A DNA stretch of 64,000 nucleotides, from assembly GCF_032714495.1 (NCBI RefSeq), contig NZ_JAWDKB010000007.1:62001-126000 (forward strand), read 5' to 3'. The position numbers and the translations under genes were made by a program. Of the stretch, positions 1 through 64,000 are shown piece after piece. The number at the start of each line of letters is the position of its first letter. Within the stretch, counting starts at the first letter, position 1. The notes under the pieces are model-generated. The model saw only the letters and a program-made list of their open reading frames with translations. It had not been told where the DNA came from and ran no database searches. This DNA is from Methanorbis rubei. Lineage in GTDB: Archaea; Halobacteriota; Methanomicrobia; Methanomicrobiales; Methanocorpusculaceae.

Positions 1-1002
1 CTGGTCCACGAAGTCGCGGTGAAGTCTGCGGCAGACATCTTCGATGGTACTGCCTCTTCGCATGATCATCGGCTCTTCCATGTCAGCCTCTTCGCCGTAG
101 GGCTTCATGTAGATGCGGATGAATCCGAGATAGTCATAGATTGCATCCTGCAGTTTTTCAAGATTGTAGCCTGAGTGCGCAGAGATCATAATCGGATCAA
201 CGCCGTACTTTTCCCGCATTCCGTCCTCCACTTCTTTTCGCTCGTCTTCTGAGATGAGGTCCACTTTGTTGATGGAGATGAATGCAGGGATATACATACG
301 GTTGCCCATCATTGCGTCAATGACATCGTCCTGCGTCACATTGTTGCCGCGGATAAGAACATCTGCGTTCATGACCTTGCTTTCTGCAAGGATTGCACGA
401 ACCTCTTCAATATCCATGTCAACCGCACCGACGGTGTTTAAGCGTATACCGCCGTATCCGGTCCGTTTGATGGTGATATCAGGCTTTGGTTTATTGATTC
501 TGATACCTGCGTCGTAGAGCTCATGCATCAGCACATCCACGTGGACACCGTTGAACACGTCTCCGAGGATGACAATCAGATCTGCCGTTCTGACGACCGC
601 GATTACTTCCTTTCCGCGGCCTTTGCCCATTGCTGCTCCCGCAATAAGACCTGGAATATCCAGAATCTGAATCTTTGCACCCTTATACTCCATCAGTCCC
701 GGGACTACCGTCAGGGTTGTGAATGCATATGCTGCGGTCTCGCTTTCTGCTCCGGTCAGTTTATTCAGGAGCGTGGACTTACCAACCGACGGGAAACCCA
801 CAAGAACGATCGTTCCGTCGCCGGATTTTTTCACCGAGTATCCTTCGCCACCTCCGGCAGACTTCATTGCGCGGCTGACGGCATCATCCTTAATCTTGGC
901 GAGTTTGGCTTTGAGCCGGCCGATATGCTGCGAAGTTGCCTTGTTATATCTGGTATTTCTGATCTCATCCTCTAAGGATTTGATCTCTTCGTCAAGGCCC
1001 AT
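1..1002 (-). CDS. DRG-family GTP-binding protein with TGS domain (3' end outside window)
   Basis: The gene reads leftward from an ATG at 1002 and runs off the window edge with 334 codons present, so the C-terminus is missing. An N-terminal basic helical region (about residues 1-55) precedes a G domain with Walker A GFPSVGKST, a G3 motif DIPGLIAGAA and a G4 motif NKVD. The visible C-terminal part begins a TGS-like domain. This order matches the Obg/DRG superfamily, developmentally regulated GTPases linked to ribosomes in archaea and eukaryotes. The exact cellular role is not set by the sequence. It is divergent from the tRNA-Glu gene, across a gap of about 110 bp. Confidence 0.93.
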   Translation of the reverse strand, partial: MGLDEEIKSLEDEIRNTRYNKATSQHIGRLKAKLAKIKDDAVSRAMKSAGGGEGYSVKKSGDGTIVLVGFPSVGKSTLLNKLTGAESETAAYAFTTLTVVPGLMEYKGAKIQILDIPGLIAGAAMGKGRGKEVIAVVRTADLIVILGDVFNGVHVDVLMHELYDAGIRINKPKPDITIKRTGYGGIRLNTVGAVDMDIEEVRAILAESKVMNADVLIRGNNVTQDDVIDAMMGNRMYIPAFISINKVDLISEDERKEVEDGMREKYGVDPIMISAHSGYNLEKLQDAIYDYLGFIRIYMKPYGEEADMEEPMIMRRGSTIEDVCRRLHRDFVDQ

Positions 1003-1064
1003 TGTCTTAGCATATTCGTTCTGTTATTAGATGAACATATGGAATCACTTCTGCGGTGTATCGG

Positions 1065-1080
1065 TATCTATAAATATCGC
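1065..1080 (+). promoter_or_regulatory. TATA-like box for tRNA-Glu
   Basis: An AT-rich stretch reading CTATAAATAT lies about 35-45 bp upstream of the tRNA-Glu 5' end. That placement suits an archaeal box A with a short tRNA leader. This is inferred from position and composition only. Confidence 0.5.
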
Positions 1081-1111
1081 TTACGATAACATTAGTTACG
1101 CAAGTTCTCTT

Positions 1112-1184
1112 GCTGATATAGTGTAGTGGCCAATCATGTCGGCCTCTCACGCCGACGACTGGGGTTCGAATCCCCATATCAGCA
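1112..1184 (+). tRNA. tRNA-Glu (anticodon CUC)
   Basis: This is a 73-nt cloverleaf. The acceptor stem GCTGATA pairs with TATCAGC and the discriminator is A. The anticodon stem TCGGC/GCCGA encloses loop CTCTCAC, giving anticodon CUC. The T arm is TGGGG-TTCGAAT-CCCCA. No CCA is encoded and no intron is seen. Charged tRNA-Glu is also the substrate of the HemA encoded 5 kb downstream. Confidence 0.95.
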
Positions 1185-1230
1185 CTCCTTTTCTTTATCA
1201 TCTCTTACAGACAACATTGTGTACTTTTCC

Positions 1231-2385
1231 ATGTATGATGTCATCGTAGTCGGTGCAGGACCGACCGGTTCCACCGCCGCCCGCCTTTGCGCTCGTGCCG
1301 GGCTTTCGACGCTTGTTGTCGAGGAGCATGCGGCAGTCGGCTATCCGGTGCAGTGTGCCGGACTTCTGTCCAACTCAGCGTTTGCCGAGTGCGAGGTGTC
1401 GGGAGCGAGTGTTTTCAACATGGTCAGCGGCGCAAAAATCTGCGGCTCACCCGGGCATGAGCTTTCCTTTGACGCAAAAACGCCAAAGGCATATGTCGTG
1501 GACCGCGGACGGCTGGATCATGAGATGGCAGAACGCGCCGCAGAAAGCGGTGCGGAATTTCTTCTGAAAACCTATGTCACAAGCATCAACCCGGAAAAAC
1601 GAGTGATCACTACAACAGGTGTGCGGGGAAAAGAAGAGATTCCCTATAAAATTCTCATCGCAGCCGACGGGCCGCGGAGCGTTGTTGCCAGAGGCCTTGG
1701 CATCGCCCCTTCGCGCTTCATCTACTCAGGCATTCAGGCTGAGATACGGTGGGACGGCAGTCCCAACCTTGTTGAGCTGCATCCCAATGCCTCGCCGGAT
1801 TTTTTTGCCTGGGTGATTCCGCTCTCAGCATCCCGCGCACGAATCGGACTCTGCGGTCTGAAGGATGTTCCCGCTCGGTTTGCTGCGTTCGCCGCGAAAT
1901 TTTCGCCGTCCAACATCCATGAGGTCACCGGCACCATTCCCTTAGGCATCAGAAGCCGCACCTACGGTTCAGGCTGTATGATTGCCGGCGACGCTGCCGG
2001 TTTTCCAAAACCCACCTCAGGCGGCGGGGTCTACACCGGTGCCAGGTCAGCCCGTCACGCGGCCTCCGTCACCGTTGATGCCTGCGAGAGCGGGGACTTT
2101 TCTGACAAAATGCTTTCAGGGTATGAAAAGCTGTGGCATGCGGACTTCGGCAGGGAGCTGGAGCTTGGCATGAAGGCGCTGAATCTCCGCCGCACGCTAT
2201 CTCCTGATGAGATAGACAGAGCGATTGATGCCCTCAATACACCTGAAACTCTCGATCTCATCCTGAACTCAGGCGACATGGATAAGCCCTCGGCACTTCT
2301 GAGAAAACTGATGTTCAGACCTGAACTCATCCGCACCTTTGGCGTTCTCGGCATAAAATCCATGATACGAAGTATGATGGATTGA
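1231..2385 (+). CDS. Geranylgeranyl reductase family flavoprotein (archaeal lipid saturation)
   Basis: A 384-residue FAD-dependent reductase of the digeranylgeranylglycerophospholipid reductase type, which saturates the isoprenoid chains of archaeal membrane lipids. The N-terminus has the dinucleotide-binding motif VVGAGPTGSTAAR (residues 6-18). A CAGLLS motif follows near residue 47. The second FAD motif GDAAGFPKPTSGGG lies near residue 253. I chose the ATG at 1231 because the longer reading frame starts inside the tRNA gene. Homologues include chlorophyll and menaquinone reductases, so the substrate is a family-level inference. Confidence 0.9.
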   Translation: MYDVIVVGAGPTGSTAARLCARAGLSTLVVEEHAAVGYPVQCAGLLSNSAFAECEVSGASVFNMVSGAKICGSPGHELSFDAKTPKAYVVDRGRLDHEMAERAAESGAEFLLKTYVTSINPEKRVITTTGVRGKEEIPYKILIAADGPRSVVARGLGIAPSRFIYSGIQAEIRWDGSPNLVELHPNASPDFFAWVIPLSASRARIGLCGLKDVPARFAAFAAKFSPSNIHEVTGTIPLGIRSRTYGSGCMIAGDAAGFPKPTSGGGVYTGARSARHAASVTVDACESGDFSDKMLSGYEKLWHADFGRELELGMKALNLRRTLSPDEIDRAIDALNTPETLDLILNSGDMDKPSALLRKLMFRPELIRTFGVLGIKSMIRSMMD

Positions 2386-2402
2386 GTGACTGAAATCAGT
2401 TC

Positions 2403-2430
2403 GTAATACTTATTAGTGAATACGTGTTAT
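2403..2430 (+). promoter_or_regulatory. Candidate promoter/operator before the Ni/Co importer
   Basis: The short gap before cbiM contains GTAATAC, 14 bases, then GTGTTAT. The two half-sites are complementary at five of seven positions and resemble the geometry of NikR-type metal operators. The stretch also includes an AT-rich segment that could act as TATA box. This is a weak prediction from pattern alone. Confidence 0.25.
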
Positions 2431-2440
2431 TGTAACTGAG

Positions 2441-3415
2441 ATGCATATTCCTGATTTTCTGTTCGGTTACAGCAGTGTGGGTGTTCCGGTTGGTATTATC
2501 TTCTGGATCATCGCCCTGGTGTTTATCGCGCTTTCCATCAAATGGGCGCGAAACAATCTTGATGAGTCCAAAATCCCGATTCTTGCTGTAATCGCCGCAG
2601 GAATTTTTGCACTGCAGGCATTCAACCTCCCGACCGGTTTTGGGGTAAGCGGCCACCTTGTCGGAGGAGCACTCGCAGCAATTGTGCTCGGCTCTCCGTT
2701 TGCAGCCGTTTTTATCCTCACGATCGTTCTCGTGATTCAGGCGCTGGTGTTTGGGGACGGCGGCGTTCTGGCGCTTGGTGCAAACATCATCAATATGGGT
2801 GTCATCGCAGGATTTGTGGGCTTCTACTCGTTCAAAGCCTTGAAGGAAAGAGTCGGTGTTCCAGCGTCCGCAGCAGTTGCCGGCTGGCTCGCCTGCGTGA
2901 TTGCGGCATGTGCCTGCGCAGTTGAAATTGCCATTCTCGGCGCTGTTCCTCTTGCGGTCGGCCTTCCAACCATGTTTATCTATCATGCAATCATCGGTGT
3001 CATCGAAGCGGCAATCACGGCAATAGTGGTTGTTCTCATCTTCAATGTCAGGCCGGAACTTGCCGGAAACACCGAGAAAAAAGCAATGCCGATCAACAAG
3101 TTCCTCGCTATCGGTCTTGTAATTGCGCTTGTTATCGGAGGAGCTGCGGTCTTCTTTGCATCAGGCGACCCAGACGGACTTGACAGCACGCTTCTTGTGG
3201 GCGGCGGTGCAAAAGATATCTTCGCTCCGGCGCACGGAGAGATCGAAGAAGCTGACGATCCCATCGGCTGGGTATCCCCGATGCCGGATTATGTTCTCGG
3301 CGGTGAGGACTCAGGGGCTCTTGGCGGACTGATAGCGCTCGTGATAGGAATTGCTGCGGCTCTGATAATTATTCTTGTTGCGGCGAGAATCGTCTACAAA
3401 AAATCTGAAACATAA
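2441..3415 (+). CDS. cbiM: ECF-type nickel/cobalt importer substrate subunit CbiM/NikM with CbiN-like C-terminus
   Basis: A 324-residue membrane protein that binds the metal ion in an energy-coupling-factor importer. It starts MHIPDF; His2 near the extreme N-terminus is the metal ligand of the family, which fixes the start codon. Six to seven hydrophobic segments span residues 10-215. A C-terminal extension has a helix, the sequence DPDGLDSTLL near residue 243, and a final membrane helix. This PDGL region is the CbiN/NikN component, here fused. Most CbiM/NikM proteins continue the N-terminal motif with Gly (DG or EG), which is replaced here. Whether Ni or Co is carried cannot be read directly; the F430 genes nearby make Ni attractive. 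Confidence 0.88.
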   Translation: MHIPDFLFGYSSVGVPVGIIFWIIALVFIALSIKWARNNLDESKIPILAVIAAGIFALQAFNLPTGFGVSGHLVGGALAAIVLGSPFAAVFILTIVLVIQALVFGDGGVLALGANIINMGVIAGFVGFYSFKALKERVGVPASAAVAGWLACVIAACACAVEIAILGAVPLAVGLPTMFIYHAIIGVIEAAITAIVVVLIFNVRPELAGNTEKKAMPINKFLAIGLVIALVIGGAAVFFASGDPDGLDSTLLVGGGAKDIFAPAHGEIEEADDPIGWVSPMPDYVLGGEDSGALGGLIALVIGIAAALIIILVAARIVYKKSET

Positions 3416-3438
3416 CGCTGTTAGGATGCAGAGGTATC

Positions 3439-3456
3439 CTTCCTTTTCTTTTTTCT
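3439..3456 (+). terminator. T-rich terminator after cbiM
   Basis: A pyrimidine/T-rich run follows the cbiM stop by about 25 bp and precedes a 60-bp gap before cbiO. Archaeal transcription commonly stops at such runs. Read-through to cbiO is possible. Confidence 0.4.
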
Positions 3457-3517
3457 CACATTCTGGTATGACGAATCAGCATGTCTTTATGCTCTTTTAG
3501 CATAGAATAGATTAACA

Positions 3518-4351
3518 ATGCACCTCATTGAAACCCGGGATCTCTGCCATGCCTACAGCACGTCTGTTCGCGACGTGCTGCATAATGTCAACTTCGTCGC
3601 AGACGCTCAGCAGCGCATTGCAGTCCTCGGGCCAAACGGCGCAGGAAAAAGTACGCTGTTCCGGCATTTTAACGGAATTATCCAGCCGAAATCAGGTTCG
3701 ATTCTGGTTCGCGGGGAACCTATCACCAAAGCAAATCTCCATGAGGTGCGGAAGTTTGTGGGTCTGGTGTTCCAAAATCCGGACGACCAGGTGTTTTCAA
3801 CAACCGTGGAACAGGATGTCGCGTTCGGCCCGTACAATCTTGGTCTGGATGCAGAAACAGTCGCATCCCGCGTGGACCGCGTGATTTCCATGCTGGGACT
3901 GGAGGATCTGCGGAGCCGCGCCCCGCATCATCTTTCAGGCGGCGAGAAAAAGCGGGTCGCAATTGCTGGCGTCCTTGCCATGGAGCCGCAGGTGATGGTG
4001 CTGGATGAGCCGACCGCAGGCCTTGATCCGCAGGGAGTAAAGGAACTGTTTGGTTTCTTAAATGATCTGCCGGCCCAGTGCGGTGTCACAGTTATCTACT
4101 CGACGCATCAGGTGGAGCTGGTGCCTGAGATGGCGGATGTGGTGTATGTGATGGAGAAGGGCGAGATAACTGGTGTTGGAACCCCAGAAGAGATCTTTTT
4201 ACAGGAGGATCTCTTGTCCCGGGCGCATCTTGAACTGCCCGCCCTTCCCCGTCTGATCAAGTCGATGCAGGATCATGGTATCGCAATTGAGTCGGCGTAC
4301 ACCTACCGCGATGCTGAGGCTGCGTTTTTAAAGGCGTTTGGCAAAACATGA
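3518..4351 (+). CDS. cbiO: ECF transporter ATPase CbiO
   Basis: A 277-residue ABC ATPase that powers the Ni/Co importer. Walker A is GPNGAGKST near residue 39, the Q-loop is FQNPDDQ, the signature is LSGGEKKR, Walker B is VMVLDEPTAGLDP and the H-loop is STHQVE. A C-terminal extension of about 45 residues is normal for EcfA/CbiO. The stop overlaps the start of cbiQ in ATGA, implying translational coupling. Confidence 0.95.
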   Translation: MHLIETRDLCHAYSTSVRDVLHNVNFVADAQQRIAVLGPNGAGKSTLFRHFNGIIQPKSGSILVRGEPITKANLHEVRKFVGLVFQNPDDQVFSTTVEQDVAFGPYNLGLDAETVASRVDRVISMLGLEDLRSRAPHHLSGGEKKRVAIAGVLAMEPQVMVLDEPTAGLDPQGVKELFGFLNDLPAQCGVTVIYSTHQVELVPEMADVVYVMEKGEITGVGTPEEIFLQEDLLSRAHLELPALPRLIKSMQDHGIAIESAYTYRDAEAAFLKAFGKT

Positions 4352-5169
4352 GTCTGATCGACGAGCTGTTTGATATTGAGCGGGAGGCGTACCGCAAGAG
4401 CCCGATTCATTCGCTTGATGCGAGGATCAAGCTGATTTTATGTCTGCTCGGTCTACTGGTGACCGTTCTGCTTCCCTACGGAACTGCGGAGCTGTTTGCG
4501 TTTGTTGTTGTCTATATGCTGTTTTGGGGTCTCTATATCCTGTCAGGATCGTCATTTCGGTATTATCTGATCCGCCTGATGCTGATTATGCCGTTTGGGC
4601 TGTTTTTTATTATTTTGCAGCCGTTTTTCCCGAATCCGTACTATGATGTCTACCATGTTGCCGTCGCGTTGCCGTTTGGGATTAATATGTACTGGGAGTC
4701 GATTGTTTTCGGGCTGTCGCTGTTTGCAAAATTCGTTATCTCGCTTTCGTTTATTATTTTACTCTCGGCAACGACGACGATGCAGGCGATGCTCGAAGGA
4801 GCCGCACGGCTGCATGTGCCCAGGCTTTTTGTGGTGGTGATGGGGCTTACGATCCGGTATCTCTACGTGTTTGGTCTGGTGTATCAAAAGATCCAGAGCG
4901 CGTTTGCGGCACGGTGCTTTCACGGATTTGACCGCAAACTGCCGCTGAAGTACCGGCTGACGGTTATCGGCAATGCGGCAGGCTCGCTGTTTGTCCGTGC
5001 GCTGGAGCAGGGCGAGCGGACCTACATTTCCATGTGCTGCCGCGGCTACTCTGCCGCATCCTCAGTGTTTTATGCAAAAAAGCCCCTGCATGCAGCTGAG
5101 TGGGTGTTTCTTGTGTTTGGGGTCGGGTATTTGATTGTGTTTCCGGTGCTGGTCTACTGGATGCTGTGA
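4348..5169 (+). CDS. cbiQ: ECF transporter transmembrane subunit CbiQ
   Basis: A 273-residue T component with an N-terminal amphipathic region, about five to six membrane segments (for example residues 30-75 and 120-150), and coupling-helix motifs. It contains the Ala-Arg-x-x-x-Gly type segment AARCFHGF near residue 188 and CCRGYSAAS near residue 230, characteristic of CbiQ/EcfT contacts with the ATPase. It completes the CbiM-CbiO-CbiQ importer. No second ATPase gene is adjacent, so CbiO probably acts as a homodimer. Confidence 0.92.
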   Translation: MSLIDELFDIEREAYRKSPIHSLDARIKLILCLLGLLVTVLLPYGTAELFAFVVVYMLFWGLYILSGSSFRYYLIRLMLIMPFGLFFIILQPFFPNPYYDVYHVAVALPFGINMYWESIVFGLSLFAKFVISLSFIILLSATTTMQAMLEGAARLHVPRLFVVVMGLTIRYLYVFGLVYQKIQSAFAARCFHGFDRKLPLKYRLTVIGNAAGSLFVRALEQGERTYISMCCRGYSAASSVFYAKKPLHAAEWVFLVFGVGYLIVFPVLVYWML

Positions 5170-5182
5170 TACATGATGAGAT

Positions 5183-5334
5183 TTTGAAACGCGAATAAAA
5201 ATCGCCAATGGCGATTTTTCAAAAAAAATAGTCCGTACTTTTCTGAATGGATGAATTTGTCTAAAAATATGTAACTATAATAATTCTTAAAAATCGCCAT
5301 TGGCGATTTTTATTCGCGTTATTCGCGTTTCAAA
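5183..5334. repeat. Paired inverted-repeat element with AAT/ATT triloop hairpins
   Basis: A 152-bp intergenic structure. Each end carries a perfect 10-bp hairpin, AAAAATCGCC then a three-base loop then GGCGATTTTT (5197-5219 and 5289-5311). The loops are AAT on the left and ATT on the right, so the two ends are also reverse complements of each other. Outside them, GAAACGCGAAT on the left matches ATTCGCGTTTC on the right. The core is AT-rich. A related element with AAACGCGAATAGCGCGAAT ends lies at 44071-44137. It sits between cbiQ and the convergent HEAT gene and may also terminate transcription. Confidence 0.8.
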
Positions 5335-5339
5335 AATAT

Positions 5340-5729
5340 TTAGGCAGAACCGGAAAGTTCCCCGGCGACTTTTCCTGCAATTCTTCGCACGAACGGATTT
5401 TCATCCTGCTGCATCCGCACAACCTCAGGTAGTGCCCGCACATCACCAAGAAGACCGAGGCCTTTAACCGCCATGTACCGGACATGATCGCGGGGATCCT
5501 GCAGTATCTGAAGAAGCACCGGATATGCTTCCGGCACCTTCGTCATCCCGATTATCTCACAGGCACGGTAACGGACAACCCATGACTCATCCTCAAGCAG
5601 AGGAAGCGCTGCCAAAAACCCGTCATGTCCGCGGCTTCCAAGCTCGATTGCAGCAGCATTACGCACACTCTTATCAGGATTATGCAGCATTGCCGCAAGC
5701 TCTAGAATAGTTTTCGCTGAATCACTCAT
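5340..5729 (-). CDS. Small HEAT-repeat protein
   Basis: A 129-residue all-helical protein made of about three to four HEAT/PBS-lyase-like repeats. Recurring patterns such as DPRDHVRYMAVKGLGLLGD and DKSVRNAAAIELGSRGHD show the Asp/Val/Arg-Ala-Leu-Gly signature. Such proteins are scaffolds and rarely enzymes; no active-site residues are visible. It is convergent with cbiQ and divergent from the tetrapyrrole operon. Confidence 0.8.
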   Translation of the reverse strand: MSDSAKTILELAAMLHNPDKSVRNAAAIELGSRGHDGFLAALPLLEDESWVVRYRACEIIGMTKVPEAYPVLLQILQDPRDHVRYMAVKGLGLLGDVRALPEVVRMQQDENPFVRRIAGKVAGELSGSA

Positions 5730-5832
5730 AATAGAACATACGAATTCAAATATATTTCACACTATGGATTTGCAGCAGAGGCCGAGTATGAAAAACATCA
5801 CCTTAAAGTAACACGCAAACCCAATTTATATC

Positions 5833-6447
5833 ATGATTCCGCTGATGCTTGATCTCTCCGCAAAGCGTGTGCTTCTCTTTGGTGCGGGAGCAGTCGGCGT
5901 CCGGAAAGCCCGTCATTTCTCAGGCTGCAAAATGACAATCGTCTCCCGCGACATCTCTCCAGAGATATTTTCCCTGCCGCAGGTCTCAGTCAAACAGATG
6001 GATATTTCAGCGATCGAGGATGAAGACCTTCAGAAACTGATTGAGCGTCATGATTTTGTAATTGCCGCACTATCCGATGCCGGAGAAAATGAACGCATCA
6101 TAAAAATCGCAAACGCCTGCGGCAGATGGTATAACTCAGCCACCGGCGGCGGTTCAACATTTCTTATCCCTTCGACCCTCTCCGGCGATGAGTATACTAT
6201 CGCTGTATCCACCTCAGGCCTTGCACCTGCAGTCCCCAAATTTATTCGCGAAGACCTTGAAGAGCGGTACAAAGGCCTTGACAATATGATCCGCCTGATG
6301 CATGATTTGCGCGAACAGCTCAAAACAACAACAGAGAATCAGGAAGAACGTGCCGAAGTCCTCCGCGCCATTCTCTGCGATGAACGAATATGGCAGGCAT
6401 GCCGCGAAAACACAGACTATGCGGATCTTGTTTTGGAATATCTATGA
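5833..6447 (+). CDS. Precorrin-2 dehydrogenase (siroheme synthase N-terminal domain type)
   Basis: A 204-residue NAD-dependent enzyme expected to oxidise precorrin-2 to sirohydrochlorin, the substrate for nickel or cobalt insertion. The Rossmann motif LLFGAGAVGVRKA sits at residues 14-26. A serine/glycine-rich stretch (NSATGGGSTFLIPS, about residues 101-114) and the conserved TSGLAPAVPKFIREDLE segment follow. It lacks the C-terminal methyltransferase half of bacterial CysG; that activity is in cobA at the end of the operon. Its stop overlaps hemA in ATGA. In bacteria some homologues also chelate Fe; here CfbA is a separate chelatase. Confidence 0.88.
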   Translation: MIPLMLDLSAKRVLLFGAGAVGVRKARHFSGCKMTIVSRDISPEIFSLPQVSVKQMDISAIEDEDLQKLIERHDFVIAALSDAGENERIIKIANACGRWYNSATGGGSTFLIPSTLSGDEYTIAVSTSGLAPAVPKFIREDLEERYKGLDNMIRLMHDLREQLKTTTENQEERAEVLRAILCDERIWQACRENTDYADLVLEYL

Positions 6448-7724
6448 CGCAGGACACTGAGCTTCTCACCCAGATTGCCGTTGCCGGCATCGATTACCTG
6501 ACACTGGACCAGACCCAGCTTGCCGAGTACCGGTTCTCCGACGAGTCCGCATTTCTTGCAGAAGCCCGCGAACACTTCAAAGGTGTTGTGCTCCTGCAAA
6601 CCTGCAATCGTGTCGAAATCCTCGTGCACGGAACAGGCACTGCACTCACAGACTACCTGCACAGCATTGGAAGGTCAGGATTTGTGCTGTATGAAGGACA
6701 ATCCGCACTTCTGCATCTGCTTGCCCTTGCCTCAGGCGTGAAATCCATGATCATCGGCGAAGATCAGATTCTCGGTCAGCTCAAACGTGCCCTTCTCCTC
6801 TCAGCAGAGTGCGGCACCGCAGACCCAATCACCGACATCTGCATCAACACCGCAATCCATGCAGGAGTTGACATCCGCTCAACAACCCGCATCAACCGCG
6901 GTGCGGTCTCGATCGGCTCTGTCGCTGTGCAGCTTGCCGAGGAACTTCTCGGAAGCCTTGACGACCGGAACATTCTCGTGGTTGGCGGCGGCGAGATGGG
7001 CAAACTTGTCACCCAGGCACTCGCGGAAAAAAATCTGCGGGCAATTTACGTCACCAACCGCACCTACAACCATGCGGTCGAGCTCGCGCAGGAGGTTGGC
7101 GGCCGGGCGATGCGCATGGACCAGCTCTATCCCTGCATCGCACTTTCCGACGTCGTCATCTCCTGCACCGCAGCCCCGCATGCGATCATCAATGCCGAAC
7201 CTCTTGCGATCGCCATGAACGAGCGGTTCTGGCCGCTTGACCCTGAACCCAGAAAACTGATTCTCATCGACATTGCCCAGCCTCGCGACACCGACGACTC
7301 ATGCCGCAGAATTCCGGGTGTGCACCTCTTCACCATCGACGATCTCAGATCGGTCTCGGAAAAGAACATGGAGCACCGAAAAGATGAAGCAACCCATGCC
7401 AACGAAATGATAGATGCCTACCTGCCCGAGTTCGTCAGACTCTACAACCGGACCGCTGCAGGCGACCTGATAGCAGGACTTTATACTTGGGCAGAGTCAA
7501 TTCGTGTACGCGAACGTGACAAAGCGATCGGCAAGCTGGGGCCTGCCGACCCAAGAACGATCGCGATCATGGATGACCTGACCAGAGTCCTCACAAAAAA
7601 ACTCCTTGCCGACGCGACCATGTCGATACGTGCAAGCGCAGAGTGTACTGACATCACAACAGCCCGGAAACTGGTTGATGCAATTACCCGTGGAGAACAA
7701 GTATGTTTCCTCAAACACGATTAA
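6444..7724 (+). CDS. hemA: Glutamyl-tRNA reductase
   Basis: A 426-residue enzyme reducing glutamyl-tRNA(Glu) to glutamate-1-semialdehyde with NADPH, the first committed step of C5 tetrapyrrole synthesis. The catalytic Cys is in LLQTCNRVEIL near residue 50. The conserved GEDQILGQLKRA follows near residue 106. The NADPH domain has ILVVGGGEMG near residue 180. The C-terminal third is the helical dimerisation domain. I placed the start at 6444 because a longer frame lacks family homology and this ATG overlaps the preceding stop. Confidence 0.96.
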   Translation: MTQDTELLTQIAVAGIDYLTLDQTQLAEYRFSDESAFLAEAREHFKGVVLLQTCNRVEILVHGTGTALTDYLHSIGRSGFVLYEGQSALLHLLALASGVKSMIIGEDQILGQLKRALLLSAECGTADPITDICINTAIHAGVDIRSTTRINRGAVSIGSVAVQLAEELLGSLDDRNILVVGGGEMGKLVTQALAEKNLRAIYVTNRTYNHAVELAQEVGGRAMRMDQLYPCIALSDVVISCTAAPHAIINAEPLAIAMNERFWPLDPEPRKLILIDIAQPRDTDDSCRRIPGVHLFTIDDLRSVSEKNMEHRKDEATHANEMIDAYLPEFVRLYNRTAAGDLIAGLYTWAESIRVRERDKAIGKLGPADPRTIAIMDDLTRVLTKKLLADATMSIRASAECTDITTARKLVDAITRGEQVCFLKHD

Positions 7725-8686
7725 GAAGGCTACGAAGACCAATTCTTCGTCCGCTCTTTACCGAAAATACCGTAACGACCAATGACCTCATTATGCCGCT
7801 TTTCTTTGAGGAGGGCTCAACAGAAAAAGTTCAGATCGCATCCATGCCAGGTCAGTACCGCTGGCCGCTTGCAGATGCTGCGGCAGTTGCCAGAGATCTT
7901 GCCGCGGACGGCATCAAAGCTGTGCTTCTGTTTGGCATTCCAAAAACCAAAGACGATGTAGGCTCCTCGGCATTTGCCGAGGATGGAGTTGTTCAGCAGG
8001 CGGTTCGTGCAATCAAAGCAGCAGTTCCTTCAATGGTGGTCATCACCGACCTCTGCGCCTGCGAGTACACCAGCCATGGCCACTGCGGCATCATTCACGA
8101 ATCCTGCGACGGCCCGGACCTTGACAATGATGCATCTCTTGAACTGATGCAGAAGATTGCTGTCAGTCAGGCTGCTGCCGGTGCTGACATCATTGCGCCG
8201 TCCTGCATGCTGGACGGCATGGTTATTGCAATCCGCGATGCTCTGGATATGGAAGGTTTTGAGTCGATGCCGATCATGTCCTACTCAACCAAGTTTGCCT
8301 CAGCCCTCTACGGCCCGTTCCGTGAAGCGGCAGACTCAGGCTTCTCGTTTGGGGACCGGTCAACCTACCAGATGAATCCGGCAAACGGCCGCGAGGCGGT
8401 GCGGGAGTCGGTTCTTGACGCGGACGAATGCGCAGATATCCTGATGGTCAAACCTGCGGGATTTTATCTGGATATTTTATGGCAGGTCAAAGAGCTTGGC
8501 CTGCCGACCGCGGCCTATCAGGTGTCAGGGGAGTACTCAATGATTAAAGCAGCAGCACAGAACGGATGGATCGATGAAAAGAGGATTGTGATGGAGTCAC
8601 TTATAGGAATCAAACGTGCGGGGGCTGATCTCATCATCACCTACTATGCGCAGGATGTTGCGAGGTGGCTGCATGGTCAACAGTAA
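7703..8686 (+). CDS. hemB: Porphobilinogen synthase (5-aminolevulinate dehydratase)
   Basis: A 327-residue enzyme condensing two 5-aminolevulinate molecules to porphobilinogen. Schiff-base lysines are seen in [13 protein letters not shown] (near residue 195) and [10 protein letters not shown] (near residue 250). The cysteine set in [13 protein letters not shown] (near residue 115) indicates a zinc-dependent enzyme. The start overlaps hemA by 22 bp. Confidence 0.97.
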
Positions 8687-9908
8687 GGAACTGTTCGCGG
8701 AAGCCCAGACCCTGCTTCCGGGCGGCGTTTCAAGTCCGGTCAGGGCAATTAAACCGTATCCGTTTTACGTGAAGTCAGCAAAAGGCGCGATTCTGACCAC
8801 GGTTGAAGGAACGCAGCTGATCGACTGCTGTCTTGGCTACGGTCCGCTGCTTCTTGGTCATGCCCATCCGGTGATTAAAGCGGCAATCACCTCCCAGCTG
8901 GAAAACGGCTGGCTGTTCGGGACCCCGACCGAGCTTGAGATCGATCTTGCGAAGAGGGTTACAGGCGACCACCCGTCGATGGATATGCTCAGATTTGTCT
9001 CGACCGGTGCCGAGGCAACCATGGCGGCCATCCGTCTTGCCCGCGGGTTCACCGGTAAATCTGATATTGTGAAGGTGGAAGGCGGATTCCATGGTGCGCA
9101 TGATGCGGTTCTGATTGCGGCTGGCTCTGGTGCCACAACGCACGGAACCCCAGACTCTGCCGGAGTTCTTCCAGACTTTGCAGCGCACACCCGTCAGGTT
9201 GCATTCAACGATCCGGAAGGTCTTGAAACCCTGCTTTCGAAAAACGACAACATCGCGGCTTTCATCATCGAGCCGGTGATGGGAAACATCGGCCCGATTC
9301 TGCCGGACGACGGATACCTTGCGGCCGTCCGCGAGATCACTGCGGCGCATGATGTTTTACTGATCTTTGATGAGGTCATCACCGGCTACCGGCTTGGTAT
9401 CGGCGGTGCGCAGGTAAAGTATGACATCAACCCTGACTTGACAACGCTCGGCAAAATCACTGCCGGCGGTCTTCCGATCGGTGTGTTCGGCGGCAGACGC
9501 GAGATTATGGAGATGATCTCCCCTGCTGGACCGGTCTACAATGCCGGAACCTTCAACGGTAACCCACTGACGATGGCAGCAGGTATTGCGATGAACAAGT
9601 ATCTGCATCAGCATCCGGAGATTTATCCAAAGCTTGACGAGAGAACTCGAACCCTTGAAGAGAGCATTCACTCATCAACTTCGGGAACATTCGTGCGGCT
9701 CGGCTCAATGTTCAAGTACTTCTGCCGATCCGAAGCTCCGAGAAACTATGCCGAGGCAAAAGAATGCGACACGGTGTTATATCGAAAATTGTGGGAGAGA
9801 GCTTTTGCCGCAGGCGTGTTCATGCCTCCATCGCAGTTTGAGACCAACTTCCTGTCAAATGCGCACGGCGATGGCGAGATGGTGAAACTTTCCGGGGTAT
9901 ATGCATAA
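8673..9908 (+). CDS. hemL: Glutamate-1-semialdehyde 2,1-aminomutase
   Basis: A 411-residue class-III aminotransferase-fold PLP enzyme converting glutamate-1-semialdehyde to 5-aminolevulinate. The PLP lysine lies in [16 protein letters not shown] near residue 261. The conserved ETNFLS(N)AH region near the C-terminus is typical. I chose the ATG at 8673, which overlaps hemB by 14 bp and gives the usual N-terminus [12 protein letters not shown]; an upstream ATG in the same frame would add 19 residues without family resemblance. Confidence 0.96.
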
Positions 9909-10804
9909 TGCCGACGGTGAGAATCGGCACCCGCGGTAGCAAGCTTGCCCTTGCCCAGACCAACAACGTGCTCGGCCTTTTGAACAAAAACGGTGTTGCA
10001 GCAGAGTCTGAGATTATTACAACAGTCGGGGACGCCGTGCTTGACCGCGGTCTGCATCAGATAGGCGGTCAGGGTGTGTTTGTCCGCGAGCTTGACAACG
10101 CAATTCTGCGGGGCGAGATCGATGCTGCGGTTCACAGCATGAAGGATATTCCTGCGGAGAGACCCGACGGTCTTGTCACCGCGGCAATTCTTCCCCGCGA
10201 TCCGCCATGGGACTTTTTTGTGTTCAACCGACCGGTGGATGAGATCTACTCGGTGGGAACCTCAAGCACCCGCAGGCGTGCGCAGCTTCTGCGGTATTAT
10301 CAGTGCATGCCGCAGGTGCGGGTTGAACCGTTGCGCGGCAATGTAGACACCAGACTCTCCAAACTGAACGACGGTCTCTATGATGCGATTGTGCTTGCCG
10401 AGGCAGGTCTTGTGCGGCTCGGCTACCATGTGAACGGGGTCCGACTGCCGCTTGATATGTTTGTGCCGTCCCCGAATCAGGGAACGGTCGCGGTTGTCTG
10501 CCGTGACACTCCTGAGCTTTTGGAAGCGTTTGCTCCGCTGAACGATTTCCGGACCGCTCTTGACACTGGTATTGAACGCGCGGTGATGGAACAGGTTGGT
10601 GGCGGCTGTTTTACGCCGCAGGGTATTTTCTGCCAGAACGGGCATCTTATTGCCGAGGTGCTGTCGCTTGACGGCACACGCGGTGAGCGGATTACCGGGA
10701 CTGTCGGAAGTATTGAGGAGGCACGAGAGATCGGTGTGCAGTTCAAAGAGATTGCAGCTGATCTGATTGAGGAGGCGAGGGCTTTCCTCGGACTAAAGGT
10801 ATGA
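9908..10804 (+). CDS. hemC: Hydroxymethylbilane synthase (porphobilinogen deaminase)
   Basis: A 298-residue enzyme polymerising four porphobilinogens to hydroxymethylbilane. It begins with RIGTRGSKLALAQ. The motif GVFVRELDNAIL is near residue 57, STRRRAQLL near residue 119, and the dipyrromethane-cofactor cysteine is in QVGGGCFTPQG near residue 231. Start and preceding stop share one base (TAATG). Confidence 0.97.
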   Translation: MPTVRIGTRGSKLALAQTNNVLGLLNKNGVAAESEIITTVGDAVLDRGLHQIGGQGVFVRELDNAILRGEIDAAVHSMKDIPAERPDGLVTAAILPRDPPWDFFVFNRPVDEIYSVGTSSTRRRAQLLRYYQCMPQVRVEPLRGNVDTRLSKLNDGLYDAIVLAEAGLVRLGYHVNGVRLPLDMFVPSPNQGTVAVVCRDTPELLEAFAPLNDFRTALDTGIERAVMEQVGGGCFTPQGIFCQNGHLIAEVLSLDGTRGERITGTVGSIEEAREIGVQFKEIAADLIEEARAFLGLKV

Positions 10805-11556
10805 CTGGAAAAGTGTTTTTAGTGGGGTCCGGACCCGGAGGTCTCGGACTTCTTACGGCAAAGGCGCGTGAGGTTATCGACTCTGCGGACGTTGTTCTGT
10901 ATGATCAGCTGCCGGGCGAGGATGTCCTTGCGACGCTTCCATCGCGCGCTGAAAAGATTGATGTCGGCAAGTACGGCGGGCATCATACGATGAAGCAGGC
11001 AGAGATTGAGGAGCTGCTTGTGCAGAAGGCCAAGGCTGGAGGCAATGTTGTCAGACTGAAAGGCGGCGACCCGTTTATGTTTGGCCGCGGTGGCGAGGAG
11101 ATGGAGACGCTGCGTGAACACGGCATTGCAGTCGAGATTGTGCCGGGCGTAACGAGCGGCATTGCGGTTCCTGAGTGCGTGGGCATTCCGGTAACGCACC
11201 GGTCCTGGGCGAGTCAGGTGACGTTTGTAACCGGTCATGAGGATCCTGATAAAGAGGTCTCCTCAATCGACTGGAAGTGGCTTGCCGGCAGCCCGGGGAC
11301 GATTGTTATTTTTATGGGCGTGAAGAATCTGCCGCTGATTTCAGAACTCCTGATTGAGAACGGCAAATCCCCTGAGACGAAGATTGCGGTGATTGAAAAC
11401 GGGTTCCGCAAAAATCAACGGGTAACATGTGCGACGCTTGCAGACATCGGCGTTGTTGCGGCTAAGGTCGGGGTGAAGCCTCCGGCGATTATTGTGATCG
11501 GCGAGGTCGTGAGTCTCTATCGCGACGGATCCGAAGGTGCCTGGGCACAACAATAA
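10801..11556 (+). CDS. cobA: Uroporphyrinogen-III C-methyltransferase
   Basis: A 251-residue SAM-dependent methyltransferase that methylates uroporphyrinogen III at C2 and C7 to make precorrin-2. N-terminal VGSGPGGLGLLTAKA, RLKGGDPFMFGRGGEE near residue 81 and the VPGVTSGIAVP motif near residue 116 identify the SUMT family. It starts in an ATGA overlap with hemC and is the last gene of the operon. No uroporphyrinogen-III synthase gene follows, unlike many related operons. Confidence 0.95.
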   Translation: MTGKVFLVGSGPGGLGLLTAKAREVIDSADVVLYDQLPGEDVLATLPSRAEKIDVGKYGGHHTMKQAEIEELLVQKAKAGGNVVRLKGGDPFMFGRGGEEMETLREHGIAVEIVPGVTSGIAVPECVGIPVTHRSWASQVTFVTGHEDPDKEVSSIDWKWLAGSPGTIVIFMGVKNLPLISELLIENGKSPETKIAVIENGFRKNQRVTCATLADIGVVAAKVGVKPPAIIVIGEVVSLYRDGSEGAWAQQ

Positions 11557-11582
11557 TCTTTTTTTTATTGATTTCAAAAAAC
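11557..11582. terminator. Bidirectional T-rich terminator
   Basis: An eight-T run follows the cobA stop, and A-runs on this strand serve as T-runs for the convergent phosphatidyltransferase gene. Only 40 bp separate the two stops. Confidence 0.5.
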
Positions 11583-11596
11583 AGATTGCGGAGTGG

Positions 11597-12244
11597 CTAC
11601 TCCTGTTTGTAGCCGCCGTACCGGCGTGCAAGGTAGATGATTCTCTGAAGGGCTGAGAGGTTCGTGCAGACCGCAATCAGAATCACTGCAATCCATATCT
11701 GGCTGATGAGGCCAAACACTATCAGGCAGAGAATGGTCTCCGGTCTTCCAAAAAATCCCACTCCTTCAAGGGGATCGCTGATTTTTCCATCCTCTTTTTT
11801 CGTGTACCCGATCTCGGCATAGGTCACTGGTTTGATGAAGGTGTTCATCAGAGAGCCGATGATGGCGAGACCCACGATCGCAATATCCGTGTATGCGGGG
11901 ACAGCCACAAACTGGGAGATGATTGCCGTTCCTGAGAGCCCAATTCCGAGCAGCACAAGTCCGTCCACATATTTGTCGATGATCCAGTCCAGCACCGCGC
12001 CGAAGTCACTTTTGCGGTTGGTCTTTCGTGCGACGTTTCCATCCACCAAATCCAGCACTGCAGAGATCAAAAGAAGGATGCTGCCCAGAAGAAACATCTG
12101 CTTCATGTAGCAGACTGCGCAGGCAATGCCGAATATGAGCGACAGAATCGTTATCTGATTCGGCTTCATTCCAATTTTGACGAATATATTTCCAATTGGA
12201 TCAATGCAGCCAATCAGTCGTGGACGAAGAGCGGTAATATTCAT
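11597..12244 (-). CDS. CDP-alcohol phosphatidyltransferase, probably an archaeal phospholipid headgroup synthase
   Basis: A 215-residue integral membrane enzyme with the full CDP-alcohol phosphotransferase signature: DLVDGNVAR, eight residues, G, three residues, D, three residues, D (about residues 64-90). Five to six membrane helices are visible. Archaeal members make archaetidyl-inositol phosphate, -glycerol or -serine; length and motif context fit archaetidylinositol phosphate synthase best, but the alcohol acceptor is not certain. I prefer the ATG at 12244 (MNITALRPRLIG) over an upstream start adding a poorly conserved 16 residues. Confidence 0.85.
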   Translation of the reverse strand: MNITALRPRLIGCIDPIGNIFVKIGMKPNQITILSLIFGIACAVCYMKQMFLLGSILLLISAVLDLVDGNVARKTNRKSDFGAVLDWIIDKYVDGLVLLGIGLSGTAIISQFVAVPAYTDIAIVGLAIIGSLMNTFIKPVTYAEIGYTKKEDGKISDPLEGVGFFGRPETILCLIVFGLISQIWIAVILIAVCTNLSALQRIIYLARRYGGYKQE

Positions 12245-12413
12245 AGTGAACCTGACTGCATTATGCAGGGCTGTTGCTGCTGCATGATGCACTGCGGGAC
12301 GGGTTTTTCCATACCAAATATTCTTTAGCTTTTACTTATATTAGAATCCGCCGACTGATAGGTGATGATCCTCGTTTTTTGGGCGTTTTATCAGCGTCTT
12401 GGTAAAATAGATA

Positions 12414-12707
12414 TTAGTCTTTTGGAAGGATGCCCAGAGCAGCATAACGGGCGAGAAGTTCGTCATGTCCGATTTCGCAGGAGATCATTTCTGCAAACTC
12501 TGTTTTTGAGAGATGGAGCTGCTCAACCATACAGGACTGCAGTTCATTTCCGATTTCCTGGCCATTGCGGCTCATATATGTTTTCACTTTGATTGGATAC
12601 CCGTCAGCATAGAAGATGAAGCGGCAGTGATCTGTCCTGCCGGGTTGGATTACAAACCCCTTCTTTTTCAGGGCTTTACTCACTTTATCTGCTTTCAGAA
12701 CTGTCAC
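12414..12707 (-). CDS. HicA/YcfA-like small protein, candidate toxin
   Basis: A 97-residue protein with the pattern VSKALKKKGFV, then DHCRFIFYADG, then VKTYMSRNGQEIG. This matches the beta-strand and catalytic-His region of HicA/YcfA mRNA-interferase-like folds, with His about residue 27. A helical C-terminus (VEQLHLSKTEFAEMI) is typical of a common archaeal/bacterial subgroup. It begins 4 bp after the stop of the upstream gene, which carries a possible DNA-binding domain, so the pair may be a toxin-antitoxin module. Toxicity is inferred, not shown. Confidence 0.6.
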   Translation of the reverse strand: MTVLKADKVSKALKKKGFVIQPGRTDHCRFIFYADGYPIKVKTYMSRNGQEIGNELQSCMVEQLHLSKTEFAEMISCEIGHDELLARYAALGILPKD

Positions 12708-12711
12708 CAGC

Positions 12712-13191
12712 TCACATCCAGATGCTATTTTTTAACAGTTTTCCATAAGCAGCGGCGGAAGGATGTACCTGATTTTCCGGATCGGTGTACAAGTCGTAGT
12801 CATCAGCAAACATCAATCTTGCCGTTTCCATACCTTCGGCGAGATTTCTGCAGGTTATCAGAAACGAGTATTCATCATTGCTGAGAATTAGTGAGTTATC
12901 TTCCTGAATGGTGATTTTTAATGGGATCGGGCGCTTCAGTTTCTTTAAATCGTCACGGACATAGACCGTATTCAAAAAAACAACACCTCCCTCTTCTCCT
13001 TTCTCGCCGATTTCGACTGCAGTCAGCATCTGCTCAAGAACGTCATCATATGTTTGGTTTCCACGTTTTAGCGAACAAACACGCTTTTTGATATGAGGGG
13101 AAACGGTAATGCTCGTTTTTTGAGATTTTGACCCTGCCGCCTGCATGATATCAGATAATGGGAAGGGTGAGATGATAGGTTTTGTTGTCAT
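12712..13191 (-). CDS. Putative ribbon-helix-helix-like partner of the HicA-like gene (candidate antitoxin)
   Basis: A 159-residue protein. Near residues 28-58 the segment KTSITVSPHIKKRVCSLKRG followed by TYDDVLEQML resembles archaeal VapB/RHH-type antitoxins. The remainder (about 70-159) is a predicted alpha/beta region with no motif I recognise. I used the ATG at 13191, 11 codons inside the longest frame. The gene lies immediately upstream of the HicA-like gene in the usual antitoxin-first order, but it is larger than a normal antitoxin. Confidence 0.5.
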   Translation of the reverse strand: MTTKPIISPFPLSDIMQAAGSKSQKTSITVSPHIKKRVCSLKRGNQTYDDVLEQMLTAVEIGEKGEEGGVVFLNTVYVRDDLKKLKRPIPLKITIQEDNSLILSNDEYSFLITCRNLAEGMETARLMFADDYDLYTDPENQVHPSAAAYGKLLKNSIWM

Positions 13192-13360
13192 GGTATCAGA
13201 CTTCCTGATGTTTTCGCAAGTCACCAGAAAATGCGGTTACACATGCCTCACGAAAGGTAATCCATGACGAAAAATACTATTGCTCTCGGACACAACACAT
13301 CTACTATAATTCAGACAGCGTGGACTGTTCTCGCTGTCATGAATCAAGAGGAAATATTTC

Positions 13361-14050
13361 ATGGACACAATACTGCAAAAACCCCATGTCCTTATGATCT
13401 CCGAGATTACCACGGACGGCAAACTCACCCTGCGACGCGGCGTTTCCAGCAAAATTCTGATGGAACACATGTCGCCCGAGGCAAAAATTCTTCTGCATGA
13501 GACCCGCGCCTCCTATGACGCCATCATGGTCGGCTCGTCCACAATAAAAATTGACAACTCAATCCTTACCGTTCGTCTGGTTGAAGGAAAAAATCCTCTT
13601 CGGGTGATACCGTCAAGCATGGCTGACATTCCTCTCACGGCAAATATTCTGAATACGTCCATTGCACCAACGGTTGTCGCCGTCTCAAAAGCAGCCCCCG
13701 CCGACCGTGTGGAGGTGCTGAAGGCAAAAGGTGTGCATGTGGTTGCTGCGGGCGATGACAAAGTGGACCTGCCGCTGCTGATGGATGCCTTGTACCGGGA
13801 GTTTGGGGTACGCAAACTGATCATCGAAGGAGGGCCAACCCTCAACTGGCATATGCTGCATTACCGGCTGGTGGATGAGATCCGGCTGATTCATCTGCCG
13901 TTCATCGTCGGCGGCGACGACACTCCCTCCCTTGTCGGCGGCATGCACATCGATTCAGAGGATCAGATGATTCGGCTTGACCTGAAAGGATCGAAAATGG
14001 TCGGGACGAATCTGGTTACTGAGTACGATGTCCGGTATCCGGTCGCCTGA
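13361..14050 (+). CDS. 2,5-diamino-6-(ribosylamino)-4(3H)-pyrimidinone 5'-phosphate reductase (RibD C-terminal type)
   Basis: A 229-residue NADPH-dependent reductase acting early in riboflavin and F420 (deazaflavin) synthesis, known as ArfC in archaea. It starts PHVLMISEITTDGKLTL and has the conserved ETRASYDAIMVGSSTIKIDN (near residues 46-65), KLIIEGGPTLNW (near residue 152) and a C-terminal LVTEYDVRY. These match the DHFR-like RibD C-terminal family. An AGAGG-like ribosome-binding site lies just upstream. It seems to be transcribed alone. Confidence 0.9.
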   Translation: MDTILQKPHVLMISEITTDGKLTLRRGVSSKILMEHMSPEAKILLHETRASYDAIMVGSSTIKIDNSILTVRLVEGKNPLRVIPSSMADIPLTANILNTSIAPTVVAVSKAAPADRVEVLKAKGVHVVAAGDDKVDLPLLMDALYREFGVRKLIIEGGPTLNWHMLHYRLVDEIRLIHLPFIVGGDDTPSLVGGMHIDSEDQMIRLDLKGSKMVGTNLVTEYDVRYPVA

Positions 14051-14057
14051 CTCTGAT

Positions 14058-14066
14058 ATTTTTTTT
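14058..14066 (+). terminator. T-run after the pyrimidine reductase gene
   Basis: A run of nine T directly downstream of the stop is a likely archaeal terminator. Confidence 0.45.
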
Positions 14067-14121
14067 AGTTAGGACTTACGCGGTATGAAATAGTATAAGG
14101 AAAAAGGGATTTCTGTCCTTG

Positions 14122-14397
14122 GTTTTGTTTGGGGCAACCACGGAACACACTGAACACACGAAATTCCACGGAAAAAACACAGAATACCGCTTCGCTTACG
14201 GAAAACACGGAACGCATGCCTTCGGCCTGCTTACCGCTTCGCGGGAAAGCCTATGGAAGTTGGCATCTCAAAACGGTGACATATACCAATACCCGTACAC
14301 TTAGATTTTCCGTGTTTTCCGTAAGCGAAGCGGTATTCTGTGTTTTTTCCGTGGAATTCTGTGTGTTCCGTGTGTTCCGTGGTTATTCCAAGCGAGA
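14122..14397. repeat. Long imperfect inverted-repeat element (CCACGGAA family)
   Basis: This intergenic segment occupies most of the 435-bp gap between two convergent genes. Left arm: GTTTTGTTTGGGGCAACCAC, then many CACGGAA/ACACAGAAT words. Right arm: TTCCGTG words ending in CCGTGGTTATTCCAAGC, the near reverse complement. The transcript of either strand would form a very long hairpin. The middle holds GCATGCCTTCGGCCTGC and CCGCTTCGCGG hairpins. Short ORFs here are by-products of the repeated words. A second full element lies at 62151-62387 and a fragment at 19829-19851. Confidence 0.85.
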
Positions 14398-14485
14398 CCA
14401 CCTGCAGAAAAATCTTAAACGATGAAACTCATCATCGCGGCTCTTATTCAAAAAAAGATGAAGCGGTTTTTTAGCAAAACCAACT

Positions 14486-17266
14486 TCATTCGACAACAAT
14501 TGCCGGTTTGAACGGCAGTGCCATCTTGCCTTTCGGGTGTGTAGTCGTGTCAGCAGCGATGATCTCAACCGCGAGACCTGACTCCTTCTCAAGGAACGCC
14601 TTTGCCGCAGTAAAGATTGCCGTCTCATCAACGCCTGCTGCAATGGATGACACCAGCTCAGGCGGCAGACTGTGAATCAGCTTCACCGTCTGAACTGCCG
14701 CATCGGTTGCATCCTTGCCCTTCGCTCTGAGATCAGCATCAGCCATCACCGTCTTCACCACATTGCGCTTGTCCTCAGCAGACGCAACAATGCTGAATAC
14801 CGCATGCTTCCATGCCGGAGCCGTGAAGAGCGTCACCTTCTTTGCCTCGATCTGGACCAGCTTTAAAATCGACTGAATATCCTCAATCGTTCTCTGGAGC
14901 AGCTCCTCAGACACCTCAACCGACTCATTGACCTTTGCAGGGTCACTAACCGGCCATGCCGCAAACGACACCAGACCCTCGTGACCGGTCTCCTGCCACA
15001 TCTTTTCAGCGGTATAGGGGATAACCGGAGCCATCAGGCGAATCCAGACCGACATAACCTCAGTGAGGGCTGCCGTTCCGCTTGAGCCTTCCGGAAGCCG
15101 GCGGCGGTACCAGGCAAGGTCCGACACAATACCGTTGTATGCCTCCTGAAGAGCCTGGCGGGTCTGGAACGCTGCAAGGGCCTTAGTTGCCGCCTCGACT
15201 CTGTGCTGCAGACGCGACAGCAGCCATGCATCAATCGCCGCAGTGCCGGTCGCACTGCTTGCGTCCAAGACCATCTGCCACATCCGCTCGATCTGCCTCT
15301 TCACCGACAGCACCAGCTCGTTTCTCCAGTCAAAGTCCTGCCACGGCTCGGCACTGCCCACAAGGAACATCCGCACCGTATCAGCACCGAACTCGTTTGC
15401 CGCATCCTCCAACAGGAACACATTGCCCTTTGAAGACGACATCTTCATGCCGTTCAAGAGGCCCATGCCGAACACGACCATGCCTTTGGGCTGGAGTTCG
15501 TCAGGGAAGATTGCCCGGTGATGGAACAGCTGGAAGGTCAGGTGGTTGGAGATGAGGTCCTTTGCACTGAACCGGTAATCGTAGGGATACCAGTACAGGA
15601 ACTCGGACCGCAGTTCTGCAAGCGTCGCTGCATCAACCGGCAGCCCACTGCCATTTCCTTTGCCAAGGAAGATGTAGTCAAATACCGCAGGCGTCAGATT
15701 CTCTGCCGGAATCTTTGTTATCTTGTGTGCGATCGTGTAGTAGGACATGTAGACAGTTGAGTCCGACAGCGGCTCAAACAGCCACTTCGGGTCCCACGGC
15801 ACACGGGTTCCAAGACCGACACGGCGGGTGCAGGGCCAGACCTTCAGCCAGTCTACGGTTCGCTCAAACTCGGCACGAACCTCCGGCGGCACAAGCTCAA
15901 TCTTTGGCATCTGCTCGTGAACCTCTGCCTTCCACTCAGGATCAGCATAGTTTAAGAACCACTGGTCGTCGAGAATTTTTACATAGACGCGGTTGCCGCA
16001 CCGGCAGATAACGCGTTTCTCGCTCATCTCATGGAAGATGATGCTGCCGCGGGTGTCTACAAACTCGTTTGTTACATCCTCACGTGCCTGACGAACGGAT
16101 TTTCCTGCATGGCTTCCGCAGTTCTCATTGAGTTTTCCTTTTGAGAACTCTGCATTGTAGAGCTCCTGCGTCAGCTCGTCCATCCGGGGATCGTCCTGAT
16201 TTGGAATCCGGTTCTTTTCGACAATCTCCTGTGCAGGAACTTTGCCGTAGTCAGGAACGGTTACAAGAGTGATCGGCGAAATCGTCTGATACTTGCCCTG
16301 CTGCTGGAGGTCGCGCAGTGCAATGTAGTCAAACGGTGCGTGGGCCGGAACACTCATCACAAGACCTGAACCCATGTCAGGGTCCACGAACGATGCCGGA
16401 AGAATCGGCACCGGTGCGCCTGTCAGCGGATGCTGTGCGGCCTTGTCAATAAGGTCGGTGCCGGGGATTGTGCCGAGTTCAGTTACCGTGTGCTTCTGCA
16501 TCCGCAGTTTTTCTGCGGCTTCGGCACTGATAATCCACTTCTCGCCGTCAACGTCTGCCTTCAGATACGTGACCTCAGGATTTGCCCAGAGGTTCGTTAC
16601 GCCGAAGATGGTCTCCGGTCTGAGGGTTGCGGTCGGGATGAAGAACTCATCGAACTGGTACTTCACGAACACGAAGTGCTTGACCTCTGCTGAGTCGCCT
16701 TCAAGCAGGTCATGGTCGCCCACCGGCTGGTCGCAGGCAGGGCAGTATCTGACCGGATACTCGCCTTTCTGGACCTTGCCCTGACCGTAAATATGGGTGT
16801 ACTGCCACTCGATGAACTTGCTGTACTGGGGGATGATCGTGGTGAACCGTCTGCGCCAGTCGATCGAAAGACCGAGCTGTTTCATGACGCGCTCGTACTC
16901 GTCAGCAAAGTAGTTGACGATCACGATCGGGTCGGTGAAGGAGTCAAGCGTCTGCTGCGGAACCCGGTAGAGACCGCCGTAGAGCTGCATCGTTTTTTCG
17001 TCCTTCTTTGCAATGCGTTTTGCAATGCCGAGCACCGGTGCTCCGGTGACGTGGAACGCCATCGGGAACAGCACCTGCTTTCCTCTCATTCTCCAGAACC
17101 GTGCTACGATATCGGGCACGATGTAGGTCCTGCCGTGACCAACATGCATTGCGCCGCTCGGGTAGGGGAATGCTACGTTGATGTAGAATTTTTCTTTGTC
17201 CTCAGACGGGTTTGACTCAAAGGCGGGAATCCAAGTGGAACGGATCTCCTGCTCAATGTCATTCAT
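14486..17266 (-). CDS. leuS: Leucyl-tRNA synthetase, archaeal type
   Basis: A 926-residue class-Ia aminoacyl-tRNA synthetase charging tRNA-Leu. The HIGH-type motif HVGHGRTY is near residue 40 and the KMSKS-type motif KMSSSKGN near residue 610. The long connective peptide between them carries the editing domain (T-rich [10 protein letters not shown] region). Cysteine pairs CPAC near residue 183 and CRCG near residue 410 are visible. I chose the ATG at 17266 ([12 protein letters not shown]) rather than one nine codons upstream. It is cotranscribed in direction with the PIN-ATPase gene, 44 bp upstream. Confidence 0.96.
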
Positions 17267-17310
17267 AACCAACTCTTTTGCCAAATTAATCACCTATGTT
17301 GTATGGTATT

Positions 17311-19347
17311 TTAGTCCACCGGACGAATTTTCAGCTCCTCACCTGCTCCATAACGGCGGATCATTTCCATGGCGATGCTGCTGTTTCTTGCGAGGTGGAT
17401 CTCGCCGCGTGCATCAACCGTTGCGGTGAACAGGTACTCTTTGCCTGAGAAGAGGTCGACAATTTTGCCGCTGTACTCGGGGCATATGAGAGCGAGCTGT
17501 TTTTTCTCACTGCGAATCTTAAACGCACCCGTCTGGTTTACAGTGGATGCGGCCGGGGTAGAGACTTCCCGTCCCGGCAGGTCGCTTAGTGGACGAACAT
17601 CGATGCCGACACCGACTTTACTGACAACAGCTGCAATGTTTTTGCCTGCTTTGCCGATTGCTGCGGGAACGTCGGTGTCTTCGATGTAGACTGCGGCTTT
17701 GGTGTCGTTGATCATCCGAACGATGATCTCGCCTTCGGTGAAGCGTGCGATCTCTTTCTGAATCTCTTTTTCGAGGACGAGCCATGCAGGGTTGTCTTCG
17801 GTTACTTCATAGGTCGGCATTGAGTGGACCGGCGGCGGTGTGTGATGTCCGTTGCCTTCGCTCTCGTCCTCGTCGTAGTCGTCATACTCGTCGTCAGAGA
17901 TCTCCTTTACAGGAGTTGGTGGCGCTGCGGCTGTCTTCGTCTGCTGTTTTGCAGATGATGCCGTTGTCGGCACGGCTTCTGCCGGGTGGACGCCTCCGCC
18001 TGAGGTGACGGTTACTTCGCCTTCGTAGCGGAAGGCTTCTGCGGCAATTACGCCGGTGATGATGTTGGTGAACCGAACGATCGGTCTGACCTGCGGGTCG
18101 CCGATTCTTTCGAGTGCTGCCGGGACACCGAAAACGGTGCTGACGCTGTAGAGGTCGGTGATGTCGCCTTCTTTGACGAAGACGACTGTTGCAACGATCT
18201 GCGGGATGAGGTTGAGGTCAACGAGGCTTGCGAGCCTGATGAGTGCGTCGGGTGCGCTTCGTGCGTGCAGTCCGCCGATTACGCGGATGCCGGAGAGTCT
18301 GAGGTCGGCAAAGACTGCAAGCTCTTCGGATCTGCGCATTTCGTCAAAGATGACGTAGTCGGGTCTGAGGAGGGTGAGCACTTCGCCGGTTGCGGCGATG
18401 CTGCCGTCCAGAGCTGCATACTGGGTGATCTTGTCCGGCACCATGAGGTCGCGGGGCGACTCGATGGTCTTGACGATGTAGTTTTCGCCGGAGAGGTAGG
18501 TTGCGATGTTCTGCTCAAGCGTGGATTTTCCTGACCCCGGTGTTCCGACGATGAGCATTCCGCCGTTGCCGATATTCAGCCGTTCTTTGAGTGCTGCGGC
18601 ATAGTTGTAGGAGTCAAAGGAGACTTCGCGGGTGGGTCTGACGATGGTTATTTCGATGCCGTCGGAGAACGGCGGGCGGGTGGTGGTGATCCGCATGGAG
18701 CCGATCTGTGACACGGTGACGCCCGGGAGTTCGGCTTCGACGAATCCATCAGGATGGCGTTTGGCGCGTTCGAGACATTCCTGAGCGATTGCCCGCAGTT
18801 CGTGTTCGCTTGACGGGGTTTCGCGGATGGTGACGAGTCTTGATTCGCGGATGGTGCCTTTGCGTGCGTAGGGTGCGACGCGTTCTTTGAGATATACGGC
18901 GAAGGTGTTTTCGTCGAAGAACTCGTCGATTAAGAGCGGTGCAAAGTTGTTGGTGACTTCGGGCCGCAGGAAGATGACGTTGATGCCTTTTGCACGGGCG
19001 ACTTCTGCCTGGACGTAGTCGCTGGTGATGAAGGTTGCTTTGTGGACGATTGCAACATCCCGGATCATGCTGTCAATCTCTCCCCCGCCGGCGAGTTTGA
19101 CCTGATCGAGTCTCGGGCGCTGCCCGACATATTCCAGATTGATGAGTCCTTCTTCTTTGAGTTTGCAGAGTCTCTGTAGTTCTGCGAGACCTGAGAACCC
19201 TATTTCTCTTCCCTGATTGGCCTGTGCTTCGAGTTCGGCGAAGACGGCTTCGGGTATAATTATCGTTGCGCCACGATATTCGCCCTGTTCTATCAGGGCG
19301 GTGACGCGTCCGTCGATGACGACGCTTGTATCCGGTACGAGTATCAT
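17311..19347 (-). CDS. PIN domain-ATPase-KH domain protein
   Basis: A 678-residue archaeal fusion. An N-terminal PIN nuclease-like domain (1-130) has acidic residues in VPDTSVVIDG, GGEIDSM and FITSDYVQAEV. A PilT/VirB11-like ATPase follows, with Walker A VGTPGSGKST (near 265) and Walker B DYVIFDEMRR. An acidic low-complexity linker (about 480-510) leads to a KH RNA-binding domain with AAIGKAGKNI (near 590). The family is conserved in archaea and is thought to act on RNA or ribosomes, but the substrate is unknown. It lies just upstream of leuS. Confidence 0.92.
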   Translation of the reverse strand: MILVPDTSVVIDGRVTALIEQGEYRGATIIIPEAVFAELEAQANQGREIGFSGLAELQRLCKLKEEGLINLEYVGQRPRLDQVKLAGGGEIDSMIRDVAIVHKATFITSDYVQAEVARAKGINVIFLRPEVTNNFAPLLIDEFFDENTFAVYLKERVAPYARKGTIRESRLVTIRETPSSEHELRAIAQECLERAKRHPDGFVEAELPGVTVSQIGSMRITTTRPPFSDGIEITIVRPTREVSFDSYNYAAALKERLNIGNGGMLIVGTPGSGKSTLEQNIATYLSGENYIVKTIESPRDLMVPDKITQYAALDGSIAATGEVLTLLRPDYVIFDEMRRSEELAVFADLRLSGIRVIGGLHARSAPDALIRLASLVDLNLIPQIVATVVFVKEGDITDLYSVSTVFGVPAALERIGDPQVRPIVRFTNIITGVIAAEAFRYEGEVTVTSGGGVHPAEAVPTTASSAKQQTKTAAAPPTPVKEISDDEYDDYDEDESEGNGHHTPPPVHSMPTYEVTEDNPAWLVLEKEIQKEIARFTEGEIIVRMINDTKAAVYIEDTDVPAAIGKAGKNIAAVVSKVGVGIDVRPLSDLPGREVSTPAASTVNQTGAFKIRSEKKQLALICPEYSGKIVDLFSGKEYLFTATVDARGEIHLARNSSIAMEMIRRYGAGEELKIRPVD

Positions 19348-19394
19348 AAAAAATCTACCATTATTTATGGGTATCCAATAGAATATTAGGACTA

Positions 19395-19769
19395 CTATCT
19401 CTGGCTGTAGATCTGTTCAGGGTTTTTGAGTTTTGGAAGGAGAATGCTGCCGTTGATATTGCGGAAAAAACAGCTGAAGTACCCTTCGTGACACGCACAG
19501 CCGGTCTGTTCGACGAGGTAGAGGAGACAGTCTGCATCGCAGTCCACGCGGATTTCGATGATCTTTTGCAGGTGGCCGGACTCTTCGCCTTTCTTCCAGA
19601 GTCTGTTTCTGGAACGGCTGTAGTAGTGGGCAAAGCCGGTGCTCTGAGTGAGACTGACTGCTTCTTCGTTTGCATAGGCAAACATGAGGACGGTTTTGGT
19701 TGCTGCGTCTTGGACGATTACCGGTATGAGGCCGTCGGTGTAGGTGAGGGTAGGCAGAGGTTCTGGCAT
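19395..19769 (-). CDS. hisI: Phosphoribosyl-AMP cyclohydrolase
   Basis: A 124-residue enzyme opening the purine ring of phosphoribosyl-AMP in histidine synthesis. The family motifs ATKTVLMFAYANEEA, SRSRNRLWKKGEESGH (near 52-67), RVDCDADCLLYLVEQ and GCACHEGYFSCFFR are all present, with the zinc cysteines. It is a stand-alone HisI without the HisE half. No other his gene is adjacent. Confidence 0.96.
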   Translation of the reverse strand: MPEPLPTLTYTDGLIPVIVQDAATKTVLMFAYANEEAVSLTQSTGFAHYYSRSRNRLWKKGEESGHLQKIIEIRVDCDADCLLYLVEQTGCACHEGYFSCFFRNINGSILLPKLKNPEQIYSQR

Positions 19770-19828
19770 GTTCTGTTGATTATATATTGGGGGTGAAGGG
19801 GATTAAGGGATTTCCTGAGATTTTGTGT

Positions 19829-19851
19829 GTGGTTACTCTAAACAAAACTAA
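19829..19851 (+). repeat. Remnant of the CCACGGAA inverted-repeat family (right end only)
   Basis: The words GTGGTTACTCTAAACAAAAC match the right terminus of the 62-kb element (GTGGTTACTCCAAGCAAAAC) with two differences. No left arm is nearby, so this looks like a truncated copy in the cfbA leader region. Confidence 0.6.
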
Positions 19852-19918
19852 AAATAAAAATCTCTCCTCCTTCACGTATCCCATACATCAGTATTACGAA
19901 CCTCCTCCATTTTTCACA

Positions 19919-19930
19919 CTTTTTTTAACC
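19919..19930 (+). promoter_or_regulatory. TATA-like box for the F430 operon
   Basis: A T-rich box ending TTTTTTAACC is centred about 27 bp upstream of the cfbA ATG, and no ribosome-binding site is visible. This spacing predicts a leaderless transcript starting at or near the ATG at 19952. Confidence 0.45.
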
Positions 19931-19951
19931 TCTCGCCGCCAATACACTATC

Positions 19952-20359
19952 ATGAGCAAAAATGGTCTCCTGCTTGTCGGCCACGGAAGCAGACTGCAGT
20001 ACAATAAAGAACTCATCACCACGACCGCGCAGATGATGGCGGATAAAACTGACAAATATCTGATAAAATCCTGTTTTATGGAAAACAGCGTCCCGACCGT
20101 TCCGGAAGGACTTGACGCAATGAGAAAAGAAGACCTTGACCTCTTAGTCGTTGTTCCCCTGTTCCTTGCCAAAGGAATCCATGTTCTCCGCGACATCCCG
20201 GGCCTTCTCGGTCTTGAGAGCGGCTCAAACCGTGGTGTCTTCACACTCGACAGCGGCAAAGAGATTCCGGTCGTTTATGCAGAGCCCATCGGCATTGACC
20301 CGCTGCTTGCAGAGCTCATGCTGAAGAATGCCGAGAACGCCGTAGCAGCGCATCTCTAA
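19952..20359 (+). CDS. cfbA: Sirohydrochlorin nickel chelatase (small CbiX type)
   Basis: A 135-residue small chelatase that inserts Ni (or Co) into sirohydrochlorin. N-terminal LLLVGHGSRLQYNKEL carries the first metal-binding His; the second is in LAKGIHVLRDIPG near residue 75. It is half the length of bacterial CbiX/CbiK and acts as a homodimer in archaea. It heads the cfb operon with only 6 bp before cfbE, which ties it to F430. The longer open frame upstream is rejected because it is not family-like. Confidence 0.93.
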   Translation: MSKNGLLLVGHGSRLQYNKELITTTAQMMADKTDKYLIKSCFMENSVPTVPEGLDAMRKEDLDLLVVVPLFLAKGIHVLRDIPGLLGLESGSNRGVFTLDSGKEIPVVYAEPIGIDPLLAELMLKNAENAVAAHL

Positions 20360-20365
20360 ACATCT

Positions 20366-21541
20366 ATGCGGGTACTGGTCCTTGACACAATTCACGGCGG
20401 ATCTGACATTGCCAAAGCCTTGCGGCTGCGCGGCGATGAAGTTGATGCGGTGGATGTGTATCGGGGAACAGGTTTTCCCGCCGACGCTGCGGCTGAGAAA
20501 ACCTATGATCTGGTAACAGCTCCCGTGCATCTGAACCCTGCATATCCTCTTCTTGCAAAAGCAAAATGCCTCACGCATCATGAGATGGTGCAGGGTCTCG
20601 TGACTGCACCCGCAGTTTCCGTTGAGATCACCGGAGCCCGCGGCAAGACCACGACCGCGTTCGCTCTCGCCTCGTTGATGAAGGGTCGCGGTATTCTACA
20701 TACAAGCAGCGGCACATTTGCATACCCTGAGAAAAAATTTCTCTGGAAAAAAAGCATCACGCCTGCGTCAGTCATTGATGCCTGCACTGCTGCAGAGAAG
20801 TGCGGTGCCGAGTGGCTGATTGCTGAGGAGTCAGCAGGCGTTGCAGGCTTTGGAAGGCTTGGAATTCTGACATCTGCGGACGACTATAAAATCGCCGCAG
20901 GGACGAAAAGTGCAGTCGCCGAAAAATGCAAAAGCCTTGAACGGTGCAAAACCGTCCTTGTGCCTGAAGGTGTTCCAACGATGCCTGAGTGGCATGTCAC
21001 TGAGGAACTCGTCACCGTGTCTGCCGACACGCTTTCATGGGATGGCGGCGAGCTAATAAACCCGCTTCTCAGCCTTGCCGGATACCGCGCCGCACTCTCT
21101 GCCGCCGCCGCCGCCGGGCTTTTGCTCGGCCTGCCGGTGGAAAAACTCGCAGACTTCACCGCGCTTCCCGGCCGCATGTGTCTTCTTGAAGAGAAAGGGG
21201 TTGCTGTGCTTGACAATGCAAACAGCGGCACCAATGCCGACAACACCATTGAAGCAGCAGCATATCTGCGGAAAATGCGCCCCGGCCTTCCGGTGACTCT
21301 TGTGATCGGCATGGAGCATCATGCGGTCTGCGAAGGATTTCCGGCATCTGAGATCGCTCGTGCAGTTGCGGGAGTTGCTCCCGCCCACACACTGCTGATT
21401 GCTGAGTCCGGCAGCGGCTCCGCCGCTGCTGCAACTGCTGATGCCGTCTTCACAACGCTTGACGCCGCAAAATCCGCAGCGCTTGAGTTCGCCGAACAAA
21501 CCGGAGGCTGTGTCCTCCTTGCCGCAAAAACATGGAGATAA
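20366..21541 (+). CDS. cfbE: Coenzyme F430 synthetase (MurF-like ligase)
   Basis: A 391-residue Mur-ligase-fold enzyme that closes the cyclohexanone ring of 15,17(3)-seco-F430-17(3)-acid using ATP. The P-loop is VEITGARGKTTTAFALAS near residue 88. The central domain has a Mur-like AEESAGVAGF segment and DNANSGTNAD near residue 284, and LVIGMEH near residue 313. It is shorter than MurF, as expected for CfbE. It overlaps cfbD by up to 10 bp. Confidence 0.92.
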   Translation: MRVLVLDTIHGGSDIAKALRLRGDEVDAVDVYRGTGFPADAAAEKTYDLVTAPVHLNPAYPLLAKAKCLTHHEMVQGLVTAPAVSVEITGARGKTTTAFALASLMKGRGILHTSSGTFAYPEKKFLWKKSITPASVIDACTAAEKCGAEWLIAEESAGVAGFGRLGILTSADDYKIAAGTKSAVAEKCKSLERCKTVLVPEGVPTMPEWHVTEELVTVSADTLSWDGGELINPLLSLAGYRAALSAAAAAGLLLGLPVEKLADFTALPGRMCLLEEKGVAVLDNANSGTNADNTIEAAAYLRKMRPGLPVTLVIGMEHHAVCEGFPASEIARAVAGVAPAHTLLIAESGSGSAAAATADAVFTTLDAAKSAALEFAEQTGGCVLLAAKTWR

Positions 21542-22611
21542 AAGAAATGAGATATGTTCAGCCCCGCCCGAGTTCGATTGTCGCAGCCCTCTACACGCTG
21601 CGGGACCTGGATGTTGACCTTGCCATTCTGCACGGTCCGTCCGGCTGTTCCTTCAAGCATGCACGCCTGCTGGAAGAGGACGGCATCCGCGTTCTGACGA
21701 CCTCCCTTGGAGACGAGGAGTTCATCTTCGGCGGCCAGAGACTGCTTGAGGATGTGCTTCGATACGCCGAAGAGGAGTTTGCACCAAAGAAGATAGCCGT
21801 CGTCGGCACCTGCGTATCCATGATCATCGGCGAGGATATGGAGGCGGCAATCGAAGCGTCCGGCATTGCAACGCCCGCAGTCGCGGTGGATATCCATGCA
21901 GGATTTCGCGAAAACATCGACGGAGTGATCGCAGCACTTGAACCGGCGGCTGCGGCAGGCTGGATCACTGCCGAAGAGCTTGACCGGCAGAGAACCGTTC
22001 TCGCTGCGGCAAACGCAACTGAGCGGGCACGCGGCGCTGCCTGCAAGACGTACATCGCACCCTCGCGGGGCGACTTAAAGCATGTCGCAGCAAAGGAACT
22101 CATCGCGCTTGCTAAGTCCGGCAAACGCGGCATGGCGATCATGAATGCCAAAAAGGAGACCGCATACATGTTTGCCGACGAGCTGCTTGCGCTGCATGAC
22201 GCGGTTCCTGACGCAGACATTCTCTACATTGCAAACCTTGAGGAACGCGGTCTGCCAAAAGTGCGGGGCGACGCATCCGCGATTCTTGCGCAGATGCGTG
22301 AGCGCGGGGTTGACCCTGAGCTGATCGGAGCACTTGATGAGTACGGGGCAAACGGTCCTGCGATTGCCGCACGGATTGCCGAGGTCAAACCTGACTTTGT
22401 TTTACTTGTCGGCGTTCCACACGCGCTTACCCCTGAGTCTCTTTCCGGAATTACGGTGTTCTCGGTGACCAACGGCCCGCGACAGGTGGGGCCGCTGAAG
22501 GATCAGGGGCATGCACATGTGATGGTCGAGATCGACCTGCACCCGAAGACGCTTGGTGTGCATGAGATTGTGGAGAGCGAGTTCGGGGCGGTGCTGCGGA
22601 GTCTGGTATGA
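21532..22611 (+). CDS. cfbD: Ni-sirohydrochlorin a,c-diamide reductive cyclase, NifD-like subunit
   Basis: A 359-residue nitrogenase-like catalytic subunit that reduces the Ni-sirohydrochlorin a,c-diamide ring. RYVQPRPSSIVAALYTL, HGPSGCSFKHARLL (near residue 35) and VVGTCVSMIIGEDM (near residue 90) give the Fe-S cysteines and the NifD-like fold. A later ATG at 21547 is preceded at 9 bp by GGAG and may be the real start. The enzyme needs the NifH-like CfbC, which is not encoded in this window. Its stop overlaps cfbB in ATGA. Confidence 0.93.
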   Translation: MEIKEMRYVQPRPSSIVAALYTLRDLDVDLAILHGPSGCSFKHARLLEEDGIRVLTTSLGDEEFIFGGQRLLEDVLRYAEEEFAPKKIAVVGTCVSMIIGEDMEAAIEASGIATPAVAVDIHAGFRENIDGVIAALEPAAAAGWITAEELDRQRTVLAAANATERARGAACKTYIAPSRGDLKHVAAKELIALAKSGKRGMAIMNAKKETAYMFADELLALHDAVPDADILYIANLEERGLPKVRGDASAILAQMRERGVDPELIGALDEYGANGPAIAARIAEVKPDFVLLVGVPHALTPESLSGITVFSVTNGPRQVGPLKDQGHAHVMVEIDLHPKTLGVHEIVESEFGAVLRSLV

Positions 22612-23969
22612 AGTCGCTGCTGATCTCAGGTGACCGATCGGGTGCTGGAAAGACGAGCGTGACGCTCGCAATCGCAGGACTGCTTGCAAAGGAGTCTTCT
22701 GTGCAGACCTATAAGGTTGCGATGGATTACATCGATACTTCTTATCTTGCAGGAGTTACGGGGCGTCCCTGCTATAATCTTGACACGTTTGTGCAGACTC
22801 CGGAAGAAACCGCAGGGCTTTTTGCCTACGGTGCAAAAGGGGCAGAGTACGGGATTGTTGAAGGGGTCCGGGGTCTGTATGAGGGCGTTGATGCGCTGAC
22901 TGATGTCGGGAGTACTGCATCGGTTGCGAAGCTGTTTGATCTGCCGGTTGTTCTGGTGGTGAATGCACGGAGTATTACGCGGAGCGCGGCTGCTCTCGTG
23001 AAGGGGTTTGCGGCGTTTGATCCTGATGTGCGGATTTCAGGAGTGATTTTGAATAATGTGATGGGCGACCGCCATATCAGCAAGGCGAAGCAGGCGATTG
23101 AGCATTACTGTGGTATTCCTGTTCTGGGCGCGGTGCCGCGCCGGCCTGAGATGGAGCTTGCGATGCGGCATCTGGGTCTTGTTCCGTTTCGCGAAGGGTC
23201 TGATAACTCTGAATTTTTCGAGCGGATCGATTTTATTACGGATGTTATCGGGGAGTATGTGGATATGGACGCGGTCAGGTCGGTTGCAAAGGAGAGGTCC
23301 TTCCCTGAGAATGATGTCAGCCGGATGCTTTCTTCGGAGCCGGCGTCTGAGACGCGGATTGCGGTTGCGTATGATGAGGCGTTTAATTTCTATTACGGGG
23401 AGCTTGCGGCGGTTTTACGCAGTCTTGGTGCGGATGTTGTGTATTTTAGTCCGATGCATGACCGGCTGCCGGACGCTGACGGATATATTTTCGGCGGCGG
23501 GTATCCTGAGCTGTTTTCAAAAGAGCTTGAGGCGAATGATTCGATGCGTGAGGCTGTGTTGGAGACTGCGGCAAATGATGTGCCGATGTACGCTGAGTGC
23601 GGGGGGTTGATGTATCTGACGCGGTCGCTTACGCTTGAACGCGGATGGCAGGGGCGGGAGAGCGAGCTTGCTGCTGAGATGTGCGGGGTGTTTGCGGGCG
23701 ACACAAGGATGCCGGTTAAGAAGGCGCTTGGGTATGTGGTCGGGACGGCAAACGTTGCGGGCAGAAGTTTTCCTATCCGGGGCCATGAGTTCCATTACAG
23801 CGGTGTTGTGATGGATGACTGCGTGAAATATGCATACCGGCTTGACCGGGGTGTAGGTATTGCCAGCGGACGTGATGGTGCGATTGTGCATAAAACGCTT
23901 GGGTCATATGCGCATCTGATGCCGGTATCTTCTCGCGAGCTGCTTGGGAGTTTCTTTGATCTTGTGTGA
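22608..23969 (+). CDS. cfbB: Ni-sirohydrochlorin a,c-diamide synthase
   Basis: A 453-residue CbiA/CobB-like amidotransferase that amidates the a and c acetates of Ni-sirohydrochlorin using glutamine and ATP. N-terminal SGDRSGAGKTSVTLAIAG is the ATP-binding loop. The C-terminal type-1 glutaminase domain has the nucleophile Cys in YAECGGLMYLT (near residue 330) and a catalytic His in RGHEFHYS (near residue 391). The CbiA homologue of cobalamin synthesis cannot be excluded by sequence alone, but the cfb operon context favours CfbB. Confidence 0.92.
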   Translation: MKSLLISGDRSGAGKTSVTLAIAGLLAKESSVQTYKVAMDYIDTSYLAGVTGRPCYNLDTFVQTPEETAGLFAYGAKGAEYGIVEGVRGLYEGVDALTDVGSTASVAKLFDLPVVLVVNARSITRSAAALVKGFAAFDPDVRISGVILNNVMGDRHISKAKQAIEHYCGIPVLGAVPRRPEMELAMRHLGLVPFREGSDNSEFFERIDFITDVIGEYVDMDAVRSVAKERSFPENDVSRMLSSEPASETRIAVAYDEAFNFYYGELAAVLRSLGADVVYFSPMHDRLPDADGYIFGGGYPELFSKELEANDSMREAVLETAANDVPMYAECGGLMYLTRSLTLERGWQGRESELAAEMCGVFAGDTRMPVKKALGYVVGTANVAGRSFPIRGHEFHYSGVVMDDCVKYAYRLDRGVGIASGRDGAIVHKTLGSYAHLMPVSSRELLGSFFDLV

Positions 23970-24046
23970 TCTGCATTTTAGAGTCTCATCACATTCATTC
24001 ACCACTTCAACAGTACACTTACGCCACAGCCACAACAAAAAAAAGT

Positions 24047-24244
24047 TTAGAGCCGGAGCCTCTCCCGCTCCTTCTCCGGCATCCGCACCAGCGGCCTGCG
24101 CAGCCGGTGGTGATGCATCGCGGCCCTCACCGTTGCACGCGTGCACCCATTTCTTAAAGCGATCTCTTCGACCGTCATGCCATAAAACAACTGCCTCTTC
24201 AAAATTTTCCGGTCACACAGCCCCGGATGCTCACGCCATACCAT
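24047..24244 (-). CDS. Small helix-turn-helix protein, last gene of a five-ORF cassette
   Basis: A 65-residue basic protein. LKRQLFYGMTVEEIALRNGC with TRATVRAAMHHHRL forms a homeodomain-like or resolvase-type HTH (about residues 14-45); the C-terminus is very charged. I used the ATG at 24244, which overlaps the upstream gene by 14 bp. It is probably a DNA-binding regulator of its own cassette. I cannot assign a family. Confidence 0.6.
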   Translation of the reverse strand: MVWREHPGLCDRKILKRQLFYGMTVEEIALRNGCTRATVRAAMHHHRLRRPLVRMPEKERERLRL

Positions 24245-24749
24245 GCTCTTTCGCCTCCGCCGCCGTGATGATCTCAGGCCCCGCCACGCGTTCGCGTGCA
24301 ACAACATACGGCCCTATCTCTTCAGGTGTCAAAACCTTTCGAAGATCCGCAAGGTTCACGCGCTCATACTCTGTCACGCGGTCACCTGCGGCACTCTTTG
24401 CACACGCATACAGATATCCGCGTCCGAGGAACTTCTCGACATCACAGCTGCGCAGATGCACAACCTTCTGATGAATCTCAGGCAGTGCGTCACGCAGCTT
24501 TGCAACATTTACTTCGTAGACCGTCTTCGTCGGATGGAAGATCCGGTACTCGGCGCTCTCGACATTTTCCGCACGAATAGTCTCGATATCCAGATGATAC
24601 TGTTCGAGAAATCCGAAGTGGAAGCCTTCAAACGCGTATGCAAGGTCGCGGCTGTGCAGTGCTGCCTCAAACGCGTCGTTTGGACGCGGGTGCAGTTGGG
24701 GTAACGTTGTTTTCAAAAAATGTTCGGTGTTAAAAGGGGTGTAGGTCAT
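24231..24749 (-). CDS. Uncharacterised protein of the 24-25.6 kb cassette
   Basis: A 172-residue soluble protein, no recognised family. It starts MTYTPFNTEHFLKTTLPQL. The middle is mixed helix and strand, and no signal peptide, membrane segment or obvious catalytic motif is seen. It begins in an ATGA overlap with an 18-codon mini-ORF and ends within the start of the HTH gene, so it is translationally coupled on both sides. Confidence 0.65.
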   Translation of the reverse strand: MTYTPFNTEHFLKTTLPQLHPRPNDAFEAALHSRDLAYAFEGFHFGFLEQYHLDIETIRAENVESAEYRIFHPTKTVYEVNVAKLRDALPEIHQKVVHLRSCDVEKFLGRGYLYACAKSAAGDRVTEYERVNLADLRKVLTPEEIGPYVVARERVAGPEIITAAEAKEHGMA

Positions 24750-24802
24750 GGGGAGTCCTGATTTTTGGGGAATTCTTTTCTGATTTCGGTACGTTCGGTC
24801 AT
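24746..24802 (-). CDS. 18-residue mini-cistron coupled to neighbours on both sides
   Basis: The only reading frame spanning the gap between two cassette genes runs from an ATG at 24802 to a TGA at 24746, encoding MTERTEIRKEFPKNQDSP. Its ATG overlaps the upstream stop (ATGA) and its own stop overlaps the downstream ATG (ATGA). This chain suggests ribosomes pass through it to reach the next gene. The peptide itself may have no function. Confidence 0.4.
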   Translation of the reverse strand: MTERTEIRKEFPKNQDSP

Positions 24803-25074
24803 ATGCATCCCTCCGCAGACTTTCTCTTCTCCTGCATGCGGAGACGAATCAGCTGTTTTGCTTCAGCTCTGCTGAGAACATACGTCGTGATCGTCCTCAT
24901 CTCAGCCTGACTGACACGGATTGCCGTATCAGCACGGCACGAAGGGCAGCGGAGCACAGGGGCATCAGCGTCAAGAGTGCCGGTGCCGGTGATCTCGCGA
25001 AGGATGAGTGAGAAGGAAGTGCCGCATGCGGGGCAACAGTAGGTATTTCCGAAATACCCATTGGATTCAGTCAT
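24799..25074 (-). CDS. Zinc-ribbon protein of the cassette
   Basis: A 91-residue protein with a two-knuckle zinc ribbon: CCPACG near residue 13 and RCPSCRAD near residue 43. A helical, charged C-terminus (SRAEAKQLIRLRMQEKRK) follows. Such ribbons bind nucleic acid or act as adaptors. The start at 25074 overlaps the preceding stop by 8 bp; a longer frame inside the upstream gene is unlikely. Confidence 0.65.
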   Translation of the reverse strand: MTESNGYFGNTYCCPACGTSFSLILREITGTGTLDADAPVLRCPSCRADTAIRVSQAEMRTITTYVLSRAEAKQLIRLRMQEKRKSAEGCI

Positions 25075-25582
25075 CTGCTTCCTCCGGCTCAGGCATTTCA
25101 TCCCGACTGAGGCACTCAACCTCCTGCCGCAATTCGCGGTTCAGTTCTGCGCGGTGCTCGGCAAGCTGATCCGCATACGTCGTCTCATACGCCTGTATCC
25201 AGACCCGCATTTGTTCAATGGTAGGAATCCGGCCGAGGCGTTCGGTCATAGCACTCTGAAGTTCGGAAAAGAGCAGTTCGTACGCGGTCTGCGCGCCGCG
25301 GGAAGCGATCACCGGAAAGGCAAGCTCGCTTAGGATGTCAAAGTAGGTCTGCCACATCAAATCATGCGCGAGGGCTGCAGATCGTCTGGCTGCTATCCAC
25401 TGAATGGTTGGAGGATCAAGGTCTCCGGTGATGTGGTGTTTGGCTGCATGGCAGCCGTAGAGAGTAACACGGGATACCGCAGTGTAGTAGGCACTTCGGC
25501 TCTGATATCCCATGTTTTTGACGAGTTTTCCCAGATTCTGGTACTCCTCGTCGGTGAGATTGGTGTAGGCATGGCGTTTCAT
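25067..25582 (-). CDS. RHH-like N-terminal protein, first gene of the cassette
   Basis: A 171-residue protein. N-terminal TNLTDEEYQNLGKLVKNMGY then QSRSAYYTAVSRVTLY (about 6-42) resembles ribbon-helix-helix proteins of plasmid mobilisation or antitoxin type. The rest is helical, with an acidic tail ending EPEEADD. The frame extends upstream to a TTG at 25687, but that part is low-complexity Arg/Glu, so the ATG at 25582 is preferred. A strong TATA-like AT stretch lies at 25696-25725. Function unknown. Confidence 0.6.
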   Translation of the reverse strand: MKRHAYTNLTDEEYQNLGKLVKNMGYQSRSAYYTAVSRVTLYGCHAAKHHITGDLDPPTIQWIAARRSAALAHDLMWQTYFDILSELAFPVIASRGAQTAYELLFSELQSAMTERLGRIPTIEQMRVWIQAYETTYADQLAEHRAELNRELRQEVECLSRDEMPEPEEADD

Positions 25583-25605
25583 GGCAAGGTTTTCCCTGAG
25601 GGGCG

Positions 25606-25847
25606 AGGAGCGAGGAGCTGTTCGGCTCCTGATGAAATGAAAGAGAGGTTCGCAGAAGCTTTCTGTCTCTCTTTCTCTCTCGCACAACTACAACCATCGA
25701 AGTATATATTTATACTATAAATGACATATATGTTACACAAGAGTATTCAGCGGGGCACATGCATTGGGATAAGAAAGAGTGTGCGGGGTCGTGGCCCGTG
25801 TGTTCTTTTTCCCTGATACATGCAACAGCTCTTAGCTCCTCGCTCCT
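25606..25847. repeat. Inverted repeat bracketing the cassette promoter region
   Basis: AGGAGCGAGGAGCT at 25606-25619 is exactly complementary to AGCTCCTCGCTCCT at 25834-25847. Each arm also makes its own small hairpin (GGAGC-TGTTCG-GCTCC on the left; CTCCTG-TTGTG-CAGGAG on the right). The AT-rich promoter-like stretch of the cassette lies between the arms. Confidence 0.6.
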
Positions 25848-26513
25848 GTTGTGCAGGAGTTGGTTCCTGGTAGACTGAACTACCATTGATGAGTGATCCG
25901 GTGTTTTGTGTAAAGCTGCAAAATGGATCAGTCATCATCAGTTTTCAAAAATTGTGTGATGTTTTGCGATACCTCCCATCGTCCGCAAGTCGGCACGACA
26001 GTATTTTGATCGGTATTTTTGGTATTTATTTTTTTGTGATTGGTTGTTCTTTTCGACAAAAGATAGTTTTATTATGGATGATTTTGGGATTTTCACTCGA
26101 AAACATCGATATTATGTCTTTCGCAAATCAGGGAGTGGGTTACTTAAACATATTTTTTGCGGCAAATTTTTGCGAAAAGAGCAGGCGCATACATCTCAGG
26201 ATGAATTTGACGATTACATCCTCTCAGGATAGTATATTATCTCCTCCTTCATATTAAATCTGCCCCCTCCGCGTCTGAAATTTGGAATTCTTCTGAAATA
26301 CTCGGTAGAATCACCCCGCCGCATTCGGGCTCCCTACTGGTTTTGAACAGTTTGTGAGATATTGTTTTCTTATTATGTCATTTTATTCCTCATTTTTCGA
26401 TGTTTATCGCAATTTTTATTGTGTGTTTTCCGACTTTGTACGTCCTATCCTGATAGGAAATAATCGGCCGCAACTTCCTTCCGAAGAAGTGTCCGCACAA
26501 TGTTTCCGGCTAA
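25848..26513. other. AT-rich intergenic region before the adhesin
   Basis: About 660 bp of AT-rich DNA with no convincing gene. Two plus-strand frames exist: 123 codons from a TTG at 25886, and 62 codons at 26044-26232. Both lack a ribosome-binding site and family features; the second (ending DEFDDYILSG) could be a gene fragment. A 7-bp palindrome TCCTATC-CT-GATAGGA lies at 26443-26458, about 55 bp before the adhesin start, and could be an operator. Confidence 0.5.
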
Positions 26514-26546
26514 ATGAATGTGGTATGTATGAATGTGGTATGTATG
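26514..26546 (+). repeat. Tandem 15-bp repeat at the adhesin start
   Basis: ATGAATGTGGTATGT occurs twice in tandem and a third partial unit begins ATG. Each unit is five codons (MNVVC), so three in-frame ATG starts are offered. Gain or loss of a unit would keep the frame and change the spacing from the promoter. Confidence 0.75.
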
Positions 26547-29500
26547 TGTGTGTCATTGAATGACGATTCCGTGAAAAAAATTTCGTGCAGATCATGGATG
26601 CAGTATGCCCTGCTGCTGTGTGCAGTACTGTTGTGTGCGTGTGTACTGTTTACAGCTCCGGTTGCGGCATCGCCGGATGATGCCTTTGTATTTAATGGAG
26701 GAACCTTCGCCACCGCCCAGGCTCTTGCAGTTGCCCTCGGTTCTGCTGCCACCGCCGCCGACGATACTCTCACGCTCAACCAAGATCTCCTCCTCACCGG
26801 ACCGGTGAATATCACTGGAAGCATGACGATCATTGGTAACGGTCACACCATATGGCGCGGCGGCAATAACTTCTTCCTCATCAACGTCAGTGTTGGAATA
26901 CTCACGCTTGGCGGACCATCAGATATATTGATCATTAATGCATCGACGGATGAATTCTACAGCAACTGCGGCTTGATTCAGGTTACCGGCTCTGGCAGTG
27001 AACTTATCATGAACGACGGTGTCACCATAACTGGTGACTCCGAAAATAACTTTTATGAGGGGGGCAGCGTCTGTATTGTCTCCGGTGGTAATTTCACTAT
27101 GCATGGCGGCAACATCACCGATAACTGGGCTGGAACTGGTGGTGGCGTTTACGTCTCCGGCGGTAGCAGTTTCACTATGTACGGCGGCAACATCACCGAC
27201 AACAGAGGTTCTGATGGTGGTGGCGTCTACGTCACCTCCGGTAGCAGTTTCACTATGCATGGCGGCAACATCACTGGCAACCGTGCTAGTGGTAGTGGTG
27301 GCGGTGTCCGTGTCTCCGACCCTTACCCCTACACCGGCTCTTTCTTCACTATGGACGGCGGTAAAATCTTCGGCAACCGTGCTGGTGATGGCGGCGGTGT
27401 CTATGTTGGTGTTGTCGGCAATTTCACTATGAACGGCGGTGAAATTTTCGACAACATTGTGACTCAGTATGGCGGTGGCGTCAGGGTTTATGGCCTTAAC
27501 GCTGTGTTCACTATGAATAACGGCAAGATATTCAATAATACTGCACAGTATGGCGGTGGCGTCGATCTCGAGGGGTACGGCGGTGGCAGTTTCACTATGG
27601 GCGGCGGCGAAATCTCCGGTAACACTGCGACTAATAAGGGTGGTGGTATCAGGTCAAGTGGCGATGTCACTATTGACGACGGCGAAATTTCCGGTAATAC
27701 TGCACAGAATGGCGGTGGTGCCTTCCTTTACGGCAACAGTTTCACGATGCATGCCGGCAAAATCTCCGGCAACACCGGATCTACATATGCTGCTATCGGA
27801 TTCGAGAAATTAGAATTCGCCACAACATCATTTCTCATGACCGGCGGCGAGATCTCTCACAACATCGCGAAAGAATCCGACGGTGCTGCCATTGGATTCA
27901 ATAGCTCAAATCCTATTGTTGTGATCGTTACCATCACCGACGGCAGCATCATACACAATCAGGGTCACGCTATCAGTCAGAGCGGCGGCTTAAATACCCA
28001 AGGCACCTACAACATCGGGGGGACCACTCTCTTTCTCAACAACACCGGCAGCCATTTCTACATGAAGTCAGGCGATGCAACCCTCAACCTCACCGGCGGC
28101 GAATACAAAAAAGGAGAAAATACTGTCAACCTGCTCGACACGTCAGGCAAGACTGCTGTTTATCTCTCAGGCCCGGTCACCTTCGACGCTGACCTTCCGT
28201 TCACTCTCAACAGCAAGGACTCCACGGTAACCGTCAACGGAGAGTTCACCGGTATGATTCACAGCTTCAATCCGATCGCAGAAGATCTCGACAACGTAGC
28301 ACTCATCACAGTTGACAACACAAAGACAACTCAGAAACCATCCGAACTTCTCAGCAGATTTGCCCTTCTTGACACCAAAAAGTGGACACTTGTCGCTGAC
28401 GACAACACAGACACCATCAAAACCGTTATTAACAAACCGATTGCCCTCGCGGGTTCGGGCAACGTCACCGTCACCTGGATCAACGCAACTGTTGCCAACG
28501 TCAGCATCCGGCTCGACCCGAACGCCAACGACGCAACCGACGTCTATGTCAGACTCGGCAGCAGTGAGTCGCAGAAACTCTCCGGCGGCACCTTCGTCAA
28601 AGGCTCCACCATCAGTGACCTTCAGGTCACCGGCCTTACCGCAGGGACCTCCTACTCTGTTGCCGCCGTCCTCAAAAACACCGGCATCAGCTCAAGTGAG
28701 TTCACCTCTTCGAACCTTCTGGACACAACCTCCCCGACACCTCACACAGTCACCATCACCGGAACAGGAGGCGCACCTCTGCCTGACGGCGGTGCCAATC
28801 TTGGACAGGGCAAGAGCATGACCTTCGGCGTCCTCGTCTATGATGCAAGCGACAAACTCCTCAAAGACGAACCGGTCACCTGGAGTAAAACCGGAGCCTT
28901 CACAATCGAAGGAACGAAAACCGCCACCACCATCACCCTGACCGGCGGCAGCAGTGACGGAACTGACACCCTCACTGCAACCGCCGGCGGCGCTACCGGA
29001 ACTGCATCCATCAGTGTAACCACAGACACACCGACCAAACTTACCGTTAATGCTGACAAACAGACAATCGCTCTCGGCGACAGTGTATCTCTCACCCCGA
29101 TAGCGACAGATAACGGCGGCAAACAGTTCGCCGGATACGACGTCGAGTGGACTGTCAGTCCGTCCGGCACCATTGCAGACAGCAAAACAGGCGCAGCCGC
29201 AGCATTCACCCCGACAGTCGCAGGCAGTTACACCATCACAGCATCCGTCAGCGATCCGTCTCTTACCGCACAGACCACCATCACCGTCGTTGCCAAACCA
29301 ACAATCACCACCCAGCCGCAGAGCGCAACCTACATCAAAGGCCAGACCGCAGCCCAACTCACCGTAACCGCGTCCGGTGCCGCACTCGGCTACCAGTGGC
29401 AGAAATCCACTGACCCGAGCTTTAATGCAGACGTCAGTACTGTCGGAACCAATAGTAGAACCTACCCTCCTGACATCAGCACTGCAGGCACCACCTACTA

Positions 29501-31217
29501 CCGCGTAAACGTCACCAACACTCAGAACGACTTTGTCACCCACACCTACAGCAGTGCGGCAATGATCACCGTCCTCGAACCAACCGCAGACAAGATCGAA
29601 CTCAATAAAACATCCGTCACCATCCAGAAAGAGGGTGCCGCCGCCCAAATCACTGCAACTGCAAAAAACACTACCCTTGACACAAATCTTGACACTGCCG
29701 TGATCACCTGGTCAATCGAAACCGGCGGCGAATACGTATCCATCACTCAGGCTGGAAACACTGTCACCATCACCGGCAAACAGGCAGGAACCGCTGTCAT
29801 CAGCGCATCATCCGGCAGCGCTGCGGCAAAGGCAACCGTCATCGTCACCGACCAGACCGTAACAACCCATACCATCACTGCCAGTGCAGGCACCGGTGGC
29901 AGCATCAACCCGAATGGTGAAATTCCTGTCGTCGAAGGAAGTAGTCAGGGTTTCACCATCACCCCTGACACCGGCTACGAAATTACAAACGTCATAGTTG
30001 ACGGAACATCCGTCGACGCTGTCAACTACTACAAGTTCGACTCTGTAATGGAATCCCACACCATCGCTGCAACGTTCACCGCAACCTCCTACACCATCAC
30101 CGCAAGTGCAGGCCCAGGCGGCAGCATCAGCCCGAGCGGAGCAGTCACCGCCGCCCCGGGAGATGACAAATCCTTCACCATCACTGCGGCAACCGGCTAC
30201 AAAATTGCAGACGTCAAAGTTGACGGAACATCCGTCGGTGCTGCCAGCAGCCACACCATCGAAAACATTCAGGCAGCTTGCACCATCCGTGCAGAGTTTT
30301 CAGAGCTCCCTCCCTCCACTGTTACCATCACCGCGACAGCAGGTCCCGGCGGCAGCATCAGCCCGAGCGGAGCTGTCTCTGTCACTTCGGGAGATGACAA
30401 ATCCTTCAGCATCAATCCCGCAGACGGCTACAAAATTGCAGATGTCAAAGTTGATGGAAGATCTGTTGGTGCGGTCTCCAGCTACACTATCCAAAACATT
30501 GTGGCAGACCATACCATCGCTGCAACCTTCACCGGTGTACCGACCCCTGTCCCGACGGGTGGAGGTTCCTCTGACGGTGGATACAGCGGCTCAACCAGTG
30601 CAGGCATCAGCCTGACCGGTAGTGTATCCTTCGGCAGCTCGGTCGGATTCACCAGTGTAGACTTCCCTCAGGGAACCACAGGAACCGTGGTCCTGAACAC
30701 CAAACCCTCAGGAATTCCGGAGCCACAGAACAGTTACCTTGTCAGTGACATCTCGGCCCCCTCATTCCAGGGCTCAGCCCAGGTTGAGTTCAGTGTCCCT
30801 GCAGCACTCATCAGAGATCAGGGACTTGGTGTGAACGACGTCGTCCTCCGTCACTACGTAAACGGCGAATGGGTAAACCTCCCGACGTTCTTCATCGGCG
30901 AAGAGCGTGGTGCAGCACACTACGTTGCAACAACGTCCAGCTTCTCACCCTTTGCCATCGTCTATGAAAAAGGCGGGGCATCAACCGTTGAGAAGTCCAC
31001 GCCGCAGCCGACCGTTGCCGCAGGCACTGCCGCTGCAACGTCAGCAGCAACAGCCTCTGCAACAAATGCTCAGGCATCTGCGGCCACCCCTGTTCCAACG
31101 AACCCCGCAGGCAGCGCTGCAACCGCAGCACCCACGCTCACCCAGGCCCCCGTACCGGTTGCCGGAGCACTCTTCGGACTGCTTGCAGCCTGTGTAATGC
31201 TAAGGAGAAGGAACTAA
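26514..31217 (+). CDS. Giant surface adhesin: beta-helix, Ig-like, InlB-type repeats and PGF-pre-PGF domain
   Basis: A 1567-residue secreted, wall-anchored protein. A hydrophobic signal segment (about 28-50, ending PVAAS) is preceded by the repeat-encoded start. About nine parallel beta-helix repeats of the type FTMxGGxIxxNxAxxGGGV fill residues 190-430. Fibronectin- and Ig-like (Big) regions span about 640-1115. Three divergent InlB B-repeats with TITASAGPGGSISPSG fall at about 1120-1340. A PGF-pre-PGF-like domain ending SFSPFAIVYE lies at about 1365-1490. An Ala/Thr/Pro linker precedes a final membrane helix and RRRN tail, an archaeosortase-like C-terminus. The start may be 26514, 26529 or 26544. 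It probably mediates surface attachment; the ligand is unknown. Confidence 0.9.
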   Translation: MNVVCMNVVCMCVSLNDDSVKKISCRSWMQYALLLCAVLLCACVLFTAPVAASPDDAFVFNGGTFATAQALAVALGSAATAADDTLTLNQDLLLTGPVNITGSMTIIGNGHTIWRGGNNFFLINVSVGILTLGGPSDILIINASTDEFYSNCGLIQVTGSGSELIMNDGVTITGDSENNFYEGGSVCIVSGGNFTMHGGNITDNWAGTGGGVYVSGGSSFTMYGGNITDNRGSDGGGVYVTSGSSFTMHGGNITGNRASGSGGGVRVSDPYPYTGSFFTMDGGKIFGNRAGDGGGVYVGVVGNFTMNGGEIFDNIVTQYGGGVRVYGLNAVFTMNNGKIFNNTAQYGGGVDLEGYGGGSFTMGGGEISGNTATNKGGGIRSSGDVTIDDGEISGNTAQNGGGAFLYGNSFTMHAGKISGNTGSTYAAIGFEKLEFATTSFLMTGGEISHNIAKESDGAAIGFNSSNPIVVIVTITDGSIIHNQGHAISQSGGLNTQGTYNIGGTTLFLNNTGSHFYMKSGDATLNLTGGEYKKGENTVNLLDTSGKTAVYLSGPVTFDADLPFTLNSKDSTVTVNGEFTGMIHSFNPIAEDLDNVALITVDNTKTTQKPSELLSRFALLDTKKWTLVADDNTDTIKTVINKPIALAGSGNVTVTWINATVANVSIRLDPNANDATDVYVRLGSSESQKLSGGTFVKGSTISDLQVTGLTAGTSYSVAAVLKNTGISSSEFTSSNLLDTTSPTPHTVTITGTGGAPLPDGGANLGQGKSMTFGVLVYDASDKLLKDEPVTWSKTGAFTIEGTKTATTITLTGGSSDGTDTLTATAGGATGTASISVTTDTPTKLTVNADKQTIALGDSVSLTPIATDNGGKQFAGYDVEWTVSPSGTIADSKTGAAAAFTPTVAGSYTITASVSDPSLTAQTTITVVAKPTITTQPQSATYIKGQTAAQLTVTASGAALGYQWQKSTDPSFNADVSTVGTNSRTYPPDISTAGTTYYRVNVTNTQNDFVTHTYSSAAMITVLEPTADKIELNKTSVTIQKEGAAAQITATAKNTTLDTNLDTAVITWSIETGGEYVSITQAGNTVTITGKQAGTAVISASSGSAAAKATVIVTDQTVTTHTITASAGTGGSINPNGEIPVVEGSSQGFTITPDTGYEITNVIVDGTSVDAVNYYKFDSVMESHTIAATFTATSYTITASAGPGGSISPSGAVTAAPGDDKSFTITAATGYKIADVKVDGTSVGAASSHTIENIQAACTIRAEFSELPPSTVTITATAGPGGSISPSGAVSVTSGDDKSFSINPADGYKIADVKVDGRSVGAVSSYTIQNIVADHTIAATFTGVPTPVPTGGGSSDGGYSGSTSAGISLTGSVSFGSSVGFTSVDFPQGTTGTVVLNTKPSGIPEPQNSYLVSDISAPSFQGSAQVEFSVPAALIRDQGLGVNDVVLRHYVNGEWVNLPTFFIGEERGAAHYVATTSSFSPFAIVYEKGGASTVEKSTPQPTVAAGTAAATSAATASATNAQASAATPVPTNPAGSAATAAPTLTQAPVPVAGALFGLLAACVMLRRRN

Positions 31218-31238
31218 TCCTTCTTTTTTATTTTTTCC
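31218..31238 (+). terminator. T-rich terminator after the adhesin
   Basis: The adhesin stop is followed at once by a CTTCTTTTTTATTTTTTCC stretch, a likely archaeal terminator. Confidence 0.55.
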
Positions 31239-31300
31239 ATCTCGTAAAAGTGACCACTTCATCGTCTGGCAACATTTCATCTCAATTCCAATCAGCGAAT

Positions 31301-31888
31301 GCTGCACCGGCGGCACATGGCAATCATCCGATACCCACCAATGATGAACCGGGCAATAATTCCGGCCCGCTAAAAAAAAATCGTAAAAGCAGATGTGGTT
31401 GGTGTTTTGCACCATGCTTCACTAAAGATCAATATTGTTCATCACAAACAGCACACACGTCGGATGATGCCGGCCGTAACCGGTGAATCCACCGGTCGGG
31501 ATCGACTTGTCGGAAAATTTTAGCTGCAGATTTCATACAAGTCTCCACACCCAAATCCCGTCCATTCCTTCCGATCTCCCAATCTTTCCAGAAATCAGCC
31601 ACTGCTGCACCGGCGGCACATGGCATCATCCGATAACCCAACCATGATGAACCGGGCCATAATTCCGGGCCCGTAAAAAAAATCGTAAAAGCCAATGTTG
31701 CAGTTTTTGTACTGCAACACATCACCTAAAATGTTCCCGCGATAGAGACGCGGAAACATTTTGTTCATCACAAACAGCACACATATCGGATGATGTCGGC
31801 CGTTACCGGTGAAACACCGGTCGGGATACCTGACTTGTCACAAGAGTTTGCTACAGGCTCCATGCAAGTCCCCACACCCATATCCCGC
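31301..31888. repeat. Tandem duplication of a ~300-bp structured non-coding unit
   Basis: Copy A (31301-31560) and copy B (31604-31888) share a start GCTGCACCGGCGGCACATGG, the TGATGAACCGGGC block, an A-run then TCGTAAAAGC, TTGTTCATCACAAACAGCAC, a 7-bp hairpin ACCGGTG/CACCGGT, and CCCACACCC..ATCCCG. Two further hairpins are kept while bases differ: CGGGC/GCCCG in A becomes CGGGCC/GGCCCG in B, and GGTG-TTTTG-CACC in A becomes GTTGCAGT-TTTTGT-ACTGCAAC in B. B also has an extra hairpin at 31732-31758. No convincing protein is encoded on either strand. Stem conservation suggests a folded RNA or a protein-bound DNA element. Confidence 0.75.
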
Positions 31889-31907
31889 AATAGACAAGTG
31901 ATAATCC

Positions 31908-31997
31908 ATGAACATTACCAGAGCTTTCTTCGCTATAATAGTTCTCTTTGGCATGTGTACCGGCTTCATGATAATCATCTATCTGATGATGAAATAA
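31908..31997 (+). CDS. 29-residue hydrophobic membrane peptide
   Basis: A short frame just downstream of the second structured copy. It encodes MNITRAFFAIIVLFGMCTGF followed by MIIIYLMMK: a single membrane helix with a Lys at the end. An AGTGAT ribosome-binding-like site lies about 7 bp upstream. Such peptides occur as type-I toxins, membrane-complex subunits or chance frames. No homologue is recognised. Confidence 0.35.
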   Translation: MNITRAFFAIIVLFGMCTGFMIIIYLMMK

Positions 31998-32149
31998 ATC
32001 CGTGAACAAAAACACATCCTATTTTTCCAGAAATTTTATGCGCTCTCCCTCTTCGCCACACCAAATTCTCACCAAATCACTCCGTTCTTTTACATCAAGA
32101 ACAACCAAAAACACACATTAATGCATCAATAAGTTCAATATAATATACA

Positions 32150-32195
32150 GAGGCAGGGCATCACCACCCAACGAAAAACACCCGCACCCTGCCTC
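32150..32195 (+). promoter_or_regulatory. Leader hairpin before the 32.2-kb gene
   Basis: GAGGCAGGG at 32150-32158 pairs with CCCTGCCTC at 32187-32195 across a 28-base loop. It lies just after a TATA-like AATATAATATAC and 14 bp before the ATG at 32209, so it would fold in the 5' leader or act as an operator. Confidence 0.55.
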
Positions 32196-32208
32196 GGGAA
32201 CAGAAGAA

Positions 32209-32724
32209 ATGCCCCTCGATTTCACCCCCACCTCTATTGTGAAAGCAGCAAAACGCAGCTTCACCGTACCGATCACAACCGCGACCGCGTTTGACGCAAA
32301 CATCGCCGCACTCAAAGCAGCCGACAACCCTCTTGGTGCAACCGCGTATCAGACTGCGGGCGCGTCCGTTGACGGCGTCACCATCGCAAACGAGTACTAC
32401 AAGGCGACCATCGCCTACCTCAGTCCGCTTGGCGAGGTGATCGGCAGCGTCGTCATCGACGCACCCACCCGCAGCAGCTACGATGTGATCGTTGCCCACA
32501 TCCTTGCAGACACTGCTCTCACCGCGAAGTTTGCCGCAGACGCAGTCGCCGACCGCGACAACACCAAAGATTCCTGGAACGTCCGGCTCAAGATTCACGA
32601 CCCGACCGGCGAGATCTACTTCCTCAACTTCACCAGAAAGGATCTTCGGATCAGCTCTTATGAGAATGATGCGATTCTTGCCAAGGTCGATGCGTGGGCA
32701 GACGGGGTTAACTCCCTGAATTGA
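32209..32724 (+). CDS. Uncharacterised 171-residue protein
   Basis: A soluble-looking protein with no signal peptide or cysteines. It has alternating strands and helices, an Ala-rich stretch (about 25-60), and a C-terminal region DSWNVRLKIHDPTGEIYFLN followed by FTRKDLRISSYENDAILAKV that reads as a beta-sheet then helix. I do not recognise the family. It has its own TATA-like box and leader hairpin, and sits alone among repeat elements, which suggests accessory DNA. Confidence 0.7.
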   Translation: MPLDFTPTSIVKAAKRSFTVPITTATAFDANIAALKAADNPLGATAYQTAGASVDGVTIANEYYKATIAYLSPLGEVIGSVVIDAPTRSSYDVIVAHILADTALTAKFAADAVADRDNTKDSWNVRLKIHDPTGEIYFLNFTRKDLRISSYENDAILAKVDAWADGVNSLN

Positions 32725-32740
32725 AACGGCCCGGAATCAG

Positions 32741-32840
32741 TCGCAAACCTACGGTTTGCTTCTCTCCCCTGCAAGCAGGATCGCTCTCGTAATCGCATGC
32801 CGCTCTGCGGCCTGCTTTACAACTCCTTTCAGGAGTCGCC
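32741..32840. repeat. Cluster of short perfect hairpins with three-base loops
   Basis: Four adjacent palindromes follow the gene end: GCAAACC-TAC-GGTTTGC (32743-32759), CCTGC-AA-GCAGG (about 32769-32780), GCCGC-TCT-GCGGC (32799-32811) and ACTCCT-TTC-AGGAGT (32822-32836). Most have three-base loops. The third lies in CGCATGCC...GGCCTGC, a wording also found at 14.2 and 44.1 kb. Confidence 0.75.
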
Positions 32841-32845
32841 CCATC

Positions 32846-33123
32846 GGGACTCGGTCTCACGGTTGATTGAGATTATTTGAACAATAAACAAGAAAAAAGG
32901 AGAAACATCATGGACACAATCACCACCATCCTCATTATCGGTATTGCAGCACAGGGCATTACCGGCGCCGTCCTCATCCTCGCTGGCCCCATCTATGCGT
33001 GGAACGACAGATGGCTTGATCGTACTCATCGAACAACTGCCGATGAAGACCGGGAGTAAGAAAACTCCCGAACTATTTTTTCGCAAAACTCATTTTTCCC
33101 ATTCAACCGTGAGACCGAGTCCC
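32846..33123. repeat. 21-bp perfect inverted repeat flanking a small ORF (MITE-like element)
   Basis: The 21 bases at 32846-32866, starting GGGACTCGG, are exactly complementary to those at 33103-33123, ending CCGAGTCCC. The similarity stops sharply at both ends. The 236 bp inside contain one short gene with a good ribosome-binding site. No target-site duplication is clear: the left flank reads CCCCATC and the right flank AAAGGG. Confidence 0.75.
32910..33059 (+). CDS. 49-residue single-span membrane protein inside the inverted-repeat element
   Basis: ATG at 32910 is preceded at 8 bp by AAGGAG, a strong ribosome-binding site. Residues 5-29 (TTILIIGIAAQGITG then AVLILAGP) form one membrane helix; the tail NDRWLDRTHRTTADEDRE is charged. 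An upstream start would add 11 residues. Function unknown. The good translation signal and the flanking repeat make a real gene plausible. Confidence 0.5.
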   Translation: MDTITTILIIGIAAQGITGAVLILAGPIYAWNDRWLDRTHRTTADEDRE

Positions 33124-33155
33124 AAAGGGACGAGAGATGCCGAGCCGATATATTT

Positions 33156-33206
33156 GTGTGGGGGTGCCCCGCCCGACGGGCGGGTCCAACCCCACATTAC
33201 GAATGT
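33156..33206. terminator. Large GC hairpin downstream of metG
   Basis: CCCGCCC-GAC-GGGCGGG (33169-33185) sits inside a longer outer pairing of GTGGGGG with CCCCAC, followed by CACATT-ACG-AATGTG. It lies just past the 3' end of metG on the minus strand and may end its transcription. The three-base loops match the neighbouring hairpin cluster. Confidence 0.5.
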
Positions 33207-33216
33207 GTCGGGGCGG

Positions 33217-35256
33217 TTAATGGACCTTCGTCCCCGGAGCCACATCGAGAAGCGGAACAAGCAGAGATGCCGATTCACCCGCGGCGAACAGCATACCATT
33301 GCTCTCCTCTCCCCGGAACTTCGCCGGTTTCAGGTTCACCACCACGATGATCTTCTTACCAACCATCTCCTCAGGCGTATAACTCAGAGCAATGCCAGAA
33401 ACAATCTGGCGGACCTCGGTTCCCACATCCACCTGCAACCTCAGCAGCTTCTCCGTCTTTGGCACCTTCTCAGCCTTCACCACCAGACCCACACGGAGGT
33501 CCAGCTTTGCCACATCATCGATACTGATAATTTCCTCTGAAAACGGCTCAATCTCAACTTTCACTTCTTCACTCATAGTATTCTTACCTGCTGCCTTATT
33601 CTGTGCCTCAATCGCACGCTTTGCAAGCGTAGCCTCAAGGTCCTCACGCTGCTTGTCCTCAATTCTCGCAAACAACGGGTAAATCTCCCCCAGTGTTCTG
33701 TTCTCAAACGGCACCAGAGCATCCGCAATTGGATGGCTCTCGATATCATCCGCATAACCGAGCATTGCCCACAGTCTCTGTGCCGAATCCGGCATCACCG
33801 GCTGAATCAGCAGCGCACATGCCTTCACAATCTGTAAACAGTTCTTCAGCACTGCCGCTGCCGCCGCCGGATCCTCCTTAATCAGTTTCCACGGAGCAGC
33901 GTTCGAGATGTAACTGTTGCCGTAACCTGCAAGCAGAAGGATACCGTCAACCGCAGCCTTAAACTCATATGCCCGCACTGCCTCTTCAACAGACGCAAGC
34001 GTCTTTGCAATCTCATCAAAGATCTCCTGCGCAACAGGAACATCCGGCACATCGCCGAACTTCGTTTTAACAAGCGTCATACTGCGGTTTGCAAAGTTAC
34101 CGAAGGTATTGACCAGCTCATTATTGATCCGTGCCTGAAACTCCTTCCAGGAGAAGTCCAGCTCGCGGGTGTGGCTCGTATAGGCAAGCAGATAATATCT
34201 GAGATAATCTGCCGGAAGACCCTTCTCCAGATAATCCTCCTTCGTCCAGACCACATATCCGCGTGACTTGGAGAACTTCTGGCCGTCAATCGTCACCATG
34301 CCGCTCGCAACAACCGCAGACGGCGGCTGATATCCTGCGCCGTGCAGCATTGCAGGCCAGAACACGCAGTGGTGGTAGATGATATCTGAGCCGATGAAGT
34401 GCACGCGGTCGCCCTCGCACCAGTACTTCTGCCAGCTGCCGCCGGTGGCAGCTGCCCACTCCTCGGTAAAGGAGATGTAGCCGATCGGAGCGTCCACCCA
34501 CACATAACAGACGAGGCCCTCGGCGTCCGGTGACGGGAACTTTACGCCCCAGTCCATCATCCGGGTGATGCACCAGTCAGTCAGCTCGTTTTCAACCCAG
34601 CCGATCGCATAGTTGCGGGCATTGATGGTTCCTTTAAGGGTTGGAAGATACTCCAGCAGATAGTCTCTGAACTCGCTGAGTTTGAAGTAAAAGTGCTTCT
34701 GTTCGCGAAGTTCTGCTTTTGTTCCGCAGGTGGCGCAGACGGGATCAAGGATCTCTCCCGGTTCAAGGTGTCTGCCGCAGCCCTGGTCGCACTCGTCGCC
34801 GCGGGCATGTTTGCCGCAGTAGGGGCAGGTGCCTTCCACATACCGGTCAGGCAGGAACCGCTTGCAGTTTGGGCAGTAGCTCTGCTGAATGGTCTTTTCA
34901 TAGACGTATCCTTTCTCAATCAGGGTTTTGAGAATTGAGGTGGTTCGGTTGTGGTTGGTCGAATCATCGGTCATGCCGAACCGGTCGAACCGGATTCCCA
35001 TGGATTTGAATACTTCGTCGAAGTGTGCATGGTAGTGTTCGGAGACGGCTCTGGGAGTGGTGTGTTCCGTTTCCGCGGTGACGACGATCGGGGTTCCGTG
35101 GTTGTCGGAACCACAGATGAAGACGATGTCGTCGCCAAGCCGCCGAAGGTAACGGACGTAAAAGTCGCCGGGTATGTAGGTCCTCAGGTGGCCAAGGTGG
35201 CAGAGACCGTTGGTATAGGGAAGACCACAGGTGACGACTGTCGGCTTATTGGTCAT
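33217..35256 (-). CDS. metG: Methionyl-tRNA synthetase with C-terminal tRNA-binding domain
   Basis: A 679-residue class-Ia synthetase. The HIGH-type motif CHLGHLRTYIPGD is near residue 16 and the KMSKS-type motif QKFSKSRGYV near residue 331. Four zinc cysteine pairs (CPNC, CPYC, CDQGC, CATC at about 125-175) form the knuckle insertion. An EMAP/Trbp111-like tRNA-binding domain (DLRVGLVVKAEKVPKTEKLL onward, about 580-679) is fused at the end; in some archaea it is a separate protein. Confidence 0.96.
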   Translation of the reverse strand: MTNKPTVVTCGLPYTNGLCHLGHLRTYIPGDFYVRYLRRLGDDIVFICGSDNHGTPIVVTAETEHTTPRAVSEHYHAHFDEVFKSMGIRFDRFGMTDDSTNHNRTTSILKTLIEKGYVYEKTIQQSYCPNCKRFLPDRYVEGTCPYCGKHARGDECDQGCGRHLEPGEILDPVCATCGTKAELREQKHFYFKLSEFRDYLLEYLPTLKGTINARNYAIGWVENELTDWCITRMMDWGVKFPSPDAEGLVCYVWVDAPIGYISFTEEWAAATGGSWQKYWCEGDRVHFIGSDIIYHHCVFWPAMLHGAGYQPPSAVVASGMVTIDGQKFSKSRGYVVWTKEDYLEKGLPADYLRYYLLAYTSHTRELDFSWKEFQARINNELVNTFGNFANRSMTLVKTKFGDVPDVPVAQEIFDEIAKTLASVEEAVRAYEFKAAVDGILLLAGYGNSYISNAAPWKLIKEDPAAAAAVLKNCLQIVKACALLIQPVMPDSAQRLWAMLGYADDIESHPIADALVPFENRTLGEIYPLFARIEDKQREDLEATLAKRAIEAQNKAAGKNTMSEEVKVEIEPFSEEIISIDDVAKLDLRVGLVVKAEKVPKTEKLLRLQVDVGTEVRQIVSGIALSYTPEEMVGKKIIVVVNLKPAKFRGEESNGMLFAAGESASLLVPLLDVAPGTKVH

Positions 35257-35390
35257 AGTGGTTACTAATTTGGCGCGGAGATGGTATTAGGGTTGTTACC
35301 TTTCCGTTGCCGATTCAAAAATACCACTGTATCGGCATTTGGAGCATGATTAAATACTTCAGTGACTTATCTGCTCATAAGTGAATAGAA

Positions 35391-36182
35391 TTGCGTGAAC
35401 GCTCGTTTCCGGTACGAAGTCTCGGGTCTGCAAAGCCTTCCCCTCCCGCGGCTGAAGAGCTGGGGAAATGGATTCTGGATCATGCGGGCAAGACCGTTGA
35501 TCTGACCACTTGGGAGATAGAAACCTCTCTTCACGCCCAGCTGCCGGCGGTCACCCATCCTGCCTGCGGCGGAATGTTCTATCAGACGAGAGTTGCAGCG
35601 GCATTTTCCAATATTTCCGATCATACCATTACGGCAGAGTTTGATCTGATTCCTGACGATATCCTTGCCGACTGTTCTGCGGCAGAAAAGATCTCCCGCA
35701 GATGCTGGTGGGCGGTTCCTTCTCCTCAGGCACTGCATTATACAGATGCCTACTTCGGCGATGCCGATGATGCGTCAGCCGAGCTCGCAGACGCTGTGAC
35801 TGATCTCTGCCGTCTGATGCGGGATGCCGGCACCGCAGGCCATGTGCTCATCTATGATGATGCGCCGGACGCGGTTGATCTGGAGCATTTCTCAGGCAGA
35901 CGCTATCTCCGGTATGTGCCCGACGCCTACCTTGCTGATGTCCTTGAGGTGCAGCGGGACCTTATTCTTTCCAAGGATGCCGTGCCCAAACTTGCAGGCC
36001 TTGCCGACTGCTACACCATCCGGCAGGTCTGTGTGACCGACCCTGATGCCGAGGCCCTTACTGCGGTCTGCCGGTTGTTTGATCCTGAGGATGTCTCTAT
36101 CGCCGGAACCGCGCCTGAGGACGGTCAGAACGAGTACTGGAAAAATCTTGCAGACCTGCGGATACGGTTCGCGGATCTGTGA
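35391..36182 (+). CDS. Uncharacterised 263-residue protein
   Basis: The frame starts with a TTG at 35391 and no in-frame ATG lies near the N-terminus. The first 100 residues look globular (HPACGGMFYQTRVAAAFSNI segment); the middle is acidic and helical; the C-terminus ends QNEYWKNLADLRIRFADL. No signal peptide or membrane helix. I cannot name the family. It is divergent from metG, with a TATA-like ATTAAATACTTC about 40 bp upstream. Confidence 0.7.
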   Translation: MRERSFPVRSLGSAKPSPPAAEELGKWILDHAGKTVDLTTWEIETSLHAQLPAVTHPACGGMFYQTRVAAAFSNISDHTITAEFDLIPDDILADCSAAEKISRRCWWAVPSPQALHYTDAYFGDADDASAELADAVTDLCRLMRDAGTAGHVLIYDDAPDAVDLEHFSGRRYLRYVPDAYLADVLEVQRDLILSKDAVPKLAGLADCYTIRQVCVTDPDAEALTAVCRLFDPEDVSIAGTAPEDGQNEYWKNLADLRIRFADL

Positions 36183-36379
36183 AGTTGGGATGCCGCCTCC
36201 TTAGGATTTTCCGTGGAGCAGAGAGCAGACCAAAAGCATGCGATTCATGTTTACTCCAAATAAAATCAAGGATAAAAATCCCAAAAACGAAAAAGTATCC
36301 ATACAAAAAATTGAATTGAGCGAAAACAAATGCGGCAGACGGCTCATCAAACGCCTGCCGCAGTATAAAAACCAGACCT

Positions 36380-36931
36380 TTATTTTTCCCAGTGCAGCTG
36401 CTGGTATCGCTCAGCGACACCCTTTGCCACATCGGCAAACAGATCGCCGCCGTGCGCATCGATGCCCACTACAAGCGGCATATCCTTTATCCGAATCTCC
36501 CAGACCGCCTCTGCCATACCAAGCTCTGGATAGTGGCAGGCAGCAAGCTCCATACAGGATGCTGCAAGTGCGGCGCAGCCTCCCGTGAACGCGAAGTAGA
36601 CCGCTCTGCCGGACAGAGCCTCGCGGGCTTCTGCTGACATCCCGCCCTTTCCGATCAGTGCCCGCACCCCTGCATCGATCATCGGTTTTGTGAGCGAGTT
36701 CATCCGGGCAGACGTTGTCGGGCCTGCCGCAACAATCACGCCCTTCTCCGTGTCCACCACCGGACCGCAGTGGTAAATAACCGCTCCCTTCGGATCGAAC
36801 GGAAAACCCTCTTCGCGGATCTTCAGATGCGCCTCATCGCGTGCTGTATAGATGGTGCCCGACAGCAGTACGCGGTCTCCTGCCTTCAGATCCAGCACCT
36901 CAGCGCCCAGCGGCGTCGTCAGGCGGATCAC
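36380..36931 (-). CDS. Fumarate hydratase beta subunit (class I, heterodimeric)
   Basis: A 183-residue C-terminal subunit of an oxygen-sensitive 4Fe-4S fumarase hydrating fumarate to malate in the partial TCA route of methanogens. LKAGDRVLLSGTIYTARDEAH, FDPKGAVIYHCGPVV, AAGPTTSARMNS and IGKGGMS are conserved. I place the start at a GTG at 36931, preceded by GGAGGTG and overlapping the alpha stop in GTGA; an ATG upstream would overlap by 43 bp. Tartrate dehydratase is an alternative family name. Confidence 0.9.
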   Translation of the reverse strand: MIRLTTPLGAEVLDLKAGDRVLLSGTIYTARDEAHLKIREEGFPFDPKGAVIYHCGPVVDTEKGVIVAAGPTTSARMNSLTKPMIDAGVRALIGKGGMSAEAREALSGRAVYFAFTGGCAALAASCMELAACHYPELGMAEAVWEIRIKDMPLVVGIDAHGGDLFADVAKGVAERYQQLHWEK

Positions 36932-37752
36932 AATTCCACCTCCCGGATACCGCGCCGGCAGCACCAGCACTGGATGTTCACCGCGACCGGCAGCGATGCC
37001 GTGTGGCAGAATCCGCGCTTTACCTTCACCGCAAGCGCAGTCGTATCTCCGCCAAGCCCCATCGGCCCGATACCGAGCGTATTGATCGCATCGCAGAGCT
37101 CCTGCTCATACGCATCCATCACATCGATTCGTTCGAGCAGTGCCTCTTTGGCAAGCGCTGCCGCACCGTCGAATGTTCCGCCGATACCAACGCCTACCAC
37201 AATCGGCGGACAGGGTCTGGCACCTGCCGCCATTACCACATCCACCACGAACTTGGGAATATCCGCGGTCTGCGACGGCAGCATCATTTTAATCTGCGAC
37301 ATATTTTCTGAGCCTGCCCCTTTCGGCAGCACCGTCACTCGCAGTGTGTCCCCGGGAAGTATATGCACCGGCTGCAGTCCTTGGCCTGTATTGTCCCCGC
37401 TGTTGTGCCGCGAGATCGGGTCCACCGCATTTGGCCGGAGCGGCACCGATGCCGTTGCTCTTCGGATCCCTTCGCTAATTGCATCATACAGCTCCTTTGT
37501 TACGGGAACCGTTGGCGGCACCGTCAGATATACCACAGGAATTCCCGTGTCCTGACAGATCGGGACCGAGAGACTCTTTGCCTTATCGAGATTCTCCAGA
37601 ATGTTCGCAAGCTCGCCGCGTGCAACCGGATTCGTTTCCGCAGCTGCTGCATGCATCAGGGCAGCCTCGACGTCAGGGGGAAGAAAAATCTCCGCATCGC
37701 GTGTAGCCTCCGCAACTGCTGAGGCAAGGCGTTCAAACAACAGAGAACTCAT
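36928..37752 (-). CDS. Fumarate hydratase alpha subunit (class I, heterodimeric)
   Basis: A 274-residue Fe-S subunit. Cluster cysteines are seen in VPICQDTGIPV (near 65), the CPPIVVG segment (near 185) and the C-terminal CWCCRRG region. ISRHNSGDNTGQGLQP and GIGGTFDGAAALAKEALLE are typical. I use the ATG at 37752. Together with the beta subunit it is one bicistronic operon coupled by GTGA. Confidence 0.9.
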   Translation of the reverse strand: MSSLLFERLASAVAEATRDAEIFLPPDVEAALMHAAAAETNPVARGELANILENLDKAKSLSVPICQDTGIPVVYLTVPPTVPVTKELYDAISEGIRRATASVPLRPNAVDPISRHNSGDNTGQGLQPVHILPGDTLRVTVLPKGAGSENMSQIKMMLPSQTADIPKFVVDVVMAAGARPCPPIVVGVGIGGTFDGAAALAKEALLERIDVMDAYEQELCDAINTLGIGPMGLGGDTTALAVKVKRGFCHTASLPVAVNIQCWCCRRGIREVEL

Positions 37753-37881
37753 GTGATGAGTATATTGCAAAAGAAACAGATTAAGACTGTCGCTTGGGAT
37801 AGCTTCGCATCCACAATAAAAAACAACAAAAAAACTCAGAGAAAATTGAAAATATGGTATTGATTGAGAGCCAGGATTGGC

Positions 37882-38382
37882 TTAATTCTCAACAATAATA
37901 CGTGTTGGCGTGGGCAGCTTGTATCCGCTGTGCAGAAGTGCGTCCTTTGCCTGGTCAATGTACTGCGGGCTGGTCCAGACGGTAAAGATACGCTGTCTTG
38001 GTGCCACACGTGCTGCAGTTCCGACTGCCTTGCCGAATGCAAGACGCATACCCTCAGACACACGGTCTGCACCTGCGCCGGTTGCCTGCTTGTGTTCGCG
38101 GAGAACGTGGTGCGGGTAGGGGCGGATCTTGAGGTGGAAGTTGCTTCTTCCGACATCCTTCATCAGGCGTCTGTTCATGTTGATACGTGCCGCTTCCATT
38201 GCTGTGTGGCGGATCTGGCATGCCTCAAGTGCTTCAAGGTGAATTGCAACCGGGAATTCGGCTGAAAGGTTACCCATATCAAACTGTACAACCTTTACGC
38301 CTGGCACACCACCCATGTATTCACGGCGGCAGTATGCCTTCTTGGCAAGGTTGCGGTACATTCTTGCTGGTTTTCTTACCAT
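37882..38382 (-). CDS. rpl10e: Large ribosomal subunit protein L10e (uL16 family)
   Basis: A 166-residue basic protein of the 50S central protuberance near the peptidyl-transferase centre. It starts [20 protein letters not shown], contains [22 protein letters not shown] and ends with the [20 protein letters not shown] region, all typical of archaeal L10e. It is transcribed alone. Confidence 0.97.
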
Positions 38383-38436
38383 GTCAAATAACTCCTCGCT
38401 CTCTAAATGTGCTAATCATGTTTGGTTGAAATCCTA

Positions 38437-39219
38437 TTAAATGTTCTGATTGCCGGTTTCCAGTTCCTCAATCATATGCAGGACTTTTTTACGGTACTGG
38501 GCAAACTCAACGCTCGTTCTTTCTCTTGGACGCTGGAGGGAAATCGTATCAATTTCATGTACGCGGCCCGGTCGCGGTGTAAGAATCACAATCCTGTCCG
38601 CGAGATAGACCGCCTCATCAACGCTGTGCGTCACAAAGAGGATCGTCTTTTTGGTCTTCTGCCAGATGTTCAGAAGCTCACGCTGCATCTTGTTTCTTGT
38701 CTGGGCATCAAGAGCGCCAAACGGCTCGTCCATCAGCATAACCGCAGGATCGGTTGCAAGAGCGCGCGCAACCGCTGCACGCTGGCGCATTCCGCCCGAC
38801 AGCTCATATGGATAACTGTCGGCAAACGCCTCAAGCCCCACCAGCTTCAGCTGCTTCTCCACCTCGATCTTTCGCTGCTCAGCAGGAACGCCGGTCATCT
38901 CAAGACCGAACCCGACGTTCTCGGCAACAGTTCTCCAAGGGTAGAGTGAATACTCCTGAAACACCATCGTCATCTTCGGCGAAGGACCGTTCACGACTTT
39001 TCCGTCGATTGTGATCTCGCCTGACGTCGGGATGTCAAGACCGCTGATCATGCGAAGCAGCGTTGTCTTGCCGCAACCGGACGGGCCTAAGAGGCAGACG
39101 AACTCTCCGTCATGAATCTCAAGATTCACATCTTCAAGAGCAGTAACCGTTCCTTTCCGTGTCTCAAACTTTTTTGTTGCGTGGTTGACCCGCACCCAGA
39201 CTTTGTCATAGTCGCTCAT
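38437..39219 (-). CDS. ABC transporter ATPase, nitrate/sulfonate/taurine class
   Basis: A 260-residue ATPase of the SsuB/TauB/NrtD family. Walker A GPSGCGKTTLLRMI (near 44), signature LSGGMRQRAAVARAL, Walker B VMLMDEPFGALD and H-loop FVTHSVDEAVYLAD are complete. It is coupled to the permease by ATGA. Substrate is not readable; the family takes up alkanesulfonates, taurine, nitrate or pyrimidine precursors. Confidence 0.92.
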   Translation of the reverse strand: MSDYDKVWVRVNHATKKFETRKGTVTALEDVNLEIHDGEFVCLLGPSGCGKTTLLRMISGLDIPTSGEITIDGKVVNGPSPKMTMVFQEYSLYPWRTVAENVGFGLEMTGVPAEQRKIEVEKQLKLVGLEAFADSYPYELSGGMRQRAAVARALATDPAVMLMDEPFGALDAQTRNKMQRELLNIWQKTKKTILFVTHSVDEAVYLADRIVILTPRPGRVHEIDTISLQRPRERTSVEFAQYRKKVLHMIEELETGNQNI

Positions 39220-39977
39220 TTGTCAAGCGCCTCCCAGCCGAACTTTTTCTTCTGCACATACTGGAAAAACTGGTCCATCACAATACCGATGATACCAATC
39301 GCAATCATACCGGCAATCACGATCTGAACCTGACCCCAGTTGTAGGTGTACATGATCATATAACCAAGACCAGATACCGTTCCGGGCAGCATCTCGGCTG
39401 CAACCACGCTCATCCAGGCAATGCCAAAGCCAACCCGAAGACCGCTCCAGATGGCAGGCCCTGCTGCAGGTACGATAACTTTGGTTAAAACCTGTGTTTC
39501 ACTTGCCTGGTAAATACGTGCGGTTTCAACCCAGCTCTTTCTGACGCGTTTAACGCCGTCAATGGTATTGACCAGAATCGGAAATATGCATCCGATAACG
39601 ATGATAAATTCAATGGATCCAAGACCGATGCCAAACCATGCAAGGGAAAGCGGCACCCATGCCATTGGCGGGATTGGCCGGAGAATTTGAATCATTCCAT
39701 CAGAAAACTCTTCCAGCAGTTTATAGCGTCCGAGAAGGATTCCCAACGGAACTGCAATAATGCATGCAATGATGAATCCTAACGATACCCGGTAAATACT
39801 AATCAACGAATTATCTACAAGACTGCCGGAGCCGAAAAGATCAGCAAACGGTGTGGCAAAAACTGCCAGAACGTTTTCCACTCGCGGCAAAATATAGGCA
39901 TTATTTATCAGAATTGCCGCGATCTCCCAACCCAGAACGAATAATGCAGGGAGTATCAGCTTAAAGTACCATTTCAT
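39216..39977 (-). CDS. ABC transporter permease, nitrate/sulfonate/taurine class
   Basis: A 253-residue permease with six membrane helices and the EAA-loop-like segment VAPAAG-type (VIVPAAGPAIWSGLRVGFGI, near 170-190) that contacts the ATPase. It precedes the ATPase gene. No periplasmic binding-protein gene is adjacent, unlike the usual three-gene layout; the next gene upstream is aqpM, 85 bp away. Confidence 0.9.
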   Translation of the reverse strand: MKWYFKLILPALFVLGWEIAAILINNAYILPRVENVLAVFATPFADLFGSGSLVDNSLISIYRVSLGFIIACIIAVPLGILLGRYKLLEEFSDGMIQILRPIPPMAWVPLSLAWFGIGLGSIEFIIVIGCIFPILVNTIDGVKRVRKSWVETARIYQASETQVLTKVIVPAAGPAIWSGLRVGFGIAWMSVVAAEMLPGTVSGLGYMIMYTYNWGQVQIVIAGMIAIGIIGIVMDQFFQYVQKKKFGWEALDK

Positions 39978-40062
39978 GGATTGTCTATCACCACCCGGTT
40001 TTCTGGTAGTAGTATGAAACCTGACCGGTTATCAATACTGCGGGAATGACAAAAAAAGGAGT

Positions 40063-40812
40063 TTAGTTGTTGTCGAGTCCTGCGACGTACTTGTAGAAGA
40101 ATGCCGCAAGGACTGCACCGACGATGGGACCTACAACATAGATCGGGAACGTCGTGACGAGTGCAGTTGATCCGCCCATAATCGTTGCGATAAGGTCGGG
40201 GCCAAACGTACGGGCCGGGTTGAGTGAGCCGCCGGAGATATTTCCGATTGCGATGATAACACCGGCAACCGCCATACCAATTACGAGTCCTGCAAATCCT
40301 GGGGTCGCACGCTGGTCAACAGCGACGCCCATGATTGTCAGCATCAGAACAAATGTTCCGATAATTTCCGCAACCAGTACCTGCCAGATGCTGATTCCCG
40401 GGAACGGTGCGGTTGCACCAAGTCCGCCGATAGCAAGAGCATCAGGTCCTGCGATAAACAGGAACAGGGCAGAGCCGATTGCTGCACCAATACACTGGGC
40501 AATGATGTAGGCAACCGTGTCCTTGGCCGGGAACTTCTTGATCGACCAGAGGGCAATACTGACTGCCGGGTTGATGTGGGCACCAGATACTCTGCCGAGC
40601 GTGTAGATAACAACCGCTACCGCAATACCAAATGCTACACCGACCGCAAGCCAGTCTCCAAGACCGCCAAGCGCACCGATACCGATGTCAAACGGCGTAG
40701 CCGTCGGTGTTCCTGCTGCAAGCATCAGCAGGACCGAGACCGCACCACAGCCGATAAAGACAAGGAGCATCGTCCCCACCAGTTCGGCAATACTTCTTTT
40801 TACCAGTTCCAT
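40063..40812 (-). CDS. aqpM: Aquaporin AqpM-like channel
   Basis: A 249-residue MIP-family channel with six membrane helices and both NPA motifs, SGAHINPAVSIA (near 78) and GGSLNPARTFGPDL (near 198). The Arg after the second NPA is the selectivity-filter residue. Methanogen AqpM passes water, some glycerol and possibly CO2 or H2S. It is 7 bp from the DUF2180 gene, within an operon. Confidence 0.94.
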   Translation of the reverse strand: MELVKRSIAELVGTMLLVFIGCGAVSVLLMLAAGTPTATPFDIGIGALGGLGDWLAVGVAFGIAVAVVIYTLGRVSGAHINPAVSIALWSIKKFPAKDTVAYIIAQCIGAAIGSALFLFIAGPDALAIGGLGATAPFPGISIWQVLVAEIIGTFVLMLTIMGVAVDQRATPGFAGLVIGMAVAGVIIAIGNISGGSLNPARTFGPDLIATIMGGSTALVTTFPIYVVGPIVGAVLAAFFYKYVAGLDNN

Positions 40813-40819
40813 AACATCA

Positions 40820-41026
40820 TCACCCGTTCAGAGCATTGTGGCATTCCGGACAGAGAATCCGTGGGATCGGCTTCTTCAGTTTCTTTGCCGGGAAGGGGTA
40901 TCCCCCCTCCCATACAGAGACATCGGCACGGATCATGTGCTCGGTGCAGAGTCCCATTCCACATACGATACAGATGCCGGTCGCTTCGCGATCGACACCC
41001 AGTTGTTCACACACGTAGCATTTCAT
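40820..41026 (-). CDS. DUF2180-type zinc-binding protein
   Basis: A 68-residue protein with cysteine pairs CYVCEQLG, CIVCGMGLCTEH and CPECHN, the pattern of a small double zinc finger. It lies between DUF2193 and aqpM with gaps of 4 and 7 bp, an arrangement I associate with methanogens. Function is unknown; a metal or redox adaptor is possible. Confidence 0.8.
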   Translation of the reverse strand: MKCYVCEQLGVDREATGICIVCGMGLCTEHMIRADVSVWEGGYPFPAKKLKKPIPRILCPECHNALNG

Positions 41027-41030
41027 TTTT

Positions 41031-42530
41031 TTATACCGCCTCGCGATACTGGCAGTACTGGTGGCGGGAGCCGATCAGACATGCCGTTGCGCAGCTCTTA
41101 CAAGCACGTGCAGGAGCTGCCGGGGTTCCTTTGTCAAGGGCAATGATGTTGGTCATCATAGTTGCCGTAATCGGCTCGCTTGTCAGCAGACATGGATAGT
41201 CTGCAATCCGCATCAGTGCCGATGCACGCACCGTGATGGCGCATGCAGGGTATGCATAGCGCTGCGGATTCATCAGGACCTCGTTCTCATGGATCGGAGA
41301 CAGGTCGACAAGCATACCACCCGAACGTGCGGCAAGCGGTTTTCCTGAACCGTTCTTTACGCGCTGTGCTTTGTCGAGAATCTTCCATCCGCGATAGATC
41401 ATGTCCATGAAGTCGCAGTTGTGCAGCTCTGCTGCTGCCCCTCTGGTCGGGCGGATCATCACCAGATTGTGGTAGCGTTTGGTCAGGAGGTCAACGATCA
41501 TAGGAGCGTTGAATCCGTCCATCTCCAACAGATACTCTGCTGCTACTGCTGATGCACCGGTCGCAACATCAAGCAGCTGGTAGCCGCTCTTAATGTTGGG
41601 CAGTGCCGCATGCAGGGTCTTGTCAATCACACCGGTAACCGCTTCAATTGTTGCCATCACAACATCGTCTTTACACATGTTGTAGGTGGACTGCGAGATA
41701 TGGTGTGAAATGTCGCCGACACAGTATGCGGGGATTGTGGCGATGTTTCCATAATGGACTCCGTCGTCGATTGCGGCCTTGACATAGGCCTCCATTCCCT
41801 TACGGTAGTTGTCCATATATTTCTTTGGGTCAAAGGAGGTCATTCCTGAACTGTTCATCAGATCAACCTGTGCTTTGACCGGATGCTGGTAGAGTGCCTG
41901 CAGCTGTTTTACCTCTTTGTCCGAGGCTTCGGCAAGGGTGTCGCCTGCTTCGATCCGCTTTGCAAACAGGTCGCCGATACCGTAAGAGGTGTTCATACCC
42001 CAGGATTTTGCGGCGAGGATTGCCTGTTTGTGATCAGTCGGGATGTCGGTCTTTTGCAGGATCTGGTTGACCACATTGCTGGTGGATCCGGGCATCAAGG
42101 CAAAGTCAACGACACAGGTGGGTCCGTAGAATCCTGCGTAGCCGCGTGCTGCCTCACGACCGACGATGTTTTCATTTTTCTTGATACATTCTGCGAAGGT
42201 ATCCATGCTCTTTGCGAATTTTTTGTCTTCATCGCAGAGAATCTCAAGAATCACCGGCGTCTGGTAGTGCTCGACGAACGGATCGTCTTCTGGTCTGACA
42301 TAACCGGTAAGACTTGATAAGACCTCGAAGTGGGTTTTCACTGATGCCTTGTGGAGGTTGATGACTGCCGCACTCTGGCCGTCAGCGACGGTCATCTTGC
42401 TGACTGCATCGACATACGGTTTTGCGTCAGTGAGGGAGAACTTCGTCCCTCTCTTCTGCTTGAGGACATTGACGTCTGCATACTGCGCAGCAAGCGCTTC
42501 TTCGACCATTTTTTTGTAGATATCAGACAT
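41031..42530 (-). CDS. DUF2193 family protein
   Basis: A 499-residue soluble protein of a methanogen-associated family of unknown function. Conserved-looking segments are GYAGFYGPTCVVDFALMPGS (near 136), GYQLLDVATGASAVAAEYLL and the C-terminal CKSCATACLIGSRHQYCQY, a possible metal or Fe-S site. The ATG at 42530 lies 9 bp after GAGGTG; the GTG of that site at 42542 is an unlikely start. First gene of the operon with DUF2180 and aqpM. Confidence 0.85.
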   Translation of the reverse strand: MSDIYKKMVEEALAAQYADVNVLKQKRGTKFSLTDAKPYVDAVSKMTVADGQSAAVINLHKASVKTHFEVLSSLTGYVRPEDDPFVEHYQTPVILEILCDEDKKFAKSMDTFAECIKKNENIVGREAARGYAGFYGPTCVVDFALMPGSTSNVVNQILQKTDIPTDHKQAILAAKSWGMNTSYGIGDLFAKRIEAGDTLAEASDKEVKQLQALYQHPVKAQVDLMNSSGMTSFDPKKYMDNYRKGMEAYVKAAIDDGVHYGNIATIPAYCVGDISHHISQSTYNMCKDDVVMATIEAVTGVIDKTLHAALPNIKSGYQLLDVATGASAVAAEYLLEMDGFNAPMIVDLLTKRYHNLVMIRPTRGAAAELHNCDFMDMIYRGWKILDKAQRVKNGSGKPLAARSGGMLVDLSPIHENEVLMNPQRYAYPACAITVRASALMRIADYPCLLTSEPITATMMTNIIALDKGTPAAPARACKSCATACLIGSRHQYCQYREAV

Positions 42531-42662
42531 TCTGGTATTCACCTCTTTTAGTACATTTGAATCATTATGCTCAGAGGTTAAATAGTTGCCGATTGCAGCA
42601 AAAAATCTCTCGCAAATATTTGAAATTATTCAAAAAAACGTAATATTTTTTCAAAAATGAAC

Positions 42663-43232
42663 TCATATGGTAAATAGGTGTCTGTCGCCGGTGATGCCAA
42701 ACAGGCCTGAACGTACTCCGCAGTCCAGCCATCCGTATCCGTAGGAAAAGTGAGCGAGGGCATTCATTTCGTCGCCGGTGGAAAAAATGTCGTTTGCGCG
42801 GTTGAATTCCGCTGTTACGATTGCCTGAACTTTCACCGCAGCCCGGTACATCGGGGTTTCAGTATCCGGGAGGATCACTACACAGCCTGCGGCTTCGGTG
42901 AGCATGCGTTTGTAGCGGCGCGTTTTTTCTGCGAGATGTTCATGCAGAGCTTCTGGTATTTTTTCGGTGATTTCACTCGGTCCTGTGGATGTTGTTCCGT
43001 TCAGAAAACCGAGCATGCATCCGGCATCAAGCCATCCGTATCCGTAGGCGAAGGAGGCTGAGGCGTTGACCAGATCTCCTTTGCGGTAGAAAACCATGCC
43101 GTCGTATGCATAGCAGGACACCATTTCGAGTATCTCTGCGGCGGTTGAGCCGACTGCGGTGTCTGCGGGAGCTGTTGCGGTGGCGGCTGAGGCAGCAGTC
43201 TGATATTTTTCGCCATAGGTCTGTATCAGCAC
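42663..43232 (-). CDS. DUF357-like duplicated-domain protein
   Basis: A 189-residue helical protein with two copies of the same module. One copy holds [21 protein letters not shown] then [10 protein letters not shown] (about 42-72), the other [20 protein letters not shown] then [10 protein letters not shown] (about 143-172). Start is a GTG at 43232, overlapping the dph5 stop by 7 bp with GGAGG upstream. The family is archaeal and commonly sits beside dph5. Function unknown. Confidence 0.8.
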
Positions 43233-43984
43233 AGGCCTGCAAACCTCCTGAGGTATTCGAGTTCGATGTCATGCAGGGTCCCTGGGACGATCAGGATATG
43301 CAGCGGGGTGCCGAAGTCAAAGTTCCGCATTTCGTCTGCGTCTCCTGCATGAACCGCCGGGTCTTCTGATCCGGCTCTGGCAACTCCTACATAGAGCGGA
43401 ATTTTTGCACCGGTTCGCGATGCCTGCTCTTCGAGAAGGTCAACCGCTTCGGAGATTTTCATGTACCGTTCTTTATCCTTCTGAATGTCCAGAAACACGA
43501 GGGTGTGAAGGTTGTGGGAGAGGTTTTCGGTGATGACCTCAATCGGCGTCATGGGAAACCATTTACCGTGCGGGAACGGGACCGATACCGATTTGCCGAA
43601 TCGGTAGTTTTGTAGGCCTGAGAGACCGCAGACCGCGGTGGTGATGGAGGCGCCGTGAATGATTCGCGTGGCAATTCCCCGCTCGGCAGCACGGATGCGG
43701 ATATCAGCATGAGTGGTTGCAACCATGGAGTCTCCTGCGGTGAGAAAGACCGCTTCGCCTGCGGCGGCTGCGTCAAGAATTGGTTCAGGATGAAGTTCGA
43801 CATCCTCGCGGTAGAGGGGCGTGATCTTTTTTCCGTAATACTCTTCCAGCCGCTCAAAGGTGGTGCCGGTTAAAACCGAGGTGTAGACTTCCAGAAATAC
43901 TGCGTCAGCCCTGTGGATTGCTTCCAGTCCCCGTACGGAGACGTCATATTCGTCGCAGAGTCCGAGTCCGATGAATGTCAGCAT
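43226..43984 (-). CDS. dph5: Diphthine synthase
   Basis: A 252-residue SAM methyltransferase of the tetrapyrrole-methylase fold that methylates the elongation factor 2 histidine in diphthamide synthesis. [36 protein letters not shown], the [23 protein letters not shown] segment (about 107-129) and [11 protein letters not shown] are diagnostic. Archaeal members do three methylations. Confidence 0.95.
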
Positions 43985-44070
43985 TGCATATTTGTTGGGT
44001 TGCTGAAGTTATGAGGTATTCCTCTCCTGATGCTTTCTTCATTTGGCAGGGTGAGATTCTGAAACATAAT

Positions 44071-44137
44071 GAAACGCGAATAGCGCGAATCGCATGCCTT
44101 CGGCCTGCGATTCGCGTTATTCGTGTTCTTCGCGTTT
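44071..44137. repeat. Inverted-repeat element with CGCGAAT ends
   Basis: GAAACGCGAATAGCGCGAAT on the left matches ATTCGCGTTATTCGTGTTCT and TTCGCGTTT on the right. The centre is CGCATGCC-TTC-GGCCTGCG, one mismatch from a perfect hairpin with a three-base loop. It shares outer words with the element at 5183-5334 and the core with 14213 and 32796. It lies between dph5 and the convergent-end of feoB. Confidence 0.8.
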
Positions 44138-44150
44138 TATCTCTCCACTC

Positions 44151-46022
44151 TCACCCAATCAGAATCAGTTTCGCCAGAGCACCGACCCCGAGTCCGAGAC
44201 AGAGCGTAAAGACCGTGATCATCAGGGCACGGCGAGTGCCTATCTCCCGCATGAGGACTGCGATCGTTGAGATGCAGGGGATGAACAGGGCGCAGACCAG
44301 AGCAAAGATGTAGAGCTGGCTGCTGGAAAGAATGGAGGCCAGATCCGTTGTTCCTCCCATGACCGCCAGCGTCTCAAATGCCATCTCTTTGCGGAGAATA
44401 CCAAACATCAGTGCGGTGAACGCAAATCCCGGCAGTCCGAGGACTGCGGTTGAGAAGGGGTTGATGAACTGCTCAAACATCTGCACAAGGCCGTAATACT
44501 CAAACAGTCCGAGGAAGATACTGCTCACCAGTAAGAGCGGCATTGCGATGTAGATGAACTCGCGGACCCGCATCCATGATTTGCGGAGCACGTGCGAAGC
44601 GACCGGTTTTCGCAGCTGTGCCATCTCCAGAATCATGCCGAACTGCTCTCCGGGAGTGATTCTGGACAGAATGCATCCGACGATGAACACCAGGACAAAC
44701 ACAATGGCGTAAATTGAAAACGCCGCTCCAAACCCGATGAAGGAGGCAACAATTCCAGAGATGACCACGGTTCGCGCTGAGCACGGCAGCATGGTCACAA
44801 GGACGGACGCGATGAACTGCTCACGCTTTGTCGGTAGCAGACGTGTGCTCATGATTGCTGGAACACTGCATCCGAACGAGAGCACCATCGGAATAAGGCC
44901 CTGACCATGCAGACCGAGTTTGTGCATCGAGCGGTCGGCAAGAAATGCCGCACGCGTCAGGTATCCGGTATCCTCCAGCACGGAAATGAACAGATAGAAG
45001 AGAAAGACGTAGGGAAACGCAATGCCGAGACCTGACATGAGTGCGAGGATAACTGCGCCGCCAACGGTGTCTACGAGCGGATCCAGATTCAGCGCATGGA
45101 ATGGATCGGCGATGTAGGTTGTCATCAGCGTGACGATGATCTCTTCCAGAACGCCTCCGAGGGTGAAGACGATCAGCAGGATCGAGACCATAATGATAAT
45201 TAAAATCGGCAGTCCCGGAAATCCGCGGGTCAGCAGCTCGTCGAGGTCACGGCGTCTTCGCGGCGGAGCATCCTTTGTAACAGACGTTGCGATCTGTTTT
45301 GCGAGATTATGACGGTTTGCCGCAACTATCTGTTCCGGCGACATCATGTGCCGGCGTTCGATCTCTCCGGCAATGATGAGTGCATTTTCATGAATCTCCG
45401 GCGTGATCGTGTGGATATTGAGGTTTTCCAGTGCCCACAGTGCCTCAGGCTGGCTGACCCCGTAATATTTTTGCAGACTGTGAACCGCAGCCTCGATATG
45501 ATGATCATAAGGAATGGCAACTGACGGTGCAGGGACTTCGCCTTTCAGAACAGCTTTTGCAATCTCGTCGAGATTTTTTCCATTGGTTGCGACGGATGGG
45601 ATGACCGGCACGCCAAGTTTTTGCCCCAGAGATTCGGTATCGATAATTTTACCGGCGGCCTCAGCATCATCCATCATGTTGAGGATGACCAGCAGCGGTT
45701 TTTTCATCTCTGCTACCTGAAGCAGGAGATAGAGATTCCGCTCAAGATGTTTTGCGTCAAGGACGGCAATTAAGAGACTGATGTCTTCAGTGAGAAGGTA
45801 CTCGCGCACCATCTCCTCCTCGACCGAGTTGCCGGCGAGTGAGTAGATGCCGGGAAGATCAACGAGGTTGAACTCGGCGTCTTCGTAGTGGACGACTCCC
45901 TGCATAACGCCGACGGTCGTTCCCGGATAGTTGCTGACCTCAACGCCGAGACCGGTGAGATGGTTGAAGATGAGGGATTTTCCCACACTCGGGTTGCCGA
46001 TCAGCACAGCGCGTGGGATCAT
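44151..46022 (-). CDS. feoB: Ferrous iron transporter FeoB
   Basis: A 623-residue Fe(II) importer. The N-terminal G domain has GNPSVGKSLIF (G1), NYPGTT (switch I), DLPGIYSL (G3) and NMMD (G4). About eight membrane helices follow, with two gate motifs (for example SFGCSVPAIMSTR near 395). It is slightly shorter than the usual 650-750. The start ATG overlaps the preceding stop in ATGA. Part of an Fe-regulated operon with the DtxR-FeoA fusion. Confidence 0.93.
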   Translation of the reverse strand: MIPRAVLIGNPSVGKSLIFNHLTGLGVEVSNYPGTTVGVMQGVVHYEDAEFNLVDLPGIYSLAGNSVEEEMVREYLLTEDISLLIAVLDAKHLERNLYLLLQVAEMKKPLLVILNMMDDAEAAGKIIDTESLGQKLGVPVIPSVATNGKNLDEIAKAVLKGEVPAPSVAIPYDHHIEAAVHSLQKYYGVSQPEALWALENLNIHTITPEIHENALIIAGEIERRHMMSPEQIVAANRHNLAKQIATSVTKDAPPRRRRDLDELLTRGFPGLPILIIIMVSILLIVFTLGGVLEEIIVTLMTTYIADPFHALNLDPLVDTVGGAVILALMSGLGIAFPYVFLFYLFISVLEDTGYLTRAAFLADRSMHKLGLHGQGLIPMVLSFGCSVPAIMSTRLLPTKREQFIASVLVTMLPCSARTVVISGIVASFIGFGAAFSIYAIVFVLVFIVGCILSRITPGEQFGMILEMAQLRKPVASHVLRKSWMRVREFIYIAMPLLLVSSIFLGLFEYYGLVQMFEQFINPFSTAVLGLPGFAFTALMFGILRKEMAFETLAVMGGTTDLASILSSSQLYIFALVCALFIPCISTIAVLMREIGTRRALMITVFTLCLGLGVGALAKLILIG

Positions 46023-46672
46023 GGATTTTCGCACCGTTCTACCATGATGTTGGCGGATACTTCGGGGCTGAGTGCGATGTCGCAGCCTTTGACGGTGATG
46101 ACCACTGCGTTGTTGACGAGTTTTCTCCGGAGGGTGATAAGCTCGCCAGGAATTACGCCGAGATCAACAAGCCTGCTGTGTTTGGCAAAACAGCGGATCA
46201 TTGCCACGTGCAGGAGAGATCCCTCCGGGCATTCTGCGAGAGGAACAATCGGATTTTTCCGAGTGAGGTTGTTGTGGTTGGTGTACTCGGCGATTTTTGC
46301 CGGGGCTGCCGGTTCTGGTTTTCTCTGGTCAAGGAAGCTGTCGAGCCGCTCAATTGTTTCTGAGGAGATGTTGTGTTCAAGGATGCAGGCTTCACGGGAT
46401 GCTTCCTGCGGTTGTTTTCCCAGAACATCGGTCAGAAATGTTTCGAGGACCGCATGTTTGCGGGCGACCTGTGCTGCTTTTTCTGCTCCTTTCTCCGTGA
46501 GGCTGACTGATGTTTCGTTGAGATGTATGAGGTTTTGGTCGCGGAGGGTCTGCAGGGCTTTGGCGATCTCGGTTTTTGAGTAATTAGCTGGTTTCAGTGC
46601 CTGAAGCTGCACTTCCTTCTGGTTGGTATTGAGTATTTCTTCAAGAATGTCTTCAGAGAGTACCGAGGTCAT
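46019..46672 (-). CDS. DtxR-type metal-dependent regulator fused to FeoA domain
   Basis: A 217-residue fusion. Residues 1-65 are a winged HTH (YSKTEIAKALQTLRDQNLIH). Residues 65-115 carry the metal-binding dimerisation domain (RKHAVLETFLTDVLG and REACILEHNISSETIERL). Residues 140-217 are an SH3-like FeoA domain (VPLAECPEGSLLHVA to VERCEN). It probably senses Fe(II) and represses its own operon while supplying the FeoA function. Start is the ATG at 46672. Confidence 0.87.
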   Translation of the reverse strand: MTSVLSEDILEEILNTNQKEVQLQALKPANYSKTEIAKALQTLRDQNLIHLNETSVSLTEKGAEKAAQVARKHAVLETFLTDVLGKQPQEASREACILEHNISSETIERLDSFLDQRKPEPAAPAKIAEYTNHNNLTRKNPIVPLAECPEGSLLHVAMIRCFAKHSRLVDLGVIPGELITLRRKLVNNAVVITVKGCDIALSPEVSANIMVERCENP

Positions 46673-46734
46673 GGTGTGCGTCCTTCGCAAAATTATCTCT
46701 TATGTTGTCTGTTGTGACGGGTTATGTAGATATC

Positions 46735-47421
46735 TCAGCGTCTGTGGTAGAGTTTTTCGAAGAGGGATTTTGGATGTTCGGTTTCTTTGCACCGTTCATG
46801 ATACCGGCAGGAGAGGCAGCTCCTGCCGCGTAGAGGTTGTGGAATTTTTCCCTGAAAAATAGTTTCGGCTGTTCTGAGTGCGGCAAGAAATGCCCGCCGG
46901 TCCGAAGGCGTTGCTGGCCCCTGGTGGCGGACTGTTCCTGATCCGAGGTACTCAACCGTTCCAATAAACGGTCTATCATACTCCTCTTCAAGGCAGAGTG
47001 CGTAGGCGGTTACCCGCAGCCGGTCGTTTGCATAGATGCCGGTTGTTGGTGCTTCACTGCTTTTTACGACAGCAAAACCGTCATCAAAAAGTCGGTCAAC
47101 GCGGCCGGTGATTCCGTATTTTTTCGAGGAAACAATAACATCAGCCCGCAACGCGGTTTGCCAGTCAGTTTTTTCGCAGGCTTCAATCATTGAGAACAGC
47201 TGACTGTACTCAGCGTCCCCTGCGTCCGGTCGGACCGTTTTCAGTTCATCCCAGATCTCTTCGAGGATTAACTGACCTCCGAGGTGTGCTGCGATCTGTT
47301 TTGCAATGCTGTAGCTGTGCGGTTCAATGAATTCGGCGGGGTCGGATCTGGCAAGGTAGAGCTGAAGCGGGCACACACTGCATCTGACCAGCTCGCTTAC
47401 CGTGATTTGCGGTGCGGTCAT
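46735..47421 (-). CDS. Cas4/Dna2-like Fe-S nuclease domain protein
   Basis: A 228-residue PD-(D/E)XK protein. A CSVCPLQLYL segment near residue 14 holds the first Fe-S cysteine, GRVDRLFD (near 105) the Asp and AVVKSS (near 115) the Lys of the core, and CLSCRYHERC (near 203-212) the C-terminal cysteines. That order matches Cas4/Dna2-type nucleases. No CRISPR array or cas gene is nearby, so a repair role is more likely. Start is the ATG at 47421. Confidence 0.75.
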   Translation of the reverse strand: MTAPQITVSELVRCSVCPLQLYLARSDPAEFIEPHSYSIAKQIAAHLGGQLILEEIWDELKTVRPDAGDAEYSQLFSMIEACEKTDWQTALRADVIVSSKKYGITGRVDRLFDDGFAVVKSSEAPTTGIYANDRLRVTAYALCLEEEYDRPFIGTVEYLGSGTVRHQGPATPSDRRAFLAALRTAETIFQGKIPQPLRGRSCLSCRYHERCKETEHPKSLFEKLYHRR

Positions 47422-47467
47422 ACCCAAGTCTATAAGATGACATCGATTCCTATAGTATTATAGTTTT

Positions 47468-47764
47468 ATGACGGGCAATGAGATAAATGTCCAGATTCCC
47501 CAGAATCTTGATCCGGTTTACAGCAATATGATTCAGATTGCGTTCAAAGATGATGAGTTTACGATGATGTTTCTTCACCAGATTCCAGCGGTGAATCAGG
47601 CAAAGGCAAAGGCGATTGTGTCCATCAGTCCGGGACACGCAAAGAAGCTGCTGATGGCTCTTCAGAAAAGTGTGAATGATTATGAGGAGAAGTTCGGATC
47701 AATTGCACCCGCAACTCCTCAGGACCCAGCTTCAGACGGTTTTACTCTGCGCGGATACTCGTAA
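47468..47764 (+). CDS. DUF3467 family protein
   Basis: A 98-residue protein with the family pattern PVYSNMIQIAFKDDEFTMMF and the SISPGHAKKLLMALQKSVNDYE helix. DUF3467 proteins occur in bacteria and archaea; their function is unknown. It is divergent from the Cas4-like gene with only about 45 bp between starts. Confidence 0.82.
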   Translation: MTGNEINVQIPQNLDPVYSNMIQIAFKDDEFTMMFLHQIPAVNQAKAKAIVSISPGHAKKLLMALQKSVNDYEEKFGSIAPATPQDPASDGFTLRGYS

Positions 47765-47802
47765 GACCGGTCTCGCTCTGCCTCTCATTTAAGAGAAGCA
47801 GA

Positions 47803-47817
47803 TAACTTATTTATTGT
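47803..47817 (+). promoter_or_regulatory. TATA-like box for tRNA-Thr
   Basis: TAACTTATTTATTG is centred about 40 bp before the tRNA 5' end. That fits an archaeal box A with a leader of about 12-15 bp. Evidence is composition and distance only. Confidence 0.4.
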
Positions 47818-47850
47818 TTTACACTCAATTTGTTAAAGCACATTCTCTGT

Positions 47851-47922
47851 GCCGTTGTGGCTTAGCGGTATAGCGGCTGATTCGTAATCAGCAGGTCGAG
47901 GGTTCAAGTCCCTCCAACGGCT
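47851..47922 (+). tRNA. tRNA-Thr (anticodon CGU)
   Basis: A 72-nt cloverleaf. The acceptor GCCGTTG pairs with CAACGGC, discriminator U. The anticodon stem GCTGA/TCAGC holds loop TTCGTAA, giving CGU (Thr, ACG codons). The T arm is GAGGG-TTCAAGT-CCCTC. No CCA or intron. Confidence 0.95.
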
Positions 47923-47999
47923 CTTCTTTTACAGTGTTTTATTCATCTGACTCAGCCGGAAACCAACGGTTTATCCTTTCTCTCCCCCAACAGAGAAAC

Positions 48000-48464
48000 A
48001 TGTCACTTGGCGTAAACGATACGATCCCTCCCTTCTGCATTCAGGACTCCTTAGAGAACAAGGTCTGCCTTCCTGACGGGTCTGCACTCACCGTCCTCTA
48101 TTTTTATCCCAAAGACAACACCTCAGGCTGCACTCTTGAAGCAAAAGAGTTCTCAGACCTTCTGCCGAAATTTACCGCACTCGGCGTCAAAGTTTACGGC
48201 ATCAGTCAGGACAGCGTGAAAAGTCATCAGAAGTTCATCGAAAAGCAGGAGCTTACCGTGCCCCTCCTTTCTGACCCTGATCATGCTGCCATCGAAGGAC
48301 TCGGCGTCTGGATTTCCAAAAAACTCTATGGCCGCGAGTACATGGGCGTTGACCGGAGCACGTTTATCATCGACGGGTCGGGAAAAATTCTTGCCGCATG
48401 GAACAAAGTCAAAGCCCGCGGTCATGCAGCAGAGGTTTTGAAAAAAGTGCAGGAACTGAACTGA
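48000..48464 (+). CDS. Peroxiredoxin of the BCP/PrxQ type
   Basis: A 154-residue thioredoxin-fold peroxidase. The peroxidatic Cys is in YPKDNTSGCTLEAKEF near residue 44. The nearby second Cys of typical PrxQ, five residues on, is absent, so it should act as a one-Cys enzyme or with a distant partner. GYG-type SQDSVKSHQKFIEKQ and the C-terminal RSTFIIDGSGKI are conserved. It may protect a strict anaerobe from peroxides. Confidence 0.93.
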   Translation: MSLGVNDTIPPFCIQDSLENKVCLPDGSALTVLYFYPKDNTSGCTLEAKEFSDLLPKFTALGVKVYGISQDSVKSHQKFIEKQELTVPLLSDPDHAAIEGLGVWISKKLYGREYMGVDRSTFIIDGSGKILAAWNKVKARGHAAEVLKKVQELN

Positions 48465-48469
48465 TATTT

Positions 48470-48967
48470 TCAGTTCAGCATCCAGATAACTACTGTGAGA
48501 TAAGTGGCAAACGTCACCCATGCCAGATACGGGATCAGTAGATATGCGGCGAACGGTCTGATTTTGTAGAAGAGCCACATCGTTGCTGCAATCAGTATCC
48601 AGAGGACAACGATCTCTGCCGCTGCTGCACCAAGAAGATGCCAGCCAAAAAACAGGTATGACCACAAAACATTCAGAACAAGCTGTACCAGAAACACTAC
48701 AGTCGCAATCTGCACATCCCGCCGTTTCATTCCTTCTGCAAGAACAAATGCCAGGGCAATTCCCATCAGGAAGTACAAAACCGTCCAGACCGGACCGAAC
48801 AGATAGTTCGGGGGCTGCCATTCGGGCTTTATCAGCTCGGTCATAAACCATGACCCGTCTCCGGTAACGGTCACGAGCGACCCGATCACTGCCGCCGCAA
48901 ACGACAGAACAACCGCTCCAAATACTAACGGAAGCGAAGGCATTCGATACTTGACATTCATACTCAT
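48470..48967 (-). CDS. TspO/MBR family membrane protein
   Basis: A 165-residue tryptophan-rich sensory protein with five membrane helices. The conserved W-PP-(N)-FGPVW(T)-Y core appears as KPEWQPPNYLFGPVWTVLYF near residue 45-65, followed by NVLWSYLFFGWH. TspO proteins bind tetrapyrroles and act in stress responses; ligand here is unknown. I used the ATG at 48967; 48961 is also possible. Confidence 0.9.
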   Translation of the reverse strand: MSMNVKYRMPSLPLVFGAVVLSFAAAVIGSLVTVTGDGSWFMTELIKPEWQPPNYLFGPVWTVLYFLMGIALAFVLAEGMKRRDVQIATVVFLVQLVLNVLWSYLFFGWHLLGAAAAEIVVLWILIAATMWLFYKIRPFAAYLLIPYLAWVTFATYLTVVIWMLN

Positions 48968-49145
48968 CTCATATGCGCCTGATGGATAAATGACAGGGGA
49001 TATTACCAAAAATTCCGTGCCTCATCAACCATTACAAGTACAAAAGATACATCTGCCTGCGTGACCTACACATATCTCAAAGATACCGGCAGAAAAAATA
49101 CCAGCTAAGGATTCTGCCGAAAAATACTTCAGGTGAATTTAAAAA

Positions 49146-50318
49146 ATGCTTCTTCTTGCCCTTGCCGGAAAACCAAACTGCGGGAAATCGACCTTCTTCA
49201 AGTCGCTCACCCTTGCAAATGTAGAGATTGCCAACTATCCTTTCACCACGATTGATGCAAACAAAGGCGTTGCCTACGTGCGTTCCCCCTGCCCCTGCAA
49301 AGAGCTCGGTCTTGACAACTGCACCTCCTGCGTTGACGGTGTCCGGTTTATTCCGGTCGAACTCCTTGACGTTGCAGGGCTTGTTCCCGATGCCCACCTT
49401 GGCCGTGGTCTCGGCAACCAGTTCCTTGACAACCTCCGTGAGGCCGACGGCATCATTCAGGTCGTTGACGCCTCAGGCAGTACTGATGCTGAAGGAAACC
49501 CGGTTGACATCGGAACACGCGACCCGCGAGAGGATGTCGCGTTCCTGAAGTACGAGTTTGCCATGTGGATGGCAGGTATCGTTGACAAGCATCTCGCAAA
49601 ACTTGTCCGGCAGGCACAGGGCAAAGACCAGGTTTTAATCGACCTTCTTGCAGGAGCACTTGCCGGTCTTCGCATCAATGCAATCCAGATCCGTGAAGCG
49701 GTTGACGAAACCGGCATCAACCTTGCAAAGGCATCGCCTGAGGACATTGAAAAGATGTGCGAAGTCCTTCTCTATGTTTCTAAGCCCATGATTCTTGCCG
49801 CAAACAAGGCAGATCAGGCACCTGAAGCAAACCTTGCTTCTCTGGCAGAGCTTGGTGCTGTTCCGACCATTGCCGCAGGAGAGCTTGCGCTCAAGTCTGC
49901 CGCGCAGGCAAAACTTCTCCGCTATCTCCCGGGCGACAAAACCTTTGCCCCAATCGAAGGTGCAAAACTTTCCGCAAATCAGGTGAAGGCACTCACCATG
50001 ATTGCGGAGAACATGAAAAAGCTCGGCAGTACCGGAGTTCAGGAAACACTCAACAAACTTGTCTTCGATGAGATCGGCATGATTGTCGTCTATCCTGTGG
50101 AAGATGACGGCAAATGCTGCAATGCAAAAGGCGTCGTACTGCCCGACGCGTTCCTGATGCCGAAAGGATCCACGCCCAAAGACCTTGCATACAAAGTCCA
50201 CACCGACATCGGCAACGGCTTCCTGTATGCGGTCGATGCCCGCACCAAAATGCGGATTAAAGACAGTACCGAACTCAAGACTGGTGATGTTATCCGGATC
50301 GTCAGCACGGCAAAATAA
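49146..50318 (+). CDS. Ygr210/YchF-like Obg GTPase with TGS domain
   Basis: A 390-residue translation-linked P-loop NTPase. Walker A is GKPNCGKST at residues 8-16 and G3 is [17 protein letters not shown] short Cys-rich insertion [15 protein letters not shown] (about 55-70) lies in the switch region. G4 is [10 protein letters not shown] (near 220), a true NKxD, so GTP is expected, unlike bacterial YchF. The C-terminal TGS domain begins [17 protein letters not shown]. This profile fits the archaeal/fungal Ygr210 branch. Confidence 0.88.
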
Positions 50319-50359
50319 GGTAACTTATATTATCTTTTAGATGCAAAGGTAGTGTAACT

Positions 50360-50677
50360 ATGGGCAGTGAGGTGTATCAGGCACAGGTGCTTCGGGCATT
50401 CTTCGATACCATTACCGGTACCGACAGGAATCTCACCCGCATTTACATGTGCGTCATGTCGCTTGCCAAACTCAGAGGAGAAAGCCCTGAAAAGATGCGC
50501 TTTTTGATGGAGCAGATGCGTGCAAGCAAAGAAAAGCGTGAACTCTCCATCGACATTCTGGATTATATGGCAGAATCCGCGAACTCTCTTGAAGTGTGGG
50601 CAGGCCAGTCCGCATTCGGTATCACGACACCGGTCAAGTCCGAGGATTTCGGCGGAATCTCAATGGATTCCTTCTAA
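50360..50677 (+). CDS. Uncharacterised small helical protein
   Basis: A 105-residue protein, mostly helical (for example AFFDTITGTDRNLTRIYM and the SPEKMRFLMEQMRASKEKRE segment), with a Gly/Ser tail ending GGISMDSF. No cysteines outside one Cys in the first helix, and no membrane segment. It follows the GTPase by 41 bp but has its own leader. Family not recognised. Confidence 0.7.
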   Translation: MGSEVYQAQVLRAFFDTITGTDRNLTRIYMCVMSLAKLRGESPEKMRFLMEQMRASKEKRELSIDILDYMAESANSLEVWAGQSAFGITTPVKSEDFGGISMDSF

Positions 50678-50680
50678 ACA

Positions 50681-50688
50681 CTTTTTTT
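50681..50688 (+). terminator. T-run terminator
   Basis: An eight-base T-rich run directly follows the stop of the small helical protein gene and precedes the symporter promoter region. Confidence 0.4.
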
Positions 50689-50751
50689 CGCCGTATTTGA
50701 AAGAAATACAAATACTACGTATTTATGTCACAATAAGAAAATATTTATTAG

Positions 50752-52212
50752 ATGAGTTTTTTGGAGGTGCTCAATGACACCGTCACTACGGTTAACGGTG
50801 TCATAAATACCTACGCTTGGTATCTTGCGTTTGTATTCCTGATCGGTATCGGTCTGTATTTCACCATTAAATCCAATGGTGTGCAGCTGAACCGTCTTGG
50901 TGAGGCGTGCAGACTCGCCTTTACTGGTATTCGAGAAAAAAGAAGTAAACAGACCATCTCTTCCTTCCAGGCATTCTGTGTCAGTATGGGTGCCCGTATT
51001 GGTGTCGGTAACATCGCTGGTGTGGCGGTTGCTATCGTATCCGGAGGTCCGGGAGCAGTGTTCTGGATGTGGGTCTTTGCCTTTATCGGTGCTGCAACCA
51101 GTTTCGTTGAGTGTACGATCGGTCAGATCTATAAAGAGAAGAAAGAGGACGGATTCTATCACGGAGGTCCGGCATACTATATCAAACACGGTCTGGGCAA
51201 GCCGAAGTTCGCTGCCTTCATCGCAGTTTTAATTATCTTCACCTATGGTCTGATGTTTATCGGAGTACAGGCCAACACGGCAACCATTGCATTTTCCAAT
51301 GCATTTGGCACTGACCAGCTTGTCTTTGCAGTCATTATGACTGTTCTTGCAGCAGTCATCATCTTCGGTGGTATCAAGCGTGTTGCTAAGGCATCTGTGT
51401 GGATGGTGCCGGCAATGGCAATGCTGTGGATGATCCTCTGTGCAGTGATTGTTCTCGTGAACTTTACCCAGGTATCCCTTGTTATTGAGACCATCTTCTC
51501 CTACGCCTTTGGTGTACAGGCATTCGTGGGCGGAGGAATTGGTGCTGCTATCATGTGGGGTCTGAAGCGTGGTGTCTTCTCCAACGAGGCTGGTATCGGT
51601 TCGATTCCAAACGTTTCCTCCTCGGCACATGTGAAGCACCCGGTCAAGCAAGGTCTTATCCAGTCAGTTGGTGTGTTAATTGACACACTGGTCGTCTGTT
51701 CTGCAACTGCATTTGTAGTTCTTATCTACACCAACGTTGCCTACCCTGACTATGCAAACATCCCGACAAGCGGCGCAGTCCTCGTGCAGGAAGCAATGAG
51801 CTCTACGTTCCTCGGAGAAGCAGGTCCGTATGTGATTGCTCTCTTTATGCTGGTCTTTGCATTCAGCAGTCTTATCAGCTACTACTCGATGAGTGAGGCA
51901 AACGCGAAGTTCATTACCCAGCGCAAGGAAGCAATCGTTATCCTGCGTGTGGCAATCGTCGCCATGGTGTTTGTTGCATCCATGATGTCGATGGGCCTTG
52001 CATGGGATATGGCAGACACGTTCCAGGCACTGATGGGTATCTTCAACATGGGAGTGCTGCTCCTGCTCAGCAAGTATGCCTTTGAGGCACTCAAAGACTA
52101 CTTTGATCAAAAGGCAAACGGTGTTGAGGAACCGATCTTCACGCCTGAGAGTATTTCCAACAGCAAGGGTGTGACCTGCTGGCCGGATACCGGCGAAGAG
52201 GATATGATCTAA
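50752..52212 (+). CDS. Alanine/glycine:cation symporter (AgcS family)
   Basis: A 486-residue Na+ (or H+)-coupled amino-acid carrier with about 11 membrane helices. Diagnostic segments are SSFQAFCVSMGARIGVGNIA (near 68-90), GPGAVFWMWVFAFIGAATSF, and GLKRGVFSNEAGIGSIPNVS (near 266-287). In methanogens such carriers import alanine as a nitrogen or compatible solute source. It stands alone. Confidence 0.95.
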   Translation: MSFLEVLNDTVTTVNGVINTYAWYLAFVFLIGIGLYFTIKSNGVQLNRLGEACRLAFTGIREKRSKQTISSFQAFCVSMGARIGVGNIAGVAVAIVSGGPGAVFWMWVFAFIGAATSFVECTIGQIYKEKKEDGFYHGGPAYYIKHGLGKPKFAAFIAVLIIFTYGLMFIGVQANTATIAFSNAFGTDQLVFAVIMTVLAAVIIFGGIKRVAKASVWMVPAMAMLWMILCAVIVLVNFTQVSLVIETIFSYAFGVQAFVGGGIGAAIMWGLKRGVFSNEAGIGSIPNVSSSAHVKHPVKQGLIQSVGVLIDTLVVCSATAFVVLIYTNVAYPDYANIPTSGAVLVQEAMSSTFLGEAGPYVIALFMLVFAFSSLISYYSMSEANAKFITQRKEAIVILRVAIVAMVFVASMMSMGLAWDMADTFQALMGIFNMGVLLLLSKYAFEALKDYFDQKANGVEEPIFTPESISNSKGVTCWPDTGEEDMI

Positions 52213-52231
52213 ACTCTGATCCCTTCCAAAT

Positions 52232-52240
52232 CTTTTTTTT
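52232..52240 (+). terminator. T-run terminator after the symporter
   Basis: A run of nine T about 20 bp after the stop is a likely terminator before the metallo-beta-lactamase gene. Confidence 0.45.
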
Positions 52241-52401
52241 ATTCGTGATTTTGTGTCGTAATTCGTTTATTGGTAGACATCATTTTTCATTGCTCGCAGC
52301 TCTCGTCTCACAGTGATGTTTCCAGTGGACGACTCAGAAATACCAATGTCCTGCCTCCCCGTCCTGCAGATTCTTCTTTGAGAAGCACCAATGAGTATAC
52401 A

Positions 52402-53244
52402 ATGGAATGCGTGCTGCTCGCAAGCGGAAGCAAAGGAAACAGCATCTACATCGGCAACGATGCGGATGCGATTGTGGTTGATGCCGGTGTCGGGTATCTG
52501 AAGCGTACGCTCGAAGATCTTTGTCTGGATACGTCCCGCGTTCGTGCGCTGTGTCTCACGCATGAACACTCCGATCATGTCCGCTCGGCAAAGGCGTTTG
52601 TAAAAGCGATGCATATTCCGGTCTATGCAACCGGAGGAACGCTCGACGCATCAGTTCGCGGAGGTTTTGTTCCGCAGTCTGCGGGACTCGTTCAGTGCCG
52701 CGATAAAATCGCGTCCACGCTTGGAAGCCTGAACATCACCGCGTTTCGGACCTATCATGATGCTGCCGAGCCTTCGGGTTTTGTCATTGATGACGGTGAG
52801 TCCCGCATCGGTGTCTGCCTTGACACGCATGAGGTGACACCTGCGATGCTTGACATTCTTCGCGAATGTGACGCAGTTGTGCTGGAAAGCAACTACTGCT
52901 CCCCGGCCATGCAGACCGATAAATTTCCCGAGTGCGGGGAGTGCCGGAGTTGCGGCGCGAAATGCTGCGGCAACCGAAAGGTTCTGAGATTATATCCGCG
53001 GTATCTCAAAGACCGTATCCGCGACGACGGCCATCTTTCCAATGAAGACTCTTCTGCGGTTGTGGCAGATCTCGCAAACGAGGTCGGAGTGATCGCCCTC
53101 GCACATCTCTCCGAGAACTACAACCGCCCGAATCTTGCCCGCGAGTCTGCGGAGGATGCCGCAGGCGAATCAGGAGTACAAATTTTTGTCAGCGATCAAC
53201 TGACCGGATACCGGGAGCAGCGACTCGTCCGGTTCAGGATATAA
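52402..53244 (+). CDS. Metallo-beta-lactamase fold protein, YycJ-like, with a Cys-rich insertion
   Basis: A 280-residue hydrolase-fold protein. It starts [13 protein letters not shown], with the metal motif [11 protein letters not shown] near residue 53, an Asp in CLDTHEVTP (near 140) and a late His in [12 protein letters not shown] (near 235). This matches the YycJ/WalJ group, related to DNA end processing exonucleases. A short insertion [13 protein letters not shown] (near 177-189) contains five cysteines, a possible metal site. I chose the ATG at 52402. The ligase gene follows at 10 bp, supporting a DNA-repair link. Confidence 0.87.
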
Positions 53245-53254
53245 GGTATATACC

Positions 53255-54898
53255 ATGCTGTTTCGTGAATTTGCAGAGCTCTGCGACACCATAGAAAAAA
53301 CCTCCTCGCGCCTTGCCATGGCTGATCTTTTAGCCGAGGTGTTTCCAACCCTGTCGGCCGATGACCTCCCGATCTTTGTCAGGTTTTCCCGCGGGAAAAT
53401 TTTCCCTGACTGGTCGGCTGAGAAGCTTGGTTTTGGTCCGGGGCTTTTGTATGAAGCGCTTGCCTACGTTATCGGCAAAAAACGGGAGACCGTTATCTCC
53501 GCAATCAACAGTTCAGGCGATACGGGCAGGGTTGTCGAAGGACTTTTGGAGAAACGCGAACAGACGATGTTCTTCTCTGAAGAGCTTGAATTGCTTGACG
53601 TGCACTCGCGATTCGTGCAGATGGCAAAAACGTCCGGCAGAAAGTCTCAGCAGGAACGTATGCGTTCCGCCCAGTATCTGTTTTCCAACGCGTCCCCTCT
53701 TGAAGGCAGATATCTTGCCAGACTGATGCTTGAAGAGATGCGTATCGGTGTCGGTGAAGGTGTTGTCAGGGAAGCGGTTGCAAAAGGGTTCGCAGTTTCT
53801 GAGGAGATTGTTGAACACGCTCATCAGGCGCTGAATGATCTCGGCGAAGTGGCACTTTTAGCAAAGACCAATTCAGCAGCACTCGCAGAAGTGCGGATAA
53901 CTCCTTTCCGGCCGGTCAAGATGATGCTTGCCCAGGCAGGTTCAATCACCGGCATGGTCGAGACCCATGGTTCAGTAGTTGCGGAAAATAAGTACGACGG
54001 CAGCAGATTTCAGTTTCACAAAGTGGGCAGTAAGACTGCTATCTACTCCCGCCGTCTTGAGGAGATGACAAAGTCCCTTCCTGACGTTGTGGCACTTTTG
54101 ACAGCCGCAACTGATCACGACGTCATCATCGACGGCGAAGTTATTGCGATGCAGGATGGAAAACCGATGCCGTTTCAGACCGTGCTTCGAAGAATCCGAA
54201 GAAAGCATGATGTCGCGGAGGTTGCCGGGGCCATCAGCATGCAACCGCGGGTGTTTGACATTCTCGTCTGCGACGGCGAGACCCTGATTGATAAGCCGCT
54301 GTCAGAGCGGCGGAGTATTCTCGAATCCGTGATGAAGGAGTTCGTTGCCCCTCAGATGGTGAGCGACTCATCCGAAGATATTGAGCGGTATTATCATGCC
54401 GCTCTCGATAGCGGCAACGAAGGAATCATGCTGAAGGTCCCTGACTCTCCTTATCTCCCCGGCAATCGGGGCAAGCTCTGGATAAAGATAAAACCCGAGG
54501 TCGACACGATCGATCTCACCGTTATCGGTGCCGAGTGGGGTGAGGGAAAACGTGCGAAAATGTTTGGATCGTTCCTGCTTGCCTGTCAGGATGAGAACGG
54601 GGATCTATTGGAGCTGAGCCGCGTTGCAACCGGTATCGATGACGCGATGCTTGCCGAGCTGTACGAACTCTTTAAGGAAAAAATTGTTGCCGAACACGGC
54701 AAAACCGTTGTGTTCGAACCGGACGTTGTCTTTGAAGTAGGATACGCTGAACTGCAGAGAAGCACGAATTATGCAGCAGGATACGCTCTGCGATTCCCCA
54801 GATTTGTCCGTCTGAGGGATGACAAGGATCCAAGCGAGATCGAAACGATCGAGTCTCTTGCCAGAAGATACTCGATGCAAAATAAAGCCGGCCAGTAA
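53255..54898 (+). CDS. lig: ATP-dependent DNA ligase
   Basis: A 547-residue replicative/repair ligase. The N-terminal DNA-binding domain (1-220) precedes the adenylation Lys in [12 protein letters not shown] (near 248; motif I KYDG). Motif [11 protein letters not shown] and motif [12 protein letters not shown] are present, as is motif V LWIKIKPE. The OB domain follows to the end. It is 10 bp downstream of the metallo-beta-lactamase gene, likely one operon. Confidence 0.97.
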
Positions 54899-54903
54899 AG
54901 CTT

Positions 54904-54920
54904 CTTTTTTCCTCTTTTTT
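54904..54920 (+). terminator. T-rich terminator after lig
   Basis: Two T6 runs (CTTCTTTTTTCCTCTTTTTT) follow the stop closely. Confidence 0.5.
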
Positions 54921-55012
54921 CCTGAAACATTTGTTCTACCGCTTCTTCTCAGAAGGCAAGTTTATGTAGACTCAATGAAGAATTATTAGTAGCATTTTGG
55001 CGAGGCATTCGT

Positions 55013-57289
55013 GTGATATCTCCACTTGAAAAGATTAATGACTATATTGTGAACCGGCCCTTTTTGGTTGGCTGTTTCCTGATTGTTCTCATTTTGCTCG
55101 CAGTATTCGGAGCAAGTACTCTCTCCATGAGTACTGAGACACAGGATTCGGACAAGCTCAAGCATGGTTCCTATATTGCGGAAAGTTACAAGAATAACTT
55201 CCAGTCGGCCTCTATCATGCTGATGGTACAGGCCGATTCGGTAACGGATGTCGTCGTTGTTGACAAAGTTTACACTTTGGAGCAACAGTATCTCTCGGTG
55301 CAAGGGGTTGCATCGGCACAGAGTGTCTATGATGTTTTAGCTTTGTATAATGGCGGAACCATTCCGCAAAATCAGGCAACAATTGATGCTGTAGTGGCTC
55401 AAATTCCTGCAGACATTACCACATCCATTATGCCGAACGGGCAGCTTGCGATTGTTTTGATCAAGCTGGATACGGGAACTTCTTCTGCAAAACAGCAGAG
55501 TATTCTCAATGACCTTCGAAGCATGACGGATGCTGCTGATGTCCCTCCGGGAGTTACACTGACATTCACCGGTAGCGCTGCCATGCAGCAGGATATGGGC
55601 GGCGACCTCGGCGGAAACATGATCATGCTGCTGGTTGCGGCAATTGCTCTGATGACCATTGCCTGCAGACTGCTCTTCAACCATGTCCGCTATCCGCTGC
55701 TCTCGATCGTGAGTGTGTTCACGGGTCTTATCCTGACGTTTGGTATGATGGGTATTGTCGGTCTGCCGTTCTCGATGACAACGATTGGTGCACTGCCGAT
55801 TCTCTTAGGTATTGGTGTGGACTATGCAATTCAGGTTCATTCGCGTCTTGATGATGAGGCAAGACGGCATCCTTTGCCCGAGGCAATTAAGATTGCAATC
55901 ACCAAGACGGGTTCTGCGGTATTTTATGCAATGATTGCAAGTGCCTGCGGTTTCCTTGCAATGATGGTTTCCACACTGCCTGACATCCGTCAGTTTGGTA
56001 TCACGGCAATTCTTGGTATTGCCTGTTGTTATGTTGCGGCACTGCTGATTATCCCGCTGGCGGCAATTCTCACGAACTACACGCCAAAGCCGCACAAGGT
56101 TCTGCCGAACGGTGAGATCAAGAAGCCGTTCTCCGAGACCTACAACCAGATTCTGCACAAACTCACCATGCGGGTGACAAAATACGCAATCCCGATTATG
56201 CTGATCCTCTGTATTATCGGATTCACGGGTCTCTATCTTGATGAGGAGGTTCCGGTCAGTACAGATATGAAGTCGTATGTGCCCGGAGACATGCCGGCAA
56301 TTGTGAACATTAACACGGTTACCCGTGCGATGGGCGATACCGGAGGTTTCCCAGTGTATGTACAGGGCGGGGAGCTGACGAGTCCTGATGTGATTGAGTG
56401 GATGTATAAGTGGGGCTATCATGAACTGGCATTGTATAACACGCAGTTTACGAGTGTGTCCAGCATTGCAACGGTGATTGTTCAGAAGAACGGCGGTGTT
56501 ATTCCAACTACGCAGGTGGAGATCGATAATATTCTGAACTCAATGTCAGAGTCAGAGAAGGCATCTTACCTGAAGGACAACTCGCAGGCGATTATCAACT
56601 TCGGTATGAAGTCGCTGTCAGAAGCCCAGCAGCGTTCTCTCGTAACAGAAGTTACGGCCGACGTCCAGTTCTTTGCTCCGCCTCCGGGCGTTGAAGCAGT
56701 GGTGACCGGCAGCCCGTACTCGTTTGTTGAGATGATGAACGATATCCGTGAAGGTAAGACGAAGATGACGCTGCTTGCATTCGTGATCATCTTTGCGTTC
56801 CTGGCACTCCTCTACCGCAGTGCCGGTATGGCAATCTGTCCGCTGATTCCGATCGTGATGATTATCGGCTGGAATGGTGCGGCGATGTACATCTTCAGCA
56901 TCGATTACACGATCCTGACGGCAACGATGGGGGCGATGACGATTGGTGTGGCTGCTGAGTACTGTATTATGATGGTCGAGCGTATTTACGAGGAGATGGA
57001 GCATCATGATACGGTTACTGCGGTGGAAAACGGTACCGGAAAGATCGGTACGGCAATTACGGTCTCTGGTTGTGCGACGATGTGCGGTTTCTCGGCACTG
57101 TTGTTCTCCAACTTCCCGATCATCAGCGGATTTGGTATGGTGACGGTAATTGCGATGGCGTTCACGCTGTTCGGTGCGGTCATTGCAGTGCCTGCAACAG
57201 TTGCGATCGTTCTGAAAAACCGCAAACGCGGCAAGCTGGATGAGGACGGGGACTCCTCGCGCAATGCGATGAATTGTCCGGTCCTCTAA
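55013..57289 (+). CDS. RND superfamily exporter (HAE3/MMPL-like)
   Basis: A 758-residue protein with two repeated halves, each one membrane helix, an extracytoplasmic domain (about 45-190 and 420-580) and five more helices. The first half has LGIGVDYAIQVHSRLDDEA (near 263), the second TIGVAAEYCIMMVERIYEEM (near 642), the proton-relay type motifs. Archaeal HAE3 members may export lipids or hopanoid-like molecules; substrate unknown. Start is a GTG at 55013. It stands alone. Confidence 0.92.
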   Translation: MISPLEKINDYIVNRPFLVGCFLIVLILLAVFGASTLSMSTETQDSDKLKHGSYIAESYKNNFQSASIMLMVQADSVTDVVVVDKVYTLEQQYLSVQGVASAQSVYDVLALYNGGTIPQNQATIDAVVAQIPADITTSIMPNGQLAIVLIKLDTGTSSAKQQSILNDLRSMTDAADVPPGVTLTFTGSAAMQQDMGGDLGGNMIMLLVAAIALMTIACRLLFNHVRYPLLSIVSVFTGLILTFGMMGIVGLPFSMTTIGALPILLGIGVDYAIQVHSRLDDEARRHPLPEAIKIAITKTGSAVFYAMIASACGFLAMMVSTLPDIRQFGITAILGIACCYVAALLIIPLAAILTNYTPKPHKVLPNGEIKKPFSETYNQILHKLTMRVTKYAIPIMLILCIIGFTGLYLDEEVPVSTDMKSYVPGDMPAIVNINTVTRAMGDTGGFPVYVQGGELTSPDVIEWMYKWGYHELALYNTQFTSVSSIATVIVQKNGGVIPTTQVEIDNILNSMSESEKASYLKDNSQAIINFGMKSLSEAQQRSLVTEVTADVQFFAPPPGVEAVVTGSPYSFVEMMNDIREGKTKMTLLAFVIIFAFLALLYRSAGMAICPLIPIVMIIGWNGAAMYIFSIDYTILTATMGAMTIGVAAEYCIMMVERIYEEMEHHDTVTAVENGTGKIGTAITVSGCATMCGFSALLFSNFPIISGFGMVTVIAMAFTLFGAVIAVPATVAIVLKNRKRGKLDEDGDSSRNAMNCPVL

Positions 57290-57313
57290 ATTATTTTTTG
57301 TAGCCATCACAAT

Positions 57314-57338
57314 GCATCCCGCATTTTTCGTGGGATGC
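57314..57338. terminator. Hairpin terminator between convergent genes
   Basis: GCATCCCGC and GTGGGATGC pair (one wobble) across a seven-base T-rich loop, followed downstream by an A/T-rich run. It lies between the RND gene and the flavoprotein gene on the opposite strand. Confidence 0.55.
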
Positions 57339-57361
57339 CGATGTAAAATTAGAAAAAAAAG

Positions 57362-57883
57362 TTACACTGATTTTTCTTCAGCCATGCGGGCAACAATCTT
57401 TGCCACGTACCTGCCGAAGTTTACGCCATGCTCGATATCTGTCTCGTTCAGCTGACCATCCGCTGCAAGACCGTAATGTCCGCCTGAGTGTTCCTCGTTG
57501 CCTTCCGAGTTTGCGATTGGATCTCCCACCACAATCATTCCGTGAATCAGCATCGCCTGAACGATTGATAAAATCGCCGTCTCTTTGCCTCCGGTCCGGT
57601 CGCCTGCCGTAGTAAACGCAGCTCCAACCTTGCCGCAGAGCTTTCCCCGAACAAATGTCGTATCATCGATCAGCTCCTTGAACTCGGATGCAACTCCGCC
57701 GAAGTAGACCGGAGAGCCAAGAATGATACCATCATATCTGACAAAATCGCTTGCAGTCACGCGGTTGAATGCGAGAACATCAACATTCATGCCGGCAACC
57801 TCGGCAGCGCCTCGGCCTATTGCCTCAGCAAGGAGTTTTGTCTTACCGGTACGGCTGTAGCAGGTAACAAGTATCGAAGCCAT
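57362..57883 (-). CDS. WrbA-like flavodoxin-fold oxidoreductase
   Basis: A 173-residue FMN protein. The phosphate-binding loop is CYSRTGKTKLLAEA (8-21). GSPVYFGGVASEFKELID (near 56-73) and TTAGDRTGGKETAILSI (near 91-107) are the ring-binding segments of WrbA/NADPH:quinone oxidoreductase proteins. It may reduce quinones or other acceptors in two-electron steps; the natural electron partner is unknown. Confidence 0.88.
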   Translation of the reverse strand: MASILVTCYSRTGKTKLLAEAIGRGAAEVAGMNVDVLAFNRVTASDFVRYDGIILGSPVYFGGVASEFKELIDDTTFVRGKLCGKVGAAFTTAGDRTGGKETAILSIVQAMLIHGMIVVGDPIANSEGNEEHSGGHYGLAADGQLNETDIEHGVNFGRYVAKIVARMAEEKSV

Positions 57884-57934
57884 TCTATTCTATATGTTAG
57901 AACATGTCAGGTTTTAAAGTTCGGCATTGAGTAT

Positions 57935-58276
57935 TTAGCCTCTTTCATATTCTGGCTCATCTTCATCAACCCCGTCCTTGTAGTACCACAGATCGTAGGT
58001 CTCATACACCCCGAGCTCCTTTGCAATCTTCACCGCAAGCGTGTGCCAGCACTCCTTTCCATACAGTCGTGCATCACAGCTGCAAAAATCTCCTTCCACA
58101 TAATACTCGCCTGAGTTTCCAACCACCACGAAATAATCCTTATACTTTTTCACGCGATTGTCGGAGACTGCGTCAACCGCATCGCTGCCGCGCTTGCCGT
58201 ATGCGTGGATGAAGGCCTGACGGACCGTGTCTGTCAGACCTCTCTCGGATCGTAAAACCTGCCAGGGATGAATCAT
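57935..58276 (-). CDS. SWIM zinc-finger protein
   Basis: A 113-residue protein with the SWIM pattern CSCDARLYGKECWH (CxC then CxH, near 67-80), a likely nucleic-acid or protein-binding zinc site. The C-terminus is acidic. It is coupled by ATGA to the Nif3-like gene upstream, suggesting joint action. Confidence 0.82.
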   Translation of the reverse strand: MIHPWQVLRSERGLTDTVRQAFIHAYGKRGSDAVDAVSDNRVKKYKDYFVVVGNSGEYYVEGDFCSCDARLYGKECWHTLAVKIAKELGVYETYDLWYYKDGVDEDEPEYERG

Positions 58277-58980
58277 AAAATAATCGAAGTCTCAGGAATA
58301 TCCTCAATAAATATCCAGTCGTTCCGCTTTGCAAGAGCACGCATGCCGGGAGCCTCAAGAGCATAATGCGTTGCCTCAATACAGGGAATCGGCGACTCGC
58401 GGGCAATGTTATACTTCAGCTCCGAGGCAAGATATGCCTGAGCCCCGAGACTTTCCGCCTCCTCGATCAGCTCCCAGTCAAATGCCGAACCGCCCGCTGC
58501 CGCAAGACGCGTTACTCCGTCCAAGTCTCCCCAGACGCGGAGACTGCATCCAAGTTTTGACGCAATCTCTTCAAAGGACATCGTCATCGTTCCAACAATT
58601 TCGAGCGACCCCTTCACGCAGTCGGTGAGTCCGATCTCATCAGCCAGACAGTCGTTAATTCCGCCGTCTGCATGATCATAGTTCGTGTGCATCGCATACA
58701 GATTGATATTTTCCCGCATCAATGGCTTTGCCACATCCGCATCCCTGCCGACAATTCCATGCATCGGTGCCCAGAATGGAGGATGATGCACAACAAGAGC
58801 ATCAACGCCAAGCTCTGCTGCCATCTCCGTAACATGTGGTGTTGCGTCCAGCGCACAGGCAACCGTTCTCACATCGTATGTTCCCTCAACGATCAGACCG
58901 ATCTTTCCGGTGTCGAACTCTTCAGCGAGACCTGGCGGTGCAATCTCCTCGAGTTTTTTGATGAATTCACTGAGGTACAT
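58273..58980 (-). CDS. Nif3-like dinuclear metal-centre protein
   Basis: A 235-residue member of the NIF3/YbgI family, toroidal hexamers with a two-metal site. Ligand motifs are VVHHPPFWAP (near 62), HTNYDHADGGIND (near 97-109) and the C-terminal CIEATHYALE (His and Glu near 206). Some members are GTP cyclohydrolase-like, but the archaeal role is unsettled. ATGA-coupled to the SWIM gene. Confidence 0.9.
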   Translation of the reverse strand: MYLSEFIKKLEEIAPPGLAEEFDTGKIGLIVEGTYDVRTVACALDATPHVTEMAAELGVDALVVHHPPFWAPMHGIVGRDADVAKPLMRENINLYAMHTNYDHADGGINDCLADEIGLTDCVKGSLEIVGTMTMSFEEIASKLGCSLRVWGDLDGVTRLAAAGGSAFDWELIEEAESLGAQAYLASELKYNIARESPIPCIEATHYALEAPGMRALAKRNDWIFIEDIPETSIIL

Positions 58981-59016
58981 TGATTATAGTATTGTCTTCC
59001 AATGATTAATAACTGA

Positions 59017-59026
59017 TTTTATATAC
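59017..59026 (+). promoter_or_regulatory. TATA box of the homocysteine operon
   Basis: TTTTATATAC is centred about 30 bp upstream of the ATG at 59052, predicting a start site within a few bases of the ATG. The AGAGAGATATAGG between could still act as a short leader. Confidence 0.55.
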
Positions 59027-59051
59027 CAGAAGCAGAGAGATATAGGTCTAT

Positions 59052-60560
59052 ATGTACAAATCCATCGATGATATCAACGAACGTATCCGCGATGGAAGCG
59101 TGCGGGTTGTAACGGCCGAAGAGATGCCGGACATCGTCGATGAACTCGGAGTGTCCGGAGCCCTCCGGGAAGTGGACGTTGTCACAACCGGCACCTTCGG
59201 AGCAATGTGCTCATCAGGAGCGTTCCTCAACTTCGGTCACTCAGAAATACCGATCCGCATGGAAAAAATGTGGCTTAACGGGGTTGAAGCATACGGAGGT
59301 ATTGCATCAGTCGACTGCTATATCGGGGCAACTCAGGAATCAACCACCAAAGGTATTGAGTACGGCGGAGCTCACGTCATTGAAGATCTCATTGCCGGAA
59401 AAGCGGTCGAGTTACAGGCCCGCGGTAAAGGAACCGACTGCTATCCCCGCCAGTCGATCACGAACGAGTTCACACTTGCCGATCTCAATCAGGCGGTTAT
59501 GCTCAATCCGCGAAACTCGTATCAGTGCTATAACGCGGCAACTAACATGGGCGGCCGTCCGATCAAAACCTACATGGGATACCTCCTGCCGGGCCACCGC
59601 AACATCACGTACTCGGGCGCTGGCGCTCTTTCACCGCTTCCCAATGATCCGACATTTTCGGTGATCGGTTCAGGAACTCCGATCTTCCTTGGCGGCGCGA
59701 ACGGGACAGTCGTCGGCGAAGGAACCCAGCACTCGCCGGGCGCAGGATTTGGAACCCTCATGACGACAGGCGACATGAAGGAGATGTCGCCTGAGTATAT
59801 TCGTGCAGCAAGCATGACCGGCTACGGAGTTACCATGTATGTCGGTGTCGGTATTCCGATCCCTCTCTTAAACGAGGAGATCGTGAAACACACTGCCGTC
59901 CGCGACGAAGATATTGTGACCAGCATTGTGGACTACGGAACTCCAATGCGCGACCGTCCGGTTGTCAGAAAAGTCACCTACAAGGAACTGAAGAGCGGCT
60001 CTGTTGAAATTGATGGCGAAGAGATCAAGACCTCGCCGCTCTCCAGCTACAAAAAAGCCCGCGAGGTTGCCAATGAACTGAAGGCAAGAGTTGAGAACGG
60101 TTCCTTCCTGATGGCCTGCGCGACACGCGAAATAAATGCCGTAAAGAAGAACAGACCTATGTCAGAGCACGGTGTCGTCCGCCGCGTAAGCGAGATGATG
60201 ACGTCAACCTTTGTGACCATCACTGGCGAGAAAAATGTCAAGGAAGCGGCGACCCTTCTTCTCAAAGGAAACACCAATCATCTGCCGGTCATTGCCGCCG
60301 AAAATCGGCTGATCGGTATTGTCACCACCTATGACATCTCAAAAGCGTTTGCCCGCGATGAAGAGGACAAATGCGTGTCAGATATTATGACAAGAAACGT
60401 GATCACCGCACTGCCTGACGAGCCGGTCGACCTCGCGGCACGCAGACTTCAGCAGCACAATATCGGCGCACTGGTTGTGGTTGATCCTGCCAAAAAAGTT
60501 CTCGGCATGCTCAACTCCTATGCATTGGGTGATCTTGTCGGAGAGAGGTGGCATCAATGA
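59052..60560 (+). CDS. Homocysteine biosynthesis protein, DUF39 plus two CBS domains
   Basis: A 502-residue protein of the MA1821 type, thought to convert aspartate semialdehyde to homocysteine with sulfide through a protein persulfide. DUF39 fills about 1-365: GTFGAMCSSGAFLNFGHSEI near 55 and the Cys in SVDCYIGATQEST near 95 are candidate sulfur sites. CBS domains (about 385-500) with MTSTFVTITGEKNVKEAA and MTRNVITALPDEPVDLAA follow. It is ATGA-coupled to the NIL-ferredoxin gene. Confidence 0.92.
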   Translation: MYKSIDDINERIRDGSVRVVTAEEMPDIVDELGVSGALREVDVVTTGTFGAMCSSGAFLNFGHSEIPIRMEKMWLNGVEAYGGIASVDCYIGATQESTTKGIEYGGAHVIEDLIAGKAVELQARGKGTDCYPRQSITNEFTLADLNQAVMLNPRNSYQCYNAATNMGGRPIKTYMGYLLPGHRNITYSGAGALSPLPNDPTFSVIGSGTPIFLGGANGTVVGEGTQHSPGAGFGTLMTTGDMKEMSPEYIRAASMTGYGVTMYVGVGIPIPLLNEEIVKHTAVRDEDIVTSIVDYGTPMRDRPVVRKVTYKELKSGSVEIDGEEIKTSPLSSYKKAREVANELKARVENGSFLMACATREINAVKKNRPMSEHGVVRRVSEMMTSTFVTITGEKNVKEAATLLLKGNTNHLPVIAAENRLIGIVTTYDISKAFARDEEDKCVSDIMTRNVITALPDEPVDLAARRLQQHNIGALVVVDPAKKVLGMLNSYALGDLVGERWHQ

Positions 60561-60943
60561 AGCTCATGGTTACCTTTGATCGCGAAGGAGTGCTTGAAGC
60601 AAACATCGCGAACGCGATTCTGAAGTCCGGAGTTCCGGTAAATGTCGAACGTGCCCAGATTGACGGTGACGACGGCTGGACTCTGCTCGACGTTGCAGAC
60701 GATAAGGCAGAGAAATTCATCGCCGCCCTGCGTCATCCGGGCGTGACGGTCAGGATTCAGAAGGATGCTGTCTCCCACAACATAACCGAATGTGTTGACT
60801 GCGGTCTGTGCATCAGCATCTGCCAGAAGCAGGTGTTCTCCTTCAATGACTCCTGGCAGCTTCAGGTCAACTCGGAACGCTGTGTACTCTGCGGCCGCTG
60901 CGTGATGTACTGCCCGCAGCGTGCGCTGACCCTTCAGCAATGA
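60557..60943 (+). CDS. NIL domain-4Fe-4S ferredoxin (MA1822 type)
   Basis: A 128-residue protein. An N-terminal NIL domain (about 1-75, KLMVTFDREGVLEANIANAI) precedes two 4Fe-4S motifs, CVDCGLCISIC and CVLCGRCVMYC. It is believed to deliver electrons or sulfur to the DUF39 partner in homocysteine synthesis. The ATG at 60557 overlaps the upstream stop; a GTG at 60548 would add three residues. Confidence 0.92.
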   Translation: MKLMVTFDREGVLEANIANAILKSGVPVNVERAQIDGDDGWTLLDVADDKAEKFIAALRHPGVTVRIQKDAVSHNITECVDCGLCISICQKQVFSFNDSWQLQVNSERCVLCGRCVMYCPQRALTLQQ

Positions 60944-61647
60944 TTCGCGAACACTTCGAGTACCGCCAGACCATCACCACCATTCTCGCTGATGACCAGC
61001 TTCACATCGAAGCTGCCAAAGCGGGAATGATCGCCGCACGGACTGACCTTGAGTCATATCTCTGTGCGGACCCGTTTTTTGGAACCTCCTACTCACCAGT
61101 TCCCGCAGCAGCAGGAGCACCGCTTATTGTAGAAAGAATGGCGGACGCATGCCGTGAGGCAGATGTCGGCCCGATGGCCGCGGTTGCCGCAGCGGTTGCA
61201 TGGGCAGGAGTTGAATCAATGGTTGAGGCTGGAGCTCTGTTCGGTCTCATTGACAATGGCGGCGATATTGTTTTTGTCGCAGACCGTCCGGTTCGCGTCG
61301 GCATCTATGCAGGAGATGCTCCCATCTCAGGAAAATATGCGTTCGTTGTGCCGCAAGTAAGCGGTATTCGCGGTATCTGCACCTCATCAGCAACTGTCGG
61401 CCCTTCGGTCTCGTTTGGGATTGCCGATGCGGTGGTGGTGTTTTCAAACAATCCTGCAAAAGCAGATGCCTGGGCAACCTCGCTGTGCAATACGATACTG
61501 CCGACAGCAGAGGGGCTTGCAGTTCCGTCCGAGGCTGATATTGATGCGGTCTATGCGGTCATTGGCGACTGGACTGCTGCGTGGGGTGACCTGCCGGAGA
61601 TTGTTCCGGCAGCGGTCAGGTATGATATGATCACCAAAGGTGAGTGA
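60940..61647 (+). CDS. UPF0280 family protein (MA1715 type)
   Basis: A 235-residue protein of the ApbE-like UPF0280 family. GPMAAVAAAVAWAGVESMVE and LIDNGGDIVFVADRPVRVGI are hallmarks. Genetic work in Methanosarcina linked this family to sulfide-dependent homocysteine synthesis, matching its place as third gene of the operon, in an ATGA overlap. Biochemical role uncertain. Confidence 0.9.
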   Translation: MIREHFEYRQTITTILADDQLHIEAAKAGMIAARTDLESYLCADPFFGTSYSPVPAAAGAPLIVERMADACREADVGPMAAVAAAVAWAGVESMVEAGALFGLIDNGGDIVFVADRPVRVGIYAGDAPISGKYAFVVPQVSGIRGICTSSATVGPSVSFGIADAVVVFSNNPAKADAWATSLCNTILPTAEGLAVPSEADIDAVYAVIGDWTAAWGDLPEIVPAAVRYDMITKGE

Positions 61648-61648
61648 A

Positions 61649-62059
61649 TTATGCCGAGCAGTTTTTGCGTGCGTACGCTGCCGCGCGATCGTAGGACTCG
61701 TCGCCCGCAAATGCTGCGACAAACTTTTCCCCGTTCCAGACTCCGATAAAAAACAGATTTTTGGTTTTGTCAAATCCCATCACCAGCTCCGCGAGCTCAA
61801 CTGTTCCCACCCGCACACCGCGCAGCAGCTGTGATGACGGCTCAAGCAGCAGAAGATCATACACTTCCTCATCAGGAACCTCATTGAATGCGTACATGTA
61901 GACCTGAGCCGCATTTGTGAGGTCCGAGGTACAGAGCCGAATCGCAATCTCAGGGTCCAGCTCATGCATAAGCCGCGCAAGCTCTACATCATCATCGCCG
62001 CTCCGATCGTAGAGATCGTCAGCCAGTGCATTCAGTTCCGCATCAGTCACCGCAGTCAT
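61649..62059 (-). CDS. Uncharacterised acidic 136-residue protein
   Basis: An acidic soluble protein (many Asp/Glu in ALADDLYDRSGDDDVELARL). A beta-rich C-terminal half with KTKNLFFIGVWNGEKFVAAF suggests a small alpha/beta fold. No motif is recognised. Its stop lies 1 bp from that of the convergent UPF0280 gene. Confidence 0.65.
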   Translation of the reverse strand: MTAVTDAELNALADDLYDRSGDDDVELARLMHELDPEIAIRLCTSDLTNAAQVYMYAFNEVPDEEVYDLLLLEPSSQLLRGVRVGTVELAELVMGFDKTKNLFFIGVWNGEKFVAAFAGDESYDRAAAYARKNCSA

Positions 62060-62150
62060 ATTGTCAGGATATTAGTCTTCTTTCATAATTCAATAGATCT
62101 ATTCAGGGCTTTGTTCCAAAAGTTCAGACATGATCATTTTTTGTATGTGG

Positions 62151-62387
62151 CTTCGTTTGGAGTAACCACGGAATGCACCGAGCACACGGAGTTTCACAGA
62201 AAAATGCACGGAGAACGCCTGCGGCGCCGGAATGCACAGAAAGATTTCCGAGACAATTAATTCCCTTTTACTCCCTCAAAATATGAAAAATATATTCCGT
62301 GCATTCCGGTGCCACAGTCGTTCTCCGTGCATTTCAGTGAAGCTCCGTAAAATTTCCGTGCATTCCGTGGTTACTCCAAGCAAAACT
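62151..62387. repeat. Second long CCACGGAA inverted-repeat element
   Basis: The left arm begins CGTTTGGAGTAACCACGGAA and continues with GCACGGAGAA words. The right arm ends TTCCGTGGTTACTCCAAGC, its reverse complement. Inside are TTCCGTGCATTCCG and AATGCACAGAAA words pairing with each other, and a GGCGCC core. It resembles the 14.1-kb element, but with GCAC replacing many ACAC words. It fills the 415-bp gap between genes. Confidence 0.85.
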
Positions 62388-62475
62388 ACACCGAGTAACT
62401 TCTATCAGAAATAAAAAAACACAACGCCATCAATCATGCAGATTTAATCTCTTCCTACATCCAAACTGTTACCAG

Positions 62476-62745
62476 ATGAAGGATGAGGAGATTGACTGGG
62501 CACTCTATCACCTGCTGCCGGAAAGCAGGCCGGTGACGATCTCTGCTCTCGTTGAACAGTGCGGACTGTCGCGCGATGTGGTGGAGGCTTCCCTTGAACG
62601 GATGGAAAACAACTGCCTCATTGCGGTGATGGGCGAGTCTGTCAATCTCTTAAGTCTCACGGACATGCTGATGATGAATCAGATGATGCATGATTCCAGC
62701 ATGCCGGTCTATATCGAAAACGGAGTTATCAAGGCGAAGAAATAA
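62476..62745 (+). CDS. Small winged-helix-like protein
   Basis: An 89-residue protein with a wHTH pattern: [20 protein letters not shown] near 22-41, then a wing-like [13 protein letters not shown]. It could be a regulator of the adjacent tRNA methyltransferase gene, whose start shares one base with its stop (TAATG). Family not certain. Confidence 0.75.
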
Positions 62746-63299
62746 TGCTCAAACCAGAATCCTATATCTTACGAATCGGCCACCGGCCCGAACGCGACCA
62801 GCGGGTAACCACTCATGTGGGACTGTGTTCCCGCGCTCTTGGGGCAAGCGGCATGTACCTTGCCGCAGACGACAAAAAAGTTGCCGACAGCATTGCTGAT
62901 GTCGCGCACCGGTTTGGTGGAACCTATTTCTGCGAAAACAATGTCAAATGGAAAAGCTGCATCAACAACTTCAAGAAAAACGGCGGAAAAGTTGTTCACC
63001 TTACCATGTACGGCCTGCGGCTTCAGGATGTGATCGCTGACATCCGCAAAGAGGAAAAAGTTTTGATCGTGGTCGGCGCAGAAAAAGTTCCGGGCGACAT
63101 GTATGAGCTTGCGGACTACAATGTTGCGGTTGCCAACCAGCCGCACTCAGAGATCTCGGCACTTGCGCTTTGTCTGGATCATCTGTACGAGGGAAAGGAG
63201 CTTGACCTTGCATTCCCTGACGCTGAGCTTGAGGTTCTGCCGACAAAAATCGGCAAGACGACCATCAAACATGACGAACATTCTGGTGAAGACGCGTGA
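62745..63299 (+). CDS. trm56: tRNA (cytidine(56)-2'-O)-methyltransferase
   Basis: A 184-residue archaeal SPOUT methyltransferase that methylates C56 in the T loop. [20 protein letters not shown] at the N-terminus, [12 protein letters not shown] (near 84) and the knot segment [20 protein letters not shown] then [12 protein letters not shown] (near 106-145) are specific. It overlaps the next gene in GTGA. Confidence 0.95.
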
Positions 63300-64000
63300 G
63301 TCCTTCGGTTCTGGTTGCCGGATACACTACCCGCCACGTCGCTGCTTCCGCAGCTCGCGCTGGATATGATGTGTATGCGGTCGATCACTTCTGTGATCAG
63401 GATCTTTTGTGGTGCACGAAAGATGCTTTTGCGTTTGATGAGCTGAACGAACTGCCGTTTGCAATTGAAGAGATGCTCGATCGCTACGAGATCGATATGG
63501 TGGTGACAACTTCAGGCGCAGAACTTCTGTCTGTTCCTAAACGCTTTGGCACAGAGCCAAGAGTCGCCGAGCGGTTCATGGACAAGGGAAAGACGCAGGA
63601 GTTTTTTGAGTCGATCGGTGTTCCGGTCCCAAGGAAACTCGAGCGGGGCGAGTATCCGGCAATGATGAAGACGTTGTCGGGTGCAGGAGGATGGCGCAAC
63701 GCCATTGTTCGAAACGATTCAGAACGTGCGGCATGGGAAGAGTTTGTAGAGCATGAACCATTCCTAATGCAGGAGGTTATCGAAGGTCAGCCTGCCAGTG
63801 TGTCCTGTCTTGGCACCGGAACTGCGGCGAAAGCGGTTGCAGCAAACGAACAAATTCTCCGCGGCGGCGAGTCCTGCGCCTATGCGTTTTCCGGTTCCGT
63901 TACTCCGTGCACGCATCCGCTTGCCGAACGAATGAAAGAGATCGCTGAAATTATTGTTGCGGCAAGCGGCTGCGTGGGTTCGGTTGGCGTTGATTTTGTA
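63296..64000 (+). CDS. ATP-grasp family protein (5' part; runs off window)
   Basis: 235 codons are visible from a GTG at 63296 that overlaps the trm56 stop. An N-terminal Rossmann-like segment [20 protein letters not shown] leads to an ATP-grasp core with [10 protein letters not shown] (near 120) and [18 protein letters not shown] (near 146-165). This resembles COG2232-type carboxylate-amine ligases of archaea, of unknown substrate. The C-terminal third is outside the window. Confidence 0.82.

Follow-up and report, generated by a model that had tools for sequence, protein, structure and literature searches.

The window, by which we mean the whole stretch of 64,000 nucleotides that was analysed, carries on its minus strand a tight group of small open reading frames, designated here genes A, B, D and E and ORF C, and their coordinates are collected with those of the surrounding features in the table below. 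A preliminary description had reported five frames joined by overlaps of 8, 4, 4 and 14 bp, and we find the coordinates, the strand and the overlaps to be as described. One of the five, the 18-codon ORF C, is not conserved, having no equivalent in the B-D spacer of five relatives from the same branch (L036 of genome G012, L040, L041, L042 and L184), and is probably not a gene. On the evidence of their sequences the other four are real genes under purifying selection: between the window and its nearest genome, G012, pN/pS is 0.53 for A, 0.22 for B, 0.29 for D and 0.12 for E, with no internal stops, and the ratio, computed for 19 gene pairs (16 of them of cassette genes), lies below 0.6 in every one, again with no internal stop. 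Since their homologues recur in the same order elsewhere and pN/pS is low, A, B, D and E are more than chance frames, and they do not look like decayed fragments of larger genes, as had been considered at the outset. Next to the cassette and divergent from it lies a gene (26514-31217) for a repeat-rich predicted surface protein of 1567 aa; in G012 a related surface protein gene adjoins a related cassette.

Table. Features of the cassette and its surroundings in the window
Feature	Position	Strand	Description
Gene A	25067..25582	minus	171 aa; predicted ribbon-helix-helix (RHH) N-terminus and conserved C-terminal domain; proposed autorepressor
Gene B	24799..25074	minus	91 aa; four-cysteine zinc ribbon
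ORF C	24746..24802	minus	18 codons; B-D spacer, probably not a gene
Gene D	24231..24749	minus	172 aa; helical N-terminus and a domain shared with RecQ and DuOB C-termini and provirus proteins
Gene E	24047..24244	minus	65 aa; helix-turn-helix, sigma70 region-4-like
Proximal heptad array	25598..25622	minus	GCTCCTC-GCTCCTC-GCCCCTC (cassette strand); between TATA box and gene A
Distal heptad array	25824..25847	minus	inverted copy of the proximal array; upstream of promoter core
Conserved head element	25700..25800	minus	GCACA..TGTGC half-sites, ACTCTTGTGT motif, TATA box; 34-nt core at 25711-25744
Segment of about 9 kb	23970..33012		cassette, 1567-aa surface protein gene, N and most of the membrane peptide gene; missing between these flanks in G012
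Gene N	32209..32724	plus	171 aa; upstream of the cassette, in the other orientation
Membrane peptide	32910..33059	plus	49 aa; follows N (N-TM pair)

Three of the four longer products had been thought to bind nucleic acids, a suggestion that is plausible in kind but for which the family scores are weak, the single window proteins returning weak matches only in family searches. E matches Sigma70_r4_2 with an E-value of 1.6e-4, below the curated cut-off, B matches zinc ribbons at E 1e-3 or worse only, and D has no match in Pfam or PHROGs.

The genes are found together elsewhere. Our table of D loci has 62 entries from 19 Methanocorpusculum genomes, these being the profile matches with E ≤1e-20 among the regions fetched and leaving out partial or distant matches (G010 C38, G032 C4 and C7, G027 C67, G019 C3 and C16, G023 C312 and G015 C19:93059); many of these genomes are fragmented MAGs, in which contig ends hide neighbouring genes. 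The D profile finds matches in 20 of the 25 genomes of the genus, including all 12 of those at least 90% complete, and elsewhere in the order in 7 of 174 genomes, where the matches are only distant and mostly partial. Each tabulated genome has from one to six related D loci, and there are four copies of D in the window's own genome. E lies directly behind D in 55 of the 62 loci and X is found in 47. The fuller gene order, which also recurs, is A, X, B, D, E, where X is a predicted endonuclease of the HNH_3 family with a C-terminal HTH: the X proteins of L051, L037 and L039 score 39.2, 43.8 and 47.1 bits against HNH_3 (PF13392; cut-off 24.8). Several branches have lost X or have a truncated form of it, and the window copy belongs to a branch without it; an X-less arrangement A-B-D(-E) is seen at seven loci, the window among them, and none of the seven has gene N downstream. 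In some genomes A is replaced by a different gene, A2 (121 aa), which lies behind a small ORF.

Paralogues within a genome have diverged in step for most of the cassette. Their pairwise distances correlate between D and E (0.74, 79 pairs), D and A (0.75, 17 pairs) and D and X (0.78, 64 pairs), as against 0.22 between D and N (34 pairs) and -0.20 between E and N (30 pairs), and we take A-X-D-E to be a long-standing unit from which N evolves separately because the former distances correlate and those of N do not. Within one genome, D paralogues lie about 0.6 apart on average and N paralogues 0.16. We found no prior description of the cassette in our searches of the open-access PMC literature; the family is a previously unnamed, genus-specific one, and the finding is both real and larger than the preliminary description made it.

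Several single loci depart from this arrangement. At L184 (1161-1862) D and E are fused in frame to give one open frame of 233 aa. Solo D genes occur at a syntenic site in four genomes (L083 6094-6600, L087 6447-6953, L110 1473-2012 and L183 4717-5172), beside a gene named by eye as CTP-synthase-like, and have perhaps been domesticated. In G032 a 432-bp D-E fragment is duplicated at 99.8% identity (L080 6257-6688 and L084 2359-2790), possibly by a recent copying event or as an effect of assembly.

The strongest new point concerns the sequence upstream of A, where we find putative cassette-specific heptad operators. An inverted repeat of 14 bp had been noted on the promoter side of the window cassette, and it is indeed present with 100% identity (25606-25619 and 25834-25847), as a portion of a 24-nt pair that matches at 88%. 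It is not incidental, being formed by inverted arrays of 7-bp repeats around a conserved core, and the proposal that the cassette might be a regulatory unit is supported by this conserved, bracketed promoter. The core, which lies upstream of A and spans about 95 bp, has a ACTCTTGTGT motif adjoining the TATA box; the arrays flank it, at about 75-115 bp on the upstream side and 60-146 bp on the downstream side. A pattern made from 34 nt of the core has 29 matches in 11 genomes, compared with none for the reversed control pattern, and these fall at 14 cassettes, at 4 loci with A only, with A and B or with a remnant of A, and at 11 sites without A.

Among the A-type cassettes, of which 23 were fetched together with 28 heads and 12 orphan heads (these being the ones fetched and not a full census), 17 give 7 as the best tandem period and 3 give 14, making 20 of the 23. 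The array is significant at p ≤0.02 in 19, although the match of L034 is an A-rich run, and no significant array is present in the other four (L041, L088, L105 and L089). The heptads themselves vary: GCTCCTC in the window gives way elsewhere to TGACGTC, TGAAGTA, TGATGGA, GGCTTGA, AGAAGTG and others; L043, for one, has CTGACGT, and L050 has TGAAGTA. An inverted copy of at least 11 bp joins the two arrays in 16 of 22 cognate pairs (L184, with too little upstream sequence, was excluded) against 24 of 462 non-cognate pairs, and many of those 24 join cassettes of one heptad type. A blind scan for such an array pair gives a single match in the 64-kb window, at the inverted repeat noted earlier, and none in 205,026 bases of other DNA; of the 28 head loci, 23 have the pair. 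Heads that lack an intact cassette (two of which retain remnants of A) have kept the same structure, with period-7 arrays in 12 of 12 and an inverted partner in 11 of 12, L200 being excluded from this set. Orphan heads with heptad arrays lie in the series L191-L204, and several are of one heptad type with a cassette that their own genome carries. Comparable arrays were not found in nine A2-type cassettes, some of which have CT-rich runs. We considered that the heptads might belong to the nuclease X and rejected the idea, as cassettes without X have the arrays and no arrays were seen in A2 cassettes that do carry X. That each copy has its own heptad set suggests that each may switch itself off independently of the others.

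The candidate for the protein that reads these arrays is A. It belongs to no Pfam family (its own alignment has 21 members), and a PDB profile search returns NikR at E 0.08 and MazE9 at E 0.25, which are weak and below significance; RHH proteins nevertheless dominate these weak matches, taken up to E 0.7, and align at the N-terminus of A. The Pfam family RHH_1 is matched by one of the 21 members, at E 0.1. Heptad arrays accompany A, in the A-type cassettes, and were not found with A2. On account of this weak RHH similarity and of the co-occurrence with the arrays, A is the likely heptad reader. In the omega/ParB system of plasmid pSM19035 an RHH protein binds 7-bp heptads that overlap promoters, with low affinity for a single heptad and high affinity for paired ones, according to PMC9499535, and we infer by analogy with such heptad systems that A may be an autorepressor with a private operator. 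Within the M. labreanum group the predicted beta-strand of A varies with the heptad type among the cassettes compared: RQHAYLR or RQHAYLK occurs with CTGACGT or CTGCCGT, RQNAYLN with TGAAGTA, and RQS or RQN..N with TGATGGA or TGATTGA. Across 18 proteins, array similarity tracks the C-terminal part of A (r 0.38) as well as the N-terminal part (r 0.34), so that coevolution of operator and regulator is not separated from shared ancestry.

Gene D suggests links of the cassette to viruses and to recombination. On a provirus-like contig, L091, the genes run B, X, D, RecT, E and are followed by those for a packaging ATPase and a tail-collar-like protein; the RecT of this contig matches PF03837 at E 3.2e-20 and its ATPase matches phrog_2666 at E 7.4e-19. 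Another relative of D (L079/L093) is found with a Sak4-like AAA_24 ATPase and a terminase. The domain of D is also found as the C-terminal part of RecQ helicases and of DuOB proteins, and D aligns to the group of RecQ, DuOB and L071 domains with an hhalign probability of 97.2% (E 2.9e-11). The RecQ and DuOB/HRDC proteins of Methanomicrobiales in which this unnamed C-terminal domain was seen are at L073, L074, L075, L076 and L077. The relative of D at L071 lies beside dnd-like genes, recognised by eye and not by a model. A viral origin of the module and a link to recombination are probable, given the order B-X-D-RecT-E on the provirus contig and the occurrence of the D domain in proteins of the RecQ and DuOB types; the former agrees with an earlier suggestion that the module was derived from a plasmid or a virus. 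No RecT-type gene was seen in the cassette maps, whether in the gene clusters or by eye. Searches of INPHARED phages gave no match to D, to the RecT-linked D or to the L091 ATPase, and those of IMG/VR gave no relatives of D, of a D sub-alignment, of the provirus D, of N or of the L091 ATPase; the L091 RecT has a single relative there, L219, at 29%. The AlphaFold model of D is poor (pLDDT 52).

Downstream of many cassettes lies a second pair of genes, N and a tiny membrane peptide. N is found downstream of D on the same strand and within 6.5 kb in 32 of the 62 loci; among the 50 D loci with enough sequence it is present in 30 and absent in 20, and in two single-contig genomes it is present in all 10. 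By our own arithmetic, from 6-7 copies of N per 1.8 Mb, chance would place it there at roughly 1% of loci. A simple test finds a membrane peptide after N in 41 of 46 N loci, against 40 of 400 random positions; a few of the 41 positives are evidently due to chance. The pair is multi-copy in Methanocorpusculum, and N also occurs in the sister genus, in 8 of 8 genomes. Since N is more uniform within each genome and its distances do not correlate with those of D, it seems to stand outside the cassette, as a host locus or a further element next to which cassettes settle. N has no Pfam, PHROG or PADLOC match. Its AlphaFold model is better (pLDDT 71), and fold searches with the models of D and N gave nothing significant, with no Foldseek match below E 0.02. 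The best VIA match of N is spermine synthase (Z 7.3, 86 residues, rmsd 2.9), in a range that the tool calls common; matches to triphosphate-tunnel and Med18/20 chains, at Z 5-7, were not trusted.

The interval between E and N holds genes of other kinds, among them AbiLi/AbiLii (RloA/RloB) in L048, Fic (SoFic model) in L050, a Roco-type GTPase in L099, a DUF3800 protein in L098 and GxxExxY-type proteins in L043, L047, L052 and L097, the PF13366 model having been run on L047 only and the other GxxExxY assignments made by similarity. A recognisable cargo gene could be named in 8 of the 22 intervals drawn, the rest being short or without one. The Roco-type gene of L099 (3146-7057) encodes an LRR-Roc-COR protein of 1303 aa with a metallophosphatase domain. 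Some N loci that lack D adjoin restriction-modification genes (L131) or RloAB genes (L134).

Evidence bearing on movement is mixed. At the window's site in G012 the segment of about 9 kb is missing, and a cobyrinate-synthase-like gene immediately abuts the tail of the membrane-peptide gene; the related G012 cassette and its surface-protein gene lie on another contig, at 77% DNA identity, compared with 92.5% for the flank. G013 has two cassettes, at separate sites, that share 88.8% identity along 3.7 kb. The vacant site in G012 and the G013 pair fit either movement or repeated loss, and the difference between L033 and L037, the former having lost A and most of X, is plain decay. When the G000 C1 cassette was set against G012 in an empty-site comparison, the result was a break in synteny rather than a clean insertion. 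No terminal inverted repeat or target duplication was seen by eye, at the right end behind N or the left end of A2 cassettes. Nearby integrases, which had been proposed as something to look for, were not found as a regular feature: in the 25 genomes a tyrosine recombinase (PF00589) lies within 5 kb of one of the 62 D loci (G012 C4) and within 10 kb of two, and the cassette is accordingly not read as part of an integrase-carrying provirus or integrative plasmid. A casposon was likewise rejected, Cas1 (PF01867) lying within 5 kb of one of the 62 (G031 C1:291060).

Our preferred reading, which we consider about as likely to be right as not, is that the window genes belong to a family of cassettes, A-(X)-B-D-E, which derive from a virus, process DNA, regulate themselves and lie at the heart of dispersed Methanocorpusculum genomic islands; the window copy would be one of the members without X. 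Under such a scheme the RHH-like A would bind the heptad arrays that bracket its promoter and repress the cassette, and the separate heptad sequence of each cassette would allow the copies in one genome to be controlled independently, much as phage immunity groups are. Upon derepression the HNH nuclease X would cut DNA, and B, D and E would act on the resulting DNA or its ends, the domain of D being otherwise found with recombination proteins. This would enable the cassette, and the defence genes that accompany it, to spread, or to recombine, among sites next to the repeated N-membrane-peptide pairs. The nuclease, D and the viral relative are what suggest a cut-and-recombine function; as X is absent, the window copy, which also lies away from N, would have only the regulatory and accessory part, keeping its self-regulation and not cutting. 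The gene family, its order, the selection on it, the common promoter with arrays specific to each cassette, the virus-like homologues and the linkage to N and to defence genes are observed; binding by A, cutting by X, the part of D in recombination and mobility itself are all inferred. A further step, that these are a class of mobile archaeal defence island in which a virus-derived nuclease and recombination cassette homes between N loci with interchangeable defence genes and a private heptad operator, we put forward as a tentative and somewhat doubtful possibility.

The presence of AbiLi/AbiLii, Fic, Roco and DUF3800 genes between E and N, the restriction-modification and RloAB genes beside cassette-less N loci, and the fast divergence of paralogous cassettes (mean D distance about 0.6) would also fit the cassette being itself an antiviral defence system, in which a regulated nuclease X, with D, E and B as sensor or adaptor, is silenced by A and recruited into defence islands. 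A defence unit had been suggested at the outset, and the neighbourhood does fit; the window proteins do not, PADLOC-DB 2.0.0 giving no families for A, B, D, E and N, and the seven loci of the window's branch (A-B-D-E or A-B-D) would have no effector. Moreover the nearest relative beyond the family itself is the recombination block of a provirus and not a defence locus, and we regard this explanation as unlikely. It is still less likely that the cassettes are functionless provirus remnants, early-gene blocks that persist in slow decay after deletion of the rest. There are partial copies enough to raise the idea (B-D-E-N at L033, which has lost genes that L037 retains, X missing or truncated in several, A only at L198, A-B at L203, and the orphan heads), and G012 lacks the whole 9-kb segment; against it stand the low pN/pS and absence of internal stops in 19 of 19 gene pairs, the promoter and cassette-specific arrays kept across deep divergence, and the solo D kept at one syntenic site in four genomes. 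That the arrays and A might be a centromere-like partition or incompatibility system of an integrated plasmid, the other genes being replication accessories, draws on the omega/ParB heptads of pSM19035, which according to PMC9499535 act as parS centromeres as well as at promoters, and the orphan heads could then be extra sites; no ParA-type ATPase was seen by eye beside A in the maps drawn, and we think this improbable.

Each of the known systems that the cassette resembles differs from it in some respect. Omega/ParB of pSM19035 likewise has arrays of 7-bp repeats, direct and inverted, that overlap the promoter of the RHH gene (PMC9499535), whereas A has an extra conserved C-terminal domain and the cassette heptads, which are predicted sites only, differ between copies and form two inverted blocks about 200 bp apart. 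Family 2 casposons, found in archaea including methanogens, have an accessory set (HNH, HTH, ZBD and RHH) with the same mix of small DNA-binding proteins and an HNH protein, as described in PMC4046053, but the cassettes have no casposase Cas1. The early or recombination modules of proviruses, with RecT or Sak4-like ATPases, come close in that L091 has homologues of B, X, D and E in cassette order; L091, however, has RecT between D and E, which the cassettes do not appear to have, and the cassettes carry A and have no recognised packaging or structural genes around them. In the RecQ and DuOB/HRDC proteins of Methanomicrobiales it is the C-terminal domain that is homologous to the middle of D, and D, as judged by family search, has no helicase, HRDC or OB domain.

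D ties an unnamed domain to recombination proteins, namely RecQ, DuOB and neighbours of RecT, and the A-type cassettes, with varied putative operator codes around the same core, represent a natural repressor-operator library in which an RHH recognition code is testable by comparison of the copies. If the mobile-island reading is true, each copy would have its own immunity group and many related copies could coexist without silencing one another. Furthermore, should the cassettes prove to be the mobile part at the centre of defence islands in archaea, they would show how methanogens can collect antiviral genes and transfer them with no integrase, and the core with its inverted heptads would provide a promoter signature for finding such islands elsewhere.

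Follow-up and report, generated by a model that had tools for sequence, protein, structure and literature searches.

What kind of element lies between a large surface-protein gene and a very short gene downstream of it, where two diverged, hairpin-rich copies of the same stretch follow one another? We address this question in a window of 64,000 nucleotides, the whole stretch of DNA that was analysed, which belongs to contig 7 of a 1.83 Mb archaeal assembly (G000), judged from its gene content presumably that of a methanogen close to Methanocorpusculum. The open reading frame list places the gene of a large secreted, adhesin-like surface protein of 1567 aa at 26514..31217 on the plus strand, directly 5' of the two units. 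The match of this protein to Big_1/PKD in a domain search is weak, and its C-terminal region is common to other surface proteins that also have an RNA copy downstream. Within the gene, three diverged tandem repeats of 201 nt are found at 29871-30524. A terminator-like hairpin with a U-tract is located at its stop codon (31202..31228, +), and homologous loci carry similar hairpins in the corresponding position. On the other side of the units follows the gene of a one-helix membrane peptide of 29 residues (MNITRAFFAIIVLFGMCTGFMIIIYLMMK; 31908..31997, +), with homologues in the genomes G012 and G032. It is preceded by a possible Shine-Dalgarno sequence, AAGTGAT (31896..31902, +), found in G012 6 nt before the start codon, and followed by a short U-tract (32022..32026, +), a possible terminator whose counterpart in G012 is a T9 tract.

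Further downstream, the window encodes a 171-residue protein starting with MPLDFTPTS (32209-32724) that has no Pfam match. It belongs to a multi-copy family with about 1-7 copies in most genomes of both genera of the family; other copies are located at L094:5494-5985 and on the minus strand of L149 near 1223-1735. We considered this protein as a partner of the RNA, as it is found 3' of it at three kinds of locus. The majority of the copies fetched from RNA-bearing genomes lack the RNA, and we therefore dropped the link and treat the protein as a mere neighbour. A 37-nt inverted repeat with 86% complementarity (32836-32872 and 33097-33133) flanks a short open reading frame and is possibly a small mobile element.

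The preliminary description of this region had proposed tandem units of about 300 bp. Two units are indeed present (31293..31560 and 31596..31887), each about 270-290 nt long, with 75% identity and a spacing of 303-327 nt. Sequence comparison and folding give the following elements, all on the plus strand, with unit 1 named before unit 2. H0 is located at 31293-31304 and 31596-31607. It is followed by P0/P1, a rod helix of about 18 pairs that joins the first part of the unit to a stretch 150-200 nt downstream and closes the unit around the conserved CAGCACAC (31449-31456; 31775-31782) and a hairpin domain. The 5' arm of P0/P1 is found at 31307-31333 and 31610-31636, its 3' arm at about 31457-31483 and about 31784-31809. 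The smaller hairpins are enclosed by this helix. Between its arms lie P2 (31342-31349 with 31437-31444; 31645-31652 with 31763-31770) and P3 (CGGGC/GCCCG, 31350-31369; CGGGCC/GGCCCG, 31653-31673). After an A-rich/UCGUAAAAGC segment (31372-31390; 31675-31692), unit 1 forms one hairpin (GGTG/CACC, in 31397-31416) and unit 2 forms two (31696-31719 with GTTGCAGT/ACTGCAAC inside, and 31728-31762). The 3' hairpin ACCGGTG/CACCGGT (31479-31496 with loop AATC; 31805-31821 with loop AAA) and the 3' domain P5 (31497-31560; 31822-31887) complete the units. Compared to dinucleotide shuffles, unit 2 folds far better (z -7.5) and unit 1 modestly better (z -2.8). Comparison yields a rod consensus of CCGG-CGGC, a 3-nt internal loop and 9-15 pairs that vary in sequence but covary; the 3' side of the rod carries a 3-nt bulge, NNA.

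All stems quoted in the preliminary description are thus found, together with their loops. Their interpretation as compensating change requires revision. The first stem is lengthened from CGGGC to CGGGCC and not compensated, the homology of the second hairpin is not clear, because unit 2 forms a pair of hairpins in this position, and the third stem does not vary, as had been claimed. With these two copies alone, the evidence for covariation is weak. The decisive helix is P0/P1, which was absent from the three hairpins described before, and true compensation is seen only after homologues are added to the two units.

DNA searches recover only one full relative, in G012, and a partial copy. A first covariance model, built from three copies, finds diverged copies in G012, G032 and G016. 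A second model, built from eight copies, finds three further copies in G000, the window's own genome. These were absent from training, and in the alignment they retain P0/P1 with different bases. A third model, comparison of gene neighbourhoods and a scan for arm complementarity add further copies, giving a total of 23 well-defined copies, besides others that are decayed or truncated, in G000, G012, G016, G030 and G032. The test suggested beforehand, a search of related genomes with a covariance model, has thus been passed.

These copies show a strongly conserved pairing pattern in P0/P1. For 12 copies and 18 pairs, 94.9% of cells are standard pairs, with two-sided changes at 11 pairs and compensation in 35 cells; for 22 copies and 17 pairs, 91.2% of cells are paired, 11 of 17 pairs are changed on both sides and 58 cells are compensatory. 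Both alignments lean towards structure, since they omit the variable inner domain and their register is in part manual; the larger one also leaves out a bulged base of unit 1. The observed pairing and compensation values are not reached by any of 500 shuffles in either set, and controls with slid partners pair in 23-45% (12 copies) and 20-41% (22 copies) of cases. We argue that the editing did not cause the covariation, because diverged copies had been found by the first model before any editing and further copies, absent from training, were found later. RNAalifold, applied unsupervised to eight copies, yields the same helix. Compensatory changes that keep a helix across homologues, the property by which a structured RNA is recognised, are therefore present, and the absence of covariation among homologues, named beforehand as the result that would speak against the proposal, is not what we observe. 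No open reading frame accounts for the region, in line with the initial view that no protein explains it; with no frame that fits and a helix that covaries, a decayed coding sequence is rejected. We conclude from this comparative evidence that the element is very probably a functional structured RNA and that the proposed selection for structure, RNA or cruciform, is supported.

The RNA does not belong to a family with an Rfam entry that we could recognise. Rfam 15 gives no match in the RNA region at the gathering threshold and none that is credible at a relaxed E-value. Weak matches to plant microRNA models were rejected, as they fall on unrelated palindromes (L067:5552-5713 and L154:1238-1398), which are likely transposon ends without relation to the RNA family. 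No description of the family was found in the literature covered, which did not extend to subscription journals and preprints. The orphan noncoding RNA families GOLLD, ROOL and OLE (PMC12286853) are likewise intergenic, multi-helix, defined by their structure and without assigned function. In contrast to these, the present RNA is shorter, archaeal and without sequence or structure match in Rfam 15.

The distribution of the family is narrow. The five RNA-bearing genomes are close relatives, sharing an MFS protein with 84-100% identity, compared to 58-74% for more distant members of the genus. Among about 230 genomes of the order, no convincing copy is found outside this clade. Matches of 18-22 bits at the level of the order (e.g. 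in G056 and G080) are located within GC-rich coding sequence and were discarded. For 21 genome-contig matches and one viral match to a sequence pattern, the model matches only one, with 11 bits, and the plasmid and phage records searched contain no match to the RNA family. Within the clade, copies recur at orthologous and paralogous sites.

Twelve copies are located on the same strand behind large surface-protein genes, commonly 23-150 nt past the stop codon. From this arrangement, the RNA could be an element of the 3' UTR of surface-protein mRNAs, in which the rod is read through and protects or localises the message, for example as a block to 3'-5' decay, with the peptide being incidental. 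We consider this unlikely. At several surface genes, the terminator-like hairpin at the stop codon lies ahead of the RNA, and no copy follows many other members of the same surface-gene family. In addition, several copies are free-standing, without an upstream surface gene: those at the MFS site in four genomes and that at G000:C3. An orthologous pair, G000:C7:4951 and G012:C9, is free-standing as well. A 3'-UTR role is possible at the adhesin loci, but it does not cover these free-standing copies. The MFS-site copies are orthologous and occupy one convergent site adjoining the MFS gene; they score low against the model (about 23 bits) and are dissimilar in their inner domains. In L157 and L171, a palindrome, ATCCTACAC(A/G)GATAGGAT, precedes the RNA at the MFS gene and recurs in inverted orientation a few hundred nucleotides farther upstream; it looks like an operator.

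Signals of transcription are found at a number of copies. A run of at least five T within 35 nt after the helix is present in 10 of 23 copies, compared to a background of 6%. For the tandem pairs outside the window (G012:C3b and G032:C10), the U-tract occurs after the second unit only. The MFS-site copies have TATA-like boxes upstream and T6-T7 runs just past the helix, and no obvious TATA box is found for the window copy. The ratio of G.U pairs to A.C mismatches is 14 to 1 at fixed columns and 14 to 22 in a neutral alignment extending beyond the helix on either side. Our assignment of the plus strand is therefore based mainly on the U-tracts. Together, strand-oriented U-tracts and TATA-like boxes favour an RNA over a DNA cruciform, as far as sequence signals can indicate.

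The same signals bear on the possibility of a DNA-level element, that is, a site of mobility, recombination or cruciform formation that accompanies surface-protein genes, akin to attC sites or MITEs with palindromic ends. Multiple copies, their tandem arrangement and their location downstream of variable surface genes speak for such an element, and the hairpin-forming, sequence-variable integron attC sites are also located downstream of genes. A partial copy adjoins a truncated tyrosine recombinase, and several G016 copies lie at contig ends. We nevertheless regard this explanation as improbable, because orthologues stay in place and full copies have no accompanying recombinase. Divergence within a genome equals divergence between genomes, unlike what recent mobility would produce. 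In contrast to attC sites, positions are conserved between species, the U-tracts are strand-oriented and no attC-type core or R box is seen by eye. Inspection of the gene lists by eye shows no integron integrase near full copies. The partial copy (L006:1485-1560, G000:C6) is located just 5' of the recombinase gene (1653-2603), which encodes a prematurely terminated product, apparently without the catalytic tyrosine. In G016, several contigs (C14, C18, C24 and C55; L066 and L097-L099) terminate at or close to a copy of the RNA and the 5' arm is missing from two copies, which suggests that near-identical repeats broke the assembly.

The order of surface protein, RNA and hydrophobic peptide of 29-30 residues is found at five loci: the window, G012:C3 and G032:C2, C6 and C8. 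A profile search for the peptide gives matches only beside the RNA, with these five loci intact, and a frameshifted relic of the peptide gene adjoins a decayed RNA copy at G012:C10. Judged from the comparison of the window with G012 (dN 0.20, dS 0.33), the peptide is under mild constraint. Searches of Pfam and NCBIfam with the peptide return nothing convincing. As the majority of RNA copies have no peptide gene, the peptide cannot be the general target of the family. The longest complementary run between RNA and peptide mRNA in antisense orientation is 8-9 nt, no longer than in shuffled controls; the duplex energy is low for unit 2 alone (z -3.2), which is not repeated in four homologues. A type I toxin-antitoxin-like module, with the peptide as toxin and the RNA as antitoxin or inhibitory leader, is very improbable. 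The gene of a small hydrophobic one-helix peptide, found only next to the RNA, and the two small RNAs beside it recall the E. coli type I locus dinQ/agrA-agrB (PMC3567139), in which two small RNAs adjoin a tiny single-transmembrane peptide gene. Here, RNA and peptide share one strand, no antisense complementarity is found and the majority of RNA copies come without the peptide.

One or two structured units 5' of an open reading frame also resemble tandem riboswitch-type leaders. In contrast to such leaders, the RNA is not always upstream of related genes: free-standing copies have no following gene and carry a U-tract directly after the helix, and downstream genes vary or are absent. The peptide start region is not consistently hidden in predicted folds, so there is no consistent sign of start-site sequestration.

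The best explanation, which we hold to be fairly probable on these sequence-based grounds, is a new, clade-limited family of regulatory RNAs, here a tandem pair on the plus strand, whose members serve either as genes standing alone or as leaders ahead of a tiny membrane-peptide gene. The free-standing copies would be small RNA genes, about 130-240 nt long, each with a promoter of its own and a U-tract terminator. The earlier size estimate of 250-300 nt suits the window copies and is too large for these shorter relatives. In the window and at the four homologous loci, one or two units would be transcribed as leader of the peptide gene, either from a putative promoter of their own or by read-through from the surface-protein gene. 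The stable rod may serve surface-associated functions as a binding platform or as a structural domain that controls how abundant the transcript is or what becomes of it, and may act in cis on the peptide, in trans, or both. We infer regulation of peptide or surface functions by the RNA.

To our knowledge, descriptions of structured RNA families restricted to archaea are scarce, and for archaeal small RNAs the question of function is mostly open. The family described here is new and would have an unusual double use as small RNA gene and as leader. More tentatively, the new archaeal RNA class and the 30-residue membrane peptide might form a control module for surface-protein loci, in which free-standing and leader forms regulate surface functions, possibly by means of a ligand or a dedicated protein bound to the conserved junction. 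Strong covariation, several diverged copies per genome and the association both with surface-protein loci and with a new family of tiny membrane peptides would make this a concrete module.
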